Part shown: in pieces, positions 1 to 64,000 of the stretch | Numbering within the stretch: position 1 is the stretch's first letter | Layout: each line of letters opens with the position of its first letter | Origin: Acidobacteriota bacterium | Lineage (GTDB): Bacteria; Acidobacteriota; UBA4820; DSQY01 | Direction of reading: 5' to 3' | Assembly (NCBI GenBank): GCA_021787565.1 | Contig: JAJYLT010000015.1 | Location: forward strand, 1 to 64,000 | Length of the DNA stretch: 64,000 nucleotides | Notes under the pieces: generated by a model | Told to the model about the DNA's origin: nothing | What the model saw: only the letters and a program-made list of their open reading frames with translations | Databases searched by the model: none | Position numbers and translations under genes: made by a program

Positions 1-134
1 CTGGCTTTCGCAACGGGCAAGGCCCTCATGCCCCGATTATGGCCACTCACTCGCTAGATCCCTGACAACTTCCAACCACCACACCTCGCCAACGCATCAC
101 AAAAGCACCATTACAGGATGGACACTATCTATGG

Positions 135-1178
135 GTGAAACCCGGAGTAGCCGCAAACTTGGTGGCCAACGGGGATCAGGGGCTTCTCTGGCAGGCGGAC
201 TTCCGGCACCTGAAGCCTAGCTCGTGGTGCACCTACGACACTTCACAAATCTACTGCAATTACCGATGGTGGGAAGGGGCACAGGGGTATAACCCACCAT
301 GCGACATTGGAAAGGAGACTTTCACCTGGAACCCGACGCAGGCGGGGAATACTGATGGCTGCACAGTAAACAACTACTTCACCGCCCCTCAAGATGTCGC
401 TCCATGGCGCACGAATCCAAGCGATACGAGTACACCCATAAACTACACGATCAAGTTTGTGCCGTGGATTCCCTACGACATACTGTATAGTTTCAACCCA
501 ACTGAAATGTACGAACCCACCGCCCTAGAGCAGGCCACTGTATCTCTCATTCCCTCACATCACACAAACGTGGCGGTGATAAAGCACACGGCTTCCTACA
601 AGATGCAGAAAGAAGATCAGAACGGTGTCGTGCAATCTGGTCTTTGGGATGAGGTCATGCTCGAGGACCAGAAATTTTACGGGTCAGCTGCCCTTCACCG
701 CGCGTACGTCTATGATCCTAACGTAGCCAACGATTGCTACGGTATGAAAGACATCACGTCCACCCTTTGCACCGCACTTGATTCCACTTGCCAAAGCGGT
801 TTCGGTTGGCGCAGCGCAATGGGTGAGGCCAAATGGGCACCCTATGTGTTGCTTTCCGATGACAACCATACAACGTGGGTTCTCATATACAACACTCAAA
901 ACAGCCCGGAACAAGTACAGGCGCGACGACGGGTTATAACAAGTGCCGGGGGTCAGGCACCAGGGCCAACAGTGGGCTTCTACACGATTTTTTATGACGT
1001 CAATGGACAACACGCCTTTACAACCGATTCGTGGTCTATCCCGCTCACGACCTACGTCATTGTGGGGAGTTCCTATGGCAATGTTATGGATGAGCTCAAC
1101 ATGGTCTCGAATGGGCTCTATCCCAAGCGCTACAGTTCATCATGTTCATCTTGCACTTCGTTTCCCTGTTCTCCCTAA
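135..1178 (+). CDS. Unrecognised protein in low-GC DNA, start uncertain
   Basis: I do not recognise this 347-residue product. The reading frame is open from about position 66 (stop at 63-65), so the GTG at 135 is only the first conventional start and the N-terminus may lie elsewhere. There is no signal peptide or membrane segment at this start. The protein is rich in Trp, Tyr, Asn and Thr, contains many cysteines, and ends in a Cys/Ser-rich tail (CSSCTSFPCSP). This composition would suit an extracellular or disulfide-bonded protein (inference). Base composition is visibly less GC-rich than the rest of the window. No obvious Shine-Dalgarno precedes 135. It could be the remnant of a longer gene whose 5' part is outside the window or broken. 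Confidence 0.5.
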   Translation: MKPGVAANLVANGDQGLLWQADFRHLKPSSWCTYDTSQIYCNYRWWEGAQGYNPPCDIGKETFTWNPTQAGNTDGCTVNNYFTAPQDVAPWRTNPSDTSTPINYTIKFVPWIPYDILYSFNPTEMYEPTALEQATVSLIPSHHTNVAVIKHTASYKMQKEDQNGVVQSGLWDEVMLEDQKFYGSAALHRAYVYDPNVANDCYGMKDITSTLCTALDSTCQSGFGWRSAMGEAKWAPYVLLSDDNHTTWVLIYNTQNSPEQVQARRRVITSAGGQAPGPTVGFYTIFYDVNGQHAFTTDSWSIPLTTYVIVGSSYGNVMDELNMVSNGLYPKRYSSSCSSCTSFPCSP

Positions 1179-1614
1179 GAATGACTTTGATCGGCAGTAG
1201 AGAAGAAGAGCCGAGGCCCAGGATTGATCAGGGCCCCGGCTCTTCTCCGCGGCGGATTCTCAGGCTCACTTGCTCCAGGTGCATCGTACCTCCTCGCCGC
1301 GGCCGTCCGCACGGGGATGAGGCTTGCTGGGATGTTGGGGCCTTGGCGGGAGGTGAGTAATGGCGAGGTCCCGAAAGAGATAACATAGGGATGCGCGAGG
1401 GGTTCTGCGTGGAGGCTTGCGGGCGGGGGCGGAAAGTGCGTGGTGCGAGGGCCCGGCCCGGAGTACCGGCGGGTGGAGGTGGGTGTGGCGGCGGGCTTCC
1501 GGGAGGTGCATAAAGGACTGATTTGTGGACTTTCGTCCACTTATCCAAACCTACTCTTCGCCTGACGGTGAGGGGCTTCCGCCATCCCCGAGGGAGACAC
1601 TAACGGTATAAGGT
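1179..1614. other. Intergenic gap with one hairpin
   Basis: This is 436 bases between two convergent genes. It holds the hairpin at 1204-1246 and a GC-rich stretch around 1420-1500. Short frames here have proline/arginine-rich translations typical of GC-rich non-coding DNA. I see no supported gene. Confidence 0.5.
1204..1246 (+). terminator. Strong hairpin after the first ORF
   Basis: A 16-base arm (1204-1219) pairs with 1231-1246 with one mismatch around an 11-base loop. It starts 25 bases after the stop of the first ORF. There is no T-tract, so it may act as an RNA-stabilising or factor-dependent end rather than a classic intrinsic terminator. Confidence 0.45.
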
Positions 1615-2424
1615 TTAACGCTTTCTTAACAAAGCCGCATCTTGGTCGCCATTCATTCCCTGCACCTCATAGTCCATCAGATCAAAATAACTTCTCCAAT
1701 GACTCTCGATATACTGGCGGCTGTGATACGTGATCTGGTAAAAGTCCGGCAAGCCATCGGCCTTGAACGCGCCGGTTTGACCGATGTCGCTCAGAATGCC
1801 AGCTTGCCCGAGCAACCCAGCCTTCTTAATATTTAACCTATTCACGAACTTTTCTCCGTGCACCGTAGCCAACAATAGCCCCCCAGGCTTTAGAACCCGC
1901 ATCAATTCTTGAAGCCACGCATCTTGATACTTCTCATCAAGATGCGTGAAAACCGACAAGGCGAATGCGAAATCAAAAAAGCTATCCGGATATTGCAAGG
2001 GCGGCAAGGGGCCGTTTGCCCTCCACTCCGCATAGGGGAGATGCTTCTGCGACCACAGTATGGCTTCCTTATCGATGTCGGTCCCGTGAAACGTGCAAGC
2101 CCCAGTAGGTGGATTCATAAACCTCAGGACCCTGCCGCACCCGCAACCAAAGTCTAGAACCCTGCTCAGAGTTGCGAAGTCAGTCCCATTCTTCTTCAGA
2201 ATACGCTTGATATCCTCCGAGCAGGCACGTCCTACCCGCAAGAAACCGTCTGGTCTTATCGAACCGTGAACCCTGTACCTCAGCGGGGCAGGAGGAAGTG
2301 GCTGCCCGTCAAATTGCGTTTTGTCCAGAGCCTCCACCCCCGCGAAGACTGCCACGCGATATTTTGCGTATAGGTAGTAGCTGTAAACCCAGTTAAACAC
2401 ATGCCGGGCCAATTCGTTAGACAT
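1615..2424 (-). CDS. Class I SAM-dependent methyltransferase
   Basis: This 269-residue protein has a class I methyltransferase fold in its central and C-terminal parts. Motif I (VLDFGCGCGRVLRF) begins near residue 88, an acidic post-motif (GTDIDKEAILW) follows, and VLKPGGLLLATVHG is the usual strand after motif III. The family transfers a methyl group from S-adenosylmethionine; the substrate cannot be read from the sequence. Residues 1-85 form an N-terminal extension without a recognised domain. Proteins of this layout often sit in glycan or capsule loci, but no such neighbours are visible here. Like the preceding ORF it is less GC-rich than the rest of the window, which suggests horizontal acquisition. 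Confidence 0.8.
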   Translation of the reverse strand: MSNELARHVFNWVYSYYLYAKYRVAVFAGVEALDKTQFDGQPLPPAPLRYRVHGSIRPDGFLRVGRACSEDIKRILKKNGTDFATLSRVLDFGCGCGRVLRFMNPPTGACTFHGTDIDKEAILWSQKHLPYAEWRANGPLPPLQYPDSFFDFAFALSVFTHLDEKYQDAWLQELMRVLKPGGLLLATVHGEKFVNRLNIKKAGLLGQAGILSDIGQTGAFKADGLPDFYQITYHSRQYIESHWRSYFDLMDYEVQGMNGDQDAALLRKR

Positions 2425-2810
2425 AGTGTCCCTCGCATCAAAGCAGTACCGCCGTCGCCCCTGCGTTCGCCCCTGCGTTCGCAGGGCACTCCACTAAGTT
2501 AAGCATATCACCCTTATGCGCGAATGGGCTACTTCAGAAACGATTCTACGGCAACCCATCATGGAATATGATTCGCGCCTCGTTCACCTCGAAATCGAAT
2601 CGAACGCATCCAGAAACCATTCCTTGCCTCGTACGAGCCTGTCCTTGAGGACCGGTACGTCGTCCTTCTGACTCACTGCAATCCCCCATGGATCTCTCGG
2701 CTGAGCCTGGGAAAGCGATGGCGGGGCCCGATCCCATCCATCGTGCCAACCGCCGGCTGGCGCCAACCGCGATCAGTGTGGGAGGTCCAACATGAGGTGA
2801 AGATGAAGTA

Positions 2811-3005
2811 TCGAGGCTTGCGCCGCAGAGTCCTGCCCGCCCCCAAGAACGCTGTCACCCTGAAGGCACCCAGCGAAGGGCTCCCCGTGAAGGGTCTCGG
2901 AGGTGGAACGGGACCGGGCGGCGGGCGGGGTGCCGCGGGCGCCGTGGGTGCTCGTGCGGTTGAAATCCTTCAGGGGCACGGCTTCGAAGACGCCTTCAGG
3001 ATGAC
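2811..3005. repeat. Palindromic intergenic repeat, family 1, copy A
   Basis: Directly repeated at 3112-3308 with about 85-90% identity by eye. Inside it, 2854-3005 is an imperfect inverted repeat: the left end GTCACCCTGAAGG matches the reverse complement of the right end CCTTCAGGATGAC, and the match continues inward through GAAG and CCTGAAGG blocks. A diverged third copy lies at 33014-33129. Confidence 0.8.
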
Positions 3006-3111
3006 CGGCAATGAAGGGCCGCTGGTGGAGCCCGGGAGAACGCCCTCCACCGATCGCGCTCTGGAGAGCGCTCCTACGATGGGCCTCCGGCGATTTGGGC
3101 ACGGTGCCGCT

Positions 3112-3308
3112 TCGAGGTTTGCGCCGCAGAGTCCTGCCCACTCCCAAGAACGCTGTCACCCTGAAGGCGCCCCGCGAAGGGCTCCCCGTGAAGGGTCTCG
3201 GAGGTGGAACGGGACCGGGCGGACAGAGGGACGGCGCGGAGGCCGGGCCTGCTCGTGCGGCTGAGATCCTTCAGGGGCACGGCTTCGAAGGCGCCTTCAG
3301 AGGATGAC
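3112..3308. repeat. Palindromic intergenic repeat, family 1, copy B
   Basis: Second direct copy of the 2811-3005 repeat. Its palindromic core is 3155-3308, again bounded by GTCACCCTGAAGG and a CCTTCAGAGGATGAC end. A hairpin of this size would be a strong RNA structure if transcribed. It lies about 155 bases beyond the end of pheA on the minus strand. Confidence 0.8.
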
Positions 3309-3463
3309 CAGAGCAACGAGGGGAGTCGGCGGTGAAGACCGGGAGGTGCGCACTCCGCGCGTCGCGATCGGGGAATCGCTCCCACGCAAGCAGGGAGAAG
3401 TCCCTGGCGTGGCTCCTCCCCTCGCGCTCGGGAGGGCGCCCCTACGACGGTCCCGGTCGGCCT

Positions 3464-4537
3464 TCACCGCCCGGCTGGGTAACAGCCGAGGAAGCGGAAG
3501 GAGGTGGCGCGCTCCTGGAGCGCGGCCAGCACGTCCCGCACGGCGGGGTCCCGGTCGGTGCCCTCGAAGTCGAGGAAGAAGCGGTAGTTGCCGGGGTCGG
3601 AGCGGCAGGGCATGGAGGCGATGCGCGTCAGGTTCAGCCCGGCGCCGGCGAAGAGCTCCAGCGCCTTCAGGAGCTGGCCGCTCTCGTGCCGCACCGTGAA
3701 GACCGCGGAGCACTTGTCCCCCTCCTCCGAGGGCGAGCGGGACAGCAGCAGAAAGCGCGTGGTGTTGGACTCCTCGTCCTCGATGCCCTCCTGGATCACC
3801 TCCAGCCCGTAGAGGCGGGCCGCCAGGGCGCTGGCCACGGCGGCGGCGCCCCTCGGCTTCTCCCGCGCCAGCATCCTCGCCGCGCCGGCCGTGTCGTAGA
3901 AGGGCCTCGGCTCCAGCTTGTGCCTCGCGAGGAAGCCGCGGCACTGGCCGAGGGCCATGGGGTGGGAATAGGCCACGCGCAGGTCGCGGTAGTCGCTCCC
4001 CGGCCAGGCCATCAGGCAGTGCTTCACGGGGACCGAGGCCTCGCCCCGGATCCAGAGGCCGGACTCGGGCAGCAGCGCGCTGACCTGGCTGACGGGCCCC
4101 TCCAGCGAATTCTCCACGGGCACCACGCCGAGCTCGAAGCGCCCCTGCTGAACGCCCAGGAACACGTCGCCGAACTCCACGCACGGCACCGTTGCGGCCC
4201 CCGGCACGAGCGAGCGCGCGGCGATCTCGCTGTGGGCGCCGTGCTCCCCCTGGAAGGCCACGATCGTGTGCCGCTCCCCTTGCAGGCGACGGCTCTCGGC
4301 CATGATGGAGGAGAAGACCTCCTGTGCGAATCCTTCGCCCACGAGCGCCAGGCTGTTCTGCTTGGCCCGCGCCAGCACCGACAGCTCGCGCGCCGCGTCC
4401 AACGGGCCGCTCTTGAGCGCCCGCGTGCGCAGCCCCAGCTCCATGCGCTCTTCGAGCAGGGTCAGCAGCTCCATGTCCACCTCGTCGATCCGCCGCCGGA
4501 GCGACTCCAGCTCCCGCTTCGCTTCATGGGCTTCCAT
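3464..4537 (-). CDS. pheA: Chorismate mutase / prephenate dehydratase
   Basis: This 357-residue bifunctional enzyme converts chorismate to prephenate and then to phenylpyruvate for phenylalanine synthesis. An AroQ-type chorismate mutase helix bundle occupies about residues 1-90 (LRRRIDEVDMELLTLLEERM). The prephenate dehydratase domain follows (about 100-275), with the family SNTTRFLLL motif that carries the catalytic Thr-Arg-Phe. An ACT domain ends the protein (about 280-350). The usual phenylalanine-binding ESRP motif of the ACT domain reads ASMP here, so feedback control may differ. The ATG at 4537 was chosen because it follows GGAGG and lies 2 bases after the DAHP synthase stop; the longer open frame upstream is an overlap with that gene. 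It is co-transcribed with DAHP synthase behind a candidate attenuator. Confidence 0.93.
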   Translation of the reverse strand: MEAHEAKRELESLRRRIDEVDMELLTLLEERMELGLRTRALKSGPLDAARELSVLARAKQNSLALVGEGFAQEVFSSIMAESRRLQGERHTIVAFQGEHGAHSEIAARSLVPGAATVPCVEFGDVFLGVQQGRFELGVVPVENSLEGPVSQVSALLPESGLWIRGEASVPVKHCLMAWPGSDYRDLRVAYSHPMALGQCRGFLARHKLEPRPFYDTAGAARMLAREKPRGAAAVASALAARLYGLEVIQEGIEDEESNTTRFLLLSRSPSEEGDKCSAVFTVRHESGQLLKALELFAGAGLNLTRIASMPCRSDPGNYRFFLDFEGTDRDPAVRDVLAALQERATSFRFLGCYPAGR

Positions 4538-4539
4538 CG

Positions 4540-5433
4540 TCACCGGCCTCCTTCCCGCTCCGCCGCGCCCGCACCCATGAAGGCCGCCAGGCCCCGCACC
4601 CTTTCCATCAGCGTCCCGAACTGCTCGGGCGTGAGCGCCTGCTCCGCGTCCGAAAGGGCCTCCGCGGGCCGCCGGTGGACCTCGATCATGAGTCCGTGGG
4701 CGCCCGCGGCAACCGCCGCCAGGCTCATGGGGAGCACCAGGCTCGCCCGCCCCGTGCCGTGCGTCGGGTCCACGATCACCGGCAGGTGGGAGCGCTCCAG
4801 CACGGCCGCCGCGGCGCTCAGGTCGAGGGTGTTGCGCGTGTAGCGCTCGAAGGTCCGGATGCCCCGCTCGCAGAGGATCACGTTGGGGTTCCCCTCGGCC
4901 AGGATGTACTCGGCGCACAGGAGCCACTCGTCCAGCGTGGCCTGCATGCCGCGCTTGAGGAGCACGGGGCGCGGGCACCGCCCCACCTCCTTGAGGAGGG
5001 TGAAGTTCTGCATGTTCCGGGCGCCGATCTGGAGGAGGTCCGCGTGCTCGGCCACCCAGCTCACGTCCCGCGGGTCCATCACCTCCGTCACCACGGGGAG
5101 GCCCGTCTCGCGCCCCGCCGCGGCGAGGAGCCTGAGGCCCTCCAGCCCCAGCCCCTGGAAGTCGTAGGGAGAGGTGCGCGGCTTGAAGGCTCCCCCGCGC
5201 AGCATGTCCGCGCCCGCTCGCTTCACCGCGCGGGCCGTTTCGAGCACCTGCTCCTCGCTCTCCACGCTGCACGGCCCCGCGATCACGCAGAGGCCAGCCC
5301 CGACGGTGGCGCTCCCCACCTTGACCAGCGTCCGCGGCCGCGCCTCCCTGTCCACCAGGCGCGCCCGGCTCTTGGCATGCACCGGCGGGGCTTCGGCCGA
5401 TCCGACTGCGGCGACTGTCTCCCTGGGCTCCAT
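4540..5433 (-). CDS. aroF: 3-deoxy-7-phosphoheptulonate (DAHP) synthase, type I-beta
   Basis: First enzyme of the shikimate pathway: it condenses phosphoenolpyruvate and erythrose-4-phosphate. The 297-residue product shows the KDO8P/DAHP synthase signatures [28 protein letters not shown] and [12 protein letters not shown]. It has no chorismate mutase or ACT fusion; the mutase is instead fused to the next gene, pheA. The ATG at 5433 is preceded by GGAGGTCCC. An upstream in-frame extension to 5523 is rejected because it would run through a terminator hairpin and its T-tract (5453-5481). First structural gene of a two-gene minus-strand operon. Expression is probably set by the leader peptide and attenuator just upstream. 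The aroF name refers to the reaction, not proven orthology to the E. coli isozyme. Confidence 0.93.
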
Positions 5434-5452
5434 GGGACCTCCTTCTGGCCAT

Positions 5453-5481
5453 AAAAAAACCCCGCACCGTGGGGTGCGGGG
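5453..5481 (-). terminator. Intrinsic terminator / attenuator before DAHP synthase
   Basis: On the minus strand a perfect 9-bp stem (arms 5473-5481 and 5460-5468, 4-base loop) is followed by seven T residues (5453-5459). It ends 19 bases before the DAHP synthase ATG and lies downstream of the promoter and leader ORF, so it must be read through for the operon to be expressed. Its 5' arm can alternatively pair with leader codons 23-25 (8 bp: 5518-5525 with 5472-5479), which would prevent the terminator from forming. Confidence 0.8.
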
Positions 5482-5504
5482 CCGGTTTCTCGAAGCGCGA
5501 TCGC

Positions 5505-5591
5505 TCAGGCCGGTGGGCCGCACCCGCGGATGGAGGGGCTAAAGCAGTCATAGTAGCTCGCGGTGGCGGAGGCGGAACCCATCATCCTCAT
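5505..5591 (-). CDS. Candidate Tyr/Phe leader peptide of the aro-phe operon
   Basis: A 28-codon frame starts at ATG 5591 and ends at TGA 5505-5507, 23 bases before the terminator hairpin. Codons 13, 14 and 17 are Tyr, Tyr and Phe (peptide segment YYDCF), apt for sensing aromatic amino acids. Codons 23-25 (GGG TGC GGC) contain the sequence that can pair with the terminator's 5' arm. The predicted transcription start falls at or near the A of the first ATG, so translation could be leaderless; in-frame ATGs also occur at codons 3 and 4. This is an inference from layout; translation is unproven. Confidence 0.6.
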
Positions 5592-5597
5592 GGCATC

Positions 5598-5626
5598 ACT
5601 CTACGCCGGTCCGCCGGCGCCGTCAA
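5598..5626 (-). promoter_or_regulatory. Sigma-70-type promoter of the aro-phe operon
   Basis: On the minus strand TTGACG (5621-5626), a 17-base spacer, then TAGAGT (5598-5603). The expected start site is about 5591. It drives the leader ORF, the attenuator, and then DAHP synthase and pheA. Confidence 0.65.
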
Positions 5627-5639
5627 TCCCCTCTTGCCC

Positions 5640-5684
5640 TTCAAATTTCGAGATGGCTTGCCCGCCGTAGGAACGGAGCCCCGC
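5640..5684. repeat. Half copy of palindromic repeat family 2, cut off by the MITE
   Basis: The stretch resembles the left arms of the elements at 43771-43919 and 50001-50152: an AAATT(T/C)CG.GATGG block, then GTAGGA and GC-rich sequence. It stops exactly where the 198-bp MITE-like element begins at 5685, and the matching right arm is absent. This suggests the element inserted into or next to it. Confidence 0.4.
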
Positions 5685-5882
5685 CTAGTGTTGTGTCCCC
5701 GGCCTGTGTTTGCAGGGGCCTTTTCACGGGGAACAACACTTTCCAAGGGGCTCCGCCCCTCGGGCGCCCGCCCGCGGCGGGCTGTTGCCCCGAAAGAGCG
5801 GGGAGGCTTCCTCCCCGCACCCCTCCGTGTGCTGTCTGTCACCTGCTACCATGGTGAACCCATCACTGGGACAGCACACTAG
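5685..5882. mobile_element. MITE-like element, copy 1
   Basis: This 198-bp element is repeated in inverse orientation, at the same length, at 29205-29402. The ends are imperfect inverted repeats (TGTTGTGTCCC on the left; TGTGCTGTCCC read inward from the right) and are flanked by CTAG on both sides. It has no coding capacity. A TGT...GTCC terminus with a CTAG target recalls the IS481 family, but a TA-target (IS630/Tc1-like) origin is also possible; no transposase is in the window. It contains a perfect 9-bp stem (5798-5806 with 5810-5818, 3-base loop), which may terminate the long minus-strand gene ending at 5958. Confidence 0.75.
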
Positions 5883-5957
5883 AGGGGGCCGGATAGGGCG
5901 AAGCCCGGCGAATGGTTCCGCCGGGCTTCGCGCGCTACGCCAACAGACGCACCTGGT

Positions 5958-8900
5958 TCATCCCACCGGCGGCGGCGTCGTGCAGATAGGGGGATCATCC
6001 TGCGTGTAGTGGTCATTCAGCGACGAGCTGACTCCCGCAGCACCATCCGAGAAGGTCGCTGACGCACCGTGGAGGTAATAGTAGGTCAGCTTGACGTTCG
6101 CGACGCTGCCGGGCGGCGAGTTGATCCGGAAGTAGCCGTTCCCACTCTCCAGAATGCCCGTTCCCGTGAAGGTAGCCCCGGCGTCGGGACCTTTGAGAAT
6201 GGTGTACGACCAGGCTCCGGTGTGGCTGTTGGCGCACATCTCCGACTTCTCCAGGTCGTCTAGGATAGATGTGTTGTACAGCGAGATGAAGACATTCACG
6301 CTGAGAGACCCCGAGCAGCCGTAAGCGTCCGTGGCCACCACGGAGAAGACGTAAGTGCCCGCCGCCGTGGGTATGCCGGAGAGCGTTGCTGTTCCGCTGC
6401 CGTTGTCCGTGAGAGTCAGCCCCGGTGGAAGGGTGCCCGAGGAGGAGAATCGGTAGGTCGCGCTGCTGCCCGTCGCGCTGAAGGTCACCGGCCCGTACGC
6501 GTCGCCCACCGCCCCGGAGGCCGGCACCGGCGTAGGGGAGGAGGTGACCGTGATCGTCGGGCAGACCACGTTCAGCGTGTAGCTCTGGCTCCCCGTGCAA
6601 TTGTCGGAATCCGTGGCCGTCACGGTGATGGGGAAGGAGCCGGTCTGCGTGGGCGTGCCGGACAGCATCCCGGCTGTGAAGCTCATGCCCGTGGGCAGGG
6701 TTCCGCTCTCACTCCAGGTAATGGTCCCGATACCCCCCGTCTGCGTGAAGGTCTGGGAATACGCCACCCCCGTCGTGCCGGAGGAAAGAGATGCTGGGCT
6801 CACCGTGATCGTGGGGCAGACAATGATCAGCGTGTAGCTCTGGCTCCCCGTGCACCCGTACTTGTCCGTGGCCGTCACGGTGATGGGGAAGGAGCCGGTC
6901 TGCCCGGGGGTGCCCGAGAGCGTCGCCGTGGAAGCGTTGAAGGTCAGGCCGGCGGGAAGGGTGCCGCTCTCGGACCAGGTGATCGCCCCCTGTCCGTTCG
7001 TCTGCGTGAAGGTCTGGGAATACGCCACCCCCGCCGTGCCGGAGGAAAGAGATGCTGGGCTCACCGTGATCGTGGGGCAGCTCGTGACCACGACGGAGTA
7101 GGCGGTGGCCCCGGCGCAGCCGTTGGCGTCGGTGGCCGTGATCGTGAACGTGAAGGACCCCGCGCCCGTCAAATTGCCGGTCAGGGCGCCGGTAGTGCTG
7201 TCGAGACTGAGGCCAGTCGGAAGAGAACCCGCGGACACCGCGAAGCCATAGGGCGTCGCGCCTCCGCTTGCGGTGACCGTCTGGCTGTACGGCTCGCCGA
7301 CAACGCCGTTTGGCAGGCTCGCGGGACCGACTGTGATGGTCGGGCAAGCATAGGTGAACTGGTCGGCCTGGGACACTGCGCTGGCTCCGAAGATGCACGT
7401 CACGGTGATGTCCACGGTCCCGGCGGCGCGTGGGGGGCTGACTGCTGTGATCTGTGTGTCCGAAACCACGCTGAAAGAGACGGCCGCGGTGCCGCCGAAA
7501 CTGACGGCGAGGGCACCCGTGAAGCCGGAGCCGGTGATCGTGATGCTCGTCCCGCCGGTCGTCGGGCCGCTCGTGGGGGCGATCCCGGTAACCGTGGGTC
7601 CGACGACCTGCGTCATGGTGAAGACGCCCGCCTCCGTGCCAGCGAGAAGGTGGGTCCGGTTGGTGGGATCCACCATGATGGCGTGGACCATGGTGTTGCT
7701 CAGCCCCGAGTTGATGGCGGTCCAGGAGGTCCCGCCATCGAGGCTCTTGTAGACGCCCGTGGGGTAGTAGGAGCACCCGCCGACTCCAATGTAAACCATC
7801 CCGGGCGTCACGGGGTCGAGGGCCACCGCGTAGACGCCCATGCAGGACAAGCCTGAATTCACGGCGGTCCAGGTCGCGCCGCCGTCGGTGGACTTCACGA
7901 CCCCGTTGGTATTGCCATAGCTGGCCGCATAGACCGTGTTCGAGTCGTAGGGTGCCACGGCGATGTTGTAGATTCCGTAATCGGGGCCGCTGTACACCGA
8001 GGTCCAGGTTGTCCCCCCGTCCGTCGTTTTGTAGATTACATCACTGAATTGGAGGCCGACGTAGACGGTGCCGCTGTGGTTCGGGTCGAAGGCCAGGCAG
8101 CAGTAGTTTGAGCCGGAGGGTAGGCCTCCGGTGCCGCCGGCGACGTTTGTCCAGGAGCTTCCGCCGTTGGTAGACTTGAAGAGGCCGTCGCCGCTGGTGC
8201 CGGCATAGAGAATCGGGGGGTTGGCCGGATCTTGCCCCACGCAGAGGATGTTGGCCAGGAGCGCCCCGTTGTTGATGTTCGTCCAGGTGGTGCCGCCGTC
8301 GGTGCTCACGTCGACGCCCGGGCCCCAAACCGCGGTGTAAAGCCGGGTCGGCGACACGCTCGCGTCGGCGATCACCGAGTTCACGGTGCTTCCGGCGAAG
8401 GCGACCTTGCTCCAGGTGGCGCCCGAGTCTGTACTTTTGTACAGGCCGTCGCCGCTGCCCGCGTACAAGGTCGAGGGGCTGGCGGGATCCACGGCCTGCG
8501 AATAAACGGTCAGGTGGGAGCCCAGGCCGAGGTTCTGAGCCGTCCAGGTGGTTCCGCCGTTCGTGGTTCCATAGATACCGCCGCTCGTGGTGCCGACGTG
8601 CAGTGCGCCGCTCGCCGCCGGGCTGGGTGCGATGGCGTTGACCTCGTTGCCCCCCAGGCCGGAGTTGATGAGGGTCCATATGCTCCCGCCGTTCGTGCCT
8701 ACCCAGAGGTTCCCCGAATAGTCTGCTGCATAGAGGTCACCGAAGGCGTCCGCCACCAGCGGAGTAGCACTCTGTCCCGCGAGCCCGGCCTGAGTCCAGC
8801 TCGTGCCCCCGTTCACGCTCGTATAGACACCGCCGCCCCATGTACCGGCATAGAGGGTTCCGGTCCCGCTATCGATGGCCAGACCCCGGACGTTGAGGTT

Positions 8901-9551
8901 ACCCAGCCCCGTGTTAACGGCGGTCCAGGTCCCGGCACCGTCGGTGCTCTTGAAAACGCCGCCGCCGTCCGTAGCCGCAAACAGGGTCTGGGGGGAACCC
9001 GGGGCCATCACCAGAACCGTGACCTGGTTGTTAGTGAGGCCGGTAGTCGCCGTGTTCCAGGTACTGCCTCCGTCGGTGCTCTTGTAGATCCCGTACCCGC
9101 GGCCGCCGCCGTACAGCGTTGAGGAGTTCGTGGGGTCGATCACGATGGTGTTGATGTAGGCGGCGGGATTGTTGAAGCCGGACCAGTTCGCCCCGCCGTT
9201 GGTGCTCTTGGCCACGCCGTACCAGGCGGCGTAGACCACGCTGGAGTTGGTGGGGTCCACGGCGATCGCGCCCACGGAATTCCAGGCAGGAACGGAGAGC
9301 GAAAGCTGGCTCCAGTTAGCCCCGCCGTCCGTCGTCTTGTAGAGCGGGCCGTACAGGATGCTCGCATAGAGCGTGTTGGCGTTGCCCGGATCCGCGGCCA
9401 TGGACACGATCGTGTTGCCGCCCACGGGTCCGCCCGTGGTCCAGGTGTTTGTCCCGGCGGAAACGGCAACCGCCCAAAGGAGCGTGAGGCCCAAAACCGC
9501 CAACATGGCCCACCGGCTTGCTTTTCGACCGAACCCAGCTCGACCTTCCAT
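5958..9551 (-). CDS. Giant secreted Asp-box / IPT / Ig-repeat protein
   Basis: The product is 1197 residues with a signal peptide (basic start, then AMLAVLGLTLLWAVAVSAG). From about residue 35 to 640 it carries many Asp-box (BNR/sortilin-like) repeats such as STDGGTTWT, a beta-propeller signature. An IPT/TIG domain follows (about 650-740). Then come about four putative Ig-like repeats that begin with CPTITV or a close variant, and a C-terminal tail without a recognised domain. The ATG at 9551 was chosen for the upstream GGAGAAAAG; the in-frame ATG at 9602 has no such site. The role is probably extracellular adhesion or glycan binding (inference); there is no cell-wall or autotransporter anchor. 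It is divergent from a BTAD regulator, which may control it. Adjacent Ig repeats are nearly identical at DNA level. Confidence 0.85.
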   Translation of the reverse strand: MEGRAGFGRKASRWAMLAVLGLTLLWAVAVSAGTNTWTTGGPVGGNTIVSMAADPGNANTLYASILYGPLYKTTDGGANWSQLSLSVPAWNSVGAIAVDPTNSSVVYAAWYGVAKSTNGGANWSGFNNPAAYINTIVIDPTNSSTLYGGGRGYGIYKSTDGGSTWNTATTGLTNNQVTVLVMAPGSPQTLFAATDGGGVFKSTDGAGTWTAVNTGLGNLNVRGLAIDSGTGTLYAGTWGGGVYTSVNGGTSWTQAGLAGQSATPLVADAFGDLYAADYSGNLWVGTNGGSIWTLINSGLGGNEVNAIAPSPAASGALHVGTTSGGIYGTTNGGTTWTAQNLGLGSHLTVYSQAVDPASPSTLYAGSGDGLYKSTDSGATWSKVAFAGSTVNSVIADASVSPTRLYTAVWGPGVDVSTDGGTTWTNINNGALLANILCVGQDPANPPILYAGTSGDGLFKSTNGGSSWTNVAGGTGGLPSGSNYCCLAFDPNHSGTVYVGLQFSDVIYKTTDGGTTWTSVYSGPDYGIYNIAVAPYDSNTVYAASYGNTNGVVKSTDGGATWTAVNSGLSCMGVYAVALDPVTPGMVYIGVGGCSYYPTGVYKSLDGGTSWTAINSGLSNTMVHAIMVDPTNRTHLLAGTEAGVFTMTQVVGPTVTGIAPTSGPTTGGTSITITGSGFTGALAVSFGGTAAVSFSVVSDTQITAVSPPRAAGTVDITVTCIFGASAVSQADQFTYACPTITVGPASLPNGVVGEPYSQTVTASGGATPYGFAVSAGSLPTGLSLDSTTGALTGNLTGAGSFTFTITATDANGCAGATAYSVVVTSCPTITVSPASLSSGTAGVAYSQTFTQTNGQGAITWSESGTLPAGLTFNASTATLSGTPGQTGSFPITVTATDKYGCTGSQSYTLIIVCPTITVSPASLSSGTTGVAYSQTFTQTGGIGTITWSESGTLPTGMSFTAGMLSGTPTQTGSFPITVTATDSDNCTGSQSYTLNVVCPTITVTSSPTPVPASGAVGDAYGPVTFSATGSSATYRFSSSGTLPPGLTLTDNGSGTATLSGIPTAAGTYVFSVVATDAYGCSGSLSVNVFISLYNTSILDDLEKSEMCANSHTGAWSYTILKGPDAGATFTGTGILESGNGYFRINSPPGSVANVKLTYYYLHGASATFSDGAAGVSSSLNDHYTQDDPPICTTPPPVG
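6564..7083 (-). repeat. Near-identical tandem DNA repeat encoding Ig-like modules
   Basis: Two adjacent units of about 255-261 bp inside the giant secreted protein gene share long identical strings. For example, GTGTAGCTCTGGCTCCCCG occurs at about 6578 and 6833, and GTCTGGGAATACGCCACCCC at 6751 and 7012. This points to recent duplication and makes the stretch prone to unequal recombination or assembly collapse. Confidence 0.7.
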
Positions 9552-9614
9552 CTCTTTTCTCCTTTGCTGGTCTCTTGATCCTTTGCCGGCGTTTCTGCGC
9601 AATGCAGGCCCACC

Positions 9615-9643
9615 TTGCCACTTTCACCGTGGCCAGCTACAAT
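9615..9643 (+). promoter_or_regulatory. Promoter of the BTAD regulator with overlapping inverted repeat
   Basis: TTGCCA (9615-9620), a 17-base spacer and TACAAT (9638-9643) lie 79 bases before the regulator's ATG. An inverted repeat GCCAC-N7-GTGGC (9617-9633) covers the -35 box and spacer and could be an operator. The same 170-base gap must also hold the promoter of the divergent secreted-protein gene, which I could not place. Confidence 0.55.
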
Positions 9644-9721
9644 GAGTGTACAGGTGGAGCGTGGCGGAATCGTGCTCCCATCGTTGCAACAGGTCATCGT
9701 CACATTGGGAGGGGGTAAGCC

Positions 9722-12700
9722 ATGGGCCAAGGGCGGCGAGCGCGCGAGGGACTAAGGCTCTTTCTGTTCGGCCCGTTTGAGGCGACGCTGAACGGCGCCC
9801 CCATCACATCCTTCCGGTCCAACCAAGCGCGGGCCTTCCTCTCTTATCTCGCGATGGAACCGAACGTGCCCCACTCGCGCGAGGCCCTGGCCGAACTTTT
9901 TTGGCCGGAGAGACCGCACCCCCTTGGACGCAACAACGTCCGCTTCACCCTTTCCAACATTCGCCAAGCCCTGGGCGACCGAGGAGCACGCTCGCCTTTT
10001 CTCCTCGTGACCCGGAACACGGTGAGATTCCAGTGCGATAGAAACGCCTGGGTCGACGCGGCGGCGTTCGAGGCCGCGTGCCAGTGCCCCGACTTGGCTC
10101 AGGCTGAAACGGCCCTAAGACTCTGGCGCGGCGGCTTCTTGGAGGGCGCCGTCGCAAACGTGAGCCCGCCCTTTGAGGAATGGGTTCGCCTCCAGCAAGG
10201 ACGGATGGAACGGGCCCTCGCCACCCTCCTTCAACGGCTGGGAAGACGCTACGAAAACCTCGGCGATCCTCACCGCGCCTGTTCCATGGCGGTGCGGCGC
10301 GCGGAGCTGGATCCTTGGGACGAAGAGGCGCACCGGGACGTGATGCGGCTCCTTGCCGCCGACGGCCGGCGGCACCAAGCGGCGGCCCACTACGAGGCCT
10401 ACCGGACAGCTTTGGCTCACGGTGCGGATCTCAAGCCCGCCAAGGAGACCACGGCGCTCCTGGAGTCCATCCGAAAGGGTGCCGTAGTCGCTTCGGCGCC
10501 CGTGGCCGACACGCCGCCGAACCGCATCCCCGGCATGCAACCTGCCCTCTGGAAACAACTCTCCCTCACGCCCGCGTCCCCGTGCGTCGGCCGGAATGAA
10601 GAACTCCATACCCTCCACGGCTGGCTCGGCGAAGCGGCCCGTGGCCACGGCCGCGTCGCCTTCATTACGGGCGAGGCCGGCGCCGGCAAAACCGTCCTGG
10701 CCGGCGCCTTTGTGTGCCGCGCCCTGGACCGGCACCCCGAGATCATCGTTTCCTTCGGCGGATGCGACGGTCTGGGCGGGGCAGGCATTCCCTACCAGCC
10801 CTTCGGTGAGGCTCTTCGGCTGCTGGCAGGCGACGCGGCCGCCCGACGCGCCGACGGGCTCATGGTGAGGGAGGCCGCGAGGCAATTGGCCCAGACTGCC
10901 TCCACCATGCTGGACATTCTGCGCATGGAGGGGCCCACTCTCCTGGGCACACTCGTCCCCGAGCCCTCCGGCGCGGGTGGCAGCGCTCAGGGTCCCGCGA
11001 GGAACCGCATATCCCCTGAGCCCCACTCCGGGCCTGGGCGCGGGGAGAACGGAACCAAGCTCCCGCCGGCCAACCCCGGCAGTCCGCAGATCGTTCCTCA
11101 GGTGCTCGCCGTACTGAAGGCTCTGTGTCGTCACCAGCCGGTCCTTCTGGTGCTCGACGATCTCCAATGGACCGACGCCAAATCTCTCTCACTGCTCTTT
11201 CACATCAGCCGGCAGTTGCGCGACTCAAGGCTTCTTCTCCTCGGGCTCTTCCGGCCCGTGGATGAATCGCAGCATGGCCTAACCGGCGGCCCTTCTCTTC
11301 CCTCCGTCGTCAACGAATGCCAGCGCCTCTTCGGAGACGTCGTCCTGGACCTTGGCAAAGCCCAGCACGAGCGCTTCATGGAAGCAGTGGTAGACCTGGA
11401 ACCCAACCGGTTGGGCCCGGCCTTCAGACAGAAGCTCTTCCGGCAGACTGGGGGAAACGCTCTTTTTACCGTGGAACTCTTGAAGGACCTCAAGGAGTGT
11501 GGAGGCCTCACGAGAAACGATGAGAGTCTCTGGATCGAAGGCCCGACACTGCACTTGGCGAGATTGCCGGCTCGCATCGAAGGAGTCTTCGCGGAGAGGG
11601 TCGCCAAGCTGCCCGCTCTGGGTCAGCGCCTCTTGGAAGGGGCGAGCGTCCTGGGCGAGCGCTTCACCGCGGAGGATGCGGCCTCCCTTGCGGGCTGCAG
11701 CCTGGAGGAAGGCCTTCAAATACTGAAGACCCTCGTGGAGGACGGCCAACCCATGGTGCAAGCGGAAGGGCTGGTGTGGACCCTGTCCCGTCCGAAGGTG
11801 TCCTTTCGCTTCAGGCATGTTCTCTTCCAGCGTTACCTCCACGATCGCATCAACCCCATTGCCCGATCGCTCCTGCACGCCCGTGCCGCTGACGCGCTCC
11901 TGTCTTCCGGCGGCCATGGGACCGATGCCATGGAGGCCCTTGCCCCCGCCTTGTCTCGCCACTATGAGGCTTCCGGGCGGCTGCGCGAGGCCGCCGCGTG
12001 CCGCGCCGTCCTGGGGCGGCGCGCCCTAGCGCTTTCCGCTCACGAAGAAGCCCTCGCTCATTTTGAACGCGGTCTGGCCATGCTGGCCGGGCTTCGCCCT
12101 TCCGCCGAGCGAGACCGAGAGGAGTTGAACCTGCTGTTCGGCTCGAGCCTTGCCCACCTGGGGCGGGGATGGATCAGCCCAGAGAGGGTCGGCATCTGCG
12201 GGCGAGCACACGATCTCGCGCTCCGGCTCGGAGCACACCGCCAGGCCTTCCAGGCGGCCCTCCACCTGACAGACATCCACCGGGCCGCCGGCCATAAGGA
12301 GGAGGCCATGGCGTGGTGCGGCCGCGCTCGGGACTTGGCGCTGCAAGCAGGGGGCGGAATCCTGGCAGCCATGGCGGATTCCTCGGCAGGCATCACCTAC
12401 GCCCTGTTCGGAGATCTCGGGGAGGCTCGACGTCACCTCGAACAGGTTCCCTCGCCCCTCGCGCCTGAGGACGGCCTCCTCGCCGTTGAAATGACCGGCC
12501 TTATCGCCAACGTTTCGGCGCAGGCCTGGCTGGCCTCCGTCCTGGCCCTGCTGGGCGAGTTCGGTGAAGCCAGCCACCGAATTGGCGAGGCCCTCTCGCA
12601 GGCCTCCTCCTCGAATCATCCGTTCTCCGAAGGCCAGGCTCTTTTAGCGGCAGGGTTGCAGGCCCGCTGGATACTGCGGGACGAACAGGGTGTTCGCACG

Positions 12701-13300
12701 GCAGCCGCGGCCCTCCACCGGCTTGCCAGCAGACACCATCTCGATCTGTTCTCCTCCTGGGCCCGTCTTTTCGGGGGATGGTGCGATGCCCTCAATGGAG
12801 GCGGTCCCAAAAGCATTTCTCAGATGGAGCGAGCCGTCGGCAGCTGGCGTGAATCGGGCGCGCACACCGGGCTGCCGCAGCAGTTGCTCGTGCTCGCGCA
12901 GGCCCAGGAGGCCCAGGGAGAGTACCTCCGCGCCTTGCCGATCCTTGAAGAGGCCATGGCCATCGTCGAAGAGACGGACCTTCGCTCCATGAGTCCGGAG
13001 ATCTTGCGGATGCAAGGCGTCTGTCGTTGGGCTCTGGCCAGAACCTGGACGGAAAGGGGCAAGGAGGAGGAGGAGGCCGAAGCGCTCTTCATGCGGAGTT
13101 TGGCCGAGGCCGACCGCATGGGCACCCGTGCGTGGTCCTTGCGCACGAGCGCGAGCCTTGCCCGCCTCCTCGAAGAGACAGGGCGCCCCCGCGAGGGACG
13201 GCGGATCCTTCAGGAAGTGCTCGCGGGGTTCCCGCCCAACCTGGCGACCCCCGATCTTGATGCCGCCAGGGGCATCCTGAATGCCTTCTGCGTGGCCTGA
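9722..13300 (+). CDS. SARP/BTAD-type regulator with AAA ATPase and TPR-like C-terminus
   Basis: This 1192-residue protein has three parts. An OmpR-like winged helix and bacterial transcriptional activator domain (BTAD) occupy about residues 10-250 (LFGPFEATLNG, then LAELFWPE and NNVRFTLSNIRQALGD). A STAND-type ATPase follows, with Walker A GEAGAGKT at 317-324 and Walker B VLLVLDDLQWTD near 475. A long alpha-helical, TPR-like region runs from about 780 to the end. Such proteins are signal-gated transcription activators; the C-terminal repeats usually sense a ligand or partner. No LuxR-type HTH is seen at the C-terminus. The start is supported by GGAGGGGG upstream. Its divergent position makes the giant secreted protein the obvious candidate target (inference). 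Confidence 0.88.
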   Translation: MGQGRRAREGLRLFLFGPFEATLNGAPITSFRSNQARAFLSYLAMEPNVPHSREALAELFWPERPHPLGRNNVRFTLSNIRQALGDRGARSPFLLVTRNTVRFQCDRNAWVDAAAFEAACQCPDLAQAETALRLWRGGFLEGAVANVSPPFEEWVRLQQGRMERALATLLQRLGRRYENLGDPHRACSMAVRRAELDPWDEEAHRDVMRLLAADGRRHQAAAHYEAYRTALAHGADLKPAKETTALLESIRKGAVVASAPVADTPPNRIPGMQPALWKQLSLTPASPCVGRNEELHTLHGWLGEAARGHGRVAFITGEAGAGKTVLAGAFVCRALDRHPEIIVSFGGCDGLGGAGIPYQPFGEALRLLAGDAAARRADGLMVREAARQLAQTASTMLDILRMEGPTLLGTLVPEPSGAGGSAQGPARNRISPEPHSGPGRGENGTKLPPANPGSPQIVPQVLAVLKALCRHQPVLLVLDDLQWTDAKSLSLLFHISRQLRDSRLLLLGLFRPVDESQHGLTGGPSLPSVVNECQRLFGDVVLDLGKAQHERFMEAVVDLEPNRLGPAFRQKLFRQTGGNALFTVELLKDLKECGGLTRNDESLWIEGPTLHLARLPARIEGVFAERVAKLPALGQRLLEGASVLGERFTAEDAASLAGCSLEEGLQILKTLVEDGQPMVQAEGLVWTLSRPKVSFRFRHVLFQRYLHDRINPIARSLLHARAADALLSSGGHGTDAMEALAPALSRHYEASGRLREAAACRAVLGRRALALSAHEEALAHFERGLAMLAGLRPSAERDREELNLLFGSSLAHLGRGWISPERVGICGRAHDLALRLGAHRQAFQAALHLTDIHRAAGHKEEAMAWCGRARDLALQAGGGILAAMADSSAGITYALFGDLGEARRHLEQVPSPLAPEDGLLAVEMTGLIANVSAQAWLASVLALLGEFGEASHRIGEALSQASSSNHPFSEGQALLAAGLQARWILRDEQGVRTAAAALHRLASRHHLDLFSSWARLFGGWCDALNGGGPKSISQMERAVGSWRESGAHTGLPQQLLVLAQAQEAQGEYLRALPILEEAMAIVEETDLRSMSPEILRMQGVCRWALARTWTERGKEEEEAEALFMRSLAEADRMGTRAWSLRTSASLARLLEETGRPREGRRILQEVLAGFPPNLATPDLDAARGILNAFCVA

Positions 13301-13546
13301 TCAGGGCCGAATCAGAGGATCTCTCGTCGTGTCGTAGATGGCCCGGCATCTTCCAGGACGGCTTCCATGAGGGTATGTCCGCTAGGCAACCCAGCCTCTC
13401 ACCAGTCAACTACAACAGTGCCGAGCAAGTGGAGGGTCCATACGCGCGAAGGGTACGGCGCGCGTACCGTACCGGTGGGAGTTCATGAAGGAGGGATAGG
13501 GATCGTGGGCTGTCCTCGCTCACCGCTCCAGTCTCGCATCTTTGCC

Positions 13547-14824
13547 CTAGTGCACGGAGCAGGAGATGCAGGGGTCGTAGGCGCGGATGAGCATGGAGCA
13601 GAGTCGCTCCATGCGGGCGTCGTCGGCGCCGTCGGCGGCGAGGTCGAGGGCGAGGCGCTTCAGGTCGTGCTGGATGTTCAGGTTGTTCTGCGTCGTGGGG
13701 ATGATGCAGTTGGCGCGCACGACGCGCCCCTCGCCGTCGTAGTCGTAGTGGTGGTAGAGGATGCCCCGGGGCACCTCCACCGCGCCGACGCCCTCCCCCT
13801 CGCGGGGCGACACCTCGGCCATGGTCTGGACCGACTCGGGCTCGGCGAGCAGATCCTCGATCAGGGCGATCGACTCGTGCACCACGTGGATGCTCTCCAC
13901 GAGCTGGGCGAGGTTGTTCTTGAAGGGGTTGTGGCAGTCGGGCCCGAGCCCCAGCTCTTCGGCGGCCGCGCGCGCCGCCGGGTGGAGGAAGCGGTGGTTG
14001 TTGTTCCAGCGGGCGAGGGCGCCCACGGCGAAGGACTCCCGGGACAGGCGGCAGAGCTTCGAGGTGTTGCGCTCGTCCACGAACTCGTTGGTCATCCGGA
14101 GGTAGTCGCCCTCGGCGCGCTCGACGCCGTCGGACGAGAGGAGGGCGCCCCCGATCCACGGGTAGCTCCCCTCCCCCTTCAGGGAGACGAACTCCGTCTC
14201 CCTAGAGAAGGCCGGCATCTCGAACCCCTTGAACAGCTCGGCCACGGCGGCCAGGTCCTTCACGGCCCCCGCCAGCTCCGCCTTGAGGGAGGCCAGCTCG
14301 CGCCTGTCGGGGAAGACGGCCATGCCGCCCACCTGGATGGAGACGGGGTGCGTCGCCCGGCCGGCCACGACCTCGCACAAACGGTTGGCGACGCCCTTGA
14401 GGCGGGCCGCGAGGGTCACCGTGGAGGGGGAGCTCTCGAGGAGCGGCAGGACGCTCGGCAGGCCGAGGAAGTCGGGCGCGGCCAGGAAGAGCAGGTGCAG
14501 GACGTGGCTCTGGAGCGTCTCGCCGTGCTTGGCCAGGAGCCGAAGCTTCGCGGCGGTCTCGGGGATCTCCACGCCGAAGGCCCGCTCCGTGGCCCTCACG
14601 CTCGCAAGCGCGTGGCCGATGGAGCAGATGCCGCAGATGCGCGCCGTCAGGATGGCCGCCGAGGTGTAGTGCTTGCCCTTGAGCATGACCTCGAAGAATC
14701 GGGGCGTCTCGACCACGTCCCAGTGCACCTCCTGGAGCTGCCCGTTCACCACGCGCACCAGGAGGTCGCCGTGGCCCTCCACGCGCGTGAGGGGATGGAT
14801 GCGGATGTTCAGATCGACGTTCAT
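13547..14824 (-). CDS. hydA: [NiFe] hydrogenase large subunit (group 3b-like, alpha)
   Basis: This 425-residue catalytic subunit binds the NiFe(CN)2CO centre. The N-terminal ligand motif RICGICSIGH lies at about 62-71 (Cys64, Cys67) and the C-terminal motif DPCISCSVH forms the last nine residues. The protein stops directly at that His. Most large subunits carry a C-terminal extension removed by a maturation endopeptidase after this His/Arg, so this one appears already mature-length. The ATG at 14824 overlaps the small-subunit stop as ATGA. Last gene of a four-gene operon whose partners match the sulfhydrogenase / NAD(P)-linked bidirectional hydrogenases. No hyp maturation genes or endopeptidase are in the window. 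Confidence 0.92.
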   Translation of the reverse strand: MNVDLNIRIHPLTRVEGHGDLLVRVVNGQLQEVHWDVVETPRFFEVMLKGKHYTSAAILTARICGICSIGHALASVRATERAFGVEIPETAAKLRLLAKHGETLQSHVLHLLFLAAPDFLGLPSVLPLLESSPSTVTLAARLKGVANRLCEVVAGRATHPVSIQVGGMAVFPDRRELASLKAELAGAVKDLAAVAELFKGFEMPAFSRETEFVSLKGEGSYPWIGGALLSSDGVERAEGDYLRMTNEFVDERNTSKLCRLSRESFAVGALARWNNNHRFLHPAARAAAEELGLGPDCHNPFKNNLAQLVESIHVVHESIALIEDLLAEPESVQTMAEVSPREGEGVGAVEVPRGILYHHYDYDGEGRVVRANCIIPTTQNNLNIQHDLKRLALDLAADGADDARMERLCSMLIRAYDPCISCSVH

Positions 14825-15588
14825 CGGGTCCCTCCCACCACGACGCCCTCGAATCCCCCGAAGAAGGCCATGCGCTCGTTGATCTCCTGGTCCGTGAAGC
14901 CGCGCTCCCTCGCCAGCGCGAAGAACTCCTCCAGGTTCGGCGCCTCCGCCGGCCCACGGCAGCCCCAGCAGCCGAGGCCTCCCGCGGGGCAGGGCGCCTC
15001 GCATCCGGCGCGGACGATGGGGCCGAGGCAGAGCTGGCCCTTCTCCATCAGGCAGGTGGTGAAGCGCTGCTTGCACTCCACGCACACGGGGTAGGCGTGG
15101 AAGGCGAAGGGCACGTCCAGCACGAGGTGCCGCACGATGCGCTCCACCTCGTCCTTGGAGACGGGGCAGCCGGGGATCTCCAGGTCTACGGGCACCACCT
15201 CCTTGACGGACCGCACGGGCAGTGTCTCCTTGGGGGTCCGGCCGTAGATTTCGGCGTTGGCCGCGCCGAGGTCGTAGGCGTTCTTCATCCGGTTGACGCC
15301 GCCGAAGCAGGCGCAGCTACCCAATGCGACGAGGAGGCGGGCCTTCCCGCGGATCGCCTTCAGGCGCTCCACCTCGTCGCTCCGGCTGATGGCCCCCTCC
15401 ACGAAGGCGATCTCGTAGTCCTCCCCTGCCCCCGTGGCGATCTCCCGGAAGTTGACGATCTCCACGGCGTTCAGGAAAGGGACGAGGGTCTCCTCCTTGT
15501 TGGCGAGCTGGAGCTCACAGCCTTCGCAGTCGGTGAAGTCGAAGACCGCGATCCGGGGACGGGGGGAATCGATGTGCAGGTATCGCAT
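14821..15588 (-). CDS. hydD: [NiFe] hydrogenase small subunit (group 3b-like, delta)
   Basis: This 255-residue subunit carries electrons away from the NiFe site through iron-sulfur clusters. The proximal-cluster ligands are visible as CEGC (Cys21, Cys24), GSCACFGG and GCPVS. A Cys-rich C-terminal half (VCVECKQRF, then LCLGPIVRAGCEAPCPAGG and GCWGC) supplies ligands for further clusters. There is no Tat signal peptide, consistent with a cytoplasmic group 3 enzyme. The ATG at 15588 overlaps the upstream gene's TGA by one base, and its own stop overlaps the large-subunit start, so translation is probably coupled. The longer upstream frame overlaps the flavoprotein gene and is rejected. Confidence 0.92.
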   Translation of the reverse strand: MRYLHIDSPRPRIAVFDFTDCEGCELQLANKEETLVPFLNAVEIVNFREIATGAGEDYEIAFVEGAISRSDEVERLKAIRGKARLLVALGSCACFGGVNRMKNAYDLGAANAEIYGRTPKETLPVRSVKEVVPVDLEIPGCPVSKDEVERIVRHLVLDVPFAFHAYPVCVECKQRFTTCLMEKGQLCLGPIVRAGCEAPCPAGGLGCWGCRGPAEAPNLEEFFALARERGFTDQEINERMAFFGGFEGVVVGGTR

Positions 15589-16496
15589 CAGATCGCCTCT
15601 TTCAGGTTGATGGCCGTCCAGTAGTCGAAGACGGGCCCGTCCTTGCACGTGAAGGTGGAGCCGATGTTGCAGCGGCAGCACTTGCCCATGCCGCAGTGCA
15701 TGCGCCGTTCGAGGGAGACGAACATGCGCCGCATGGGGATGCCCAGTTCGCCCAGCTTGTTGCAGACGAACTTGAACATGACGGGCGGGCCGCAGACGAT
15801 GGCGTAGGTCCGGTCCGGCTCGATGGGGATCCGGTCCAGGAGCCTGGTGACCAGCCCCACCTCGCCCGTCCAGCCGTCGCCGCCCTCCTCCACGATGATG
15901 GAGAGGTTCACCCCGTCCACGCGCCGCCACTGCTCGTACTGGTAGTCGAAGAGGAGCTGGTCCGGGCTCTTGGTGCCGTAGAGGATGTGGACGTTCCGGA
16001 AATCCGAACGGTTCTCCGTCACGTGGAGGATGGCCGAGCGCAGCGGTGCGAGCCCCAGGCCGCCGGCGATGAGCAGCACGTGGTGGTCCTTCATCATGGC
16101 CACGGGGAAGGAGGTGCCGAAGGGGCCGCGCAGCCCCACCCGGGCGCCCGCCTTGGCGCGGTGCAGGACGCTCGTGACCATCCCCGCCCGACGGATGCAG
16201 AGCTCGATGAAGCCTCGGTTCGACGCCGAGCCCGCGATGGAGATGGGCACTTCGCCGTAGCCCGGCACCTCCACCATCACGAACTGCCCCGGCAGGAAGG
16301 TGAAGCGCTGCCGCTCGGCGGGGTCCAGGATGCGGATGTGGAAGAGCTTCTCCTTCTCGGTGAGCTGGGTGATGGAGCTGATCTCGGCCTTGAAGACGCG
16401 GTGGGTGTTCATGAGCCGGCTGCGCCGGTTGAAGTCCAGCGGCTCGGCCATCTCAGCTTCCTTCGTGACCTCGTAGGGCAAGAGCAGGTTCTTCAC
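15588..16496 (-). CDS. hydG: Hydrogenase flavoprotein subunit, FAD/NAD(P)-binding (gamma)
   Basis: A 302-residue ferredoxin-NADP+ reductase-type subunit that links the hydrogenase iron-sulfur relay to NAD(P)H. The FAD-binding beta-barrel contains [21 protein letters not shown]. The nucleotide-binding part starts at [16 protein letters not shown] and continues to [12 protein letters not shown]-terminal cysteine cluster (CGMGKCCRC, then FTCKDGP) ligates a [2Fe-2S] centre, as in dihydroorotate dehydrogenase PyrK and sulfhydrogenase gamma subunits. The start is a GTG at 16496 that overlaps the TGA of the beta subunit gene as GTGA; internal ATGs at residues 16 and 29 are alternatives. Name by analogy with Pyrococcus hydG. 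Confidence 0.88.
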
Positions 16497-17596
16497 GGCG
16501 CGACCTCCTCCTGAAGCTCGCGGATCACGTCCACGGGGGCGATGCCGGCCAGGCAGGCGCGGCCGCAGCGGTTGCACCCCACGCACTTGGGCTCCTCGTG
16601 CTGTTCCACGAAGCCGCGGTGCTGGTGGTAGTAGCGGTACTTCAGGCGGCTCTCGGGCGTGGGCCGGAAGTTGTGCCCTCCCGCCACCACGGCGAAATCC
16701 ACGAGCGTGCAGGCGTGGAGCTGCCGGATCTTGGCCCCCTCCTGGAAGTCCATGGAGATCCGCTCGTAGACGCCGTGGCAGTAGCAGGTGGGGCAGACCA
16801 TGGCGCAGGTCCCGCAGCTCAGGCACTTGGCGCCCCACTTCTCCCAGATGGGCGACTTGAACTCGATGTCCAGGAGGTTGGGGAGGTTGTTGAGGTTGAG
16901 GTCGTTCTGCATGAGGGCGGCGATCCTCTTGCGCTCGGCGACGTAGCGGTGGGAGTCCTCGTCGGTGATGGGCCGGGCGCCGAAGCGGTCGATGAGCGAC
17001 AGCCCCCGGTCCGAGCCCACGGCCGCGAAGTAGCTCTCGCCGATGTCCGTCAGGAAGAGGTCGAAGCCGTGCGTGACCGTGTCCGTGCCGAGCGAGCGGC
17101 AGAAGGCCCCCTCGCAGGGGTCGTGGTCGATGCCCAGGATGAAGGTGTTACGCCGCCGGGAAAGGTAGTAGGGGCTCGGGTACCAGTCCCTGGCGAAGAC
17201 CTTGTCGAGCTTCAGCAGCGCGTGGATGTCGCAGGAGTGCAGGCCGATGAGGGCCCGCGGCTCCGCCCGGTAGCGGGTCTCCTGCTCCCAGTCGCCGTCG
17301 CTGAATCGGTAGGTGGAGAGCCGCTCGCGGAACGGCAGGAAGTAGGTCTTGGCCGAGAATTCCGTGGTGTCGTAGGAGAAGTCGATGTCCTCGAAGCGCT
17401 CCACCGGCAGGAACTGGTGGATGGGCTTTCCGTGCCGGTCCGTCCCCACGCGCCTGGGCTCCACCCCTTCGCTCCCGGCGAGGATGGCCTCGACGACGGA
17501 CCGGAAGGCCTCCTTCCTCAGAGTCTTGTAGAGCGTGAACCCCTCTCCCCGGGGCCGGCGAGGCGGCCTGCCGCGTGTCGCGGTCCCGCAGGCCAT
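16493..17596 (-). CDS. hydB: Hydrogenase iron-sulfur subunit (beta)
   Basis: A 367-residue 4Fe-4S protein related to the sulfhydrogenase beta subunit and anaerobic sulfite reductase subunit A. Two cluster-binding stretches are visible near the C-terminus: [16 protein letters not shown] and, after about 70 residues, [14 protein letters not shown]. An upstream [14 protein letters not shown] region and an [11 protein letters not shown] motif are typical of the family. It passes electrons between the flavoprotein and the hydrogenase module. The start is uncertain: the ATG at 17596 lacks a clear Shine-Dalgarno. The open frame continues to 17809 but would then run into the divergent MFS gene's promoter region. 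First gene of the operon. Confidence 0.85.
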
Positions 17597-17789
17597 AACA
17601 TAGGGCCCCGCCCGGACCTTGTCCCAAATGGATACGCTTTCATCGAATCTGGTAGGCGATTTGACCCAATTCGGCATTCTGGATGGCCGACGGCCAAGGC
17701 GGATCCCGAAGGCAAGCCCTCCCGGCTTGACCTGTGCGGCGGGCGGGTGCACGCTGTGCGGAACGCTCCGCTCTTCAAGGGAGGTGCGC

Positions 17790-19379
17790 GTGGCGGAGGC
17801 CGCTCCCATTCCGACGGTCCCTGCCGCCGTTTCGGAGAAGCGCTACCGGCGGCGGGTCTTTGCCTGGTCATGGTACGACTGGGCGAACCACGCCTACGTC
17901 ACGACCACCGCCTCGACCTTCTTTCCCCCGTACTTCATCGCCATCGCCGCCCCGGCTTTCCTCGCGGCGGGCAAGGCGGCGGGAGATCGGACGGCCGCGG
18001 CGGCGTCTCGCGACGCGGCCTCCAACGTCTTCGCCTTCACCGTCTCCCTGGCGCTGTTCGCGGCCGCCCTCCTGGCTCCGCTCATCGGCACCTACGCCGA
18101 CATCACCGGCCGCCGGAAGCGCATCCTCATCCTGGTGACGGGTGCCGGCGGGGTCCTCGCCTCCATGATGTTCACCCTCACCACGGGGCGGTGGGTCCTC
18201 GGGCTCGTGCTCTACTTCCTCACGCAGGTGTGCATCAACATCGCGCTCGGTCTCAACAGCAGCCTCCTGCCGCACGTGGCCAGGCCGGACGACCTGGACC
18301 GCGCCTCCAGCCTGGGATACGCCATGGGCTACGTGGGCGGCGGCCTCCTGCTGGCCTTCAACGCCGCGCTCTACTTCTTTTCAGGCCGGCTGGGCCTCCC
18401 GCCCGGCCTGGCGCCGCGCATCGCCTTCCTCACCGTGGGCCTCTGGTGGATCGCCTTCACGGCGCCCCTCCTCTTCGCCGTTCCGGAGCCCCCGGCGACC
18501 CCGCTGGAAGGGGGCGGCGGCAAGCCTCTGCGGGACGCGGTGGTGAGGCTCCGCCGCACCCTCGGGGACCTCCGCCGGTACCGGGAGCTCTTCACGATGC
18601 TGGTGGCCTACTGGTTCTACATGGAGGGGGTGGGGGCCATCATCCTGCTGGCCACCGCCTACGGGGCAGCCCTCGGCCTGGACACGGGCGTCCTCATCGG
18701 GATGCTCCTGCTGACCCAGTTCGTGGCCTTCCCCTACGCCCTGATCTACGGGCACATACCCGACGCTTCCCACCGTTGGCGGGGCGCGTACGTCGCGATG
18801 GTGCTCTGGACCGGTGCCACCCTGCCGTTGCTCGGCTGGTACGCCCACGCCCGGCCCGGCCTGGGACTCGCCCGGGCCTTCGCGCTCATCGGGGCCGACC
18901 AGGCGCTGGGCGTTCTGTTCGCGATGACCCTCGGAAGGCGCCTCTTCGCGCCCCTCGCCGCCAAACTGGACGCCAAGAGGGCGGTCATCATGGGACTGAT
19001 CATCTACACCGTGGTTCCCCTGTGGGGATTCGTGCTCCGCACGCCCGCGGAGTTCTTCATGCTCGGTTGGATGGTGGGCGCCGTACAGGGCGGCACCCAG
19101 GCCCTCAGCCGCTCCATCTACGCCGAACTCTCTCCCCGCGCGAAATCCGGAGAGTTCTTCGGCATCTACGGCCTCTTCGAGAAGTTCTCGGGCATCCTAG
19201 GCCCCCTCCTTTACGGCCTCGTGGGAGAACTCACGGGCAACCCCCGGGACAGCGTGGTCTCCATCGCCGTCTTCTTCGTCGCGGGCATCTGGGTCCTCTC
19301 GCGCGTCGACGTGCCGCGCGGAGCCCGCGCGGCCAGGGAGGAGGAGACCCACATCGAGGCCGCCCCGGAGGCTGATTGA
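17790..19379 (+). CDS. MFS transporter, UMF1/Atg22-like
   Basis: This 529-residue membrane protein has about 12 hydrophobic segments. The N-terminal FAWSWYDWANHAYVTT motif is diagnostic of the UMF1 (Atg22-like) group of the major facilitator superfamily, and the loop motif GTYADITGRRKR follows helix 2. Family members are proposed amino acid or small-molecule exporters; the substrate is unknown. The GTG at 17790 was chosen for GGGAGGTGCGC directly upstream; the frame is open further upstream to 17619, but that part is not membrane-protein-like. Divergent from the hydrogenase operon. Confidence 0.85.
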   Translation: MAEAAPIPTVPAAVSEKRYRRRVFAWSWYDWANHAYVTTTASTFFPPYFIAIAAPAFLAAGKAAGDRTAAAASRDAASNVFAFTVSLALFAAALLAPLIGTYADITGRRKRILILVTGAGGVLASMMFTLTTGRWVLGLVLYFLTQVCINIALGLNSSLLPHVARPDDLDRASSLGYAMGYVGGGLLLAFNAALYFFSGRLGLPPGLAPRIAFLTVGLWWIAFTAPLLFAVPEPPATPLEGGGGKPLRDAVVRLRRTLGDLRRYRELFTMLVAYWFYMEGVGAIILLATAYGAALGLDTGVLIGMLLLTQFVAFPYALIYGHIPDASHRWRGAYVAMVLWTGATLPLLGWYAHARPGLGLARAFALIGADQALGVLFAMTLGRRLFAPLAAKLDAKRAVIMGLIIYTVVPLWGFVLRTPAEFFMLGWMVGAVQGGTQALSRSIYAELSPRAKSGEFFGIYGLFEKFSGILGPLLYGLVGELTGNPRDSVVSIAVFFVAGIWVLSRVDVPRGARAAREEETHIEAAPEAD

Positions 19380-19497
19380 CGCGCCCCGGCGAGGGCCGTA
19401 CGGCCCCAGCACGCCAGCCGTCGCAAACCTCGGGTCAGGCCCCGGCACATGGCGGTCGCGGTTTCCGTTCCGCCGGGAGCAGGTGTGAGCTGGGCGG

Positions 19498-19503
19498 TAT
19501 AAT
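19498..19503 (+). promoter_or_regulatory. -10 box TATAAT without a good -35
   Basis: A perfect TATAAT 28 bases before the small ORF at 19531. The expected -35 position reads GC-rich with no TTGACA-like hexamer, so an activator would be needed if it is a promoter. Confidence 0.35.
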
Positions 19504-19530
19504 GCATGGAGCTGATCTTGCGAGAAGAGC

Positions 19531-19695
19531 ATGCTGTACCTCGGCCATTTCAACTTAATCTACGAAGCGAAGGTGGGCAGGAAGCAGTCCCAAGTCCTCG
19601 ACGGCAGCTTTACGAGCGTCGCGGAGGCGGAGAGCGCGGAGGAGGCGGCTGTCGGGCCTGCTTGGGCCCGGAGGGCGTGCGATGCGCTTCTATGA
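19531..19695 (+). CDS. Candidate 54-residue small protein
   Basis: I do not recognise this short frame. It starts MLYLGHFNLIYEAKVGRKQ and has an Ala/Glu-rich tail. It follows a weak GAGAAGA site and the TATAAT at 19498, and ends 7 bases before the ATG at 19703 of the next gene. The beginning has ordinary protein composition, unlike the Arg/Gly/Pro-rich spurious frames nearby. Alternatives are a non-coding leader or a chance frame. Confidence 0.4.
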   Translation: MLYLGHFNLIYEAKVGRKQSQVLDGSFTSVAEAESAEEAAVGPAWARRACDALL

Positions 19696-19702
19696 CCGGG
19701 GC

Positions 19703-20077
19703 ATGAACACCGACCGCGCGGTGAGCGGCTCTTTCCTCAAGATGCTGGGCATTCCAGCGCTCCTGCTGCTGGGCCTGGCGCTCGCGCTCTTCTTTTACTG
19801 CGACGGGCGGGTGGACCGCACCGTCTACGAGAGGGCCCTCGACCGCGCCAGCGGAGCGATCACCGTACGGGAGCTGGAGATGCAGCTCCTCCCGGTCTTT
19901 CAGAAGAGCCAGCGGGCTCCCCACGAGATCGTTTACGTCGCACGCCCGACCGGCAAAGGGATCTGCGGCTGCGCCCCGGCCATGACGGAGGTGGTGGTGG
20001 TGACCTGCGACGATTCGGGCGAGATCGTCCGGCTCGACGCCCACGAACGGCTCGGGCTCACCGCTCGGGCGCGGTAG
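19703..20077 (+). CDS. Small single-pass membrane protein, unknown function
   Basis: A 124-residue product with one transmembrane helix near the N-terminus (MLGIPALLLLGLALALFFYC) and a mainly polar remainder of about 90 residues that contains the pair CGC. I do not recognise a domain. The ATG at 19703 keeps the helix at residues 14-33; an alternative ATG lies at 19682, seven codons earlier, inside the preceding small ORF. With one N-terminal helix and a short basic start the soluble part is probably outside the cytoplasm (inference). Confidence 0.6.
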   Translation: MNTDRAVSGSFLKMLGIPALLLLGLALALFFYCDGRVDRTVYERALDRASGAITVRELEMQLLPVFQKSQRAPHEIVYVARPTGKGICGCAPAMTEVVVVTCDDSGEIVRLDAHERLGLTARAR

Positions 20078-20370
20078 GGGCACAGATGAGCCCCCTCTGA
20101 ATCCGCGGTGCCAGTCGAAGAGGTGCGGGGAAACGGGGAGGTTTCCCCGCTCAGAGGGCCACCCCCCCCGCAAGGGCAGGGAAGAGCAGCTCCCCTGGCG
20201 TACGCCAGGGGAGCGCCGAGGAGGGGCGGCCGAGCCCCTCCTTGGGGAGCGCCCCCGCGCGACGCGCCGGGACGCGCCTTCCTCCGCTTCGCTCCGGAAG
20301 GCAACCCCCACACATGCGAGTTGAAATTGTCTTGGACGGCCATGATGGCGTAAAAAACACTTCGGGAGCG
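20078..20370. other. Hairpin-dense intergenic region
   Basis: This non-coding stretch between a convergent gene and the tRNA-Leu terminator is packed with dyads. They include a GGGGAAAC/GTTTCCCC hairpin near 20130-20155, the perfect 26-bp palindrome at 20189-20214, a GAGGGGC/GCCCCTC dyad around 20222-20240, and a CCTTCCTCCGC/CTCCGGAAGG dyad near 20277-20300. It may be a decayed mobile repeat; no gene is seen. Confidence 0.5.
20189..20214. repeat. Perfect 26-bp palindrome
   Basis: The half-site GCTCCCCTGGCGT is followed directly by its exact reverse complement. As DNA it could be a protein-binding site; as RNA it could only form a hairpin by giving up the central bases for a loop. Confidence 0.7.
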
Positions 20371-20405
20371 TGAAAAACACTTTGGGGAGGGTCGCCCCTC
20401 CCCAA
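20371..20405 (-). terminator. Intrinsic terminator of tRNA-Leu
   Basis: On the minus strand a perfect 10-bp stem (20396-20405 with 20382-20391, 4-base loop) is followed by AGTGTTTTT (20373-20381). It begins 14 bases after the CCA end of the tRNA. Confidence 0.8.
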
Positions 20406-20418
20406 GGTTTCCCAGGTT

Positions 20419-20505
20419 TGGTGCCGAAGGGGGGACTCGAACCCCCACGCCCGTGAGAGCACTGGACCCTGAACCCAGCGCGTCTACCAATTCCGCCACT
20501 TCGGC
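20419..20505 (-). tRNA. tRNA-Leu (anticodon CAG)
   Basis: On the minus strand a class II tRNA of 87 bases including the encoded CCA. The acceptor stem starts GCCGAAG and pairs with CTTCGGC. The D-arm reads GGCGGAATTGGTAGACGC. The anticodon loop TTCAGGG puts CAG at positions 34-36 (genomic 20469-20471). A long variable arm with ACGGGCGT and a T-arm GGGGGTTCGAGTCCCCC follow. It decodes CUG. It has its own promoter and terminator and stands alone. Confidence 0.95.
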
Positions 20506-20515
20506 GCGGAAAAAA

Positions 20516-20544
20516 ATGATAGCCCGAACCTAGGGCCCTGTCAA
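20516..20544 (-). promoter_or_regulatory. Promoter of tRNA-Leu
   Basis: On the minus strand TTGACA (20539-20544), exactly 17 bases, TATCAT (20516-20521). The start site would be a few bases before the mature tRNA end at 20505. This is one of the best sigma-70 matches in the window. Confidence 0.8.
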
Positions 20545-20681
20545 GGCGGCCCGTAGGCCTTAACACTCTCCGCGAAGGCTTGCGTATGGGGTAATAGGGA
20601 GCCTGGAAGAGCCCGATCGGCACCCCCGTGGCGCGGCATCGGGGGAGGAGGCTATATTTCATCTCGCATAGGGGTGGGGAC

Positions 20682-21884
20682 ATGGTCGGAATGCCCCGTG
20701 GATGCAGGCCTGTAACCGGCATGGGGTGGCTGGTGGCGGCCCTGGCGGCCACGGTGCTGGGATGCGCCCCAAAGGTGGCCGGCCCCCCGCCCCTGACCGT
20801 GGACCAGATCGTGGCCCGGGGAGACCAGCAGGGGCTGAGGCTGGAGAACCCCTTCGCCCTGAACGACGCGATCAAGGCCAAGGTCGAAAGGGAGATCGGG
20901 TTCACGGGCACTCCGCTGGACCGCATTCGCCGCATCATCCGGTACCTGAACGACAACAACTACATCCACTTTCAGTACTCCGTCAACCTCTCCCTCACGG
21001 CCAACGAGGCCTTCGAGGCGCGGAAGGGCGACTGCCTGGCCTACACGAACCTCTTCCTGGCCATCGCGAGGCACCTGAAGATACCCATGTATTTCGTCCA
21101 CGTCAGCGAGGCCGGGAACCTCTACGAGCGGGATGGCGTCTTCTTCATCTCGTCGCACATGGCCCTCGGCTATGGCGGAAGGATCCAGCCCGAGGAGGTC
21201 AATCCCTACACCGTGATCGTGGACTTCACCGAGGAGTCGGTGGACTACAAATTGGCGATGTTCGAGGCGGTGGATGACGGCACGGCCCTGTGCCTCTATT
21301 ACAACAACGTCGCGGTGGACCGCATGATCGAGGGCGATTCCGCCTACGCCCAGAGGCTTCTCCAGTACCTCATCCGCGTCAGGCCCCTGGTCAAGGAGAT
21401 GTACAACAACATGGGCGTCCTGCTCATGAGGGAGGGGGACTACGCGGGTGCCCTGGCCTTTCTCCAATCCAGCATCCAGCGCTTCCCGCGCTACGAACCT
21501 CTCTACACCAACGCCATCCAGGCGGCGCGCGGCAGCGGACAGCCGGAACTGGCCCGAACCCTGGAATCGAAGGTGGTGAGCATGGCGAGGGACGATCCCT
21601 TCCTCCTCTTCAACCAGGGCCTCCACTACTTTCACCAGGGCCAGTTTGAAAAGGCGGCCGAACGCTTCAAGAAGGCCACCAACCAGCAGCCGTATAATAC
21701 CTTTCTTTACGCTTGGCTGGCCCGCGCCTACCTCCGGTACGGCCGGACGGAGGAGGGCATCCGCGCCTTCGAAAAGGCGCAGGAGTATGCGCCCAACCAC
21801 CGGATGCTCGCCCTCCTCCGCGCCGAGTTCCCCGTGCTGGATTCCGTGCCCCGCCCCCATCTGCCCCCGGCTCAGCCCCAGTAG
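20682..21884 (+). CDS. Lipoprotein with transglutaminase-like and TPR domains
   Basis: The 400-residue product has a lipoprotein signal (AALAATVLGC, lipobox LGC). A transglutaminase/protease-like core follows, with the expected Cys (ARKGDCLAYTNLF), His (SSHMALGYGG) and Asp (VIVDFTEE). The C-terminal half is TPR-like (MYNNMGVLLMREGDYAGAL, FNQGLHYFHQGQFEKAAERF). This arrangement is known in periplasmic, membrane-anchored proteins of uncertain function. The ATG at 20682 was chosen for GGGGTGGGGA just upstream, which gives a typical short signal; the ATG at 20628 would add 18 residues. Confidence 0.8.
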   Translation: MVGMPRGCRPVTGMGWLVAALAATVLGCAPKVAGPPPLTVDQIVARGDQQGLRLENPFALNDAIKAKVEREIGFTGTPLDRIRRIIRYLNDNNYIHFQYSVNLSLTANEAFEARKGDCLAYTNLFLAIARHLKIPMYFVHVSEAGNLYERDGVFFISSHMALGYGGRIQPEEVNPYTVIVDFTEESVDYKLAMFEAVDDGTALCLYYNNVAVDRMIEGDSAYAQRLLQYLIRVRPLVKEMYNNMGVLLMREGDYAGALAFLQSSIQRFPRYEPLYTNAIQAARGSGQPELARTLESKVVSMARDDPFLLFNQGLHYFHQGQFEKAAERFKKATNQQPYNTFLYAWLARAYLRYGRTEEGIRAFEKAQEYAPNHRMLALLRAEFPVLDSVPRPHLPPAQPQ

Positions 21885-22146
21885 GAGGCCTTCCAGAGGC
21901 CGATGCGCCGTGGCAGTGAGGGCTCCCGCGGGGGCGCTCTGGAGCGCTCCTACAACCGCCATGGGGACAAGGGTCAGGAGGCAGGCGACAAGGGAAGAAG
22001 CCAAATCCCTTCGTGTCGGTGACTTGGTGGTGGGTCATTTTTCCCGCATTCCGAATTCCGATACTTCTCCCCCGTCCTTGACCCCGCAACCGTGGGCGGC
22101 TACACTACGGTGGGCCAGAAGCCCCGTACCGGAAAGGAATTCGCCG

Positions 22147-24357
22147 ATGCTCAGAAGATTTCCATGCGCTGCCCTCGCCGCTTCCCTCGCCCTGCTCCTT
22201 CTGACCCCCCTAGGGGCGGCCGCCCAAAGCCAGCAACTGACGGTGGAGGGGTACTCCGTCCTGGGGAACGTGGTCGCCACTCCCATTCGGGCTACCGTCC
22301 CCCTGACCGCCCCCTACCGGGCCGTGGCGGCGGGCCCCTTCCTCCAAATCGTCGATGAAAGCAACCCGGCCGCCTTGACGGTGGTGGGCCAGGTGAGCCT
22401 TCCGCAACCGATTCAGAGCCTGGCCGCTTCGGGGAACTACGTCTACGTCGCGGACGGCCGCGCCGGAATGGTCATCATCAACGCGAGCAACCCCACCGCC
22501 CCTTACGTGGCGGGCTCCTACGCCACTGCGAACGCGCTCTCCATCGCCCTGGACCAGAAGGGGGAGTTCGCCTACGTGGCGAACGGGGACCAGCAGATCC
22601 TGGTCCTGAACGTGAAGGACCCGACGATCCCGAAACACGGGGTAGCCAGATTCTTCAGTAATGCCAACTTCTATGACCTCGTGGTCACGGGGCGGACCCT
22701 CCTGGCGGCCGCCGGGGGAAAGGGGATCTTCGTTTACTCCCTCCAAAACCCTAGGAAACCGTTGCGGGCGAAGCGCGTGAGCAGCTTGAAGGCCTGCACG
22801 AGCCTGGCGGTCCAAGGCCAGCTCGTGGCCGCGCTGGACGGCGATCTCGGCCTCGTTCTGGTCTCCTTCCCGGCCTGGAACACCCCCACCGTCGAGGGCA
22901 CCTTGACCCTGCCCAACCAGGGGCTGGCCTGCGCCTTCCTCCCGCAGGACCCCACTAAGCTCCTTGTCGCCGAGGGGGAGGGCGGCTTCCAGATCATCGA
23001 CGTGTCGAATCCGGCGGCCCCCGCTGTCTTGACCTCACTCGCGACCCCCTCACCCTGCGTCGGGACCTCGCTGTCGAATACGAATTCCTATCTGATCTGC
23101 GGCGACAACGGCCTCTGGGCGCTCAACGTGAGCAACCCGGCCCAACCGACCACCCAGCAGGCGCTCGAAGGAGAGCCGGGCAAGACGGCCGTGGTCTCCG
23201 CGGGCAGCACGGCGTTCGTCGGCTCCAATTCTCACCTGGAGGTCTGGGACTGCTCCAACCCGGCCCAGCCGGTCAAGGTGACGACCGTTCCCGTGGCCCA
23301 ATCCATCGTGGACATGACCCTGTCCGGGCACCTCCTGTTCGCCGCCTGCCAGACGGCCGGCGTGGCGGTCTTCGACGTCACCGCCCCCCTCGCGCCCGTC
23401 CTGCTCTCCACCATTCCCGTCACGGGATCGGCGGTCCAGGTGGCCGTCCAGGGGAACCTCATGGCGGTGGCCGCCGGCACCCAGGGGCTGTTGCTCGCCG
23501 ATGTCAGCAACCCCGCCAGCCCCGTCGCCCTTTCCACCTGGCAGTACGGCATGAAGGCCACTCCCGGCTTCGTCTCCGGGGCGGCCTTCTCGGGGGCTAC
23601 GACGGTCTGGGCCAACCACAACATCTATGGCGCTACCGCGCTGAATGTCTCTGCTCCCGCCACCCCGACGATCATCGGGAAGGAGTCTTCCCCCAGCCTA
23701 TACGGCAAGGTCTACGCCTATTCAAATGTCCTCTACGTCTGCTCCGAGACGGGCGGGCTGGCGCTGGTCGACATCTCGAATCCCGCCAAGCCCGTCAAAA
23801 AGACCATCGTCACCACCACTTACGCCAGCAGTCTTCTTCTCGACGGCGACCGGGCGCTCCTTTGCGACGGCTTCGGAGGGCTCAAGGAATTCGACCTGAC
23901 CGACCCCCTCATCCCCGCCCAGGTGACCCTATTCTCTCTCCCCGGCTTTGCTTACGGCGTCACCGTGCTGGCGGACGGGACGCGCCTGCTGGCGAGCCCG
24001 GAGGGCGGGCTGTGGAGTCTGGCTCCCTCCCCCTGTGATGGCACGACTCTTATCGAGCCTTGCGACGGACAGGCGCTGTCGCAGCTCACTTACCCCAGCT
24101 TCATGTGGAAAGGCGTGTCGGGGGCCAAGTACGAGGTCGAGCTCTCCACGGACGCAAGCTTCCCCAAAGGGAAGAACAGGTTCCTCGGAACGGTGAGCGG
24201 GGCCAGCTTCAAGACCCCCTACTGGGTGCCCAAGGGTCGTGCCTGGAAGTGGATTCAGAAGCACGGCCGCAACGGCGTCACCCTATACTGGCGCGTGAAA
24301 ACCATCCAGGCCAAGAATACCATCACCAGTGAATCGAGGGGCTTCACGCTCCAGTAG
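22147..24357 (+). CDS. Secreted LVIVD-repeat beta-propeller protein
   Basis: This 736-residue protein begins with a signal peptide (ALAASLALLLLTPLGAAAQ). About residues 45-620 consist of LVIVD-type repeats, seen as LQIVDESNPAALTVVG, MVIINASNPTAPYVAG, FQIIDVSNPAAPAVL and ALVDISNPAKPVKK; this family is predicted to fold as a surface beta-propeller. The last 110 residues resemble a fibronectin/Ig-like domain (YEVELSTDASFPKG, TLYWRVKTI). The ATG at 22147 follows GGAAAGG; the frame is open upstream to 21646 only because it overlaps the previous gene. Substrate or partner unknown. Confidence 0.85.
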   Translation: MLRRFPCAALAASLALLLLTPLGAAAQSQQLTVEGYSVLGNVVATPIRATVPLTAPYRAVAAGPFLQIVDESNPAALTVVGQVSLPQPIQSLAASGNYVYVADGRAGMVIINASNPTAPYVAGSYATANALSIALDQKGEFAYVANGDQQILVLNVKDPTIPKHGVARFFSNANFYDLVVTGRTLLAAAGGKGIFVYSLQNPRKPLRAKRVSSLKACTSLAVQGQLVAALDGDLGLVLVSFPAWNTPTVEGTLTLPNQGLACAFLPQDPTKLLVAEGEGGFQIIDVSNPAAPAVLTSLATPSPCVGTSLSNTNSYLICGDNGLWALNVSNPAQPTTQQALEGEPGKTAVVSAGSTAFVGSNSHLEVWDCSNPAQPVKVTTVPVAQSIVDMTLSGHLLFAACQTAGVAVFDVTAPLAPVLLSTIPVTGSAVQVAVQGNLMAVAAGTQGLLLADVSNPASPVALSTWQYGMKATPGFVSGAAFSGATTVWANHNIYGATALNVSAPATPTIIGKESSPSLYGKVYAYSNVLYVCSETGGLALVDISNPAKPVKKTIVTTTYASSLLLDGDRALLCDGFGGLKEFDLTDPLIPAQVTLFSLPGFAYGVTVLADGTRLLASPEGGLWSLAPSPCDGTTLIEPCDGQALSQLTYPSFMWKGVSGAKYEVELSTDASFPKGKNRFLGTVSGASFKTPYWVPKGRAWKWIQKHGRNGVTLYWRVKTIQAKNTITSESRGFTLQ

Positions 24358-24397
24358 GGTTTACGGGGTCGCCATCGGTGGCCCGGCAGAATGAAGG

Positions 24398-24432
24398 GAC
24401 GCGCGGGCCGACGGCCTGCGCGTCTCCGTTTT
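24398..24432 (+). terminator. Terminator of the LVIVD-repeat gene
   Basis: A 12-bp stem (24398-24409 with 24413-24424, one wobble pair, 3-base loop) followed by TCCGTTTT, starting 41 bases after the stop. Confidence 0.7.
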
Positions 24433-24619
24433 CGGGAACTTCCGACCCTAAGAAACCCGAAAATCCCGGCACCGACTCCCTGAGCGGGACTCGCCCGAAC
24501 GAGGCCGCTCACCTCCGCCAGGGGGCCGGCGGGCGACCGCTTCACCCGCTAGGTCTGTTCGTCATCTCCTTGTCGGGCAGGCGTGACCGCCCTTTTGGCG
24601 CGCCGTTTCGACATCACAA

Positions 24620-24632
24620 TGTCATTATGACA
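24620..24632. promoter_or_regulatory. TGTCAT-T-ATGACA dyad upstream of the first TonB receptor
   Basis: Perfect 13-bp dyad. A copy with one mismatch is upstream of the other TonB receptor gene (38284-38296). The centre lies about 143 bases before the start site predicted for the sigma-54-like promoter, a typical enhancer distance. Confidence 0.45.
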
Positions 24633-24742
24633 GATCGAAATGTGCCGATTCCCTTCCCTTTTGGCCACGCTCCCTGGGTCATCCGCCCCCTATTGGCCCT
24701 AACCCCATGCGAGCGGCGATCTTAGCTCCGCAGCCCCCAATT

Positions 24743-24759
24743 AGGCATGCCTCTTGCTT
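24743..24759 (+). promoter_or_regulatory. Sigma-54-like promoter of the first TonB receptor
   Basis: AGGCATG-N4-TTGCTT: GG at 24744-24745 and GC at 24756-24757 are separated by exactly 10 bases, as required for -24/-12 promoters. It matches the consensus TGGCACG-N4-TTGCW at five of seven and five of five positions. The 5' leader would be about 250 bases. Confidence 0.5.
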
Positions 24760-25018
24760 TTCTCGTAAGGGGTTTTCTTGTGTCGGGAGCCTTGGAGAGA
24801 TGCCGGTCCCAGAAGGGGGCCGGTCGTGTTTTCAATCCATTGTGATGCTCCAGGCCAATCGTTGGGGAATGAAAAAGAGGAGTGGCCCGATTCGGGGGCC
24901 ACGGTGAGGACGGGAGTCTGGAACAAACGAGAGGAGTACTTTCTTCAGAGGGCTGTGGTTCCCGTGTGCGTCGTGTCATTGTCATCGGATACCAAGGGAA
25001 CGAGAAAGGAGGCTTGGC

Positions 25019-27853
25019 ATGAAGGGAAGGTTCGTGAGAAGCGCGCTGATGGCCGCGGCACTCTTGGTTGCGGCCGTGATGACGTGGGCCCAGGCCAATA
25101 CGGGCCAGATTTCGGGGAAGGTCTTGGACGACAAGGGCCAGCCCATTCCCGGGGCCAGCGTGACGGTCAACTCGAAGGCCCTCCAGGGTGACCGGGGCAC
25201 GGCGACCGACCTCGACGGCGCCTTCCTGGTGCCCTTTCTGCCTCCCGCCTCTGACTACCAGGTCAAGGTGGAGGCGGTCGGTTTCAACAAGGTCGTCCAA
25301 TCCAATATCGGCGTTCAACTGGGTTCGACTACGACGCTGAACGTCGCGCTCACGAGCGGGAGCCTGACGGTCACCGTGACGGCGAGGCCTCCCATGGTCT
25401 CCCTCAAGAACACCCAGATCTCGGACAACATCTCCCAGGAGCAGCTCGACATGTTGCCCCTGGGCCGCGGCTATCAGGATGCCCTCTTCCTGGCGCCCAC
25501 GGCGGTGGATGCTGGTGCGGGCGGCAACCCCGGCATCGCCGGTGCGTCGGCCGACGAGAACCTCTACCAGATCAATGGCCTGAACACCACGGACCCCGTC
25601 ACCGGAACCTTCGGCACTAACCTCAACTACAACTTCGTCCGTGAGATCGACGTCGAGACGGGCGGCCTGCCGGCCGAGTACAGCGGCTCCACGGGCGGCC
25701 TCTTCAACGTGCTGACCAAGAGCGGCTCCAACGAGTTCCACGGCGAGCTCTTCGGCTACTACACCAACCAGAACACCAGCGCCAAGGGACAGCCCGTCTA
25801 TGGAGGCGGACTCACCGCGAACTCCTTCGAACGCTACGACTACGGCTTCGACGTGGGCGGCCCCATCGTGAAGGACCGCCTCTGGTACTTCGTGGCCTAC
25901 AACCCCACCGTCAGCAGCACTCACTACCAGGGCGTCTTCAACGAGACGAGCTACGTGAACCCAGCCGGAAGCCCCTTCCACACCCTCAACCTGCCCTACA
26001 ACTACACCGACAGCCGCAAGAGCTGGCTGTGGTCCGTCAAGCTGAACTACCGCCTCAACGAGAGGAACAACTTCGAGTTGACGGCCTACGGCGATCCTTA
26101 CAAGGCCCACATCCCCTCGGACGGCCTGTACCCGACGATCAACCCCCTCTCCGACGAGACGACGCGCAACCAGGGCGGCTACAATTGGATCGCCCGCTGG
26201 TACGCCACCTGGACCTCCAACTTCTATTCGGAGACCTCCGTCGGCCGCACGAAGCACATCCTGCAGGTCATCCCCTCCTCCAGCGCCGGTTGGGGCTACC
26301 CCACGGAGGTGAGCTACGACTGGTCCCCCGGACTATCGGTGGGGCCCGGCATGGGCGTCATTGATTCGGACACCCGAAACTCGACCCAGCTCACGAACAA
26401 AGAGACCTGGATCGTGGGCAATCACGAGATCAAGTTCGGAGGAGAGGCGAGCTGGACCCACTTCTACGGTTTCCTGGGCTACCCAGGAAACGCCTACAAC
26501 CTCTTGATCGGAGGTCCCGCTGGCTATCCGAGCAGCGACACGACCCAGTACTACTACGACATCCGCTACTCCCTGCAGAACCCGCTGAGCGACAGTCAGA
26601 GCCGCTACTACGCCGCCTTCGTGCAGGACAAGTGGTCCATCACCAACTACCTCAACCTCTCGGCGGGCGTCCGCTGGGAGGAGAACCTGGAGAAGCCGAC
26701 CCAGGCCTCCAACTTCAGCGTCCGCTCCACCTCGCCTCGCGTGGGACTGAGCTGGGACTTCGCCCACGACGGCAAGTCCAAGCTCTACGTCGACTACGGC
26801 GAGTACAGCGAGGTCATGCCGGTCCAGCTCGCTAACAACATGGCCCCCGGCCACGCCTCGTACATCGACTACTACAACTACGGCACGCAGGTGGCCCACT
26901 TCCTCCAGGGCGCGGTGCCCTTCAAAGTCTTCGGGAACCCGAAGGACCAGTACTCCCGCGAGTGGCTGGCCGGTTTTGAATATGAGATCGCCCCCAGCTT
27001 CACCGTGGGCGCCCGCATCCAGTACCGCGACCTGGCCCGCGCCATCGACACCATGGGCTACCTCGACAAGCAGGGCAACCTGGACTTCCTCATCGTCAAC
27101 CCGGGTATCGGCACCTATCCCTCCGCCTACATGGCCAACTGGATGAATGCCAAGGATTACAACGGGAATGCCTTCAACCAGTTCAGCCCCTTCTCCAAGC
27201 CGATCCGCCTCTACCGCGCCTTCACCCTTACGGCCGACAAGCGCTTCTCCAACAACTGGTTCATGAATGCCAGCCTCACTTGGTCCCGCCTTGAGGGCAA
27301 CTACAGCGGTGCGGCCTACGGTTACGGCACCACGTACAACGATTACGGCCCCAACGCGACGGGCACCTACCTGGCCCCCTTCAGCGCGCTGGAGCAGAAC
27401 AGCTACGGCCTCCTTCCCCAGGACGTCCCCGTGGATTTCAAGCTCCAGGGCGCCTACCGCTTCAACTTCGGTCTCACCCTCGGCGCCAGCATCGAGCTGG
27501 CCTCAGGACGCCCTTACAACAAGTACGTCGCCTTCCCGTCCAACGAGATGGAGAGCGGGCAGAACATCTTCGTCGCTCCCCGCGGCTCCTCCCGGCTGCC
27601 GAGCTGGTACGAGGTGAACCTGCACGCCGAATACGCCTTCAAGCTCTGGCGTCTCAACGCCTCCGTGGTGGGTGACATCTTCAACCTCACCAACGTGCAG
27701 AAGCCGCTGAGCGTCTACGAGACCTACTACAGGCAGCCCAGCACGTGGGAGCAGTACGCCTCGGGAAACCTCACGCCAGACCCCAACTACGGAAAACCCA
27801 CATTGCGCCAGGCGCCTCGCTCCGTGCAGGCGGGCCTCAAGTTCTCCTGGTAA
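25019..27853 (+). CDS. TonB-dependent receptor with carboxypeptidase-regulatory-like domain (Oar-like), 1
   Basis: A 944-residue outer-membrane protein. A signal peptide (MAAALLVAAVMTWAQA) precedes a carboxypeptidase regulatory-like beta-sandwich at about 30-115 (GQISGKVLDDKGQPIPGASVTVN). The plug domain follows (about 130-240, with DNISQEQLDMLPLGRGYQDA and LYQINGLNTTDPVTG), then a long beta-barrel rich in aromatic residues. The end RSVQAGLKFSW, with a terminal aromatic residue, suits BAM-dependent insertion. Such receptors import large substrates through TonB and are expanded in Acidobacteriota and Bacteroidetes. GGAGG precedes the ATG. No SusD-like partner or TonB gene is adjacent. A strong terminator follows. 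Confidence 0.92.
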   Translation: MKGRFVRSALMAAALLVAAVMTWAQANTGQISGKVLDDKGQPIPGASVTVNSKALQGDRGTATDLDGAFLVPFLPPASDYQVKVEAVGFNKVVQSNIGVQLGSTTTLNVALTSGSLTVTVTARPPMVSLKNTQISDNISQEQLDMLPLGRGYQDALFLAPTAVDAGAGGNPGIAGASADENLYQINGLNTTDPVTGTFGTNLNYNFVREIDVETGGLPAEYSGSTGGLFNVLTKSGSNEFHGELFGYYTNQNTSAKGQPVYGGGLTANSFERYDYGFDVGGPIVKDRLWYFVAYNPTVSSTHYQGVFNETSYVNPAGSPFHTLNLPYNYTDSRKSWLWSVKLNYRLNERNNFELTAYGDPYKAHIPSDGLYPTINPLSDETTRNQGGYNWIARWYATWTSNFYSETSVGRTKHILQVIPSSSAGWGYPTEVSYDWSPGLSVGPGMGVIDSDTRNSTQLTNKETWIVGNHEIKFGGEASWTHFYGFLGYPGNAYNLLIGGPAGYPSSDTTQYYYDIRYSLQNPLSDSQSRYYAAFVQDKWSITNYLNLSAGVRWEENLEKPTQASNFSVRSTSPRVGLSWDFAHDGKSKLYVDYGEYSEVMPVQLANNMAPGHASYIDYYNYGTQVAHFLQGAVPFKVFGNPKDQYSREWLAGFEYEIAPSFTVGARIQYRDLARAIDTMGYLDKQGNLDFLIVNPGIGTYPSAYMANWMNAKDYNGNAFNQFSPFSKPIRLYRAFTLTADKRFSNNWFMNASLTWSRLEGNYSGAAYGYGTTYNDYGPNATGTYLAPFSALEQNSYGLLPQDVPVDFKLQGAYRFNFGLTLGASIELASGRPYNKYVAFPSNEMESGQNIFVAPRGSSRLPSWYEVNLHAEYAFKLWRLNASVVGDIFNLTNVQKPLSVYETYYRQPSTWEQYASGNLTPDPNYGKPTLRQAPRSVQAGLKFSW

Positions 27854-27876
27854 GGCGGAGCGCCTTACCCGGCCTC

Positions 27877-27908
27877 AAAAGGGACCCCGGCGAACCGGGG
27901 TCCCTTTT
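27877..27908 (+). terminator. Intrinsic terminator of TonB receptor 1
   Basis: Perfect 14-bp stem (27877-27890 with 27895-27908, CGAA tetraloop) ending in TTTT, 24 bases after the stop. The AAAA start of the left arm would allow it to work on both strands. Confidence 0.9.
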
Positions 27909-27910
27909 AA

Positions 27911-27938
27911 GTGGGAAGTGAGGAGTGGGAAGTGAGGA
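27911..27938. repeat. 14-bp tandem duplication
   Basis: GTGGGAAGTGAGGA occurs twice head to tail directly after the terminator of the TonB receptor gene. Confidence 0.8.
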
Positions 27939-28119
27939 GAAGAGAGGCTCGCATCGAGGATTTGCGCCAGGTTCTCAGGATGGTTGCGCGCTTGGACGGC
28001 CTGGCCGGGGGGTTGATGGGCACCGATTCGCGAGACGAGCCAGGGAAGAAACAGAAGCGAAACGAGATCGCAACATGGCCTTGATAGGGTAGAATTGGCT
28101 GGACAGGGAGAGAAACGCG

Positions 28120-29208
28120 ATGATCGTGAGGCGAATGCGAGAACTGGCGCGGTGGATGGCCCCGCTGGTTCTCCTCGGTGCGGCCGTCCCGGTGGGGGCC
28201 CAGGCGCACCTGATGCTGCACGGCGGAGGGGCGACCTTCCCCTTCCCCCTCTACGCCCAGTGGTCCTACGAATACGCTCGCCTCACCGGGGAGCGCTTCA
28301 ACTACCAGTCCATCGGGTCGGGGGCCGGCATCGAGCAGATGCGCCATCACATCTTCGACTTCGGCGCCTCCGAGGCGCCGCTCGACGCCGATGTCCTGAG
28401 CCGTTCCGGTCTGATCCAGTTCCCCATGGTGATCGGCGGCGTGGTGCCGGTGGTCAACCTCCCTGGCATCGCCTCGGCTGAGCTGAAGCTGACCGGCCCC
28501 ATCCTGGCCGACGTCTTCCTCGGCCGCATCACCTCGTGGCGCGACCCGCGCATCATGGCCCTCAACCCGCACCTGCGCCTGCCGCCCCTGGAAATCTCCG
28601 TGGTGACGCGGGCCGACGGATCGGGGAGCACATGGCTGATCACTCGGTACCTCGGCGAGGTCTCGGCCGACTGGCGCCTAAAGGTCGGCAACGGTCCCTC
28701 CGTCCGATGGCCGGTGGGGATGGCCTCGAAGGGGAACGAGGGCGTCTCTTCCTACGTGAAACAGACCACGGGGAGCATCGGCTACGTGGAGTTCACCTAC
28801 GCCCGGCAGAACGGCCTGGCGACGGTCCTCTTGCAGAACCGGGCCGGCGGCTTCCCCTCGCCGGGTAGGGCCTCCTTCCTCGCGGCGGCCGCCAAGGCGG
28901 AATGGTCGGGGCCCGACCGCACCCCCAGGGGTCTGACGGACCAGGCGGGGGAGGACTCCTGGCCCATCGTGGGTGCCTCGTTCATCCTCATCGCCCGCGA
29001 CCAGCCCGATGGGAAACGTGCGGAAGCCTTGCTGAAGTACTTCGACTGGTGCTTCCGCGGCGGGAAGCGCATCGTGGACGAGCTCGATTACGTTCCCATT
29101 CCCGAGCCCATCGTCCGTCGGATTGAAGCGTCCTGGGCGGCCGAGATCCGCTCGGCGGGCAAGCCGGTCTGGCCTTTGGCCTACCCGGCGGCCAAGTCCG
29201 GCGGGTAG
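28120..29208 (+). CDS. pstS: Phosphate ABC transporter substrate-binding protein
   Basis: A 362-residue periplasmic phosphate-binding protein. A signal peptide (MAPLVLLGAAVPVGAQA) is followed by the hallmark start LHGGGATFPFPLYAQW. Phosphate-contacting stretches include SIGSGAGIEQM, FGASEAPL and TRADGSGSTW. It feeds the PstCA permease encoded downstream. The stop codon TAG (29206-29208) lies in the left flank of the MITE-like element that fills the gap to pstC. GGGAGAGA precedes the ATG. No convincing Pho box was found upstream. Confidence 0.94.
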   Translation: MIVRRMRELARWMAPLVLLGAAVPVGAQAHLMLHGGGATFPFPLYAQWSYEYARLTGERFNYQSIGSGAGIEQMRHHIFDFGASEAPLDADVLSRSGLIQFPMVIGGVVPVVNLPGIASAELKLTGPILADVFLGRITSWRDPRIMALNPHLRLPPLEISVVTRADGSGSTWLITRYLGEVSADWRLKVGNGPSVRWPVGMASKGNEGVSSYVKQTTGSIGYVEFTYARQNGLATVLLQNRAGGFPSPGRASFLAAAAKAEWSGPDRTPRGLTDQAGEDSWPIVGASFILIARDQPDGKRAEALLKYFDWCFRGGKRIVDELDYVPIPEPIVRRIEASWAAEIRSAGKPVWPLAYPAAKSGG

Positions 29209-29402
29209 TGTGCCGTCCCGGTGATAGGTTGACCATGGAAGCAGGCGAGAGACAGCACACGGAGGGGTGCGGGGAGAAAGCCTCCCCGCTCTTTTGGGGT
29301 AACAGCCCGCCGCAGGCGGGCGCCCTAGGGGCGGAGCCCCTTGGGAAGTGTTGTGTCCCGGGAAAAGGCCATTGTAAACACAGGACGGGGACACAACACT
29401 AG
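29205..29402. mobile_element. MITE-like element, copy 2, between pstS and pstC
   Basis: Inverse-orientation copy of the 5685-5882 element, the same 198 bp and roughly 88% identical by eye. The flanks are GTAG on the left and CTAG on the right, and the left flank supplies the pstS stop codon. It occupies almost all of the 212-base pstS-pstC gap. Read in the operon direction it contains a terminator-like hairpin (29269-29295). No coding capacity. Confidence 0.75.
29269..29295 (+). terminator. Terminator-like hairpin inside the pst operon
   Basis: GCGGGGAG (29269-29276) pairs perfectly with CTCCCCGC (29282-29289) around a 5-base loop and is followed by TCTTTT. It comes with the MITE and could cause partial termination after pstS, raising PstS over the permease subunits. 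Confidence 0.55.
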
Positions 29403-29420
29403 CACCGCGGAGGGAACCGG

Positions 29421-30437
29421 ATGCAACAGCCAGCAGAAGGGGCCGCCAAAACCGCCGTCCGCCAGGCGCCACCGCCGGGGCCGGCCGCGCCAGCGCGCCC
29501 GCAGGGCCGTTCGCACCCCGGCAACCTGCCGGACGTCCTATTCAGGGCCACGACCCTCTTTTTCGCCGGGCTCGTACTCCTGCTCATCCTGGCCATCGGG
29601 ACGGTCCTCTTCGCCCAGGCCCATCTGGCCTTCTCGCACTTCGGGCTGAAATTTCTCTGGACCAAGGAGTGGGACCCGGTCAGGGAGTCCTTCGGCGCCC
29701 TGCCGTCCATTTTCGGCACGCTGGTCTCCTCCTTCCTGGCCATCCTCATCGCCGTGCCGGTCAGCCTGGGCATCGCGATCTTCCTGACGGAGATGGCGCC
29801 GCCGTGGCTTCAGAGGCCGGTGGGGCTGGCCGTGGAGATGCTCGCCGCCGTGCCGAGCATCATCTACGGCATGTGGGGGCTCTTCTCCTTCGCTCCGATC
29901 ATGGCGCGGCACGTCGAGCCCTGGCTCAAGCACCACCTCGGGTTTCTGCCGCTCTTTCAGGGCCCGCCCATGGGCATCGGCATGATGACGGCCGCCATCA
30001 TCCTCGCCGTCATGATCATCCCCTTCATCACCTCCATCACCCGCGACGTCTTCGCGCTGGTTCCCGCCATGGCCAAGGAGTCCGCCTACGGCCTGGGCGC
30101 CACAACCTGGGAAGTGGTCCGAAACGTGGTCATTCCCTATACCCGCACCGGCATCGTGGGCGCCATCTTCCTGGGCCTGGGGAGGGCCCTCGGCGAGACC
30201 ATGGCGGTCACCTTCGTCATCGGGAACGCCCACGACATCTCCCTGTCGCTGCTGAGCCCCTCCAACACGATCTCCTCGACCCTGGCGAACGAGTTCACGG
30301 AGGCCACCTCCCACCTCTACGTCTCCAGCCTCATCGCCCTGGGTCTCATCCTCTTTCTGATCACGACCATCATCCTGTCGGTGGCCAAGCTCCTCCTGTG
30401 GCGCATCGAGCGGCAAGTCGTGGGGAGCGTGCGATGA
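29421..30437 (+). CDS. pstC: Phosphate ABC transporter permease PstC
   Basis: A 338-residue inner-membrane permease. A Pro/Ala-rich cytoplasmic start of about 38 residues precedes about six transmembrane helices. The ABC-permease EAA-type loop is seen at SAYGLGATTWEVVRNVVIPYTRTGIVGAIFLGLGRALGE. FGALPSIFGTLVSS at the start of the core domain is typical of PstC. It pairs with PstA to form the channel energised by PstB. Its stop overlaps the pstA start (ATGA). Confidence 0.94.
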   Translation: MQQPAEGAAKTAVRQAPPPGPAAPARPQGRSHPGNLPDVLFRATTLFFAGLVLLLILAIGTVLFAQAHLAFSHFGLKFLWTKEWDPVRESFGALPSIFGTLVSSFLAILIAVPVSLGIAIFLTEMAPPWLQRPVGLAVEMLAAVPSIIYGMWGLFSFAPIMARHVEPWLKHHLGFLPLFQGPPMGIGMMTAAIILAVMIIPFITSITRDVFALVPAMAKESAYGLGATTWEVVRNVVIPYTRTGIVGAIFLGLGRALGETMAVTFVIGNAHDISLSLLSPSNTISSTLANEFTEATSHLYVSSLIALGLILFLITTIILSVAKLLLWRIERQVVGSVR

Positions 30438-31303
30438 GGCGCCACGGCGGGCTCCGGCACCGGCTTCGCAAGGCCGCGAACGCGATCATGATGGCCCTCT
30501 CCGGAGCCTCCGCGCTGTTCGGCCTCTTTTGGCTGTTCTGGATCCTGAAGGACCTCATCCACAAGGGCCTGCCTGCCTTCTCGCTGGCCTTTTTCACCAA
30601 GCTGCCCACCCCTCCCGGCATGGCCGGCGGCGGCCTGGTCAACGGCATCGTGGGCACCCTGCTGATCACCGCGATGGCCACCCTGATCGGCGTGCCGGTG
30701 GGCATCCTGGCCGGGACCTACCTGGCGGAGTACGGCCGCCAGAGCGCGCTGGCCCACGCCGTCCGGTTCGTGAGCGACATCCTCACCAGCGCCCCCTCCA
30801 TCGTCATCGGCGTCTTCGTGTACGCCATCCTGGTCCAGCCCATGAAGGGCTTCTCGGGGCTCGCGGGGGCTTTGGCCCTGGCGATCATCATGATCCCCGT
30901 TGTTACGAGGACCACCGAGGAGATGCTGCGTCTCGTGCCCAACGCGCTCAGGGAGGCGGCCCTGGCCCTGGGGGCACCCTACTGGAAGGTCATCCTCAGG
31001 GTCTGCTACCGGCGGGTGCTGGGAGGCATGACCACCGGCGTCCTGCTGGCCATCGCCCGCGTGGCGGGCGAGACGGCTCCGCTCCTCTTCACCTCCCTGA
31101 ACAATCCCTACTGGAACTTCAACCCGCTGGAACCGACGGGAACCCTCAACGTCACCATATTCAACTACGCCATGTCGCCCTATGACGACTGGCGGACCAA
31201 GGCATGGGGGGCGGCCCTCCTCATCACGCTCGGCGTCCTGGCGACCACCATCGTGGCCCGGATCGCCGTGAGCCGCACCCAGCGCCTGGGGAGCCAGCGA
31301 TGA
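30434..31303 (+). CDS. pstA: Phosphate ABC transporter permease PstA
   Basis: A 289-residue inner-membrane partner of PstC with about six helices. The EAA loop is seen at [27 protein letters not shown] and continues to GETAPLLFT, a family signature. The ATG at 30434 overlaps the pstC stop, and its own stop overlaps the pstB start, so translation is probably coupled. A longer open frame starting upstream overlaps pstC and is rejected. Confidence 0.94.
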
Positions 31304-32133
31304 ATCCGATGACCGCGGAAGTGCCCAACCCGCCTGCCGAGAGGGGACAGGGAGACGCCGAGCAGTCCGAGCGTCTCCACAAGCTCCGAATCCAGGTGAG
31401 GGATCTGAATTTCTACTACGGCGGCAACCAGGCGCTGAAGAACATCAGCCTGCCCGTCTACACCAACGAGGTGACGGCCTTCATCGGACCCTCGGGGTGC
31501 GGCAAGACCACCCTGCTCCGCGTCTTCAACCGGATGTACGACCTCTACCGCGGCCAGCGGGCCACGGGGGAGGTATTGCTGGACGGGCAGAACATCCTGG
31601 CCAAGGACCTGGACGTGACCCAGCTCCGGGCCCACGTGGGGATGGTCTTCCAGAAGCCGACCCCCTTCCCCATGTCCATCTACGAGAACATCGCCTTCGG
31701 CATACGGCTCTACGAGAAGCTGCCCAAATCGATCCTGCGCGAGCGGGTGGAGACCGCGCTGAGGGACGCGGCCCTCTGGGACGAGGTCAAGGACAAGCTC
31801 AACCACAACGGCATGAGCCTCTCCGGCGGCCAACAGCAGCGCCTGTGCATCGCGCGGGCGATCGCCGTGAAGCCCGAGGTGATCCTCATGGACGAGCCCG
31901 CCTCCGCCCTCGACCCCATCGCCACGGCCCGCATCGAGGAGCTGATCGACCAGCTCAAGGCCAACTACACCATCGTCATCGTCACCCACAACATGCAGCA
32001 GGCCGCGCGCATCTCGGCCTTCACGGCCTTCCTCTACCTGGGCGAGCTGATCGAGTTCGGGGAGACGGAGAAGATGTTCACCAACCCCAGGGAACCCAGG
32101 ACGAGAGACTATCTGACCGGCCGGTTCGGCTGA
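31300..32133 (+). CDS. pstB: Phosphate ABC transporter ATP-binding protein
   Basis: A 277-residue ATPase. Walker [10 protein letters not shown], the ABC signature LSGGQQQR, and Walker [13 protein letters not shown] are all intact, followed by the switch histidine region IVIVTHNM. The family [11 protein letters not shown] start is present after a hydrophilic extension of about 35 residues. It hydrolyses ATP to drive PstCA. The ATG at 31300 overlaps the pstA stop. Confidence 0.95.
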
Positions 32134-32207
32134 TACCATGGGACGAGGGTGGCGGCGATTCGGCCGTCCCCTTGGATGCCGGACCCGTTCGGCAGCGGAG
32201 CGAACAG

Positions 32208-32864
32208 ATGAGCAGAGAGAGAGAAGAGATCCGGTCTCTCATGGAGAACATCGTGGCCATGGCGGACGAGGTGGGGCGCGTCCTGCGCGCCGCCGCCCAG
32301 GCCTTCACCAGTTGCGATCCCAACAGCGCGGCCGACCTCTACCAGCGGGACGAGGCCATCGACCGGATGGAGAACGCCAACGACGCCCGCTGCCTCCGGA
32401 TCCTCGCGCTGTTTCAGCCCGCCGCGGACGACCTGCGCACCGTCTTCATGGCCCTCAAGATCAACAACGACCTGGAGCGCATCGGAGACCACGCCCTGAA
32501 CATCGCGGAAAGGAGCGCCGACCTCTCGGCCTTCCCGACGTCGGCCCTCGCGGAGCACTTTGCCCACATGACCGAGTTGACCCTCGGCATGCTCAGCGAC
32601 GCCATCACCGCCTTCGTGGCCCGCGACACGGCCCTGGCCAAGGCCGTCATCGCCAGGGACGACGAGGCGGACGACCTCCTCTCGGGCTCCATCCGGGAGG
32701 TCCTGACGCAGGACTGGCACGACCGCAGCCAGCGCGAATCGGCCGTGGCGGTGGTGTTCGCCGCGAAGGAGTTCGAGCGCATCGCCGACCTCTGCACCAA
32801 CCTCGCCGAGGACGTGGTCTTCATGGCCGAGGGGACCCTCCTCAAGCACGAAGGGCAGATGTAG
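32208..32864 (+). CDS. phoU: Phosphate transport regulator PhoU
   Basis: A 218-residue, all-helical, two-repeat PhoU protein. The metal-binding family motifs are visible in each half: MALKINNDLERIGDHALNIA and VVFAAKEFERIADLCTNLAED. PhoU couples Pst transport state to the PhoR-PhoB sensor system and restrains phosphate uptake. No phoR or phoB is in the window. The ATG at 32208 follows GCGGAG; the open frame upstream overlaps pstB. Last gene of the pst operon. Confidence 0.94.
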   Translation: MSREREEIRSLMENIVAMADEVGRVLRAAAQAFTSCDPNSAADLYQRDEAIDRMENANDARCLRILALFQPAADDLRTVFMALKINNDLERIGDHALNIAERSADLSAFPTSALAEHFAHMTELTLGMLSDAITAFVARDTALAKAVIARDDEADDLLSGSIREVLTQDWHDRSQRESAVAVVFAAKEFERIADLCTNLAEDVVFMAEGTLLKHEGQM

Positions 32865-32880
32865 GGGAACACCGGTGGGA

Positions 32881-32906
32881 ATTCACCACCAAGACACGAA
32901 GGCACC
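32881..32906 (+). repeat. Short dispersed repeat, copy A
   Basis: ATTCACCACC followed by AAGACACGAAGGCACC. A diverged copy lies in inverse orientation at 34582-34607, so the pair flanks the PLP lyase gene. Confidence 0.5.
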
Positions 32907-33013
32907 AAGAAGTTGGGATTCGTAATAGACCACGGGAGGTGATGAGGAGATGCCGAAGGGGGCCGGCGGCGCGTACTTGCGTCTCCCGTCTCGCGTCTCC
33001 TGCCCCCGTTCCC

Positions 33014-33129
33014 GTCATTCTGAGGGCTGCTTCGAGGGGGTTCTCCCGAAGAATCTCCATCGTCGGCCATGCAGGACCGCCGTCCGAGATCCTTCAGGGG
33101 AGAATCTTCGAAGAGGCCTTCAGGATGAC
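33014..33129. repeat. Palindromic intergenic repeat, family 1, copy C
   Basis: A 116-bp imperfect palindrome from GTCATTCTGAGG to CCTTCAGGATGAC; internal blocks CCCGAAGAATCTC and GAGATCCTTCAGG pair with each other. Related to the copies near 3 kb. It sits between phoU and the convergent PLP lyase gene, where it could act as a bidirectional RNA end. Confidence 0.75.
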
Positions 33130-33161
33130 GTGCGAGAGGCTTTGCGTCAGGCGTCTCGCCT

Positions 33162-34361
33162 CTACAGCAGCGCGTCCAGCCCCTGCTTGAGGTCGGCGAG
33201 CAGGTCCTCCCTGCCCTCGCAACCCACGGAGAGCCGCACGAGGCCGTCGGTGATCCCTGCGGCCAGCCGGTCCTCGTGCCGCATGGCGGCGTGCGTCATG
33301 GAGGCCGGGTGCTGGATGAGGGTCTCCACGCCGCCCAGGCTGACGGCGAGCGTGGCCAGCTTCAATCCCTCCAGCAGGCGCTTGCCGGCCGGCAACCCGC
33401 CCTTGAGCTCGAAGGAGATCAGCGAGCCGGGTCCCTCCATCTGGCGGGCCATGACCGCCGCCTGCGGATGGCCGGGAAGGCCGGGGTAGCGCACCTCGCC
33501 CACGGCCGGGTGCCCCGCAAGGAGCGCCGCGCAGGCCTGGGCGTTCTCCTGAGCCACGCGAACCCTCATGGCCAGGGTCTTGATCCCCCTGAGGACCAGC
33601 CACGCCTGGTGGGGGTCCATGGTTCCGCCCAGGTAGAAGAGGACGGGGCGAACCCTCTTCAGAAGAGCTTCGTCCCGAAAGACGAGAATGCCGCCCACCA
33701 CGTCCGAGTGACCGTTGAGGAACTTGGTCACCGAGTGGAGCACGATGTCGGCGCCGAAGCGGAAGGGGCGCTGCAGGATGGGACTCATGAAGGTGTTGTC
33801 CACCACGAGCAGGGCGCCGGCGGCGTGGGCCATCTCGGCTACGGCGGACAGGTCCGTCACGGCCAGGGTGGGATTGGCCGGGGTCTCGATGAAGACCAGG
33901 CGGGTCCTCGGCGTGAAGGCCCGCTCCAGCTCCGCCAGGTCGCTGGTCTCCACGAAGGAGGCGCTCACCCCGAACCGGGCGAAATCCCGCTCCAGAATGA
34001 CCCGGGAGGGCCCGTAGACCGAGGCGCCGCAGACCACGTGGTCGCCCTGAGAGAGCAGGGCGAAGAAGACGGTGGAGACGGCCGCCATGCCCGTGGCCGT
34101 AGCCAGGGCTCCCGCTCCGCCCTCCAGGGCCGCCACGTTCTCTTCGAGCATGTGAATGGTGGGATTTCCCATCCGCGTGTAGATGTAGCCCGGCTCCGTC
34201 CCGGCGAAGCGCGCTGCCCCCTGGTCCGTGGACTGGAAGGCGAAGGTGGAGGTCTGGAAGATGGGCGGCGCCACCGAGCCGAAGACGGGGTCGGGCGCCT
34301 GGCCGGCGTGGATGCAGAGAGTGTCGATGGAAGCCTTATCGTTCTTGCCGTGCGTGGTCAT
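33162..34361 (-). CDS. Cys/Met metabolism PLP-dependent lyase (cystathionine or methionine gamma-lyase type)
   Basis: A 399-residue fold-type I PLP enzyme. The family features are YTRMGNPT (a tyrosine and arginine contacting PLP phosphate from the neighbouring subunit), ALATATGMAAVSTVF, the cofactor aspartate in LLVVDNTFMSP, and the Schiff-base lysine in SVTKFLNGHSD. The closest functions are cystathionine gamma-lyase (cystathionine to cysteine) and methionine gamma-lyase (methionine to methanethiol, ammonia and 2-oxobutyrate); sequence alone does not separate them here. The ATG at 34361 is preceded by GGAGGGGACCC. It is a single-gene unit flanked by repeats. Confidence 0.85.
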   Translation of the reverse strand: MTTHGKNDKASIDTLCIHAGQAPDPVFGSVAPPIFQTSTFAFQSTDQGAARFAGTEPGYIYTRMGNPTIHMLEENVAALEGGAGALATATGMAAVSTVFFALLSQGDHVVCGASVYGPSRVILERDFARFGVSASFVETSDLAELERAFTPRTRLVFIETPANPTLAVTDLSAVAEMAHAAGALLVVDNTFMSPILQRPFRFGADIVLHSVTKFLNGHSDVVGGILVFRDEALLKRVRPVLFYLGGTMDPHQAWLVLRGIKTLAMRVRVAQENAQACAALLAGHPAVGEVRYPGLPGHPQAAVMARQMEGPGSLISFELKGGLPAGKRLLEGLKLATLAVSLGGVETLIQHPASMTHAAMRHEDRLAAGITDGLVRLSVGCEGREDLLADLKQGLDALL

Positions 34362-34427
34362 GGGTCCCCTCCGGATGCCGGGCTTCAGCCCGGTGCGGCA
34401 GTATGCCACCCCGCCCGGGCTCGGGCA

Positions 34428-34457
34428 AGATGGAAGCTGGTGAGATGGAAGCTGGTG
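34428..34457. repeat. 15-bp tandem duplication
   Basis: AGATGGAAGCTGGTG occurs twice head to tail, followed by the degenerate AGCTGGAGAGCTGG. Confidence 0.8.
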
Positions 34458-34581
34458 AGCTGGAGAGCTGGGGAGAGAGGCCAACACTACGGCACCAAGG
34501 GGATGCGGGCTCGGACTCGTCACTCGTCGCTTCGTCACCCCATCACGGCACGCGGGGCATCCGCCGAATCCATCGTGACTG

Positions 34582-34607
34582 GGTGCCGTGGTGCCTCGGT
34601 GGTGAAT
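34582..34607 (-). repeat. Short dispersed repeat, copy B
   Basis: Read on the minus strand it is ATTCACCACCGAGGCACC followed by ACGGCACC, matching the copy at 32881-32906. Confidence 0.5.
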
Positions 34608-34642
34608 CGTCTTCTGTTCCCAGCGGCTGCCCCCATGAAAGC

Positions 34643-34666
34643 GGGCCCCGGGTTGCCCCGGGGCCC
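34643..34666 (-). terminator. Terminator hairpin of TonB receptor 2
   Basis: Perfect 10-bp GC stem (34657-34666 with 34643-34652, 4-base loop) about 30 bases after the receptor stop on the minus strand, followed by the weak tail GCTTTC. Confidence 0.7.
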
Positions 34667-34696
34667 TGAGGAATTCCTGAACTTCCTCCAGCTAGA

Positions 34697-37600
34697 TTAG
34701 AAGGTCCAGCGGATGCTGAAGCGGACGAACCGCGGCGTCTGGCTGACCCAGGGCTTGCCGTAGAGGCTGGTTGCCGGGTTGAAGATCTGGATGGGCCCGC
34801 CTACTGACGCCTGGTGGCCGTAGTACTCGTTGACCACAACCGGCTTGTTTTCGTTGGTCACGTTGAAGACGTCGAGGCGCAGGCCCAGGTTGGTCTTCCA
34901 GAGCTTGAAGTTGTACTGCGCGGCCGCGTCGAGGGTCCAGGTGGTGGGGGTCCGGCCGTCGGAACCGCGCTGGTTGAAGAAGCCGGCGGCACCGCCGTAC
35001 CAGTCCACGAGGATGTACTTGCTGATGGGCGTACCGCTCTGGATCTGGAAGTTGGCCGAGAGCACCAGGGGGATGTTGGTGAAGGTGTAGGAACCGTAGA
35101 CCTTCCCCACGTTGGTACGGTCGAGGGGCAGGTAGCCGTCGCCGTTCACGAGGAACTGCGGCAGGTCGTAGGTGGCGTTGATGCCCGGGTCGAGCTGGCC
35201 CGTGAGGGTATCATTCTGAGACAAGCCCTCATAGTTGCCCCTGAGCCGGGACCAGACGTAGGAGGCCTGCAACTGCCAGTTGTTGCTGTAGCGCTTGTCG
35301 GCCGTGAGTTCGACCGCCGTGTAGCGGCGCGTCATGTGCGGGAAGTAGTAGGTCTTGCTGTGGTCGAGGGACCACCCGGGGCCCAGGCCCGGCACCGGGA
35401 TGCCCGACCAGCTGCTGGGGTTGCCAATGATGTAGGTCCTGGCACCGTTGAAGGAGAAGTCCTCGATGCCCTGGTGCAGGTTGCGGTAGACGATGCGGCC
35501 GCCCACGCGGAAGCTGGGGGCGAGCTGGTACTCGTAGCCCAGGATGTACTCGTCGGTGGAGGGGGACTGGATGGGCGTTGAGATCGGCATGCCGGGAGTC
35601 TGGCCCTGGATATCCTCGCCGGAGAGCCCAAAGATCATGGAAGCGCCAGGGATGAACGAGGTCAGGTTCGGGTTGTAGAAGGCTTCGGAGCCGAGCACCT
35701 CGTTGTTGAGGCTGCGGACGGCCAGGTCCGTGGGCATGTTCTGCGTGTACCGCCCGTAGAAGCCGTAGAACTTGCTCTTTCCGTCGTGCGTCGTGTCCCA
35801 GGTGAAGCCGACGCGCGGGTCGAAGTTGCCCTTCAGGTTGATGCTTTCGGCGCCGGGGAGGCTGCCCGCGATGTACTGCTGGCTGTAGCGGACGCCGGCC
35901 TTCACGGTGAAGAACTGCGTCAGGCTCCAATTGTCGTTGATCCAGAGCGCCTCGGATCGTTCCTGGGAGGGGCGGTCCATGGGGGTGAAGTAGTCCTGGG
36001 CCACATAGACGTACTGCTGTCCCTGGGGGCCCGTGGGGAGGTCGTAGTAGGCGGCCGGGGCCCACTGGACGAAGAGGCCGCCGATGGCCGCCGTGTGGGT
36101 CTCGGGCGAGATGAAGTTGGTCGGACCGGTCAGACCGAAGACGGGGGTGTAGTACCGCTGATCGTACTGGGCGCCGTAGGAGAGCTCGTGCTGGCCGTGC
36201 CAGTTGAAGAGGTTGGTCAGCTTCACGTTGGCCTGCTCCGACTCGTCCTTGGCCACTCCGCCGTAGCCGCCGCCGCCCAGGGAGTTGACGTAGTTGTTGT
36301 TGAGCAGATCGGTGACGCCGGTGTTCTGGTCGAAGTTGTACTGGGAGGGGTCGATCTGGTTCGAGGGGTAGACGTGGAACCCGTTGTAGATCCCAGCGGT
36401 CAGGGCGTAGCTGTACTGCCAGTTGTTCTGAGCCGAGGCGTTGTTGAAGGTCTGCCACTGGTGCTCGTGGTGGTAGCTCACCACCGCCTCGCTGAAGAAC
36501 TTGGGCGACCAGGTGGAGTTCCACTGGACGGAGAGGTTGTTCGGTTCGTCCTTCAGGGTCCAGGGGGACGAAGACGCTACCAAGGTATCGAGGGCCCCGT
36601 ACCGCCCCTCCTTGTCCACGTTGCCGAAGGTGCTGACGGCCAGCTTCTGGTTCTGGCTGATGTTCCAGGTCACCTTAAAGGCGTACTGCTGGTTGATCTG
36701 GTTGATGTTGGTGATCTGCTGGCCGTTGAAGACCGACTCGGCGCCGCTGCCGTTGATCTGGAGGTAGGGGTCCTGGGTCGTCGGCAGGGCCGTGTACTCC
36801 TTGTAGCGGTTGTAGTCGTAGCCCAGGTAGAACCAGAGCTTGTCCTTGATGAAGTAGCCGCCCAGGTCGCCGCCCACGTCGTACTGCGTGTGGCCCGCGT
36901 TGCCCTGGAGCTGGTTGTTGTAGCTGTACGTGGTCTGCTTGGCCGAGTAGGTGGCGTTGGTGTAGTAGGCGTAGAGGGAGCCGTGATACTCGTTGCCGCC
37001 GCTCCGCGTGATGGCGTTCACCACGCCGCCCATCGCACCGCCGTACTCGGGGGGGATGCCGCCCGTGAGCACCTGCATGTCCTGGATGAAGTCGAAGTTG
37101 AGCATGGTGTCGTTGGTGTTGGGGCCGTTGCCGATCGACCCGTTCGAAGAGATGCCCAGGTCCGTGTTGGTGATGTTCATGCCGTTGATCATGTACTGGT
37201 TCTCGGCGCCCGTGGAGCCCCCGATGGAGGCGTTACCGGCCGTGGAGGAGCCCGAAAGGACAGCGCTCGGCGCCAGGAAGACGATCTGGTTGGAATCGCG
37301 GGGGATCGGGATAGCGTCCACCATCTCGCTGGAGAGCGTGACGCCGGTGGTGGTGCTCTTCAGGTTGATGATGGGGGCGCTGCTGGTGACGGTGATCTGC
37401 GTCTCGCCGGCGCTCAGCTCGAAGGGCAGTTGCACCGCCGAGCCCAGGGGGACGTCGATGTTCTTTCTCACCACCGAGTTGTATCCCTCGGCGTTGACCT
37501 TCACCTCGTAGCCGTGCCCCGCGGGAACGAAGGGGACGGTGTAGTTTCCATTCACGTCCGTGGCGGTACCCAGAAAGCCCTGGACCGCTGGACCCGATAC

Positions 37601-37747
37601 GTGGACGACCGCCCCGATCACGGGCTGTCCCTTGGAATCCGTAACCCTTCCTTGAATGGTCCCGCTGGTGGTCTGGGCCCAGATGCCCAGGCCGCTTAGA
37701 ACCAATGCCACAACGAGCACGGCACTCAACTTGAGCGCTTGCTTCAT
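34697..37747 (-). CDS. TonB-dependent receptor with carboxypeptidase-regulatory-like domain (Oar-like), 2
   Basis: A 1016-residue outer-membrane protein. Signal peptide (LSAVLVVALVLSGLGIWAQ), carboxypeptidase-regulatory-like domain at about 30-115 (GTIQGRVTDSKGQPVIGAVVHVS), plug at about 130-260 (SSEMVDAIPIPRDSNQIV, ENQYMINGMNITNTDLG, PPEYGGAMGGVVNAITRSGGNEY), then a beta-barrel ending RFSIRWTF with the terminal Phe typical of BAM substrates. It is diverged from the receptor at 25-27.9 kb, so probably not a recent duplicate; both have long upstream regions sharing a dyad. GGAGG precedes the ATG. Ligand unknown; no SusD homologue adjacent. Confidence 0.92.
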   Translation of the reverse strand: MKQALKLSAVLVVALVLSGLGIWAQTTSGTIQGRVTDSKGQPVIGAVVHVSGPAVQGFLGTATDVNGNYTVPFVPAGHGYEVKVNAEGYNSVVRKNIDVPLGSAVQLPFELSAGETQITVTSSAPIINLKSTTTGVTLSSEMVDAIPIPRDSNQIVFLAPSAVLSGSSTAGNASIGGSTGAENQYMINGMNITNTDLGISSNGSIGNGPNTNDTMLNFDFIQDMQVLTGGIPPEYGGAMGGVVNAITRSGGNEYHGSLYAYYTNATYSAKQTTYSYNNQLQGNAGHTQYDVGGDLGGYFIKDKLWFYLGYDYNRYKEYTALPTTQDPYLQINGSGAESVFNGQQITNINQINQQYAFKVTWNISQNQKLAVSTFGNVDKEGRYGALDTLVASSSPWTLKDEPNNLSVQWNSTWSPKFFSEAVVSYHHEHQWQTFNNASAQNNWQYSYALTAGIYNGFHVYPSNQIDPSQYNFDQNTGVTDLLNNNYVNSLGGGGYGGVAKDESEQANVKLTNLFNWHGQHELSYGAQYDQRYYTPVFGLTGPTNFISPETHTAAIGGLFVQWAPAAYYDLPTGPQGQQYVYVAQDYFTPMDRPSQERSEALWINDNWSLTQFFTVKAGVRYSQQYIAGSLPGAESINLKGNFDPRVGFTWDTTHDGKSKFYGFYGRYTQNMPTDLAVRSLNNEVLGSEAFYNPNLTSFIPGASMIFGLSGEDIQGQTPGMPISTPIQSPSTDEYILGYEYQLAPSFRVGGRIVYRNLHQGIEDFSFNGARTYIIGNPSSWSGIPVPGLGPGWSLDHSKTYYFPHMTRRYTAVELTADKRYSNNWQLQASYVWSRLRGNYEGLSQNDTLTGQLDPGINATYDLPQFLVNGDGYLPLDRTNVGKVYGSYTFTNIPLVLSANFQIQSGTPISKYILVDWYGGAAGFFNQRGSDGRTPTTWTLDAAAQYNFKLWKTNLGLRLDVFNVTNENKPVVVNEYYGHQASVGGPIQIFNPATSLYGKPWVSQTPRFVRFSIRWTF

Positions 37748-38343
37748 CTCATAGCCTCCTGTGATGCTCCCCTCGGGCTGAATCTCTCCCTTCTCGATGG
37801 ACCATGGCTGAATGAATGAACTTCCTTATGTCCTCCGAGAGCTTCCCAGGTGGTACCCGCCTCGGCGGAGGCCGGCCGCGTGACAGCTCCTGGACGACCG
37901 AAACCCATTGTTGAGATTGTTGAGATCGATTGTGAATCGCGCGTCGAACGATCTGGATGGAATGGGCGCCCGGCCCCGGCGCGCATGCTCTGGAGTCAAA
38001 CCACGGCGGAAAGGGCACGGAGATTCCCCGCTGGGTCCTGCCAGTCACTTTTCCAGGGCCACCAAAGGAATGCAACGCCTCGGGCTCCTCTCGGCATACG
38101 CTCGCCGCTTCACCGGGCGACACCAGACAGACGGGTAGAGAATAGTGCATTCTTGTCTTGCCTGCAACGGGGTCCGGCCAGCCTGACCACAACGCACATA
38201 TCTCGTTATTTATCAGTATAATACAAATCGGTCAGGGGGACGTTTGTACGCGGACGGCCTTTTTGACGTTGTCAACATGGCATTGTCATTATGGCAGGCC
38301 ATTACGTGCGCTACGGGCACGATTGAATCCCACAGGCCATCCC
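37748..38343. other. Upstream region of TonB receptor 2
   Basis: About 600 non-coding bases. On the minus strand they contain TTGACA near 38264-38269, a TATTATACT stretch near 38216-38224 (-10-like) and the dyad at 38284-38296. The receptor's promoter was not placed with confidence. Frames here are short and of unlikely composition. Confidence 0.5.
38284..38296. promoter_or_regulatory. TGTCAT dyad upstream of TonB receptor 2
   Basis: TGTCAT-T-ATGGCA differs from the perfect dyad at 24620-24632 by one base. It lies about 540 bases before the receptor ATG and may be bound by the same regulator. Confidence 0.4.
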
Positions 38344-38381
38344 AAAAAGGATCACCGCCGGAATAGAGCCGGCGGGGATCC
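38344..38381 (-). terminator. Terminator of the IPT/PKD protein gene
   Basis: On the minus strand a 13-bp stem with one mismatch (38369-38381 with 38349-38361, 7-base loop) followed by TTTTT, 27 bases after the stop codon. Confidence 0.85.
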
Positions 38382-38408
38382 ATAAGACACGGCCACAATG
38401 GCGCACCC

Positions 38409-39821
38409 TCATCGGCTGAATGCGAACGGTGCCGAGACTCCGTGGTCGTCCTCGTTGCGGATGGTGACCTGGACCACCGTGCCCTTGGGCAGCATGGCCT
38501 TCAGGGGACCGCCCTTTTTCGCGATCACCTGCCCGTTGTTCTTCCACTTCGTGGACGGAACCTGAGTCCCGTCGATGAGAACGGTGCAGCCCACATGGAA
38601 GTTGGTTCCGTACACCTTCAGCCGGAATGGGTTGCCAGCCTTCTGCACGTAAGTGATGATGGGCGGCAGGACGACCAGGATGGAGCCGAACTGCTGGCAC
38701 GTCTGCCCCTCCCAGGAGACGGTCAACGCCCACGAATAGGTGCCGGGGGCGGTGTAGGCATGAATGGCGGCGGCCTCACTGGAGACCCCTCCGTCTCCGA
38801 AATCCCACTGATAGGAGGGCGCGCCCGTGCAGCTCCCCGTATCGGCGCTGGCCTGAAAGGAGACGCCGCTTGCGACCTGCCCCCAATTCGAAACCGACGC
38901 CGAACACGAGAGCGTGCACCCCTGCGCCTGATAGGTGTACCCCGCCGGGAGGAGGCCGCTCTGGTTGTCGGGGTTGGTGACGGCCACGTCCACGGCTCCG
39001 GCCGCGTGGGGAGGCGATACCGCGGTGATGGTGTTGGCGCTGCCCACCGCAACGCCCGAAGCCGGGGTTCCTCCGAAGGTAACCGAGGCGCCCGCCAAGA
39101 AATTGGTCCCCGATATGACGACCGCCGTCCCTCCGGCCGTTGGCCCCGAGGCCGGGTTCACGGAGGTCACCGTCGGAGGATTGCTGGGGGCCACGAAGGT
39201 GAAGCCGCCGGGCAGGGTCCCGCTCTGGGAATCCGGGTTCTGGACCACGACGTCCACGGCTCCGGCCGCGTGGGCCGGCGTGAGGCAGGTCAAGCTCGAC
39301 GCGCTGAGGACCGAGACCTGGGTTGCGGCGAGGCCTCCGAAAGTCACCGTCGCGCCCGCCACGAAAGCGGTCCCGGTCACGGTGACGGCCGTGCCCCCTG
39401 CCGTGCTGCCCGAAGCCGGGTTTACCGCGGTCACGGTGGGCGCGGGAGAGGCCCCCGTGTAGGTGAAGCCGTTCGGCAGGGAACCGGCGGTGCTGTCGGG
39501 ATTCGTCACGGTCACCGACACGGTTCCCGCGGGATGGGGAGCCGTCGTGGCCTCGATCAGGGTCGAGGAAGCCACCGTGACGCCGGTCGCGGCTGCCCCC
39601 CCCAGGTCGACCGTCGCACCGGATTCGAAACCGGAGCCGCCAATGCTCACCGTGGTTCCGCCGGCAGATGGACCGGTGTTGGGCGCGATGGAGGTCACTG
39701 TCACGGACGGGGCGTACGGGCTGGGACCCGAGCCCGGCGTGGCCCCGGAAGGGAAGGCCCAGAGCAACCCCCCAAGCGCAAGCAGAGTCAAGCCGCACAC
39801 TCTTTTCATCCTACCTTCCAT
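38409..39821 (-). CDS. Secreted IPT/TIG-repeat and PKD-domain protein
   Basis: A 470-residue exported protein with a signal peptide (GLTLLALGGLLWAFPSGA). Three IPT/TIG domains follow (about 40-310), each with the pattern VTSIAPNTGPSAGGTTVSI, SGFESGATVDLGG and a closing NGFTYTG-like strand. A PKD-like domain (about 320-395, YQWDFGDGG) and a C-terminal IPT-like segment (NPFRLKVYGTNFHVGC) complete it. These modules usually build extracellular or cell-surface stalks. The ATG at 39821 has GGAGGCGGCT in front; an ATG at 39809 is an alternative. The gene follows an ABC-2 permease on the same strand, 74 bases away. Confidence 0.85.
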   Translation of the reverse strand: MEGRMKRVCGLTLLALGGLLWAFPSGATPGSGPSPYAPSVTVTSIAPNTGPSAGGTTVSIGGSGFESGATVDLGGAAATGVTVASSTLIEATTAPHPAGTVSVTVTNPDSTAGSLPNGFTYTGASPAPTVTAVNPASGSTAGGTAVTVTGTAFVAGATVTFGGLAATQVSVLSASSLTCLTPAHAAGAVDVVVQNPDSQSGTLPGGFTFVAPSNPPTVTSVNPASGPTAGGTAVVISGTNFLAGASVTFGGTPASGVAVGSANTITAVSPPHAAGAVDVAVTNPDNQSGLLPAGYTYQAQGCTLSCSASVSNWGQVASGVSFQASADTGSCTGAPSYQWDFGDGGVSSEAAAIHAYTAPGTYSWALTVSWEGQTCQQFGSILVVLPPIITYVQKAGNPFRLKVYGTNFHVGCTVLIDGTQVPSTKWKNNGQVIAKKGGPLKAMLPKGTVVQVTIRNEDDHGVSAPFAFSR

Positions 39822-39895
39822 AGCCGCCTCCCTCTTCGTCCTTACCATCCGCGGCACCATTCCCCGCGCCGAACGCGGAGTTCTATTGAAGCCCA

Positions 39896-41596
39896 TTATG
39901 TGCCTTCGAGCTTCTGAAGGCGAAGCCCGGCCGTCAGGAAGCTGATCACCAGAATGGCGAAACTGAAGGCCCCCACCTGGAGCGCCGAGGGCCAGTAATT
40001 CGCGGCGGGGCCTCGCCCCAGCAGGTGTTGGTAGTAGTGGAAGACGGGCCGGGCCGACAGGACCGTCACGAGCCCCACGTAGACGAGCGATACGAACATG
40101 TAGGTCAGCCCCCATGCGCTCATGACGGCCTTGGCGGGATTGCGGGCGTCGAAGACCGGGTCCAGCGTCCCCATGAAGAGGGCCAGCGCGGCCAGCGTGA
40201 CCGACTGGGCCACGGCCAGGAAGAGCGTGTAACCGAGGGTCTCTCCCCGGATGCCGAGGAAGCGGTTGGAGCCATACAGGGTCAGGGCCGCCAGGGCCGA
40301 CAGGGGGATGGCGGTGAAGAGGAACTTGGCCCACAGGTAGGACCAGATGTCGATGGGCAGCACCCTGGAGACGAAATAGGCCTTCCCCTCCGACCCCACG
40401 GCCGTGAAGGCGAATCGGCCCGCCACGGAAGCCACGATGAGCCCTAGCGTTGCGAGGTTCCAGAAGGAGACGGCCACCTTGAAGACCTCCAGGTCGGTGG
40501 GCATGAACCGAACGTTGAAGAGGTAGATCACCACCAGCGCGCCCAGGATGATCACCTGCCCCCACTGCGTGGGATCCCTGAAGAAGAGGAGGAGGTCCCG
40601 CCGCAGGAGCGCCCGGGACTTCCGGCCGGCCGGGGCGGCGGCCAGGGCCAGGGCCAGGAGCCCGCCGCCCAGCCGGCTCCTCCCCCGACTTGGAAGCATT
40701 CCAGCCTGCTCCTGCGCGCGGCCGTACCCCCGCCAGTGAAAGGCCCTCAGGAGGAGGGCCAGCAGGCCGACGGCGACCAGGGTGGTCAGGGCCAGGCGCA
40801 GAAGCGCGGGCCAGACCTCATCCCACTGCCGCTCGGCCCCCCGCACCACCACGTCCGCCAGCCAGGTGGAGGGCAGGAGCGTCTCCCTGGGCAGGCGAAT
40901 GGAGCGAAGAACCGTCAGGGCCTGCAGGGAGGAGGCGGGATTCAGAAGGTTCTCGGGGCGGGCCAGGCGAAAGAGGACCACCAGGAGGCAGACCATGACC
41001 ACCAGCAGGATCGTGAGGGCCTGGTGGAGACGGCGGGCCGGGAAGAACCGGGCCAGAAGCACCGTCAGGCCAACGCCGAGGGAGGTGGGGATAGCCAGAT
41101 AGAAGAGGAGGCCAGCGAACCCCACCGCCAGCGCGAGGGGGTCCGCCGGAAAGAGGCTCAGGTAGGCGGCCACCACGGGAACCAGGAGCAGGGCCACCAT
41201 GTACCCGGCGTTCACCCCCGCCTCCAGGCTGCGGTGGAGGCGGAGCGACCAGCGGCCCAGGGGCAAGGGCAGGAGGAGGGTGAGATCCTCGTCCAGGTAG
41301 AGGTAGGAGAGGGCGCTCACGGCCGCCGAGAAGAGCAGCAGCGTGAGGGTGGTCAGGAGGACGAGAGACATGAGCTTGGAGGCGACCGCCACCAGCAGAA
41401 TCCTCGGGATCTCCTCGTTGGAGAGCAGGTTGCCGAAGATCCGGCGGAAAAAGGCGAAGTCGCCCGCGAGGAAGGCGGCCCCCATGAGCAGGAAGAGGGC
41501 GCCCAGCCCTCCCCTCAGGGCGTTTGGCGGCCAGAAGCGGTTCAGCGTGCACCTCGCCCGGACCCAGGTCAGGTTGCTACACCCTTCGCGACTCAC
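39896..41596 (-). CDS. Large ABC-2-type membrane permease
   Basis: A 566-residue protein with about 12 or more hydrophobic segments in two groups separated by a hydrophilic stretch near residues 285-335 (AQEQAGMLPSRGRSRLGG). It resembles permeases of ABC-2 exporters with a two-half layout. No ABC ATPase is encoded next to it, so its energising partner, if any, lies elsewhere. The start is uncertain: a GTG at 41596, four bases from the pcm stop; other GTGs follow in frame. The position after pcm and before an exported IPT protein suggests a small operon, but no functional link is shown. Confidence 0.7.
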   Translation of the reverse strand: MSREGCSNLTWVRARCTLNRFWPPNALRGGLGALFLLMGAAFLAGDFAFFRRIFGNLLSNEEIPRILLVAVASKLMSLVLLTTLTLLLFSAAVSALSYLYLDEDLTLLLPLPLGRWSLRLHRSLEAGVNAGYMVALLLVPVVAAYLSLFPADPLALAVGFAGLLFYLAIPTSLGVGLTVLLARFFPARRLHQALTILLVVMVCLLVVLFRLARPENLLNPASSLQALTVLRSIRLPRETLLPSTWLADVVVRGAERQWDEVWPALLRLALTTLVAVGLLALLLRAFHWRGYGRAQEQAGMLPSRGRSRLGGGLLALALAAAPAGRKSRALLRRDLLLFFRDPTQWGQVIILGALVVIYLFNVRFMPTDLEVFKVAVSFWNLATLGLIVASVAGRFAFTAVGSEGKAYFVSRVLPIDIWSYLWAKFLFTAIPLSALAALTLYGSNRFLGIRGETLGYTLFLAVAQSVTLAALALFMGTLDPVFDARNPAKAVMSAWGLTYMFVSLVYVGLVTVLSARPVFHYYQHLLGRGPAANYWPSALQVGAFSFAILVISFLTAGLRLQKLEGT

Positions 41597-41599
41597 GCT

Positions 41600-42238
41600 T
41601 CACCTTCGGGCGAAGCGACCCTGGAGGGGCACAAACACGCAGCGGTCGTAGGTCTCCTCCCGAAAGCCGTGGTCGGTCCGGGTCATGCGCAGGACCACCT
41701 GGCTGAAATCCTGGTCCACCGGCGCTACCAGCCGGCCGCCAAGAGCAAGCTGTTCCAGTAGCGGAGGAGGAATGGCCGGACAGGCGGCCGAGATCAGGAT
41801 CCTGTCGAAGGGCGCCTCCTCGGGCCAGCCCAACCCGCCGTCCCCCACCCTCACGGGCGTAGGTCGAACCCCTGCCGACGCAAGGTTGGTGACGATCCTT
41901 TCGGCGAGGCGATGATGCCATTCCACGCCCCACGGCCTGGCCCCCATGGCCGAGAGCAACGCGAGGACGTAGCCGCTGCCCGCCCCCACCTCCAGCACCT
42001 TCATCCCCCGGTGAACGTCCAGAATCTGGAGCATCACCGCCGCCATGTAAGGTTGACTGATGGTCTGCCCCTCCCCGATGGAGACGGGATGGTCTTCGTA
42101 CGCCGCCCCGCGGGCGGCCTCCGGCACGAAGGCCTCCCTCTCGACCCGGAGCATGGCGCCGAGCACCCGCCTGGATCGGAGACCCCTCGGCAGGAGCTGC
42201 TCCCGCACCATCTGGCGCCGCCGGAGATTCCCGGTCAT
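41600..42238 (-). CDS. pcm: Protein-L-isoaspartate O-methyltransferase
   Basis: A 212-residue SAM-dependent enzyme that methylates isoaspartyl residues in damaged proteins and starts their repair. The family signatures are present: HPVSIGEGQTISQPYMAAVM (substrate loop), motif I VLEVGAGSGYVLALL, and FDRILISAACPAIPPPLLEQL. Length fits the family. The ATG at 42238 is preceded by GGGAGGG. It lies between an MFS gene and an ABC-2 permease gene on the same strand. Confidence 0.93.
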   Translation of the reverse strand: MTGNLRRRQMVREQLLPRGLRSRRVLGAMLRVEREAFVPEAARGAAYEDHPVSIGEGQTISQPYMAAVMLQILDVHRGMKVLEVGAGSGYVLALLSAMGARPWGVEWHHRLAERIVTNLASAGVRPTPVRVGDGGLGWPEEAPFDRILISAACPAIPPPLLEQLALGGRLVAPVDQDFSQVVLRMTRTDHGFREETYDRCVFVPLQGRFARR

Positions 42239-42341
42239 GGACAACCCTCCCCTGCCATTCCCTCGCTGGCCCGTTCCCATCCAGAAGTTAGGCTTCGCCT
42301 CGCCAGGGTACAAGGCGGCGTCACTTCGACGAGCGGGCAGC

Positions 42342-43556
42342 CTATTCGCGCCCCAGATCGGGCCTCTCCCGGCGCCGGCCCAGACAGAAAGCGAAGAGGA
42401 GGCCGGCGCCCAGGGCTAGGGCCGCATCCGCTCCGAAGGCCGCGGTAGCACCCACGCGGTCCCACAGGATTCCGGTGAGCAGAGAGGCCGGCAGGAGCAT
42501 GACCCCCTTCACGGCGTTATAGGCACCCATCCCCGACCCCATGAAGCCCGCGGGGATGAGCCTGGAGACGTAGGCCTTCTTGACCCCCTCCTCCACCGCC
42601 TGGAAGGGCCCGTAGAGCAGGAAGAGCACGACCACCGCCACGGGCCCTCCGGCGAGGGCGAAGCCCAGATAGACGGCGGCGTAGTAGGGAAAGGAGAGGA
42701 GCACCACGCGGCCCAGCCCCCACCGGTCGGCCATGGCCCCGATGGGGCCGGCCACCGCCGCGTAGAACAGGTTGAAGAGCAGGTAGACCCCCGCGACGGC
42801 TTCGACGGAGAAGCCCACCGACCGGGCCTTGAGGAGCAGGAAGGTGTCGGAGGAGTTCCCCAGGGTGAACAGGGCGGTCACCCAGAGAAAGTCCCGGAAG
42901 GCGCCCTTCTGCCCAAAGGCCGCCCCGACGGAGGGGGCGGGGCCGCCGGGCTGGGTCGGGACGCCCGTTTCCCGGATGAGGGTAATGAGGAGGAGGGCCA
43001 CCAACCCGGGCAGGATGCTCCACCAGAACACCGTCCTCATGTCGAACGCCGCGGCCAGCATGAGCATGGCCAGGGCCGGGCCGAGCGCCGCGCCGGCCGT
43101 ATCCATCCCGCGGTGGACGCCGAAGGCCTTTCCCCTCAGGGCCGGCGGCGCGCTGTCCGCGATGACCGCGTCCCTCGGCGCCGTGCGAATCCCCTTGCCC
43201 GCCCGGTCTACGAATCGCGCGCCCAGGACCGCCGGCCATGAGCCGGCGGCCGCGATGAAGGGCCTGGCCGCGAGGGAGAGGCCGTAGCCGAGGAACATGG
43301 GGAGCTTGCGGTTGTGGAACCGGTCCGAAAGGACGCCCGAGAAGACCTTGAGCAGGCTGGCGGTGGCTTCGGCGATCCCCTCCACGAGCCCCAACGAGGT
43401 TCGCGACGCCTTCAGCACCCCCGTCAGGAAGAGGGGGAGCAGAGGATAGACCATCTCCGAAGAGATGTCGTTGAAGAGGCTGACGAAGCCCGCCATCCAG
43501 ACGTTCCGGTCGAGCTTTTCGCCCGCCCGCCCGCCTCCGGCGCCGATTCTTTTCAC
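42342..43556 (-). CDS. MFS transporter
   Basis: A 404-residue protein with about 12 transmembrane segments. The MFS start LFNDISSEMVYPLLPLFLTGVL, the loop GVLSDRFHNRKLPMFLGY, and DRAGKGIRTAPRDAVIADS mark a subgroup of major facilitators found widely in bacteria and usually annotated only as MFS transporter. Substrate unknown. The GTG at 43556 was chosen because GGAGG lies just upstream; an in-frame ATG at 43622 would add 22 Gly/Pro-rich residues. Confidence 0.85.
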   Translation of the reverse strand: MKRIGAGGGRAGEKLDRNVWMAGFVSLFNDISSEMVYPLLPLFLTGVLKASRTSLGLVEGIAEATASLLKVFSGVLSDRFHNRKLPMFLGYGLSLAARPFIAAAGSWPAVLGARFVDRAGKGIRTAPRDAVIADSAPPALRGKAFGVHRGMDTAGAALGPALAMLMLAAAFDMRTVFWWSILPGLVALLLITLIRETGVPTQPGGPAPSVGAAFGQKGAFRDFLWVTALFTLGNSSDTFLLLKARSVGFSVEAVAGVYLLFNLFYAAVAGPIGAMADRWGLGRVVLLSFPYYAAVYLGFALAGGPVAVVVLFLLYGPFQAVEEGVKKAYVSRLIPAGFMGSGMGAYNAVKGVMLLPASLLTGILWDRVGATAAFGADAALALGAGLLFAFCLGRRRERPDLGRE

Positions 43557-43670
43557 CCAACCTCCGCAGCCCCCCGAGGGCCGTTCGGCCCCATTGTGGT
43601 CCACCAGGCCGAACCCGGACAAGCCTTGGACTCGCCGCCCCCTTGCCGTCGGGACAGTTCAAAGATGATG

Positions 43671-43712
43671 ACGGATGACGGATGACGGATGATGGATGAT
43701 GGATGATGGATG
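43671..43712. repeat. 7-bp tandem array
   Basis: Three units of ACGGATG followed by three of ATGGATG, preceded by a degenerate unit. Such arrays change copy number by slippage; here it is intergenic. Confidence 0.85.
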
Positions 43713-43770
43713 AAAGATAGGAGAGCCGGCCCTTCACACCTCAGCACTCAACCCCAGGCCCTCAGCACTC

Positions 43771-43919
43771 AAATTCCGCGATGGCTCGACCATTGTAGGA
43801 GCACCGCCCCCGGCGCGACCGACCCTTCACGCGGATCGCGTCGTCCATGACCCCCGCTTCGGTCGCGGCGGAGCGCCGCTCCTGCACAGGGGAGGCGCGG
43901 TCATCGCGAAATTCGGGCC
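43771..43919. repeat. Palindromic repeat family 2 (BIME-like), copy A
   Basis: Two inverted arms. Left: AAATTCCGCGATGG, then TGTAGGAGC, then CGCGACCGA. Right: the same blocks read on the other strand. The related copy is at 50001-50152, with a half copy at 5640-5684. Confidence 0.7.
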
Positions 43920-43983
43920 GGGCGGGGGCTTGGGTCTCCCTCCCCCTTTCTGGTACCCTTTGGGCCGGGGAGGTGAGCCGGGC

Positions 43984-44997
43984 ATGTCTCTTCTGGACTC
44001 CATCCGGCACCGCGCGGCGGCGGACCGGCGGCGCATCGTCCTGCCTGAAACCTCGGACCCACGGACACTCCGGGCCGTCCCACTGGTCCAGGCGGCGGGG
44101 GCGGCGGAACTGCTGCTGGTGGGCCAGCCCGCCGAGGTGAGGCGGCGCGCCGAGACATCCGGAGTCTCCCTGGCGGGAGTGGAGTTCCTCGACCCGACCG
44201 AACCGCAATTCAACCGGGAGGCGGCCCGAGTCTTCCTCGAACGGATGCGCAGCCGGGGCGAGAACGAGGCCCAGGCCCGCCAGACGGCGGCCCACCCGCT
44301 CTACGCCGCCTGCCTGGCCGTGCGCATGGGCATGGCCGACGGAGTGGTCTCGGGGGCTACCCACACCACCGCCGATTCGGTGCGCGCCTACCTCCGCTGT
44401 TTCGGCCCCGCGCCGGGCATCCGCACCGTGAGCAGCTTCTTTCTCATGGTGACTCCCCGCACCGAATACGGTGAGCAGGGGGTCTTCGTCTATTCGGACT
44501 GCGGCATGGTCCCCTATCCGGACAGCGCCCAGCTGGCCGAGATCGCGCTGTGCGCCGCCGAATCCTTCCGGCTCCTCGTCGGGGCCGAGCCCAAGGTGGC
44601 CTTTCTCTCCTTCTCCACAAAAGGGTCCGCTCGCGATCCGAGCGTGGACAAGATCGTGCGGGCCCTTGAGACCTTCCGGGCCCGAGCCCCCCACGTCGCG
44701 GCCGACGGCGAGCTGCAGGGAGACGCGGCCCTGGTTCCGGCGGTGGGCGCGAGCAAGGCCCCGGGCAGCTCCGTGGCGGGCCAGGCCAACGTCCTGATCT
44801 TCCCCAACCTCGACGCGGGGAACATCGCCTACAAGCTCACCGAGCGCCTCGGCGGGGCCGTGGCCCTCGGCCCCATCCTCCAGGGGCTGGACGGCGCGGC
44901 CAACGATCTCAGCCGCGGCTGCACCGATCAGGACATCGCCGACGTGGTGGCCATCACCGCGCTCCAGGCCCAGGACCGCCGGCAGGCGGCGCGCTGA
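43984..44997 (+). CDS. pta: Phosphate acetyltransferase
   Basis: A 337-residue enzyme that interconverts acetyl-CoA and acetyl phosphate. The short, single-domain form is complete: [17 protein letters not shown] at the start, [24 protein letters not shown] in the middle, and [22 protein letters not shown] near the C-terminus, all family signatures. No acetate kinase gene is adjacent. The ATG at 43984 follows GGGGAGG. First gene of a run of tightly packed plus-strand genes; the next starts 4 bases after its stop. Confidence 0.93.
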
Positions 44998-45001
44998 CGG
45001 C

Positions 45002-45712
45002 ATGTCGGACAGCCTTCCCACCCGGCCGCCAAAGGACACCCCCTCCCCACCCACCGTGGCGGTCCTCATCCCCGTCCACAACGGCGGACCCCTCCTGGAG
45101 GGGGTGCTCGACGGTCTGGCGGCCCTTCCCGTCGCCGTCTGGGTCGTGGACGACGGCTCCACGGATGACACGGTTTCCAGGGTCCGTTCCCGGCCGGTCC
45201 GCCTGCTCCGGCTTCCCGTCCGCTCTGGAAAGGGATCCGCCATACGGCACGGCTTGGCCCGCATCCTGGGCGACTCCTCCCCCGAGTGGGTGCTCTTCAT
45301 GGACGCGGACGGCCAACACAGGCCGGAGGAGGTACCCAGGTTCCTGTCCGCCATGGAATGCGAGGTGGATTTCCTGATCGGGTCCCGCATGGGGGAGGCG
45401 GAGAACTTCCCGCTCCACCGCCTCCGCACCAACCGGGTGGGGAGCACCATCCTCAGGCTCATGAGCGGCCACGCCGTGCCGGATACCCAGTGCGGGTTTC
45501 GCGCGGTTCGCGCCGACTACCTCCGAGGGATGAGGCTGGAATCCAGGGGCTTCGAGGTGGAGACCGAGATCCTCCTCAAGGCGCTCAGGGCCGGGGCCCG
45601 ATGGAAGCCCGTTCCCGTCAGCGCCGTCTACGACGGCCAGGGGAGCCATTTCAGGCCCGTGGCGGACACCTACCGGATCTGCATGGCCGCGCTACGCTAT
45701 GTCGTCGAATAA
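45002..45712 (+). CDS. Family 2 glycosyltransferase (polyprenyl-phosphate mannosyltransferase-like)
   Basis: A 236-residue GT-A glycosyltransferase without membrane segments. The N-terminal VAVLIPVHNGGPLLEGVLDGL, the nucleotide-sugar motif WVVDDGSTDDT, and the metal-binding FMDADGQH are intact. TQCGFRAVRADYLRGM is typical of the dolichyl-phosphate mannose synthase-like subgroup, which transfers a sugar from a nucleotide donor to a lipid carrier. Its end overlaps the acyltransferase gene by 14 bases, suggesting that the two act together on a membrane lipid (inference). Confidence 0.85.
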   Translation: MSDSLPTRPPKDTPSPPTVAVLIPVHNGGPLLEGVLDGLAALPVAVWVVDDGSTDDTVSRVRSRPVRLLRLPVRSGKGSAIRHGLARILGDSSPEWVLFMDADGQHRPEEVPRFLSAMECEVDFLIGSRMGEAENFPLHRLRTNRVGSTILRLMSGHAVPDTQCGFRAVRADYLRGMRLESRGFEVETEILLKALRAGARWKPVPVSAVYDGQGSHFRPVADTYRICMAALRYVVE

Positions 45713-46583
45713 CCTCCACCGGAACTGGAACGTGAGCGGCTTCAACCAGGGCTGGGTCTTCCGCCTGGCAGAGCAGTGCTGCTGCCGGATCCCCTCGCGG
45801 ATTCCCTACGCCTTGGCCGCCAACCTGATGGATTGGTACCAGGGGTTCCGGCCGCAGGTGTCGGCCGCGGTCCGGGCCAACCTGGCCGGTGCCTTCCCCC
45901 ATCTTTCCCCTAGCCGCCTCGACGCCTTTACGGACTCGACATTCGCCAACTACGGACGGGGGCTGGTGGACTACCTCCGAGCCGGGGTAGACCCGCCGGA
46001 GGTCACCTCGCGGCCGGGCGCCGAGGAGAGCCTGACGGGCATCGGCGGGGGGCGGATCCTGGTCACGGCCCACATGGGAAACTGGGAGGTGGGAGGGCTG
46101 TACCTGGGCCGAATTCTCGGTCCCCACTGCATGGTGGGCCTCCCCGAGAGCGATCCCGGGGTGGACGCCTTCCGAGAGGCCAAGCGCAGCAGTGTTGGCC
46201 ATCGGACCATCCGCGTCCGGCAGGACCTCTCCACGCCTTTCGAGCTGAGGCGCCTCCTGGAGGAGGGAAGAAGCATCGTGGTCCTTGCCGACCGATCGGT
46301 GGATCGGGACTGCGTTCGGGTCCGGTTCCGCGGACGGCCGGCCCTGTTCCTGCGGAGCCCTGCCCTGCTTTCGGCTCTCACTGGCGCCCCCGTCGTCCCC
46401 GTGGCCGTGGTGGCGGAGGGGGCAGGCCGCTATAGCGCCCACGTAGGCTCTCCCGCCGTGGCGGAGGGCTCTCTCTCGGCCGGAGAGCTGATGCAGGGCG
46501 TGGCGGATTTCTTCGGTGGAATCCTAGAGCAGTATCCGGATCAGTGGTACAATTTTTTCAGGTATTGGCGGGAGGAGACATGA
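45699..46583 (+). CDS. LpxL/HtrB-type lipid acyltransferase
   Basis: A 294-residue member of the lysophospholipid/lipid A acyltransferase family. The catalytic H-X4-E motif is seen in VTAHMGNWEVGG, followed by LADRSVDRDCVRVRFRGRPA and PVVPVAVVAEG, as in LpxL. These enzymes add an acyl chain to a lipid A-like acceptor at the inner membrane. There is no clear N-terminal transmembrane helix. It overlaps the glycosyltransferase gene before it and the STAS gene after it, so all are probably translated from one mRNA. Confidence 0.85.
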   Translation: MSSNNLHRNWNVSGFNQGWVFRLAEQCCCRIPSRIPYALAANLMDWYQGFRPQVSAAVRANLAGAFPHLSPSRLDAFTDSTFANYGRGLVDYLRAGVDPPEVTSRPGAEESLTGIGGGRILVTAHMGNWEVGGLYLGRILGPHCMVGLPESDPGVDAFREAKRSSVGHRTIRVRQDLSTPFELRRLLEEGRSIVVLADRSVDRDCVRVRFRGRPALFLRSPALLSALTGAPVVPVAVVAEGAGRYSAHVGSPAVAEGSLSAGELMQGVADFFGGILEQYPDQWYNFFRYWREET

Positions 46584-46927
46584 CGAACCTGGAAATCCGC
46601 TCCGAATCCAAGGGGGAGGCCTGGGTGATCCGCCTGAAGGGTTTCCTGGACGCCCACAACCACGGTCTCTTCCGGGAGGCCGTCCAAGAGCATCTTCAGA
46701 AGGGGAACCGGCGCCTCATCGTAGACTTCTCGGAACTCACCTACATCGGCTCCTCGGGGATCGAGGTGATCCTCTCCCACATCCAGCCCATCCGGGACGA
46801 CGGCGGGGACATGATCCTGTGCTGCATGTCGCCGAAGATCTTCAAGGTCTTCGACCTGCTGGGCCTGCCGTCGTTGTTCACCATCTGCTCCACCGTGGAA
46901 GAGGCCTCCAAGGCCTTCCATGGCTGA
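46580..46927 (+). CDS. STAS-domain protein (anti-sigma factor antagonist-like)
   Basis: A 115-residue single STAS domain like SpoIIAA/RsbV. The phosphorylatable serine motif is visible in DFSELTYIGSSGIEVIL. Family members bind an anti-sigma kinase when unphosphorylated. No kinase or sigma gene is adjacent. Alternatively it may belong to the lipid-handling STAS group, given the acyltransferase neighbour. The ATG at 46580 overlaps the previous stop (ATGA) and is preceded by GGAGG. Confidence 0.85.
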   Translation: MTNLEIRSESKGEAWVIRLKGFLDAHNHGLFREAVQEHLQKGNRRLIVDFSELTYIGSSGIEVILSHIQPIRDDGGDMILCCMSPKIFKVFDLLGLPSLFTICSTVEEASKAFHG

Positions 46928-47543
46928 CCCGTGGAGCTTCTGGAGCCCTTCAGCACCCGCGCGGTCCGAGTTTCGGGAGCAATCCTCGCTCTTCATCGGC
47001 TGCCTATCGCCCGCCGCCTCGGAGGATGAGGCCGGGCTCTTTCTCCGGTCCCTCCGGCGCGAGTTTCACGATGCCACCCACCACTGCTGGGCCTACCGCC
47101 TAGGATGGACCGAGGGGCTTCGATCCCGGTGCAGCGACGACGGAGAGCCGAGCCGCACGGCGGGCGCGCCCATCCTGGCTGCCCTCGAAAGCCGCGACGT
47201 TTCCGATGCCTGCCTTGTGGTGGTACGCTACTTCGGAGGCGTCAAGCTGGGGACGGGGGGGTTGGCGCGGGCCTACCGGCGGGCCGCCGTGGCGGCGCTC
47301 GAAGCGGCGGACCTGGAGGCTAGAACCCTCTGGGAAGATTGGCTCGTCAGCCTGCCCTACGCCGCCCAGGGTGCCTTGCGCCGGGCCGCCGTGGCGGCGC
47401 GAGTGGAGCTCGGCGACGCGATTTACGATGAGCTTCTCACCTATACCGCCCGGGTCCCGCTAGGGAGCGCCGACCGCTTTTCGGCGGCCCTCCGGGAGCT
47501 GAGCGAGGCATGGAAAGGAGGCGTGGCGTGGAGATCGAAGTGA
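46920..47543 (+). CDS. YigZ/IMPACT family protein
   Basis: A 207-residue protein with the IMPACT signature (CSDDGEPSRTAGAPIL) and VVVRYFGGVKLGTGGLARAYRRAA in the N-terminal domain, plus a C-terminal domain with an elongation-factor-G-like fold (family knowledge). E. coli YigZ has no firmly established biochemical activity; eukaryotic IMPACT regulates Gcn2. The gene overlaps the STAS gene by 8 bases and the CYTH gene at its 3' end. Confidence 0.88.
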   Translation: MADPWSFWSPSAPARSEFREQSSLFIGCLSPAASEDEAGLFLRSLRREFHDATHHCWAYRLGWTEGLRSRCSDDGEPSRTAGAPILAALESRDVSDACLVVVRYFGGVKLGTGGLARAYRRAAVAALEAADLEARTLWEDWLVSLPYAAQGALRRAAVAARVELGDAIYDELLTYTARVPLGSADRFSAALRELSEAWKGGVAWRSK

Positions 47544-48088
47544 AGGTCCCGGTGGAAGACCTGCACGCCATCGTGCAGAAGGCCGAAGGGCTTGGGTACG
47601 AGCGGGTCAGGCCCAGGCACTTCGAGGCCAACACGCTCTTCGACTTTCGCGACCGGTCGCTCTCTTACGCGGGGTGCCTCCTGAGGGTCCGGGAGACCGC
47701 CGACGGGGCGCTGATCACCTTCAAGGGCAAGGTGGTGGACGACGAGCGCTTCAAGGTCAGGCCCGAGGTGGAGACCCGCTGCGAGAGCGGGCCCAGCATG
47801 AGGGCCATCCTGGAAAACATTGGCCTGAAGGCCTTCTTCCGCTACGAAAAGTACAGGGAGGAGTTCCAGGCGCCGGGGGCCCTGCTCTGCCTGGACGAGA
47901 TGCCCTTCGGCAACTTCCTCGAACTGGAGGGATTCCCTCAGGGCATCGAGGACCTGGCGCAGAAGCTGGATCTTGCCCCCGAGACCTTCATCCGCCGGTC
48001 CTACGCGGACCTGTACGGCGAGCACTGCCGCAAACTGGGAGAGCCCTTCGGGGACATCCTCTTCCCGACCGACTATGCCCATTCGTGA
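47528..48088 (+). CDS. CYTH-domain protein (class IV adenylate cyclase / triphosphatase-like)
   Basis: A 186-residue CYTH domain. The EIEVKV start, LRVRETADGALITFKGK, and the late acidic strands LCLDEMPFGNFLELEG and ETFIRRSYADLY form the triphosphate tunnel of the family. Members hydrolyse inorganic or thiamine triphosphate or act as class IV adenylate cyclases; which applies here cannot be told. A GTG at 47528 is proposed because AGGAGG lies 6 bases before it; the ATG at 47510 would place that ribosome site inside the gene. Confidence 0.82.
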   Translation: MEIEVKVPVEDLHAIVQKAEGLGYERVRPRHFEANTLFDFRDRSLSYAGCLLRVRETADGALITFKGKVVDDERFKVRPEVETRCESGPSMRAILENIGLKAFFRYEKYREEFQAPGALLCLDEMPFGNFLELEGFPQGIEDLAQKLDLAPETFIRRSYADLYGEHCRKLGEPFGDILFPTDYAHS

Positions 48089-49022
48089 AGCCGTCGTTCT
48101 CGCCGCGGGGCTTGGCCTGCGCATGCGGCCCCTCACCCTGGAGACACCCAAGCCGGCCCTCCCCTTCCTGAACCGGCCGCTGCTGCGGTGGATCCTCGAT
48201 GGCCTGGAGGAGGCCGGGGTGCAGAGGGCATTCGTGAACCTCCACCACCTTCCGCAGGCCGTGCGTGACGCCGCGGGAAGGCCGGCCCGGCTCCAGCTCC
48301 GCTTCTCCCACGAGCCGCAGATCCTCGGAACGGCGGGGGTCTTCGGTCCCCTCCGCGGCCTCCTGAAGGGCCCCATCTTCCTGGTGGCCAACGGAGACAC
48401 GTTCCAGGCCCCCGATTACGCCGCCCTGGAGACCGAACTCCTCCGATACCCGGACTGCCTGGCCGTTCTGGCCCTCCGTCCCGGCGGCCCTCGGTATACC
48501 GGCGTGCAGATGTCCCAGGAAGGGCGCATCACGGGCTTCGGGCGAGGCGACGTCATGTTCGCCGGCGCCTACGCCGCGCGGACGGAGCTGCTGCAACACC
48601 TGCCCGGAGAGGGCCCCCGCGACCTGGTCCCCGACCTGCTCAGGCCGCTTCTCCCGTCCGGCTCCATCCGGGGCCTCCTCACCAGCGGCCCGTGGGAGGA
48701 CCTGGGCGAACCGAGGAGCTACCTGGAGGCCTCCCTCCGTTACGTGGAGGAGGCGGCCGCCGGCCGCTTCCCCGTGCCCGACGAATCCACCGTCGAGACG
48801 AGGGATGGATGGCCCGTCCTGCGCCATACCAGCTCCTGGCTCTCCAGGGACGCCACGGTGCTCGGCCCCCTCGTCCTCGGCCCGCGGGTTCGCGTGGAGG
48901 AACGGGCCCACCTAGGGAGGGTCCTCCTCCTGCCCGGCGCCGCGGTCGGACGCCAGGAACGCCTGGAGGGCGCCATCCGCACCTCCACGCTCACCGTGAG
49001 CCTTCCACCGCTCGATTCCTGA
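48075..49022 (+). CDS. Sugar-1-phosphate nucleotidyltransferase
   Basis: A 315-residue NTP transferase. The signature AVVLAAGLGLRMRPLTLETPKPALPFLNRPLL with the catalytic G-X-G-X-R is intact, and the metal-binding aspartate is in FLVANGDTF. The C-terminal part (SRDATVLGPLVLGPRV) resembles a short left-handed hexapeptide repeat. It makes an NDP-sugar; MurNAc-1-P uridylyltransferase and mannose-1-P guanylyltransferase are the nearest functional types. It overlaps the CYTH gene by 14 bases and closes the seven-gene run. Confidence 0.85.
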   Translation: MPIREAVVLAAGLGLRMRPLTLETPKPALPFLNRPLLRWILDGLEEAGVQRAFVNLHHLPQAVRDAAGRPARLQLRFSHEPQILGTAGVFGPLRGLLKGPIFLVANGDTFQAPDYAALETELLRYPDCLAVLALRPGGPRYTGVQMSQEGRITGFGRGDVMFAGAYAARTELLQHLPGEGPRDLVPDLLRPLLPSGSIRGLLTSGPWEDLGEPRSYLEASLRYVEEAAAGRFPVPDESTVETRDGWPVLRHTSSWLSRDATVLGPLVLGPRVRVEERAHLGRVLLLPGAAVGRQERLEGAIRTSTLTVSLPPLDS

Positions 49023-49211
49023 ACGCCTCCCCGTTCCCCCTGGCGGTTTTCTTCGGGCTTCCACGCTCCCGGCGAGGAGGAGTCCGGGGGTGGCCGACTG
49101 CATTTGATTCGCCCGCCGCGATGGCGGATAATGGCGGCACCGGGACTTCGGTCCCGATGGACGGTCCGCCGCGGTGAATCCCGGGCCTGGGCGGGCAGGA
49201 CAGAGGAACCG

Positions 49212-50033
49212 ATGCCGCGAATTCCCGTGACCGCCATCATTCCGGCAGGCAACGAGGCCCACCAGATCGAAGAGGCCGTTGATTCGGTCCTGTGGGCGGA
49301 CGAGATTCTGGTGATCGTGGATGCGGCCAGCACGGACGGGACGGCCGGACGGGCCGCGGCCGCCGATCCCAGGGTGATCGTGAAGGTGCACGAATACGGG
49401 TATTCGGCGGCCCAGAAGAATTGGGCCATCCCCCAGGCCAGCCACCCCTACGTCTTCCTCCTGGATGCCGACGAGAGGGTGCCCGATGATCTGCGGGAGG
49501 AGATTCTGGCCCTCCTTCGGGAGCCCCCCGAGCACGACGCTTACTGGATCTACCGCCGGAACCTCTTCATGGGGCGCCTGATGAGGCACGGCGGGTGGCA
49601 GACCGACAAGGTCATCCGCCTCTTCCGCCGGGAGTGCCGCTACCAGGACCGGCGCGTGCACGCCGAGATCACCGGCTACAGGAGCGCGGGGGTTCTGAAG
49701 GGCCATCTGCTCCACAACACCTTCGGGAGCTGGAACCAGTACCTCGCCAAGCTGCATCAATACACGACCTGGGCCGCGGAGCAGGACCTCCTGGAGGGGA
49801 AGCGGGCCGGTTTCGGGAAGGTGGTGCTCCGCCCCTGGGGCCGATTCATCAAGCAGTACTGCATCCGCCTCGGCTTCCTGGACGGCATTCCGGGGGCAGT
49901 CGCCGCCTTCCTCGGGACGTACGGCGTCTTCCTCAAATACGCCAAAGTGTGGGATCTGTTCCGGAGAAACCCCTCGGGGCCTGCCTCCAAAGCCTCCCCC
50001 CGATTCCGCGATAGCGGCTCAACGCTTGCGTAG
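49212..50033 (+). CDS. Family 2 glycosyltransferase (WaaE/KdtX-like)
   Basis: A 273-residue GT-A glycosyltransferase of the lipopolysaccharide-core type. AIIPAGNEAHQIEEAVDSVLWADEI, VDAASTDGT and the metal-binding FLLDADERVP are present. RLFRRECRYQDRRVHAEI and the HNTFGSWNQYLAKLHQY stretch are shared with WaaE-like beta-1,4-glucosyltransferases, and a hydrophobic region lies near the C-terminus. It probably adds a sugar to a lipid-linked envelope glycan. GAGGAACCG precedes the ATG. 190 bases separate it from the preceding operon. Confidence 0.85.
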   Translation: MPRIPVTAIIPAGNEAHQIEEAVDSVLWADEILVIVDAASTDGTAGRAAAADPRVIVKVHEYGYSAAQKNWAIPQASHPYVFLLDADERVPDDLREEILALLREPPEHDAYWIYRRNLFMGRLMRHGGWQTDKVIRLFRRECRYQDRRVHAEITGYRSAGVLKGHLLHNTFGSWNQYLAKLHQYTTWAAEQDLLEGKRAGFGKVVLRPWGRFIKQYCIRLGFLDGIPGAVAAFLGTYGVFLKYAKVWDLFRRNPSGPASKASPRFRDSGSTLA

Positions 50034-50152
50034 GAGCGGCGCCTCGCCGCGAACCGGGTGACCCTGCGACCAGGATGCGGTACCCGCGTACGGTCCGTCG
50101 CGCCGGGGGCGGCGCTCCTACGAGTGCAATTCCATCGCGGAATTTGGGCCTC
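50001..50152. repeat. Palindromic repeat family 2 (BIME-like), copy B
   Basis: Inverted arms: left ATTCCGCGAT, then GTAGGAGCGGCGCC; right GGCGGCGCTCCTAC, then ATCGCGGAATT. The left arm overlaps the 3' end of the glycosyltransferase gene, so the repeat supplies its last codons. Confidence 0.7.
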
Positions 50153-50161
50153 CCGCTCGCC

Positions 50162-50191
50162 TTGACACCCTCCCCGCCGGGAACGCATAAT
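50162..50191 (+). promoter_or_regulatory. Promoter of the NfeD-SPFH operon
   Basis: TTGACA (50162-50167), an 18-base spacer, CATAAT (50186-50191). The start site would be about 50198, 15 bases before the ATG. Confidence 0.65.
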
Positions 50192-50212
50192 GAGACGGGT
50201 CTAGGAGCTTGA

Positions 50213-51601
50213 ATGCGCAAGCCTTTCTTTGGGATTTGCCTCGTTCTGGCGGTCCTTGCGGGGGCCTCCGCCCGGGGGCAGGGCGTGTTCCGCATCCAGA
50301 TGGACCAGCCCATACAGCCCATCGTTCAGGAGTACGTCGTGAACGCCATCCGCGAGGCCAACGACAAGGGAGCCAGCCTGATCCTGCTGGAGATCGACAC
50401 CCCCGGCGGCTACGTGAGCTCCGTGGAGCAGATCCAGAAGGCGATCCTCTCCTCCAGGGCACCCGTGGTGGCCTACGTCGCACCGGCGGGAGCCCGGGCG
50501 GCCTCCGGCGGGGCCTACGTGGCCATGGCCTGCGATCTCATTGCCATGGCCCCCGGGACCAACATCGGGGCGGCCCACCCCGTAAGCGGGGTTCCCATTC
50601 CCGTCCCCACTCCACCGCAGACCCCTACGCCCCAGTCTCCCGAGAGGGGACCCCAGCCCGCCTCGCCCTCCCAGGAGGGGGGAGTGGAAATGCAGAAGGT
50701 GGTGAACGATCTGGCCGCTCGCATGCGGAGCCTCGCCGAGAATCGCCACCGCAACGTGGCCATCGCCGAACAGATGGTGAGGGAGAGCATTTCCCTGAGC
50801 GAGCAGGAGGCCCTCAAGGATGGACTCATCGAGTTGATCGCCCAGAACGAGGGGGACATCTTCGCCTATGTCAGGGAACACCCCATCCGCCGCTTCAACG
50901 GGGTGGAGCAGAAGGTAGACCTGCCCCCCTCCCCCGTCGTGACGCCCATCGACATGACGGCGCGCGAGCGGTTCCTCTCGGCCCTGGCCAACCCCTCGCT
51001 CGCCTATCTCCTTCTCCTGCTGGGCATCCTCGGCCTCTTCGTGGAATTCAAGAGCCCCGGCCTCATTTTTCCCGGGGTCATGGGGGGCATCTTCATCCTG
51101 CTCTACGTCATGTCCATTCCGCTCCTGCCCATCAACGTGGTGGGCCTGCTCCTCATCATCCTGGGCTTCGTCTTCTTTATCCTGGAGATCAAGGTGGTAT
51201 CCTATGGAATGTTGGCTGTCGGAGGAGTGATCGCCTTGTTCATCGGAAGCATGCTGCTCTATAGCGGGGGCCCCATTCCGGAGCTGAGGCTCTCCTGGAC
51301 CCTCATCGTGCCCGTGGTCCTGGCCTTCTCCGCCATCGTGGTTTTCCTCTTGGTCCTTGTGGCCAGGGCCTTCCGAAACCCCGTAGTGACGGGCGAAGAG
51401 GGGCTGCTGGGGCAGGAGGGAGAGGTGCGGGAGCCCATCCATCCGCCGAAGCCCGGAAAGGTCTTCGTCTTCGGAGAATATTGGAACGCCGTCAGCGACC
51501 GACCGCTGGAGGCGGGCGCTGCGGTGAAGGTGGTAGGGCGTGACGGGATGACCCTGCGCGTGGCGCCCCTTTCCGGAGGAGGTAAGGATGACCGAGCTTA
51601 G
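50213..51601 (+). CDS. NfeD-family membrane-bound serine protease (ClpP-like)
   Basis: A 462-residue protein with a signal peptide ([17 protein letters not shown]), a ClpP/SppA-like protease domain (about 25-230), about four transmembrane helices (about 260-385) and a C-terminal OB-fold NfeD domain. The catalytic serine is in [10 protein letters not shown], and a lysine in [15 protein letters not shown] sits where the Ser-Lys dyad partner of archaeal 1510-N is expected. A Pro-rich insert lies between them. The archaeal homologue cleaves a stomatin-type protein; here the SPFH gene overlaps its end, matching that known pair. Confidence 0.9.
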
Positions 51602-52361
51602 CTTTCCCATACTGGCCTTCCTGGTCATTTTCTTCGGCTGGCTCTTTTCCTGCATCAACGTTCTGAAGGAGTACGAACGGGGGGTGATCTTCCGACTGGG
51701 ACGGGTGCTGCCAGAGCCCAAGGGGCCCGGGCTCATTTTCGTCTTCAAACCGTTCGATTCCATCGTCAGGGTCCACCTGCGGACCATCGTCCTGGACGTC
51801 CCGCCGCAGGACATCATCACCAAGGACAACGTCTCCGTGAAGGTCAACGCGGTGGTCTACTTCCGGGTGTTCAACCCGCTCAACGCCATTCTCCAGGTGG
51901 AGAACTACATCTACGCCACCTCCCAGCTCGCCCAGACGACCCTCCGGTCCATCCTGGGCCAGGTGCAGCTCGACGAGCTGCTCTCCGAACGAGAGAAGCT
52001 GAACAAGGACCTCCAGGGCATCTTGGACCTGCACACCGACCCTTGGGGGATCAAGGTGGCATTGGTGGAGATCAAGGGCGTGGACCTGCCCCAGGACATG
52101 CAGCGCGCCATAGCCTTGCAGGCCCAGGCCGAGCGTGAGAAGAGGGCCAAGATCATCAACGCCGACGGCGAGTTCCAGGCCTCCCAGACCCTCTCCAACG
52201 CCGCGGCCGTGCTCGCTCAGAACCCCCTGACCATCCAGCTGCGATACCTCCAGACGCTGACCCAGATCGGCGCGGAGAACAGCAGCACGATCATCTTCCC
52301 CGTCCCCATCGAGTTCCTGAGGGCCTTCATGCCGAAGGCGGGCGAAGAGAAGAAGGAATAA
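51588..52361 (+). CDS. SPFH/stomatin-like membrane protein (slipin)
   Basis: A 257-residue membrane-anchored scaffold. One N-terminal helix ([19 protein letters not shown]) is followed by the slipin signature [22 protein letters not shown] and the SPFH core ([33 protein letters not shown]). A coiled-coil-forming stretch rich in Ala/Gln/Glu comes near the C-terminus ([19 protein letters not shown]). Its start overlaps the NfeD protease gene by 14 bases; such pairs are proposed to act in membrane microdomain or protein quality control. Confidence 0.92.
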
Positions 52362-52430
52362 GTGGTCGCGGGGAGAACGGTGCGCCCCAAGACGTAGCTA
52401 GGCTCCGGGATAGAAAAGGGGAGGCGCGGC

Positions 52431-53516
52431 GTGGTGGAGACCCGACAGGGGCGCGGAAGTTCGGAAGCATCTGGCTCCAGGCGGCTGCCCGCGGCCTTCG
52501 AGCTCACGCTCTATAAGGATTTGTCGCGCACCTTCCGCTCATTCGACCTCAACACCGTGGCCGAGGAGATCTTGAAGTCTCTCAAGCGCTCCCTCCGGGC
52601 CGATTACGCCACGCTGCTCATCCTGACGGACCAAGGGCAGTTCGTGGAGCGGGTGTTCAGGGTGGGCTTCGCCCCGGAGAAGCACTCGGCCGATCGTTTC
52701 GGGCTGACCAAGACGGAAATCGAGGGGCTGATCCGCGACATGATCCCCAAGATGAAGGAGTTCGGGGGGCCCGCCTCGTCGGCCCCCGGACCGGTGGTGG
52801 AGGGAGAGAGCGTGGCGAGGCTGGCCATGTTTCCCCTGCAGCTGGTCTACGACTACTCCGGCTTGATCCTGGTCGCCGTCACGGCCGCCAAGAGCGACGT
52901 CAGCCTTCTCAACGCCCCGGCCTTCGCGGCCCTCGAGACGGTCCTCACGGACATCGGCTTCGCCCTGAAGAACGCCCTGACGGTCCGCCGGATGAACGAC
53001 CTCATCACCAAGGACGACCTGACCCTCTCCTACAACCGGCGCTTCTTCGAAGAGTACCTGGTGGAGGAGTTGGAGCGGGCCCGGCGCTATAACAACCCCG
53101 TCTCGCTCATCTTCCTCGACCTGGACGGCCTCCGAGAGGTCAACAGCCGGTTCGGCCACGCCATGGGCAGCCGGACCCTCCAGGAGGCGGCCGCCCGCAT
53201 CATGAACGCCGTGAGGACCATGGACAAGGTGGTCCGCTACGGCGGGGATGAATTCTGCATCATCCTTCCGGAGACCCACTGGAAGGGGGCCCTAGAGGTG
53301 GCCGAGAGGATCCGCCAGCGGATCGCCGCGACTCCGTTCCTCCTGGAGGAGACGGGGGGCATCGAGATCACGGGGTCCTTCGGAGTGGCCTCCTACCCCA
53401 CCCACGCCATCACCAAAGAGGAGCTCATCAAGAAGGCCGATGAAGCCATGTATCGCATCAAGAGCCAGACCAAGAACGACATCCAGGTCGCGCAGCCGCT
53501 GAAGCGGTTTCCCTGA
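52431..53516 (+). CDS. Diguanylate cyclase with GAF-like sensor domain
   Basis: A 361-residue cytoplasmic protein. About residues 20-185 resemble a GAF domain; a linker precedes the GGDEF domain (about 200-355). The active-site GGDEF is intact in VRYGGDEFCIILPE, and RTMD five residues before it is a complete RxxD product-inhibition site. It makes cyclic di-GMP and is probably feedback-controlled. The GTG at 52431 follows GGGGAGG; a second GTG three bases on is possible. No receptor or phosphodiesterase is adjacent; the next gene is a DUF4388 protein. Confidence 0.9.
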   Translation: MVETRQGRGSSEASGSRRLPAAFELTLYKDLSRTFRSFDLNTVAEEILKSLKRSLRADYATLLILTDQGQFVERVFRVGFAPEKHSADRFGLTKTEIEGLIRDMIPKMKEFGGPASSAPGPVVEGESVARLAMFPLQLVYDYSGLILVAVTAAKSDVSLLNAPAFAALETVLTDIGFALKNALTVRRMNDLITKDDLTLSYNRRFFEEYLVEELERARRYNNPVSLIFLDLDGLREVNSRFGHAMGSRTLQEAAARIMNAVRTMDKVVRYGGDEFCIILPETHWKGALEVAERIRQRIAATPFLLEETGGIEITGSFGVASYPTHAITKEELIKKADEAMYRIKSQTKNDIQVAQPLKRFP

Positions 53517-53588
53517 GCGCCGCGCGGCCCGCACCGCTGAACGCACGTGTCCTGGGCGGCCAGAACGTGCCGGGGGGGAGATGCACCC

Positions 53589-54704
53589 ATGAACGATCAG
53601 ATCCTGCTGAGCGGCAAGATTTCGGAAATCCGCCTTCCGACCTTGCTCATGTCGCTCTACCGGGACCGTGAGACGGGGATCCTGACCCTGACCGACGGAC
53701 TCTATGGGAAGTCGCTGTTCATCGAGGAAGGCAAGGTGGTATACGCCTCCTCTGAGGATCCCGACGAGGGGCTCGGCGAATGCATGCTGCGGCGGGGGGC
53801 CATCTCCCTCGATCACTTCTTTGAGGCCACGGCCCAGGCTCCCGCCGGACAGCGCCTGGGGGAGTTGCTGGTCACCATGGGCGCGCTGACCTCGGAGGAT
53901 CTGCTGGAGGGCGTCAGCCAGCGGCTGCACGACATCATCTTTTCCCTGTTCGAGATCAGAACGGGCAGCTATAGCCTGGAGCTGGCTCCCTTTTCGACGA
54001 TGGAGATGACCACCCTGGCCGTGGACCTGCCTCTGGTAGTCATCCGGGGCATGGAGCGCCTCCATTCCTGGAGCCAGATCAGGGCGGCCGTGGGCGAGCC
54101 CTCCACCAGGGTGCGGATGGCCGCCCGCATGCCTCCCTTCGTGGGCGACCTGGACCTGTCCCGGGAACAGGAACACCTCCTCAGCCTCAGCCGGGCGGGA
54201 ATGGCCGTCTCTTTCCTCGTTGAAGCCAGCTACCTCCCTCCCTTCCAGACCTACAAGGCGCTCTGGATCTTCCTGACCCTCGGTCTGATGGAGAAGGAGG
54301 CGGCGCGGGGGAAGAACGAGGCCGCGCCTTTGGACCTGGAGTCCGCTCTGGAGCGCTACAACGATCTCTACGCCTTCGCGCACCTGAAGCTCGGGAGCCT
54401 CCCCGATGCCGAAGGGCAAATCCGCCGCATCCTGCACGGCCTGGGCGATGCCTATCCCGACTTGGTTCAGGGGCAGGCGGGGCTGGCCCAGTACGGCCGC
54501 CTCGATCCTGATCAGGCCCTCTGGGCCCTCCGGTCACAATCCGAGGACCGGCGCGCGGCCCGGCTGCAGGCCTTTCTGGAAGAGGTTCTCTACGCGATCG
54601 CGCACCTGGTGGACAGCGGACTGTCCGCCGAAGACGCCAAGGCCTTCCGGTCGTACATGGCGCAGCAACGCAGCCATCACGGTTTGGAGGAGCCCCATGA
54701 GTGA
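53589..54704 (+). CDS. DUF4388 (PATAN-like) domain protein
   Basis: A 371-residue soluble protein. The first 100 residues match DUF4388 (GKISEIRLPTLLMSLYRDRETGILTLTDG, FIEEGKVVYASSEDPDEGLGECMLRRG). A middle region (ERLGELLVTMGAL-like, LEGVSQRLHDIIFSLFEIRTGSYSLEL) follows, and the rest is helical. DUF4388 proteins are common in Myxococcota and Acidobacteriota near small GTPase and cyclic di-GMP systems. The ATG at 53589 follows GGGGGGGAGA; the frame is open further upstream to 53547. It overlaps the SPOR-domain gene. Function not established. Confidence 0.8.
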   Translation: MNDQILLSGKISEIRLPTLLMSLYRDRETGILTLTDGLYGKSLFIEEGKVVYASSEDPDEGLGECMLRRGAISLDHFFEATAQAPAGQRLGELLVTMGALTSEDLLEGVSQRLHDIIFSLFEIRTGSYSLELAPFSTMEMTTLAVDLPLVVIRGMERLHSWSQIRAAVGEPSTRVRMAARMPPFVGDLDLSREQEHLLSLSRAGMAVSFLVEASYLPPFQTYKALWIFLTLGLMEKEAARGKNEAAPLDLESALERYNDLYAFAHLKLGSLPDAEGQIRRILHGLGDAYPDLVQGQAGLAQYGRLDPDQALWALRSQSEDRRAARLQAFLEEVLYAIAHLVDSGLSAEDAKAFRSYMAQQRSHHGLEEPHE

Positions 54705-55404
54705 CGGGGATGGGTTCCGGCCAGGACTTCGGGAAATTCTCTGGGTGGCCGCCGGCGTAGTGTGCCTCTCCTTTCTCGTGGCTGCGGCATCCTGGCTCTT
54801 CTCGCCCCGCTCCTCGGGCCCAGGCGGGAGCGCTTCCGAGCGGCCGGCCATTCAGGAGGAGACCGTTCAGCCGGGGCGGTTTCAGCGGGAAGTCGTCCCG
54901 CCAGGGGGCGCGGTTCCCCGGGTGACCTCCTCTCAGGAAGGACCCGCAGCGCCAGACCAGTCTCAAACGGCGCCCTCGCTCCCGGGCGGGGTGGAGAAGG
55001 CCGCCGCTCCCGCCGCTCCGGCCCCTCACGCGCCCGAGTCTATCCCTTCGACCGAGACCGTTCCACGCCCAGGGCAGGAAGAGCATCCCCTCCCGGCCTC
55101 GATCTCCCCTCCCCAGTCGGCGCCCTCCCCTGAGCCCGAGCGTGGGCGGCAAGAGGCCACATCGCCACCGAAGCTCTCCGGCTTCGGCGTCCAGGTCGGC
55201 GCCTTCTCTTCGCGGGCCAACGCCAGGGGCACGGTGGGCGCCTTGAGGGTGAGCGGCTACACGGCCCAAGTGCTGGAGCGCGAGGGACGGTTCAAGGTCG
55301 TGGTCATTGGGTACGCGAACAGAGAGACCGCGGAGGAGGCACGCCGGTCTCTGATGAAAAAGGGGTTTCCCAACGCCTTCGTCGTCTCACTGGAGTCGCC
55401 ATGA
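54697..55404 (+). CDS. SPOR-domain membrane protein
   Basis: A 235-residue single-pass inner-membrane protein. The helix is at about 14-36 (ILWVAAGVVCLSFLVAAASWLF), followed by a long Pro/Ser/Ala-rich periplasmic linker and a C-terminal SPOR domain (FGVQVGAFSSRANARGTVGALRVSGYTAQVL). SPOR domains bind glycan strands stripped of stem peptides at division sites. The ATG at 54697 overlaps the previous gene's stop; its own stop overlaps xseB. Confidence 0.88.
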   Translation: MSDGDGFRPGLREILWVAAGVVCLSFLVAAASWLFSPRSSGPGGSASERPAIQEETVQPGRFQREVVPPGGAVPRVTSSQEGPAAPDQSQTAPSLPGGVEKAAAPAAPAPHAPESIPSTETVPRPGQEEHPLPASISPPQSAPSPEPERGRQEATSPPKLSGFGVQVGAFSSRANARGTVGALRVSGYTAQVLEREGRFKVVVIGYANRETAEEARRSLMKKGFPNAFVVSLESP

Positions 55405-55652
55405 AAAAGACCGTCAAAGGGGGCTTTGAAAGCCAACTCCAGGAACTCGAGGAGATCGTGAAGAGGCTGGAGGATGGCTCCACGCCCCTGGAGGAGAGCC
55501 TCCAGCTCTTCGAGCGGGGGGTGCGCCTGAGCAGGGACCTTCAGAAGAGTCTCCAGGAGGCCACGCTGCGCGTCACGCGCCTGCTGGAGGCCGAGGACAG
55601 GGAGGTTCCGTTCGAGGAGGACGCCTCACCCGAGGAGAACGGCACGTCATGA
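55401..55652 (+). CDS. xseB: Exodeoxyribonuclease VII small subunit
   Basis: An 83-residue helical protein with the XseB signature FESQLQELEEIVKRLEDGSTPLEESLQLFERGVRL. It partners XseA in degrading single-stranded DNA ends; xseA is not in the window. Overlaps both neighbours by 4 bases. The xseB-ispA-tlyA-nadK order is a common bacterial arrangement, but dxs and recN, often present in it, are missing here. Confidence 0.93.
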   Translation: MKKTVKGGFESQLQELEEIVKRLEDGSTPLEESLQLFERGVRLSRDLQKSLQEATLRVTRLLEAEDREVPFEEDASPEENGTS

Positions 55653-56542
55653 TGCCCTCGGCGCTGGAACGGTGGGGCCCCGCCGTCGAGAAGGCCCTGG
55701 GGGCCATCCTTCCTCCCGAGGAGCAAGAGCCGGTGGAACTTCACCGCGCCATGCGCTACAGCGTCCTGGCGGGAGGCAAGCGCCTGAGGCCCATCCTGGC
55801 CCTCTGCGCCTACCGGGCATGCGGGGGGGATGACCTCGAGTCGGTCCTGCCCGCCGCCGCGTCGTTGGAACTCTTCCACACCTACAGCCTCATCCACGAC
55901 GACCTGCCGTCCATGGATGACGACGATCTCCGGCGGGGGCGCCCCTCCAGCCACGTCGTCTTCGGCGAGGCCGTGGCCATCCTGGCGGGGGACGCTCTGC
56001 AGAGCCTGGCCTTCCAGGTCCTCGCCTCGCACCCGGCGGGCGCACGCCTGTCTGCGCGGCGGGCCCGGGTCTGTCGCGAAATGGCGCTCGCGCTGGGCTC
56101 CACCGGCATGGCCGGTGGACAGGTTCTCGACCTCCGCCTGACGGGAAACGGCGGCGGAGTCTCGGCCGACGACCTCCTCCGCGTGCACCGGCTCAAGACC
56201 GGCCGTTTTCTGGAGGCTGCCCTCCAGTCGGGGGCCTTCTGGGCTGGGGCCAGGGGCCAAGAACGAAGGGCACTTCTCTCCTATGGGCGTGCCATGGGAC
56301 TGGCTTTCCAGATCGTGGACGACATCCTGGACGTCACGGCCACCTCGGAAGCGCTGGGAAAGACCGCAGGAAAGGACGCGGCTCAGGGCAAAGCGACCTT
56401 TCCAGCCCTGTGGGGCATCGAGGAGTCCGAACAAGAGGCCCAGCGGCTCCTTTCCGAGGCGTTGCGGGCGCTGGCTCCCCTGGGACCCGACAGCCAGGAG
56501 CTGAGAGAGCTGGCCCATTTCATCGTGAATCGCGGCCGATGA
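55649..56542 (+). CDS. ispA: Polyprenyl (farnesyl/geranyl) diphosphate synthase
   Basis: A 297-residue trans-prenyltransferase. The first Asp-rich motif is HDDLPSMDDDDLRRG and the second is VDDILDVT; LAGGKRLRPIL near the N-terminus binds isopentenyl diphosphate. It condenses isopentenyl and allylic diphosphates into C15 (or C10/C20) products for quinones and undecaprenyl carriers. Overlaps xseB and tlyA by 4 bases each. Confidence 0.92.
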   Translation: MMPSALERWGPAVEKALGAILPPEEQEPVELHRAMRYSVLAGGKRLRPILALCAYRACGGDDLESVLPAAASLELFHTYSLIHDDLPSMDDDDLRRGRPSSHVVFGEAVAILAGDALQSLAFQVLASHPAGARLSARRARVCREMALALGSTGMAGGQVLDLRLTGNGGGVSADDLLRVHRLKTGRFLEAALQSGAFWAGARGQERRALLSYGRAMGLAFQIVDDILDVTATSEALGKTAGKDAAQGKATFPALWGIEESEQEAQRLLSEALRALAPLGPDSQELRELAHFIVNRGR

Positions 56543-57285
56543 AAGTCAGGGCGGACCGGCTTTGCGTGAAGCGCGGACTGGCCGAGACCAGGGAGCGGGC
56601 CCGGGCCCTCATCATGGCCGGGGCCATCTACAGCGGCGAGGCGCGAATCGATAAGGCCGGCCAGTTGCTGAATGAGGAGGCGCCCCTGACGCGGCGGAGC
56701 AATCCCTGCCCTTACGTCAGCCGCGGTGGGCTCAAGATGGAAGCGGCCTTGCGGCACTTCTCGCCGCCCGTGGAGGGCGCCGTCTGCGCCGACATCGGCG
56801 CCTCCACGGGAGGCTTCACCGACTGCCTCCTTCGCTGGGGCGCGGCTAGGATCTACGCGGTGGACGTGGGGCACGGGCAGCTCCACTACTCTCTTCGCAA
56901 TGACCCGCGGGTGGTCGTCAGGGAGGGAGTGAACGCCCGCTTCTTGCCGGAGGATTTCTTTCCCGAACCCATCCGGCTCGTGGTCGTGGACGCCTCCTTC
57001 ATCTCCCTGCGCCTGCTCCTCCCGGCGATCCTCCGAAGCGCCCCCTCCGCCGAGATCCTGGCTCTCGTGAAGCCCCAGTTTGAGGCGGGACGCGGCAGCG
57101 TGGGCAAGGGAGGGGTCGTCCGAGACCCCGAGGTCCGCGCTCGCGCCGTGCAATCCATTTGCGCCGCGGCCGAAGAGTTGGGCTATACTGCGGTGGGTAG
57201 CCTGGAGAGCCCCGTCAAGGGCCCCAAAGGCAACGTGGAGTTTTTCGTTTTCCTGCGTCCGGCCCATCGCCCGGGGGAACCGTGA
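56539..57285 (+). CDS. tlyA: TlyA-family rRNA methyltransferase
   Basis: A 248-residue protein with an N-terminal S4 RNA-binding domain (about 1-60, RADRLCVKRGLAETRERARALI) and an FtsJ-like methyltransferase domain. The SAM motif is CADIGASTGGFTDCLL and LVKPQFEAGR carries the catalytic-type lysine. TlyA methylates 2'-O-ribose positions in rRNA and was first named as a haemolysin. The ATG at 56539 overlaps the ispA stop. Confidence 0.93.
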   Translation: MKVRADRLCVKRGLAETRERARALIMAGAIYSGEARIDKAGQLLNEEAPLTRRSNPCPYVSRGGLKMEAALRHFSPPVEGAVCADIGASTGGFTDCLLRWGAARIYAVDVGHGQLHYSLRNDPRVVVREGVNARFLPEDFFPEPIRLVVVDASFISLRLLLPAILRSAPSAEILALVKPQFEAGRGSVGKGGVVRDPEVRARAVQSICAAAEELGYTAVGSLESPVKGPKGNVEFFVFLRPAHRPGEP

Positions 57286-58169
57286 ACCCGAATCCCTCCC
57301 TGGTCGTCGGTATCGCAGCCAAGCCTCTGCCCCAGCAGGTCCTTCCCCTGCTGAACGAATTGCAGGACTGGCTGGCGAAGCGGCGTATCTCCTTCCTGTT
57401 GGACCACGAGGCGGCGCGGATGACCCCAAAGGCGCAGGCTCCGCCTTCCCTCTCCAGGGAGGAATTGGCGCGTCAGGCGGATCTTCTGGTGGTTCTGGGG
57501 GGCGACGGCACTCTGCTCTCGGTGGCCCGGCACGCCAATCGCCGCGAGGTACCCATCCTCGGCGTCAACCTCGGCTCCCTGGGATTTCTCACGGAACTCG
57601 GGACGGAAGAGATGTTCACCGCGCTCGAAGCCTACTTCGACGGCAGGACGAGCGTCCAGAAGCGCATGTTGCTCAGCGTGCGCCTTCTTCGCGGGGACCG
57701 GATTCTCGCGAAGTACCAGTGCCTCAACGATGTGGTCGTGACGAAGACGGCGCTCGCCCGCATCATCCATCTTCGGGTTGGGGTGGGCGGCACATGGCTC
57801 ACCGACATGCGCTCCGATGGCCTGATCGTGGCCACTCCCACGGGGTCAACGGCCTACAACCTGTCGGCGGGTGGCCCCATCCTCGTTCCTGGAATGAACG
57901 GCATCATCCTGACGCCCCTGTGCCCACACACGCTGACCATGCGCCCGCTGATCGTGGACGGCAAGGCGGAAATCGAGGTGACCCTCCTTCAGGAATCGGA
58001 GCAGGTGTACATGACCGGCGACGGCCAAGTCGGCAGTCCCATGCAGGCGGGGGATCGGGTTGTCATTCGAAGCGCCCGCCACCACGTAAACCTCATCCTG
58101 AGCCCCAGGCGCCAATTTTTCGGCCTTCTCCGGGAGAAGTTGGGTTGGGGATCCGGCTATCAGGGATAG
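57282..58169 (+). CDS. nadK: NAD kinase
   Basis: A 295-residue enzyme that phosphorylates NAD to NADP. GGDGT (VVLGGDGTLLSVARH), NLGSLGFLTEL and the diagnostic TPTGSTAYNLSAGGPI are intact. The start is GTG at 57282, overlapping the tlyA stop as GTGA. Last gene of the compact run. It supplies the NADP(H) that the group 3b-like hydrogenase elsewhere in the window may use. Confidence 0.94.
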   Translation: MNPNPSLVVGIAAKPLPQQVLPLLNELQDWLAKRRISFLLDHEAARMTPKAQAPPSLSREELARQADLLVVLGGDGTLLSVARHANRREVPILGVNLGSLGFLTELGTEEMFTALEAYFDGRTSVQKRMLLSVRLLRGDRILAKYQCLNDVVVTKTALARIIHLRVGVGGTWLTDMRSDGLIVATPTGSTAYNLSAGGPILVPGMNGIILTPLCPHTLTMRPLIVDGKAEIEVTLLQESEQVYMTGDGQVGSPMQAGDRVVIRSARHHVNLILSPRRQFFGLLREKLGWGSGYQG

Positions 58170-58212
58170 GGTGCGCCGCCCCTCCCTCCCGCTCACTCCC
58201 TCCCGCTCAATC

Positions 58213-58241
58213 TTGACCTGGTTAACCATTGGTTGTACACT
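58213..58241 (+). promoter_or_regulatory. Promoter of the DUF1573 gene with overlapping palindromes
   Basis: TTGACC (58213-58218), a 17-base spacer, TACACT (58236-58241), with the start site near 58248. The spacer holds GGTTAACC and AACCA-T-TGGTT palindromes, a possible repressor site. Confidence 0.65.
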
Positions 58242-58269
58242 TCGACGCGATTAGATTGGAGGTTCTGAC

Positions 58270-59373
58270 ATGAGGCATTTTAGGTTGCTCCGACCCGCCG
58301 CGGTTCTCGCTGTTTCGCTAGCGCTCCTCATCACAGGAATGGCCGTGGCCCAGACCCCTCAGCCCGGTGTCAAGGTTGTCCCGGTCGCCAAGCCGGCCAC
58401 ACCGGCCGCGGCTCCCAAAGCCGAAGCCAAGGCCGCGCCGGCGGCCTCCCCTGAAGCCGTCCTCAAAGAGATGAATTTTGACGCCGGCTCGGTGAGCCGG
58501 GGCGACATCATCAAGCACGACTTCCCGGTGGAGAACAAGGGCAAGGGGGTACTCGAGATCACCCACGTCCAGCCCTCCTGCGGGTGCACGGTGACGCAGT
58601 GGGACCACACCATCCAGCCTGGCAAGTCGGGGGTCATCACGGCCTCGGTCAACACCGCCGCCTTCACGGGCCCTATTTACAAGACCATCTCCGTGGCCAC
58701 GAACGACCCCAAGATGAGCAACTTCCAGCTCACCATCAAGGCCGACGTGAAGACCGTCCTCCAGGTGAGCCCCAGCGAGAACGCCCAGTTCGGGCTGGTC
58801 TTTACCGGACAGAAGGAGGAGAAGGATTTCACCATCACCTCCAACGATGGCGAGCCGTTCTCGATCACCTCGGTGCAATCTCAGGATCCCAATCTGCAGT
58901 ACCGCCTGGAGTCCGCGAAGGACCACAAGTCGGCCGCCTTCAAGGTGATGCTGCCCTCCGACCATCCCGCGGGTCCCATCATGGGCCGATTCACCCTCAC
59001 GACGACCCATCCCAAGGTGCCCGTCCTGAACATCAACGTGTTCGGGACCATCCGCGAGCCCATGATGGTGATCCCGCAGGAGGTGGTCTACTACGGCCTC
59101 AGCAAGAGCTATGTGGACGAGCACCCCGATGACGCCTCACTCAACAAGGTCATCACCATCGCGTACGACCAGAATCCCGACCTCGAGATCACCAAGGTGA
59201 CCTCGTCCCTGCCCAATCTGGAGACTTCGGTCGAGACCCTGCAACCGAAACAGCGTTACAGCATCAAGCTCCACCTCAAGCCGCCCGTCAAACTGGGCGA
59301 CTTTCAGGGGACCGTGACGATCGTAACCAACAAGAAGACCATCACGGTGCCGGTGCGGGGCAAGATATTCTAG
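58270..59373 (+). CDS. Secreted DUF1573-domain protein
   Basis: A 367-residue exported protein with a signal peptide (AVLAVSLALLITGMAVAQ) and an Ala/Pro/Lys-rich linker. The DUF1573 domain follows at about 75-160 (FDAGSVSRGDIIKHDFPVENKGKGVLEITHVQ, with the hallmark PSCGCT). The remaining part looks like two more Ig-like beta-sandwich repeats, the last ending TIVTNKKTITVPVRGKIF. These periplasmic Ig-like proteins have no established function. GGAGG precedes the ATG. A monocistronic unit with its own promoter and terminator. Confidence 0.88.
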   Translation: MRHFRLLRPAAVLAVSLALLITGMAVAQTPQPGVKVVPVAKPATPAAAPKAEAKAAPAASPEAVLKEMNFDAGSVSRGDIIKHDFPVENKGKGVLEITHVQPSCGCTVTQWDHTIQPGKSGVITASVNTAAFTGPIYKTISVATNDPKMSNFQLTIKADVKTVLQVSPSENAQFGLVFTGQKEEKDFTITSNDGEPFSITSVQSQDPNLQYRLESAKDHKSAAFKVMLPSDHPAGPIMGRFTLTTTHPKVPVLNINVFGTIREPMMVIPQEVVYYGLSKSYVDEHPDDASLNKVITIAYDQNPDLEITKVTSSLPNLETSVETLQPKQRYSIKLHLKPPVKLGDFQGTVTIVTNKKTITVPVRGKIF

Positions 59374-59400
59374 GGCTTGATCGAACGCTCAGATGAAGAA

Positions 59401-59439
59401 GGGCCGGAGGCTGCGCCTCCGGCCCTTTGTTCTTGTTTT
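59401..59439 (+). terminator. Terminator of the DUF1573 gene
   Basis: Perfect 11-bp stem (59401-59411 with 59415-59425, 3-base loop) followed by TTTGTTCTTGTTTT. It lies between convergent genes and may also stop efp transcription from the other side. Confidence 0.85.
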
Positions 59440-59463
59440 CTCTGTCAGTCGTAGGACCGTCGA

Positions 59464-60024
59464 TTACCCTCGTTCGCGATATTGGCCGGACCTCGTATCC
59501 ACGACGATCTTGTCTCCGACGTTCAGGTGAAACGGGACACTCACGACGGCGCCGGTGTCGCACTTGGCCGGCTTGCCCCCCGAAACGGTGTCCCCCTTGA
59601 ACCCCGGGTCCGTGTCCACGATGGTCAGCGTGACGAAATTCGGAAGTTCCACGCCCAAAGGCACGCCGTCGTGCAGGAGGACGCTCACCTCCGTGTTCTC
59701 CGTGAGGTAATTGACCGCCTCCCCGACCACATCCTCCCCGATCGTGACCTGCTCGTAGGTTTGTTGGTCCATGAAGTAGAAGACGGACTCCTCGCGGTAC
59801 AGAAACTGCATCTTCGATTCCTGGGTCTCGGCCGTTTCTACCTTGTCCCCCGCCTTGTAGGTCTTCTCGATGACCTGCCCGGTGCGCAGATTCCGGACGC
59901 GGGCCCGCGCGAAGGCCGATCCCTTCCCGGGCTTGACGTGGTCCACGTCCACGACGACATAGGCCACCCCGTCGATGAGCAGCTTGACCCCCTTGCGGAC
60001 CTGGTTGCTGACGATGAATCCCAT
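59464..60024 (-). CDS. efp: Translation elongation factor P
   Basis: A 186-residue, three-domain tRNA-mimic that rescues ribosomes stalled at polyproline. The modification loop reads VDHVKPGKGSAFARARVRN with Lys at the tip, as in EpmA-type EF-Ps; the modifying enzymes are not in the window. The C-terminal signature VDTRSGQY is present. Last gene of the minus-strand run that begins with pilQ, 22 bases after the roadblock gene. Confidence 0.95.
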   Translation of the reverse strand: MGFIVSNQVRKGVKLLIDGVAYVVVDVDHVKPGKGSAFARARVRNLRTGQVIEKTYKAGDKVETAETQESKMQFLYREESVFYFMDQQTYEQVTIGEDVVGEAVNYLTENTEVSVLLHDGVPLGVELPNFVTLTIVDTDPGFKGDTVSGGKPAKCDTGAVVSVPFHLNVGDKIVVDTRSGQYRERG

Positions 60025-60046
60025 GCGACTTCCTCCGGTATTGTTA

Positions 60047-60403
60047 CTATGCGAGAACGGCGGTGAACTGGTGAAGGAGACGCTGGACCTCGAACCTCAC
60101 CCGCCCGGTCAGTTCGAAGGGCTCCGTCACCACGAGCAGAAAGACCCCCCCCGCCAAGTCGTACAGCATGACGTTATGGACTTGGGTCCGGATGCAGACT
60201 TCGGTCGGCTTGCCGAGCTCGCTCTCCTTCTGGAGGCGCTCCATCGTGCGGAGGATTCCGTTCATCTCCGCCCCCAGGACATCCATGGGGAAGCTGGCTT
60301 GAGGCGCGTGGCTCTCCACCTCGATGCCGTCCTCACCCACCACGCTCACGGACCTCAAGCCGGGAATGGTCTGCTCCAGGCGAGTAAAGAGATGTTCAAA
60401 CAT
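60047..60403 (-). CDS. Roadblock/LC7-like small protein
   Basis: A 118-residue single-domain protein with an alpha-beta pattern like roadblock/LC7 (FTRLEQTIPGLRSVSVVGEDGIEVES, then VCIRTQVHNVMLYDLAGGVFLLVV). In bacteria these act as scaffolds or GAP partners of MglA-type GTPases that set cell and pilus polarity. Its place next to a TPR gene and pilQ agrees with a pilus or polarity role (inference). The ATG at 60403 follows GGGAGGAGGG and overlaps the TPR gene end by 8 bases. Confidence 0.7.
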   Translation of the reverse strand: MFEHLFTRLEQTIPGLRSVSVVGEDGIEVESHAPQASFPMDVLGAEMNGILRTMERLQKESELGKPTEVCIRTQVHNVMLYDLAGGVFLLVVTEPFELTGRVRFEVQRLLHQFTAVLA

Positions 60404-61589
60404 ATCCCTCCTCCCTAACCCGGCGCAGCCAGTTCTCAAGTGCCAGCACGCGCTTGCGCCGAAGAGCCCTCTGGACGTCCTCCTGGTGGACTGGCGGGCT
60501 TTCCTCCGGCTGTGCGCCGGCCATCCGCTGCATCAGCGTGCGGATCCTCTCTCGGACCTCCTGGTTCTCTGGGTCTTTGATCAGGATGCGCTGGTAGACC
60601 TCTATCGCCTTCTCGGGAAAACCCTGCGCCTCGTAGAGGGCCGCGAGGGTGACGGTGTTGAACCCGCCCTCTCCCTGCCCAGCGGGCTCCTCGATCACTT
60701 CTTGGGGCGCCTCGGTCTCCAAGCCGGTCGTGGCCGGCGGCTCTGGGCCCGCTTCCAAGCCGGCATCGTCCTCGACGGCCTCGGCGGGCGCGGACTGCAG
60801 GACTTCCCGTTCGAATGAGGCCGTGGCTACGTCCCAGTCGTCCTGCGTTCCCGAATCCCCATCCCAGAGCTGTTCCTTCTGCTCGCCTTTCTCGGGAGGC
60901 GAGCCCCGCTTCTCCTCCAGGGAACGCGTTGCCGCTCTCTCCGGCGCGTCCGTCCCTTCGCTTCCCGGGGCCTTCTCCGGGGCCGGAGCATTTCCGCCAG
61001 CGGTGGCGTCTACCTCGGGTTCGACCGCCGGCTTCTCGGCACCACCGACCCTCCTTGGCGGCTCGGCTCCCTTCGTCGCGTCGGCTGCCTGCGAGCCACT
61101 CTCAGCCTCCTCACCGACCTCCCGGGAGGGAATCGGCTCCCCTGCTGCGGGCTGCGCGTGCTCCCCGGCGTTGGCGGCCGGCTCGGGTTCGGGCTCGCTC
61201 GCGAGCTGCGCCAGTTTCTCGGCCACGTCCGGCCGCCCTGGTTCAAAGAGGTCGACAATTTGGAAGTGGCGCCGCGCCCTGTCCTTATCGCCTTCCAGCA
61301 GATAGATGTCCGCCGCTAGGTGGTTCGCGGGCACGTTGTCGGGAAGGGCCAGCAGGACCCGCTCGACCATCTCCCGGGCCTGGGCCACCTCGCCCTTCGC
61401 CAGATAGGCCTGGGCCAGGAGGATCCTGGCGGGCCAGCGCGTCGGATGGATGGCCAGGCCCTTCTCGCAAAGGGCCTGCGCCTCGTCGATACGGCCCACC
61501 TTTTGATACTCCCTGGCCAGCTCAAAGAAAAGCCGGATCCTCGGATCCCGGCTGACCTCCTTTTCCAAATCAGCCAGGGACATCGCCAT
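60396..61589 (-). CDS. TPR-repeat protein
   Basis: A 397-residue soluble protein. TPR-like helices fill the first 140 residues (LFFELAREYQKVGRIDEAQALCEKGLAI, ILLAQAYLAKGEVAQAREMVE). A long low-complexity Glu/Pro/Ala-rich middle follows (about 145-310), then one more TPR-like unit (LAALYEAQGFPEKAIEVYQRIL) and a basic C-terminus. Probably a scaffold in the pilQ operon. The start overlaps the stop of the lipoprotein gene (TAATG). Confidence 0.8.
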   Translation of the reverse strand: MAMSLADLEKEVSRDPRIRLFFELAREYQKVGRIDEAQALCEKGLAIHPTRWPARILLAQAYLAKGEVAQAREMVERVLLALPDNVPANHLAADIYLLEGDKDRARRHFQIVDLFEPGRPDVAEKLAQLASEPEPEPAANAGEHAQPAAGEPIPSREVGEEAESGSQAADATKGAEPPRRVGGAEKPAVEPEVDATAGGNAPAPEKAPGSEGTDAPERAATRSLEEKRGSPPEKGEQKEQLWDGDSGTQDDWDVATASFEREVLQSAPAEAVEDDAGLEAGPEPPATTGLETEAPQEVIEEPAGQGEGGFNTVTLAALYEAQGFPEKAIEVYQRILIKDPENQEVRERIRTLMQRMAGAQPEESPPVHQEDVQRALRRKRVLALENWLRRVREEGYV

Positions 61590-62119
61590 TAGTAGTTCCC
61601 GATATTGAAGATGTAGCGGCCCTTGATCGTTTGGGGGTAGCCGTCCTTGTTGCGGTGGGTCCTGAAGACCACCTGCGCCTTGATGCTGGCCGTATCGGAA
61701 GTTCCTAGGAACCCCATGGCGTTTTCCCTGAGGTAGGTATCGGTGACCAGGGTGACCGGTATCCGAGCGTTCACCCCGGGCGTCACTTTCGTGCCCATGT
61801 GCTTCGTATCCGGATCCGGCAGCGCGATGAGATGGTGGCCCGGGTCGCTCAAGAGAGTGTAGGAGATCTCATAGCTGTCTATCGTCCATGCATCCGAGGG
61901 AATCATGGACAGGCCCTGGTCGGTCAGCTTGATGTAGAAGACGAAGTAGGCTAGGTGAGAGGTGGGCGGGTTGACGGAGACGTTTGTGGTCGGTGGACTC
62001 GCACCCTCCAGCAAGAGTTCGGCCTGGGGCTGTAAATGCTTATTCTGGCCACACCCCAGAAGTGTGGCCAGAATGAGCGAACTCAGGAATCCGATCCAGA
62101 GCGATCTTTTTTTTTTCAT
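61589..62119 (-). CDS. Lipoprotein of unknown function in the pilQ operon
   Basis: A 176-residue product with a lipoprotein signal (SSLILATLLGC, lipobox LLGC). The rest is a predicted beta-rich domain I do not recognise. It starts 7 bases after the pilQ stop. Right after the ATG, codons 2-4 are AAA within a run of ten A residues on the coding strand (62107-62116), a possible slippage site. It could be a PilP-like pilotin by position, but no such domain is evident. Confidence 0.7.
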   Translation of the reverse strand: MKKKRSLWIGFLSSLILATLLGCGQNKHLQPQAELLLEGASPPTTNVSVNPPTSHLAYFVFYIKLTDQGLSMIPSDAWTIDSYEISYTLLSDPGHHLIALPDPDTKHMGTKVTPGVNARIPVTLVTDTYLRENAMGFLGTSDTASIKAQVVFRTHRNKDGYPQTIKGRYIFNIGNY

Positions 62120-62126
62120 CCGGCTC

Positions 62127-64000
62127 CTACCTGACGATCTTGGGAGTGAGGAAGATCAGGAGTTCGTCGTTCGTGCGGGTCTTCGTCCGGTTCTTAAAGA
62201 GCCAGCCCAGGACCGGAATCCTCGAAAGGAAGGGAAGTCCGCTCTGCGAGATGCCCTCGTTGGTCACGAAGATGCCACCGATGACCGCCGTGTGGCCATC
62301 CTGGACCTTGAGCGTGGTCTTCGCCTCCTTCTTCAGGATGGGCGGGGGCTGACCGGGAGTCTGGTTTGCGAAATCCACCGAGTCGTTGGTGATGTCCACA
62401 GTCATGTTCACATTCCCATCCGCGCTGATCTGAGGCGTCACGTCCAGCTTCAGGGTAGCGTTCACGAACACCACCGACATGGCGGTCGTCGTCGCGATTT
62501 GGATCGGGATCTGCCGCCCCGATTCAATCGTGGCCTTCTCGTTATCCTGGGTCATGATCCTCGGCGTCGAAAGGATCCGGCCCCGTCCAGCATTTTCCAT
62601 CGCGGCCAGCCGCACGTCAAGGAAGAAGGAACCGGTGGTGTTGCCCAGCACGAGGTCGATAAACCCGTTGGAAGCCGAGGGAGGCAGGGTAACGGCGAAA
62701 TCGCCCGTGCCCGTGTACTGGCTGTTTCCCAGGGTCACGGGATTCGCCGTGTTCGAACCGGTCGGGCTTGAACCCCTGTTGGTCGTGATGTACTGCCCGT
62801 TCGCGTTCCGGCTCGTGTACCAGTTGCCGCTCCATGTGATCCCGAAGGACTGGGACCAGGTCACGTTGGTCTCCACGATCCTGGCCTCGATGAGCACCTG
62901 CGGCGTGGCCGTATCCAGCGAGTCGATGAGCTTGATCAGGCTGTCCTTGCGGGAGGGCACCTCGCGGATGATCATGGTGTTCGTCCGCGGATCCACGATG
63001 ATGCTGCCCCTCTCGCTCAGGAACTTGCTCACGATGGCCTCCATGTTGCCGGCCTTCGCGTAGGAAAGGCGCTTGGTGAAGGTCACGGGATCTTCAGCGA
63101 GAAGCTTCTCCTTCTGAATTCGTTGCTGTTCGGCGAACTTCCGCGCGATCTCGGAGGCGGGCGCCACCCAGATGACGTTGTTTTCGTAAATGTAGTCCAG
63201 GCCGTCGTTCTTGAGGATGATGTCCATGGCCTGGTCCCAAGGAACATTGGTCAGGTCCACGGTCACCTTCCCTTGGACCGCCGGACTCACCACGATGTTC
63301 ATCTTGGAGAGGTCGTGGAAGACCCTCAGCACGTCCTTGATGTCGGCATCCTTCAGGCTGAGCGAGATGGGTTCGCCCGTGTACTTCACGCCACCCGAAG
63401 AGATGGTCTTCTCCTGGAAGCTCAGGGGAACTCCTCCCGCGACGAGCGTCTTTCCCTCGGTGGCTTTCTCCGTCGTGTCCTGGGCCAGGAACAGATCTTG
63501 ATAGCCCTTGTACTCCTTGCTGGCGTTGGGCGTAATGGGAGAGAGGTCCACCTTGATCTTGTCCAGGCTTTCCGGGGACACCCGCTGTACCGCGTCCTTG
63601 GGCACGGTGTTCACGGGTGCGGCCAGCGATTCCTTAGAGGCGGGGCTGGACGTGGAATGGATGCCCTCGGGCGCGGGGCTTTCGGCCGCCGCCCGCGCGG
63701 CGGCCTCTTTCGAGGCGGGAGCAGACGGCTGAACGGAGGGAGAATTCGTCGCCGGAGATCCCCATTGAGGCGGGGTCCCCTGGGAAGCCATCTCCTTGGG
63801 CTGAATCTGCCCGAGGCGGACCACGACGACCTGCTCTCCCTCGCCCGATACATCCCACGGGTCCACGAGCCGCTTCAGGTCGAGGACCACCCGGGTCACC
63901 GGGGGCTGGGCCGTCAGGAGTCCGACTCTCACGCGCTCGATAACGCCCGCACCGGAGATCTGACGGGGGACGCTTCCGTGCGTCACGCCCAGCATGTCCA
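62127..64000 (-). CDS. pilQ: Type IV pilus secretin PilQ (5' end outside the window)
   Basis: At least 624 residues; the frame is still open at the window edge, so the N-terminus (signal peptide and any first AMIN domain) is missing. The visible part starts in an AMIN domain (VTRVVLDLKRLVDPWDV). After a Pro/Ser/Ala-rich linker come the STN-type segment (ISLSLKDADIKDVLRVFHDLSKMNIVV) and an N1 domain (YAKAGNMEAIVSKFLSERGSI). The secretin core (VLIEARIVETNVTWSQSFGI to LPFLSRIPVLGWLFKNRTKTRTNDELLIFLTPKIV) ends the protein. It forms the outer-membrane pore for pili or DNA uptake. Confidence 0.93.
   Translation of the reverse strand, partial: DMLGVTHGSVPRQISGAGVIERVRVGLLTAQPPVTRVVLDLKRLVDPWDVSGEGEQVVVVRLGQIQPKEMASQGTPPQWGSPATNSPSVQPSAPASKEAAARAAAESPAPEGIHSTSSPASKESLAAPVNTVPKDAVQRVSPESLDKIKVDLSPITPNASKEYKGYQDLFLAQDTTEKATEGKTLVAGGVPLSFQEKTISSGGVKYTGEPISLSLKDADIKDVLRVFHDLSKMNIVVSPAVQGKVTVDLTNVPWDQAMDIILKNDGLDYIYENNVIWVAPASEIARKFAEQQRIQKEKLLAEDPVTFTKRLSYAKAGNMEAIVSKFLSERGSIIVDPRTNTMIIREVPSRKDSLIKLIDSLDTATPQVLIEARIVETNVTWSQSFGITWSGNWYTSRNANGQYITTNRGSSPTGSNTANPVTLGNSQYTGTGDFAVTLPPSASNGFIDLVLGNTTGSFFLDVRLAAMENAGRGRILSTPRIMTQDNEKATIESGRQIPIQIATTTAMSVVFVNATLKLDVTPQISADGNVNMTVDITNDSVDFANQTPGQPPPILKKEAKTTLKVQDGHTAVIGGIFVTNEGISQSGLPFLSRIPVLGWLFKNRTKTRTNDELLIFLTPKIVR

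Follow-up and report, generated by a model that had tools for sequence, protein, structure and literature searches.

The DNA that precedes the DAHP synthase gene in the window (the whole stretch of 64,000 nucleotides analysed here, from an Acidobacteriota contig) carries, on the minus strand, a promoter-like site, a short open reading frame (ORF) with tyrosine and phenylalanine codons, and a hairpin that is followed by a run of T residues; this arrangement raises the question of whether these elements form a ribosome-mediated transcription attenuator and, if so, which amino acid is sensed by it. The operon consists of two genes, which encode DAHP synthase and the bifunctional chorismate mutase/prephenate dehydratase (PheA), and its product is phenylalanine. 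A ribosome-mediated attenuator had been put forward in the original prediction, and we have found support for it in an orthologous element of another genome (G373) and in the mutually exclusive pairings of the leader RNA; on these sequence comparisons, the DAHP synthase-PheA operon is very probably controlled in this way.

Table 1. Features of the leader region and of the operon, in window coordinates.
Feature	Position	Strand	Remarks
Sigma-70-like promoter, TTGACG-N17-TAGAGT	5598..5626	-	TTGACG 5626-5621, TAGAGT 5603-5598; sequence read
Leader ORF, 28 codons	5505..5591	-	stop TGA 5507-5505
Control codons Tyr13 Tyr14 Asp15 Cys16 Phe17 (TAC TAT GAC TGC TTT)	5541..5555	-	Tyr13 TAC 5555-5553, Tyr14 TAT 5552-5550, Phe17 TTT 5543-5541; aligned with G373 Phe Tyr Phe Tyr Phe
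Antiterminator segment (segment 2), GGGTGCGG	5518..5525	-	8 bp complementary to 5479-5472; GGTGCGG kept in G373
CCGG at the last leader codons	5510..5513	-	inner antiterminator helix with the CCGG that starts segment 3; CCGG/CCGG kept in G373
Segment 3, CCGGCCCCGCACCC, 5' arm used by antiterminator and terminator alike	5472..5485	-
Intrinsic terminator hairpin, -21.5 kcal/mol	5458..5483	-	23/26 nt identical in G373
T7 tract	5453..5459	-	sequence read
Shine-Dalgarno of DAHP synthase, AGAAGGAGG	5438..5446	-	sequence read
DAHP synthase (type I beta, TIGR01361/NF006421), operon gene 1	4540..5433	-
Chorismate mutase/prephenate dehydratase (P-protein, pheA, bifunctional)	3464..4525	-	same gene order in G373

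The individual parts of the proposed attenuator are all present in the sequence (Table 1). The predicted promoter is exact to the base, and it is the only promoter-like site between positions 3200 and 6000, where shuffled sequences are expected to contain 0.1. The 28-codon ORF with Tyr13, Tyr14 and Phe17 occurs as described, and an ORF with at least three Tyr/Phe codons within five codons appears in 0.2% of dinucleotide shuffles; the three aromatic codons are not all adjacent, and the leaders of relatives contain more of them, which counts against the attenuator. The terminator, described as a 9-bp stem with seven Ts that ends 19 bases before DAHP synthase, is likewise found: its stem comprises 11 pairs, i.e. 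nine perfect pairs inside and two G-U pairs at the base, and 19 nt separate the T7 tract from the ATG of DAHP synthase.

The complementarity over 8 bases that had been claimed between leader codons 23-25 and the 5' arm of the terminator is confirmed, with GGGTGCGG being complementary to CCGCACCC; a contiguous 8-bp complement to the terminator arm occurs in 1.0% of dinucleotide shuffles, and a duplex that matches the observed stability (-23.8 kcal/mol) in 0.08%. The alternative pairing is larger than had been described, as it also includes a CCGG/CCGG helix and an inner hairpin stacked inside. When the RNA upstream of position 5530 is treated as covered (with Phe17 in the A site) and the transcript is extended to the terminator loop, the predicted fold consists of GGGUGCGG/CCGCACCC and CCGG/CCGG with the hairpin inside, at -27.8 kcal/mol; when the ribosome is placed at the stop codon, the terminator alone remains (-21.9). 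The full-length RNA favours the terminator (-37.5 in total), a preference also known from classical attenuators, in which the outcome depends on the order in which the RNA segments are made. By footprint arithmetic, approximately 5522-5495, i.e. most of segment 2, would lie under a ribosome on the stop codon.

The proposed mechanism can be outlined as follows. RNA polymerase would start at or beside the A of the leader ATG, with a ribosome translating the 28-codon leader behind it. If Phe-tRNA (and/or Tyr-tRNA) were short, the ribosome would stall at the Tyr13-Tyr14...Phe17 codons with its front edge upstream of 5525, and segment 2, together with the CCGG of the last codons, would be able to pair with segment 3, so that transcription would proceed into the operon; if charged tRNA were ample, the ribosome would reach the stop codon and cover most of segment 2, and the terminator would form. 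Both the stalling and the termination in vivo are what we infer from the arrangement of these segments.

Further evidence for the attenuator is provided by the closest DAHP synthase among 396 genomes of the phylum, which occurs in G373, a genome of a different family, and is 74% identical to that of the window; searches of G373's own family, class and phylum have yielded no further close ortholog. On the correct strand, the G373 gene is preceded by a leader that reads MVTDPRNAAVSDTARTGNMAPSAPAVSSGFYFYFTPETGRCGPPA up to its stop codon, followed by GGCCCCGCACCCGACGGTGCGGGGCC TTTTCTTTT. The C-terminal 17 codons of the window leader align without gaps with the G373 leader GFYFYFTPETGRCGPPA, and the aromatic codons at the end of the latter (...SSGFYFYFTPETGRCGPPA, then stop) are located as far from the stop as in the window: counted from the stop, positions 16-12 are FYFYF in G373 and YYDCF in the window, both clusters ending 12 codons before the stop. 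The spacings are also the same in the two genomes, with GGTGCGG starting 16 nt past the Phe codon and with a spacer of 21 nt between the stop and the terminator arm. Between the antiterminator and the stop, 18/20 nt are identical, and at the end of the ORF (TGC GGY CCR CCG GCC TGA) just two differences occur, both of them synonymous and at third codon positions; the two G-U pairs at the base of the window's terminator are G-C pairs in G373. The alternative pairing of G373, taken alone, reaches 8-9% in the shuffle test, which is not significant.

Alignment of the leader in relatives had been suggested in the original prediction: the aromatic cluster occurs at matching positions in G373, and covariation is not seen, with no compensatory base change between the helices of the window and those of G373, because the helices are nearly identical. 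As for a relative that would keep the hairpin and lack the leader ORF or the alternative pairing, which had been named as the case that would speak against the attenuator, G373 is the opposite, since it retains all of these, including the aromatic codons, the spacings and the terminator.

The same comparison bears on the possibility that the hairpin is an ordinary terminator, either of the upstream gene or one of constant partial termination, and that the small ORF is there by accident. ORFs of this length (about 28 codons) are frequent in GC-rich DNA, and several overlapping frames cross the region; however, the hairpin is retained in G373 along with the leader, its aromatic codons, its spacing and the alternative pairing, although the upstream DNA is not shared. 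When the 64-kb window was compared by BLASTN with 8 kb of the G373 contig, homology was confined to 3477-5524, so that the DNA common to both comprises the two genes (DAHP synthase and PheA) and the 3' portion of the attenuator, and upstream of the Tyr/Phe region there is no gap-free alignment (19/60). Moreover, the leader region has a promoter-like site of its own, the codon cluster is rarely produced by chance (see above), and the upstream gene, a 1214-aa ORF that ends at 5958, has a perfect 13-bp inverted repeat with an 8-nt loop just behind it (5898-5931), which is perhaps its terminator. The reading of an ordinary terminator with an accidental ORF is thus largely refuted, and we consider it very unlikely.

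Elements such as metabolite riboswitches, T-boxes or protein-controlled leaders also occur as 5' leaders with a terminator ahead of amino-acid operons, but such an identity is hardly credible here, as no T-box, riboswitch or other Rfam family is matched at threshold by the window leader or by 14 related leaders, the RNA of approximately 110 nt that precedes the terminator is mostly ORF, and the conserved parts are those that ribosome-mediated attenuation needs. Weak Rfam matches below threshold, among them Hrs13 and ncS037, resemble matches to terminators and were set aside.

The region upstream of the promoter contains a dispersed repeat of about 198 bp (5685-5882, minus strand), CTAGTGTGCTGTC ... 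GACACAACACTAG, with imperfect terminal inverted repeats ending in CTAG; a second copy is located at 29206-29402 (plus strand), between pstS-like and pstC-like genes, and about 18 copies with 76-94% identity occur in the window's genome. By its sequence, this repeat looks like a MITE.

With regard to the initiation of the leader, the -10 hexamer is located 6 nt before the ATG in the window, leaving almost no 5' UTR, and 7 nt before it both in G373 (locus L141, TTGACG-N17-TAAGGT) and in five more distant leaders, whose layout is TTGAC(A/T)-N16-TANNNT-7 nt-ATG. Since no Shine-Dalgarno sequence precedes the ATG of the window leader, initiation must be leaderless or weak; together with the distance of 6-7 nt in all seven leaders, this suggests that the transcript starts at the ATG and makes leaderless translation of the leader ORF probable. 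Leaderless transcription has been reported for the Streptomyces leader peptides trpL, leuL and ilvL (PMC8079986), which resemble the window leader in that the leader ORF is transcribed without a 5' UTR; the likeness differs in that leaderlessness in the window is predicted only from the distance of the -10 hexamer to the ATG.

Five more distant leaders (L084, L143, L144, L146 and L011) belong to DAHP synthase genes of 65-67% identity; their peptides end in QFYFYFFYFNS, QYFYFYYFYLK and similar sequences directly before the stop, and each is followed by two terminators. In L143, L146 and L011, GGGCUGUCUGC has alternative partners: GGCAGACAG or GGCGGACAG upstream of the Tyr/Phe run, and GGCAGACAG in the loop of the first terminator. 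As far as can be predicted from their pairings, these three leaders have the textbook 1:2 / 2:3 / 3:4 switch. The 1:2 protector helix is strong in these three, while it is foldable in the window and has no clear equivalent in G373. An ortholog of 68% identity (L083, genome G016) is without a leader because the gene sits inside an operon, directly after a trpA-like gene. Across the upstream regions of 130 DAHP synthase genes, an aromatic-rich ORF (at least 5 aromatic codons in 8) occurs on the sense strand in 27 and on the antisense strand in 6; as the reversed-sequence control yields 13 matches, against the 6 of the antisense strand, the raw count should not be over-read, and the joint presence of a downstream terminator, which follows in 20 of the 27 sense-strand cases, is a stronger signal. 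The aromatic-leader set includes records of Clostridia, Spirochaetia and Planctomycetes.

The exact pattern TAYTAYGAYTGYTTYAGYCC, searched in 396 genomes of the phylum, is matched by the window alone, and a DNA search with the leader across the window's family has returned only the self-match. The other eight genomes of the family (G001-G008) contain neither this DAHP synthase paralog nor pheA, with no pheA-like protein found in them at E <= 1e-20; the distribution of the operon is therefore patchy, which would be best explained by transfer or loss. In the window's genome, neither of the two other DAHP synthases is preceded by a leader or terminator of this kind, and a fragment at another locus (L140, contig C46:660-845) matches residues 290-353 of the window's PheA at 81% identity, with the rest of the gene absent; it is probably what remains of another copy of pheA. 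The trpE gene of the same genome (contig C5) is preceded by VTYTQIATANMNYWWYAGLGVRERMAAA, ending at its stop, and then by GGCCCACCGGAAGCGGTGGGCC-T7: its leader (L186:193-333, at the start of the contig) is a Trp-Trp peptide (...NYWWY...) with GGAGG upstream, and the terminator is located between the leader and trpE. From its sequence, leader-peptide control thus seems to be used elsewhere by this organism too.

A further group of DAHP synthase genes in other families (L147, L151, L172-L179, L181, L183 and L185) is preceded by Tyr/Phe-rich leader ORFs without an intrinsic terminator; a short hairpin that holds or abuts the leader stop occurs immediately after the Tyr/Phe run. In 13 such hairpin sequences, which were picked by eye so that the pairing count is descriptive, 68/68 counted cells form standard pairs and 2/6 pairs are changed on both sides. 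The hairpin is followed by a C-rich, often nearly G-free tract, and in four relatives the next 50 nt contain 2-4% G. Rho-dependent attenuation has been suggested on similar grounds for terminator-less Cys leaders of mycobacteria (PMC1262725) and, by analogy, is possible for these leaders.

Concerning the amino acid that is sensed, the original prediction had proposed tyrosine and phenylalanine together. The codons permit such joint sensing: two Tyr codons stand against one Phe codon in the window's cluster, the two genomes share a Tyr at position 15 before the stop, and, by footprint arithmetic, a stall at any of the three codons would free the antiterminator, so that sensing of tyrosine is compatible with the arrangement. 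It is nevertheless a tentative but real possibility that the attenuator responds essentially to phenylalanine alone, with the Tyr codons being neutral or merely slowing the ribosome: the operon, with DAHP synthase and prephenate dehydratase, is one of phenylalanine synthesis, and the window and G373 have Phe in common at position 12 before the stop. According to the available accounts (Neshat et al. 2014, as described in PMC11802643; also PMC4046766), aroF of C. glutamicum, a DAHP synthase gene and the nearest case that has been studied, is preceded by the leader peptide aroR with a Phe-Tyr-Phe cluster, and stalling on it leads to read-through; as described in PMC11802643, only limitation of phenylalanine matters, and not that of tyrosine. 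Joint sensing would thus be an allowed reading, while phenylalanine as the main signal is the safer guess.

A clustered-codon ORF, a terminator before the first structural gene, an exclusive antiterminator and conservation in relatives are all found at this locus, which is very probably a further case of the known class of leader-peptide attenuators. The pheL-pheA and trpL-trpE systems of E. coli share with it the leader peptide with control codons, the alternative antiterminator and terminator hairpins, and a P-protein gene among the targets; in E. coli, however, the leader ORFs are preceded by Shine-Dalgarno sites and the 1:2 protector hairpin is clear, whereas the ORF of the window seems to start at the RNA 5' end and its protector is not clearly conserved. 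Precedents at DAHP synthase are aroR and the Acholeplasma motif uORFC-13-1. The former, likened here by its published description, belongs to another phylum, has another leader sequence, and is distinguished by the window operon continuing with pheA. The latter is a uORF that lies immediately ahead of an intrinsic terminator and aroF, and for which the incorporation of phenylalanine has been proposed as the signal (PMC8632094), but it is a conserved structured motif that is restricted to Acholeplasma and environmental sequences, while the window matches no Rfam family.

As a tentative generalization, which we would not yet call probable, the DAHP synthase operons of the phylum may widely be under the control of Tyr/Phe leader peptides from leaderless mRNAs, in two forms: terminator attenuators, as in the window, which apparently move between families as a unit with DAHP synthase and pheA, and terminator-less leaders, in which the stop-codon hairpin precedes a tract poor in G and rich in C, to which Rho may be recruited. 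A Rho-dependent form of this sensor could be sought directly in the terminator-less relatives, and the seven leaders with the -10 hexamer at 6-7 nt turn the leaderless translation of leader peptides outside Actinobacteria into a specific claim that can be tested. The attenuator of the window, with the switch and its two genes forming a block that is common to two distant families, adds a little-studied bacterial lineage to those in which the first step of aromatic amino-acid synthesis is under leader-peptide control.
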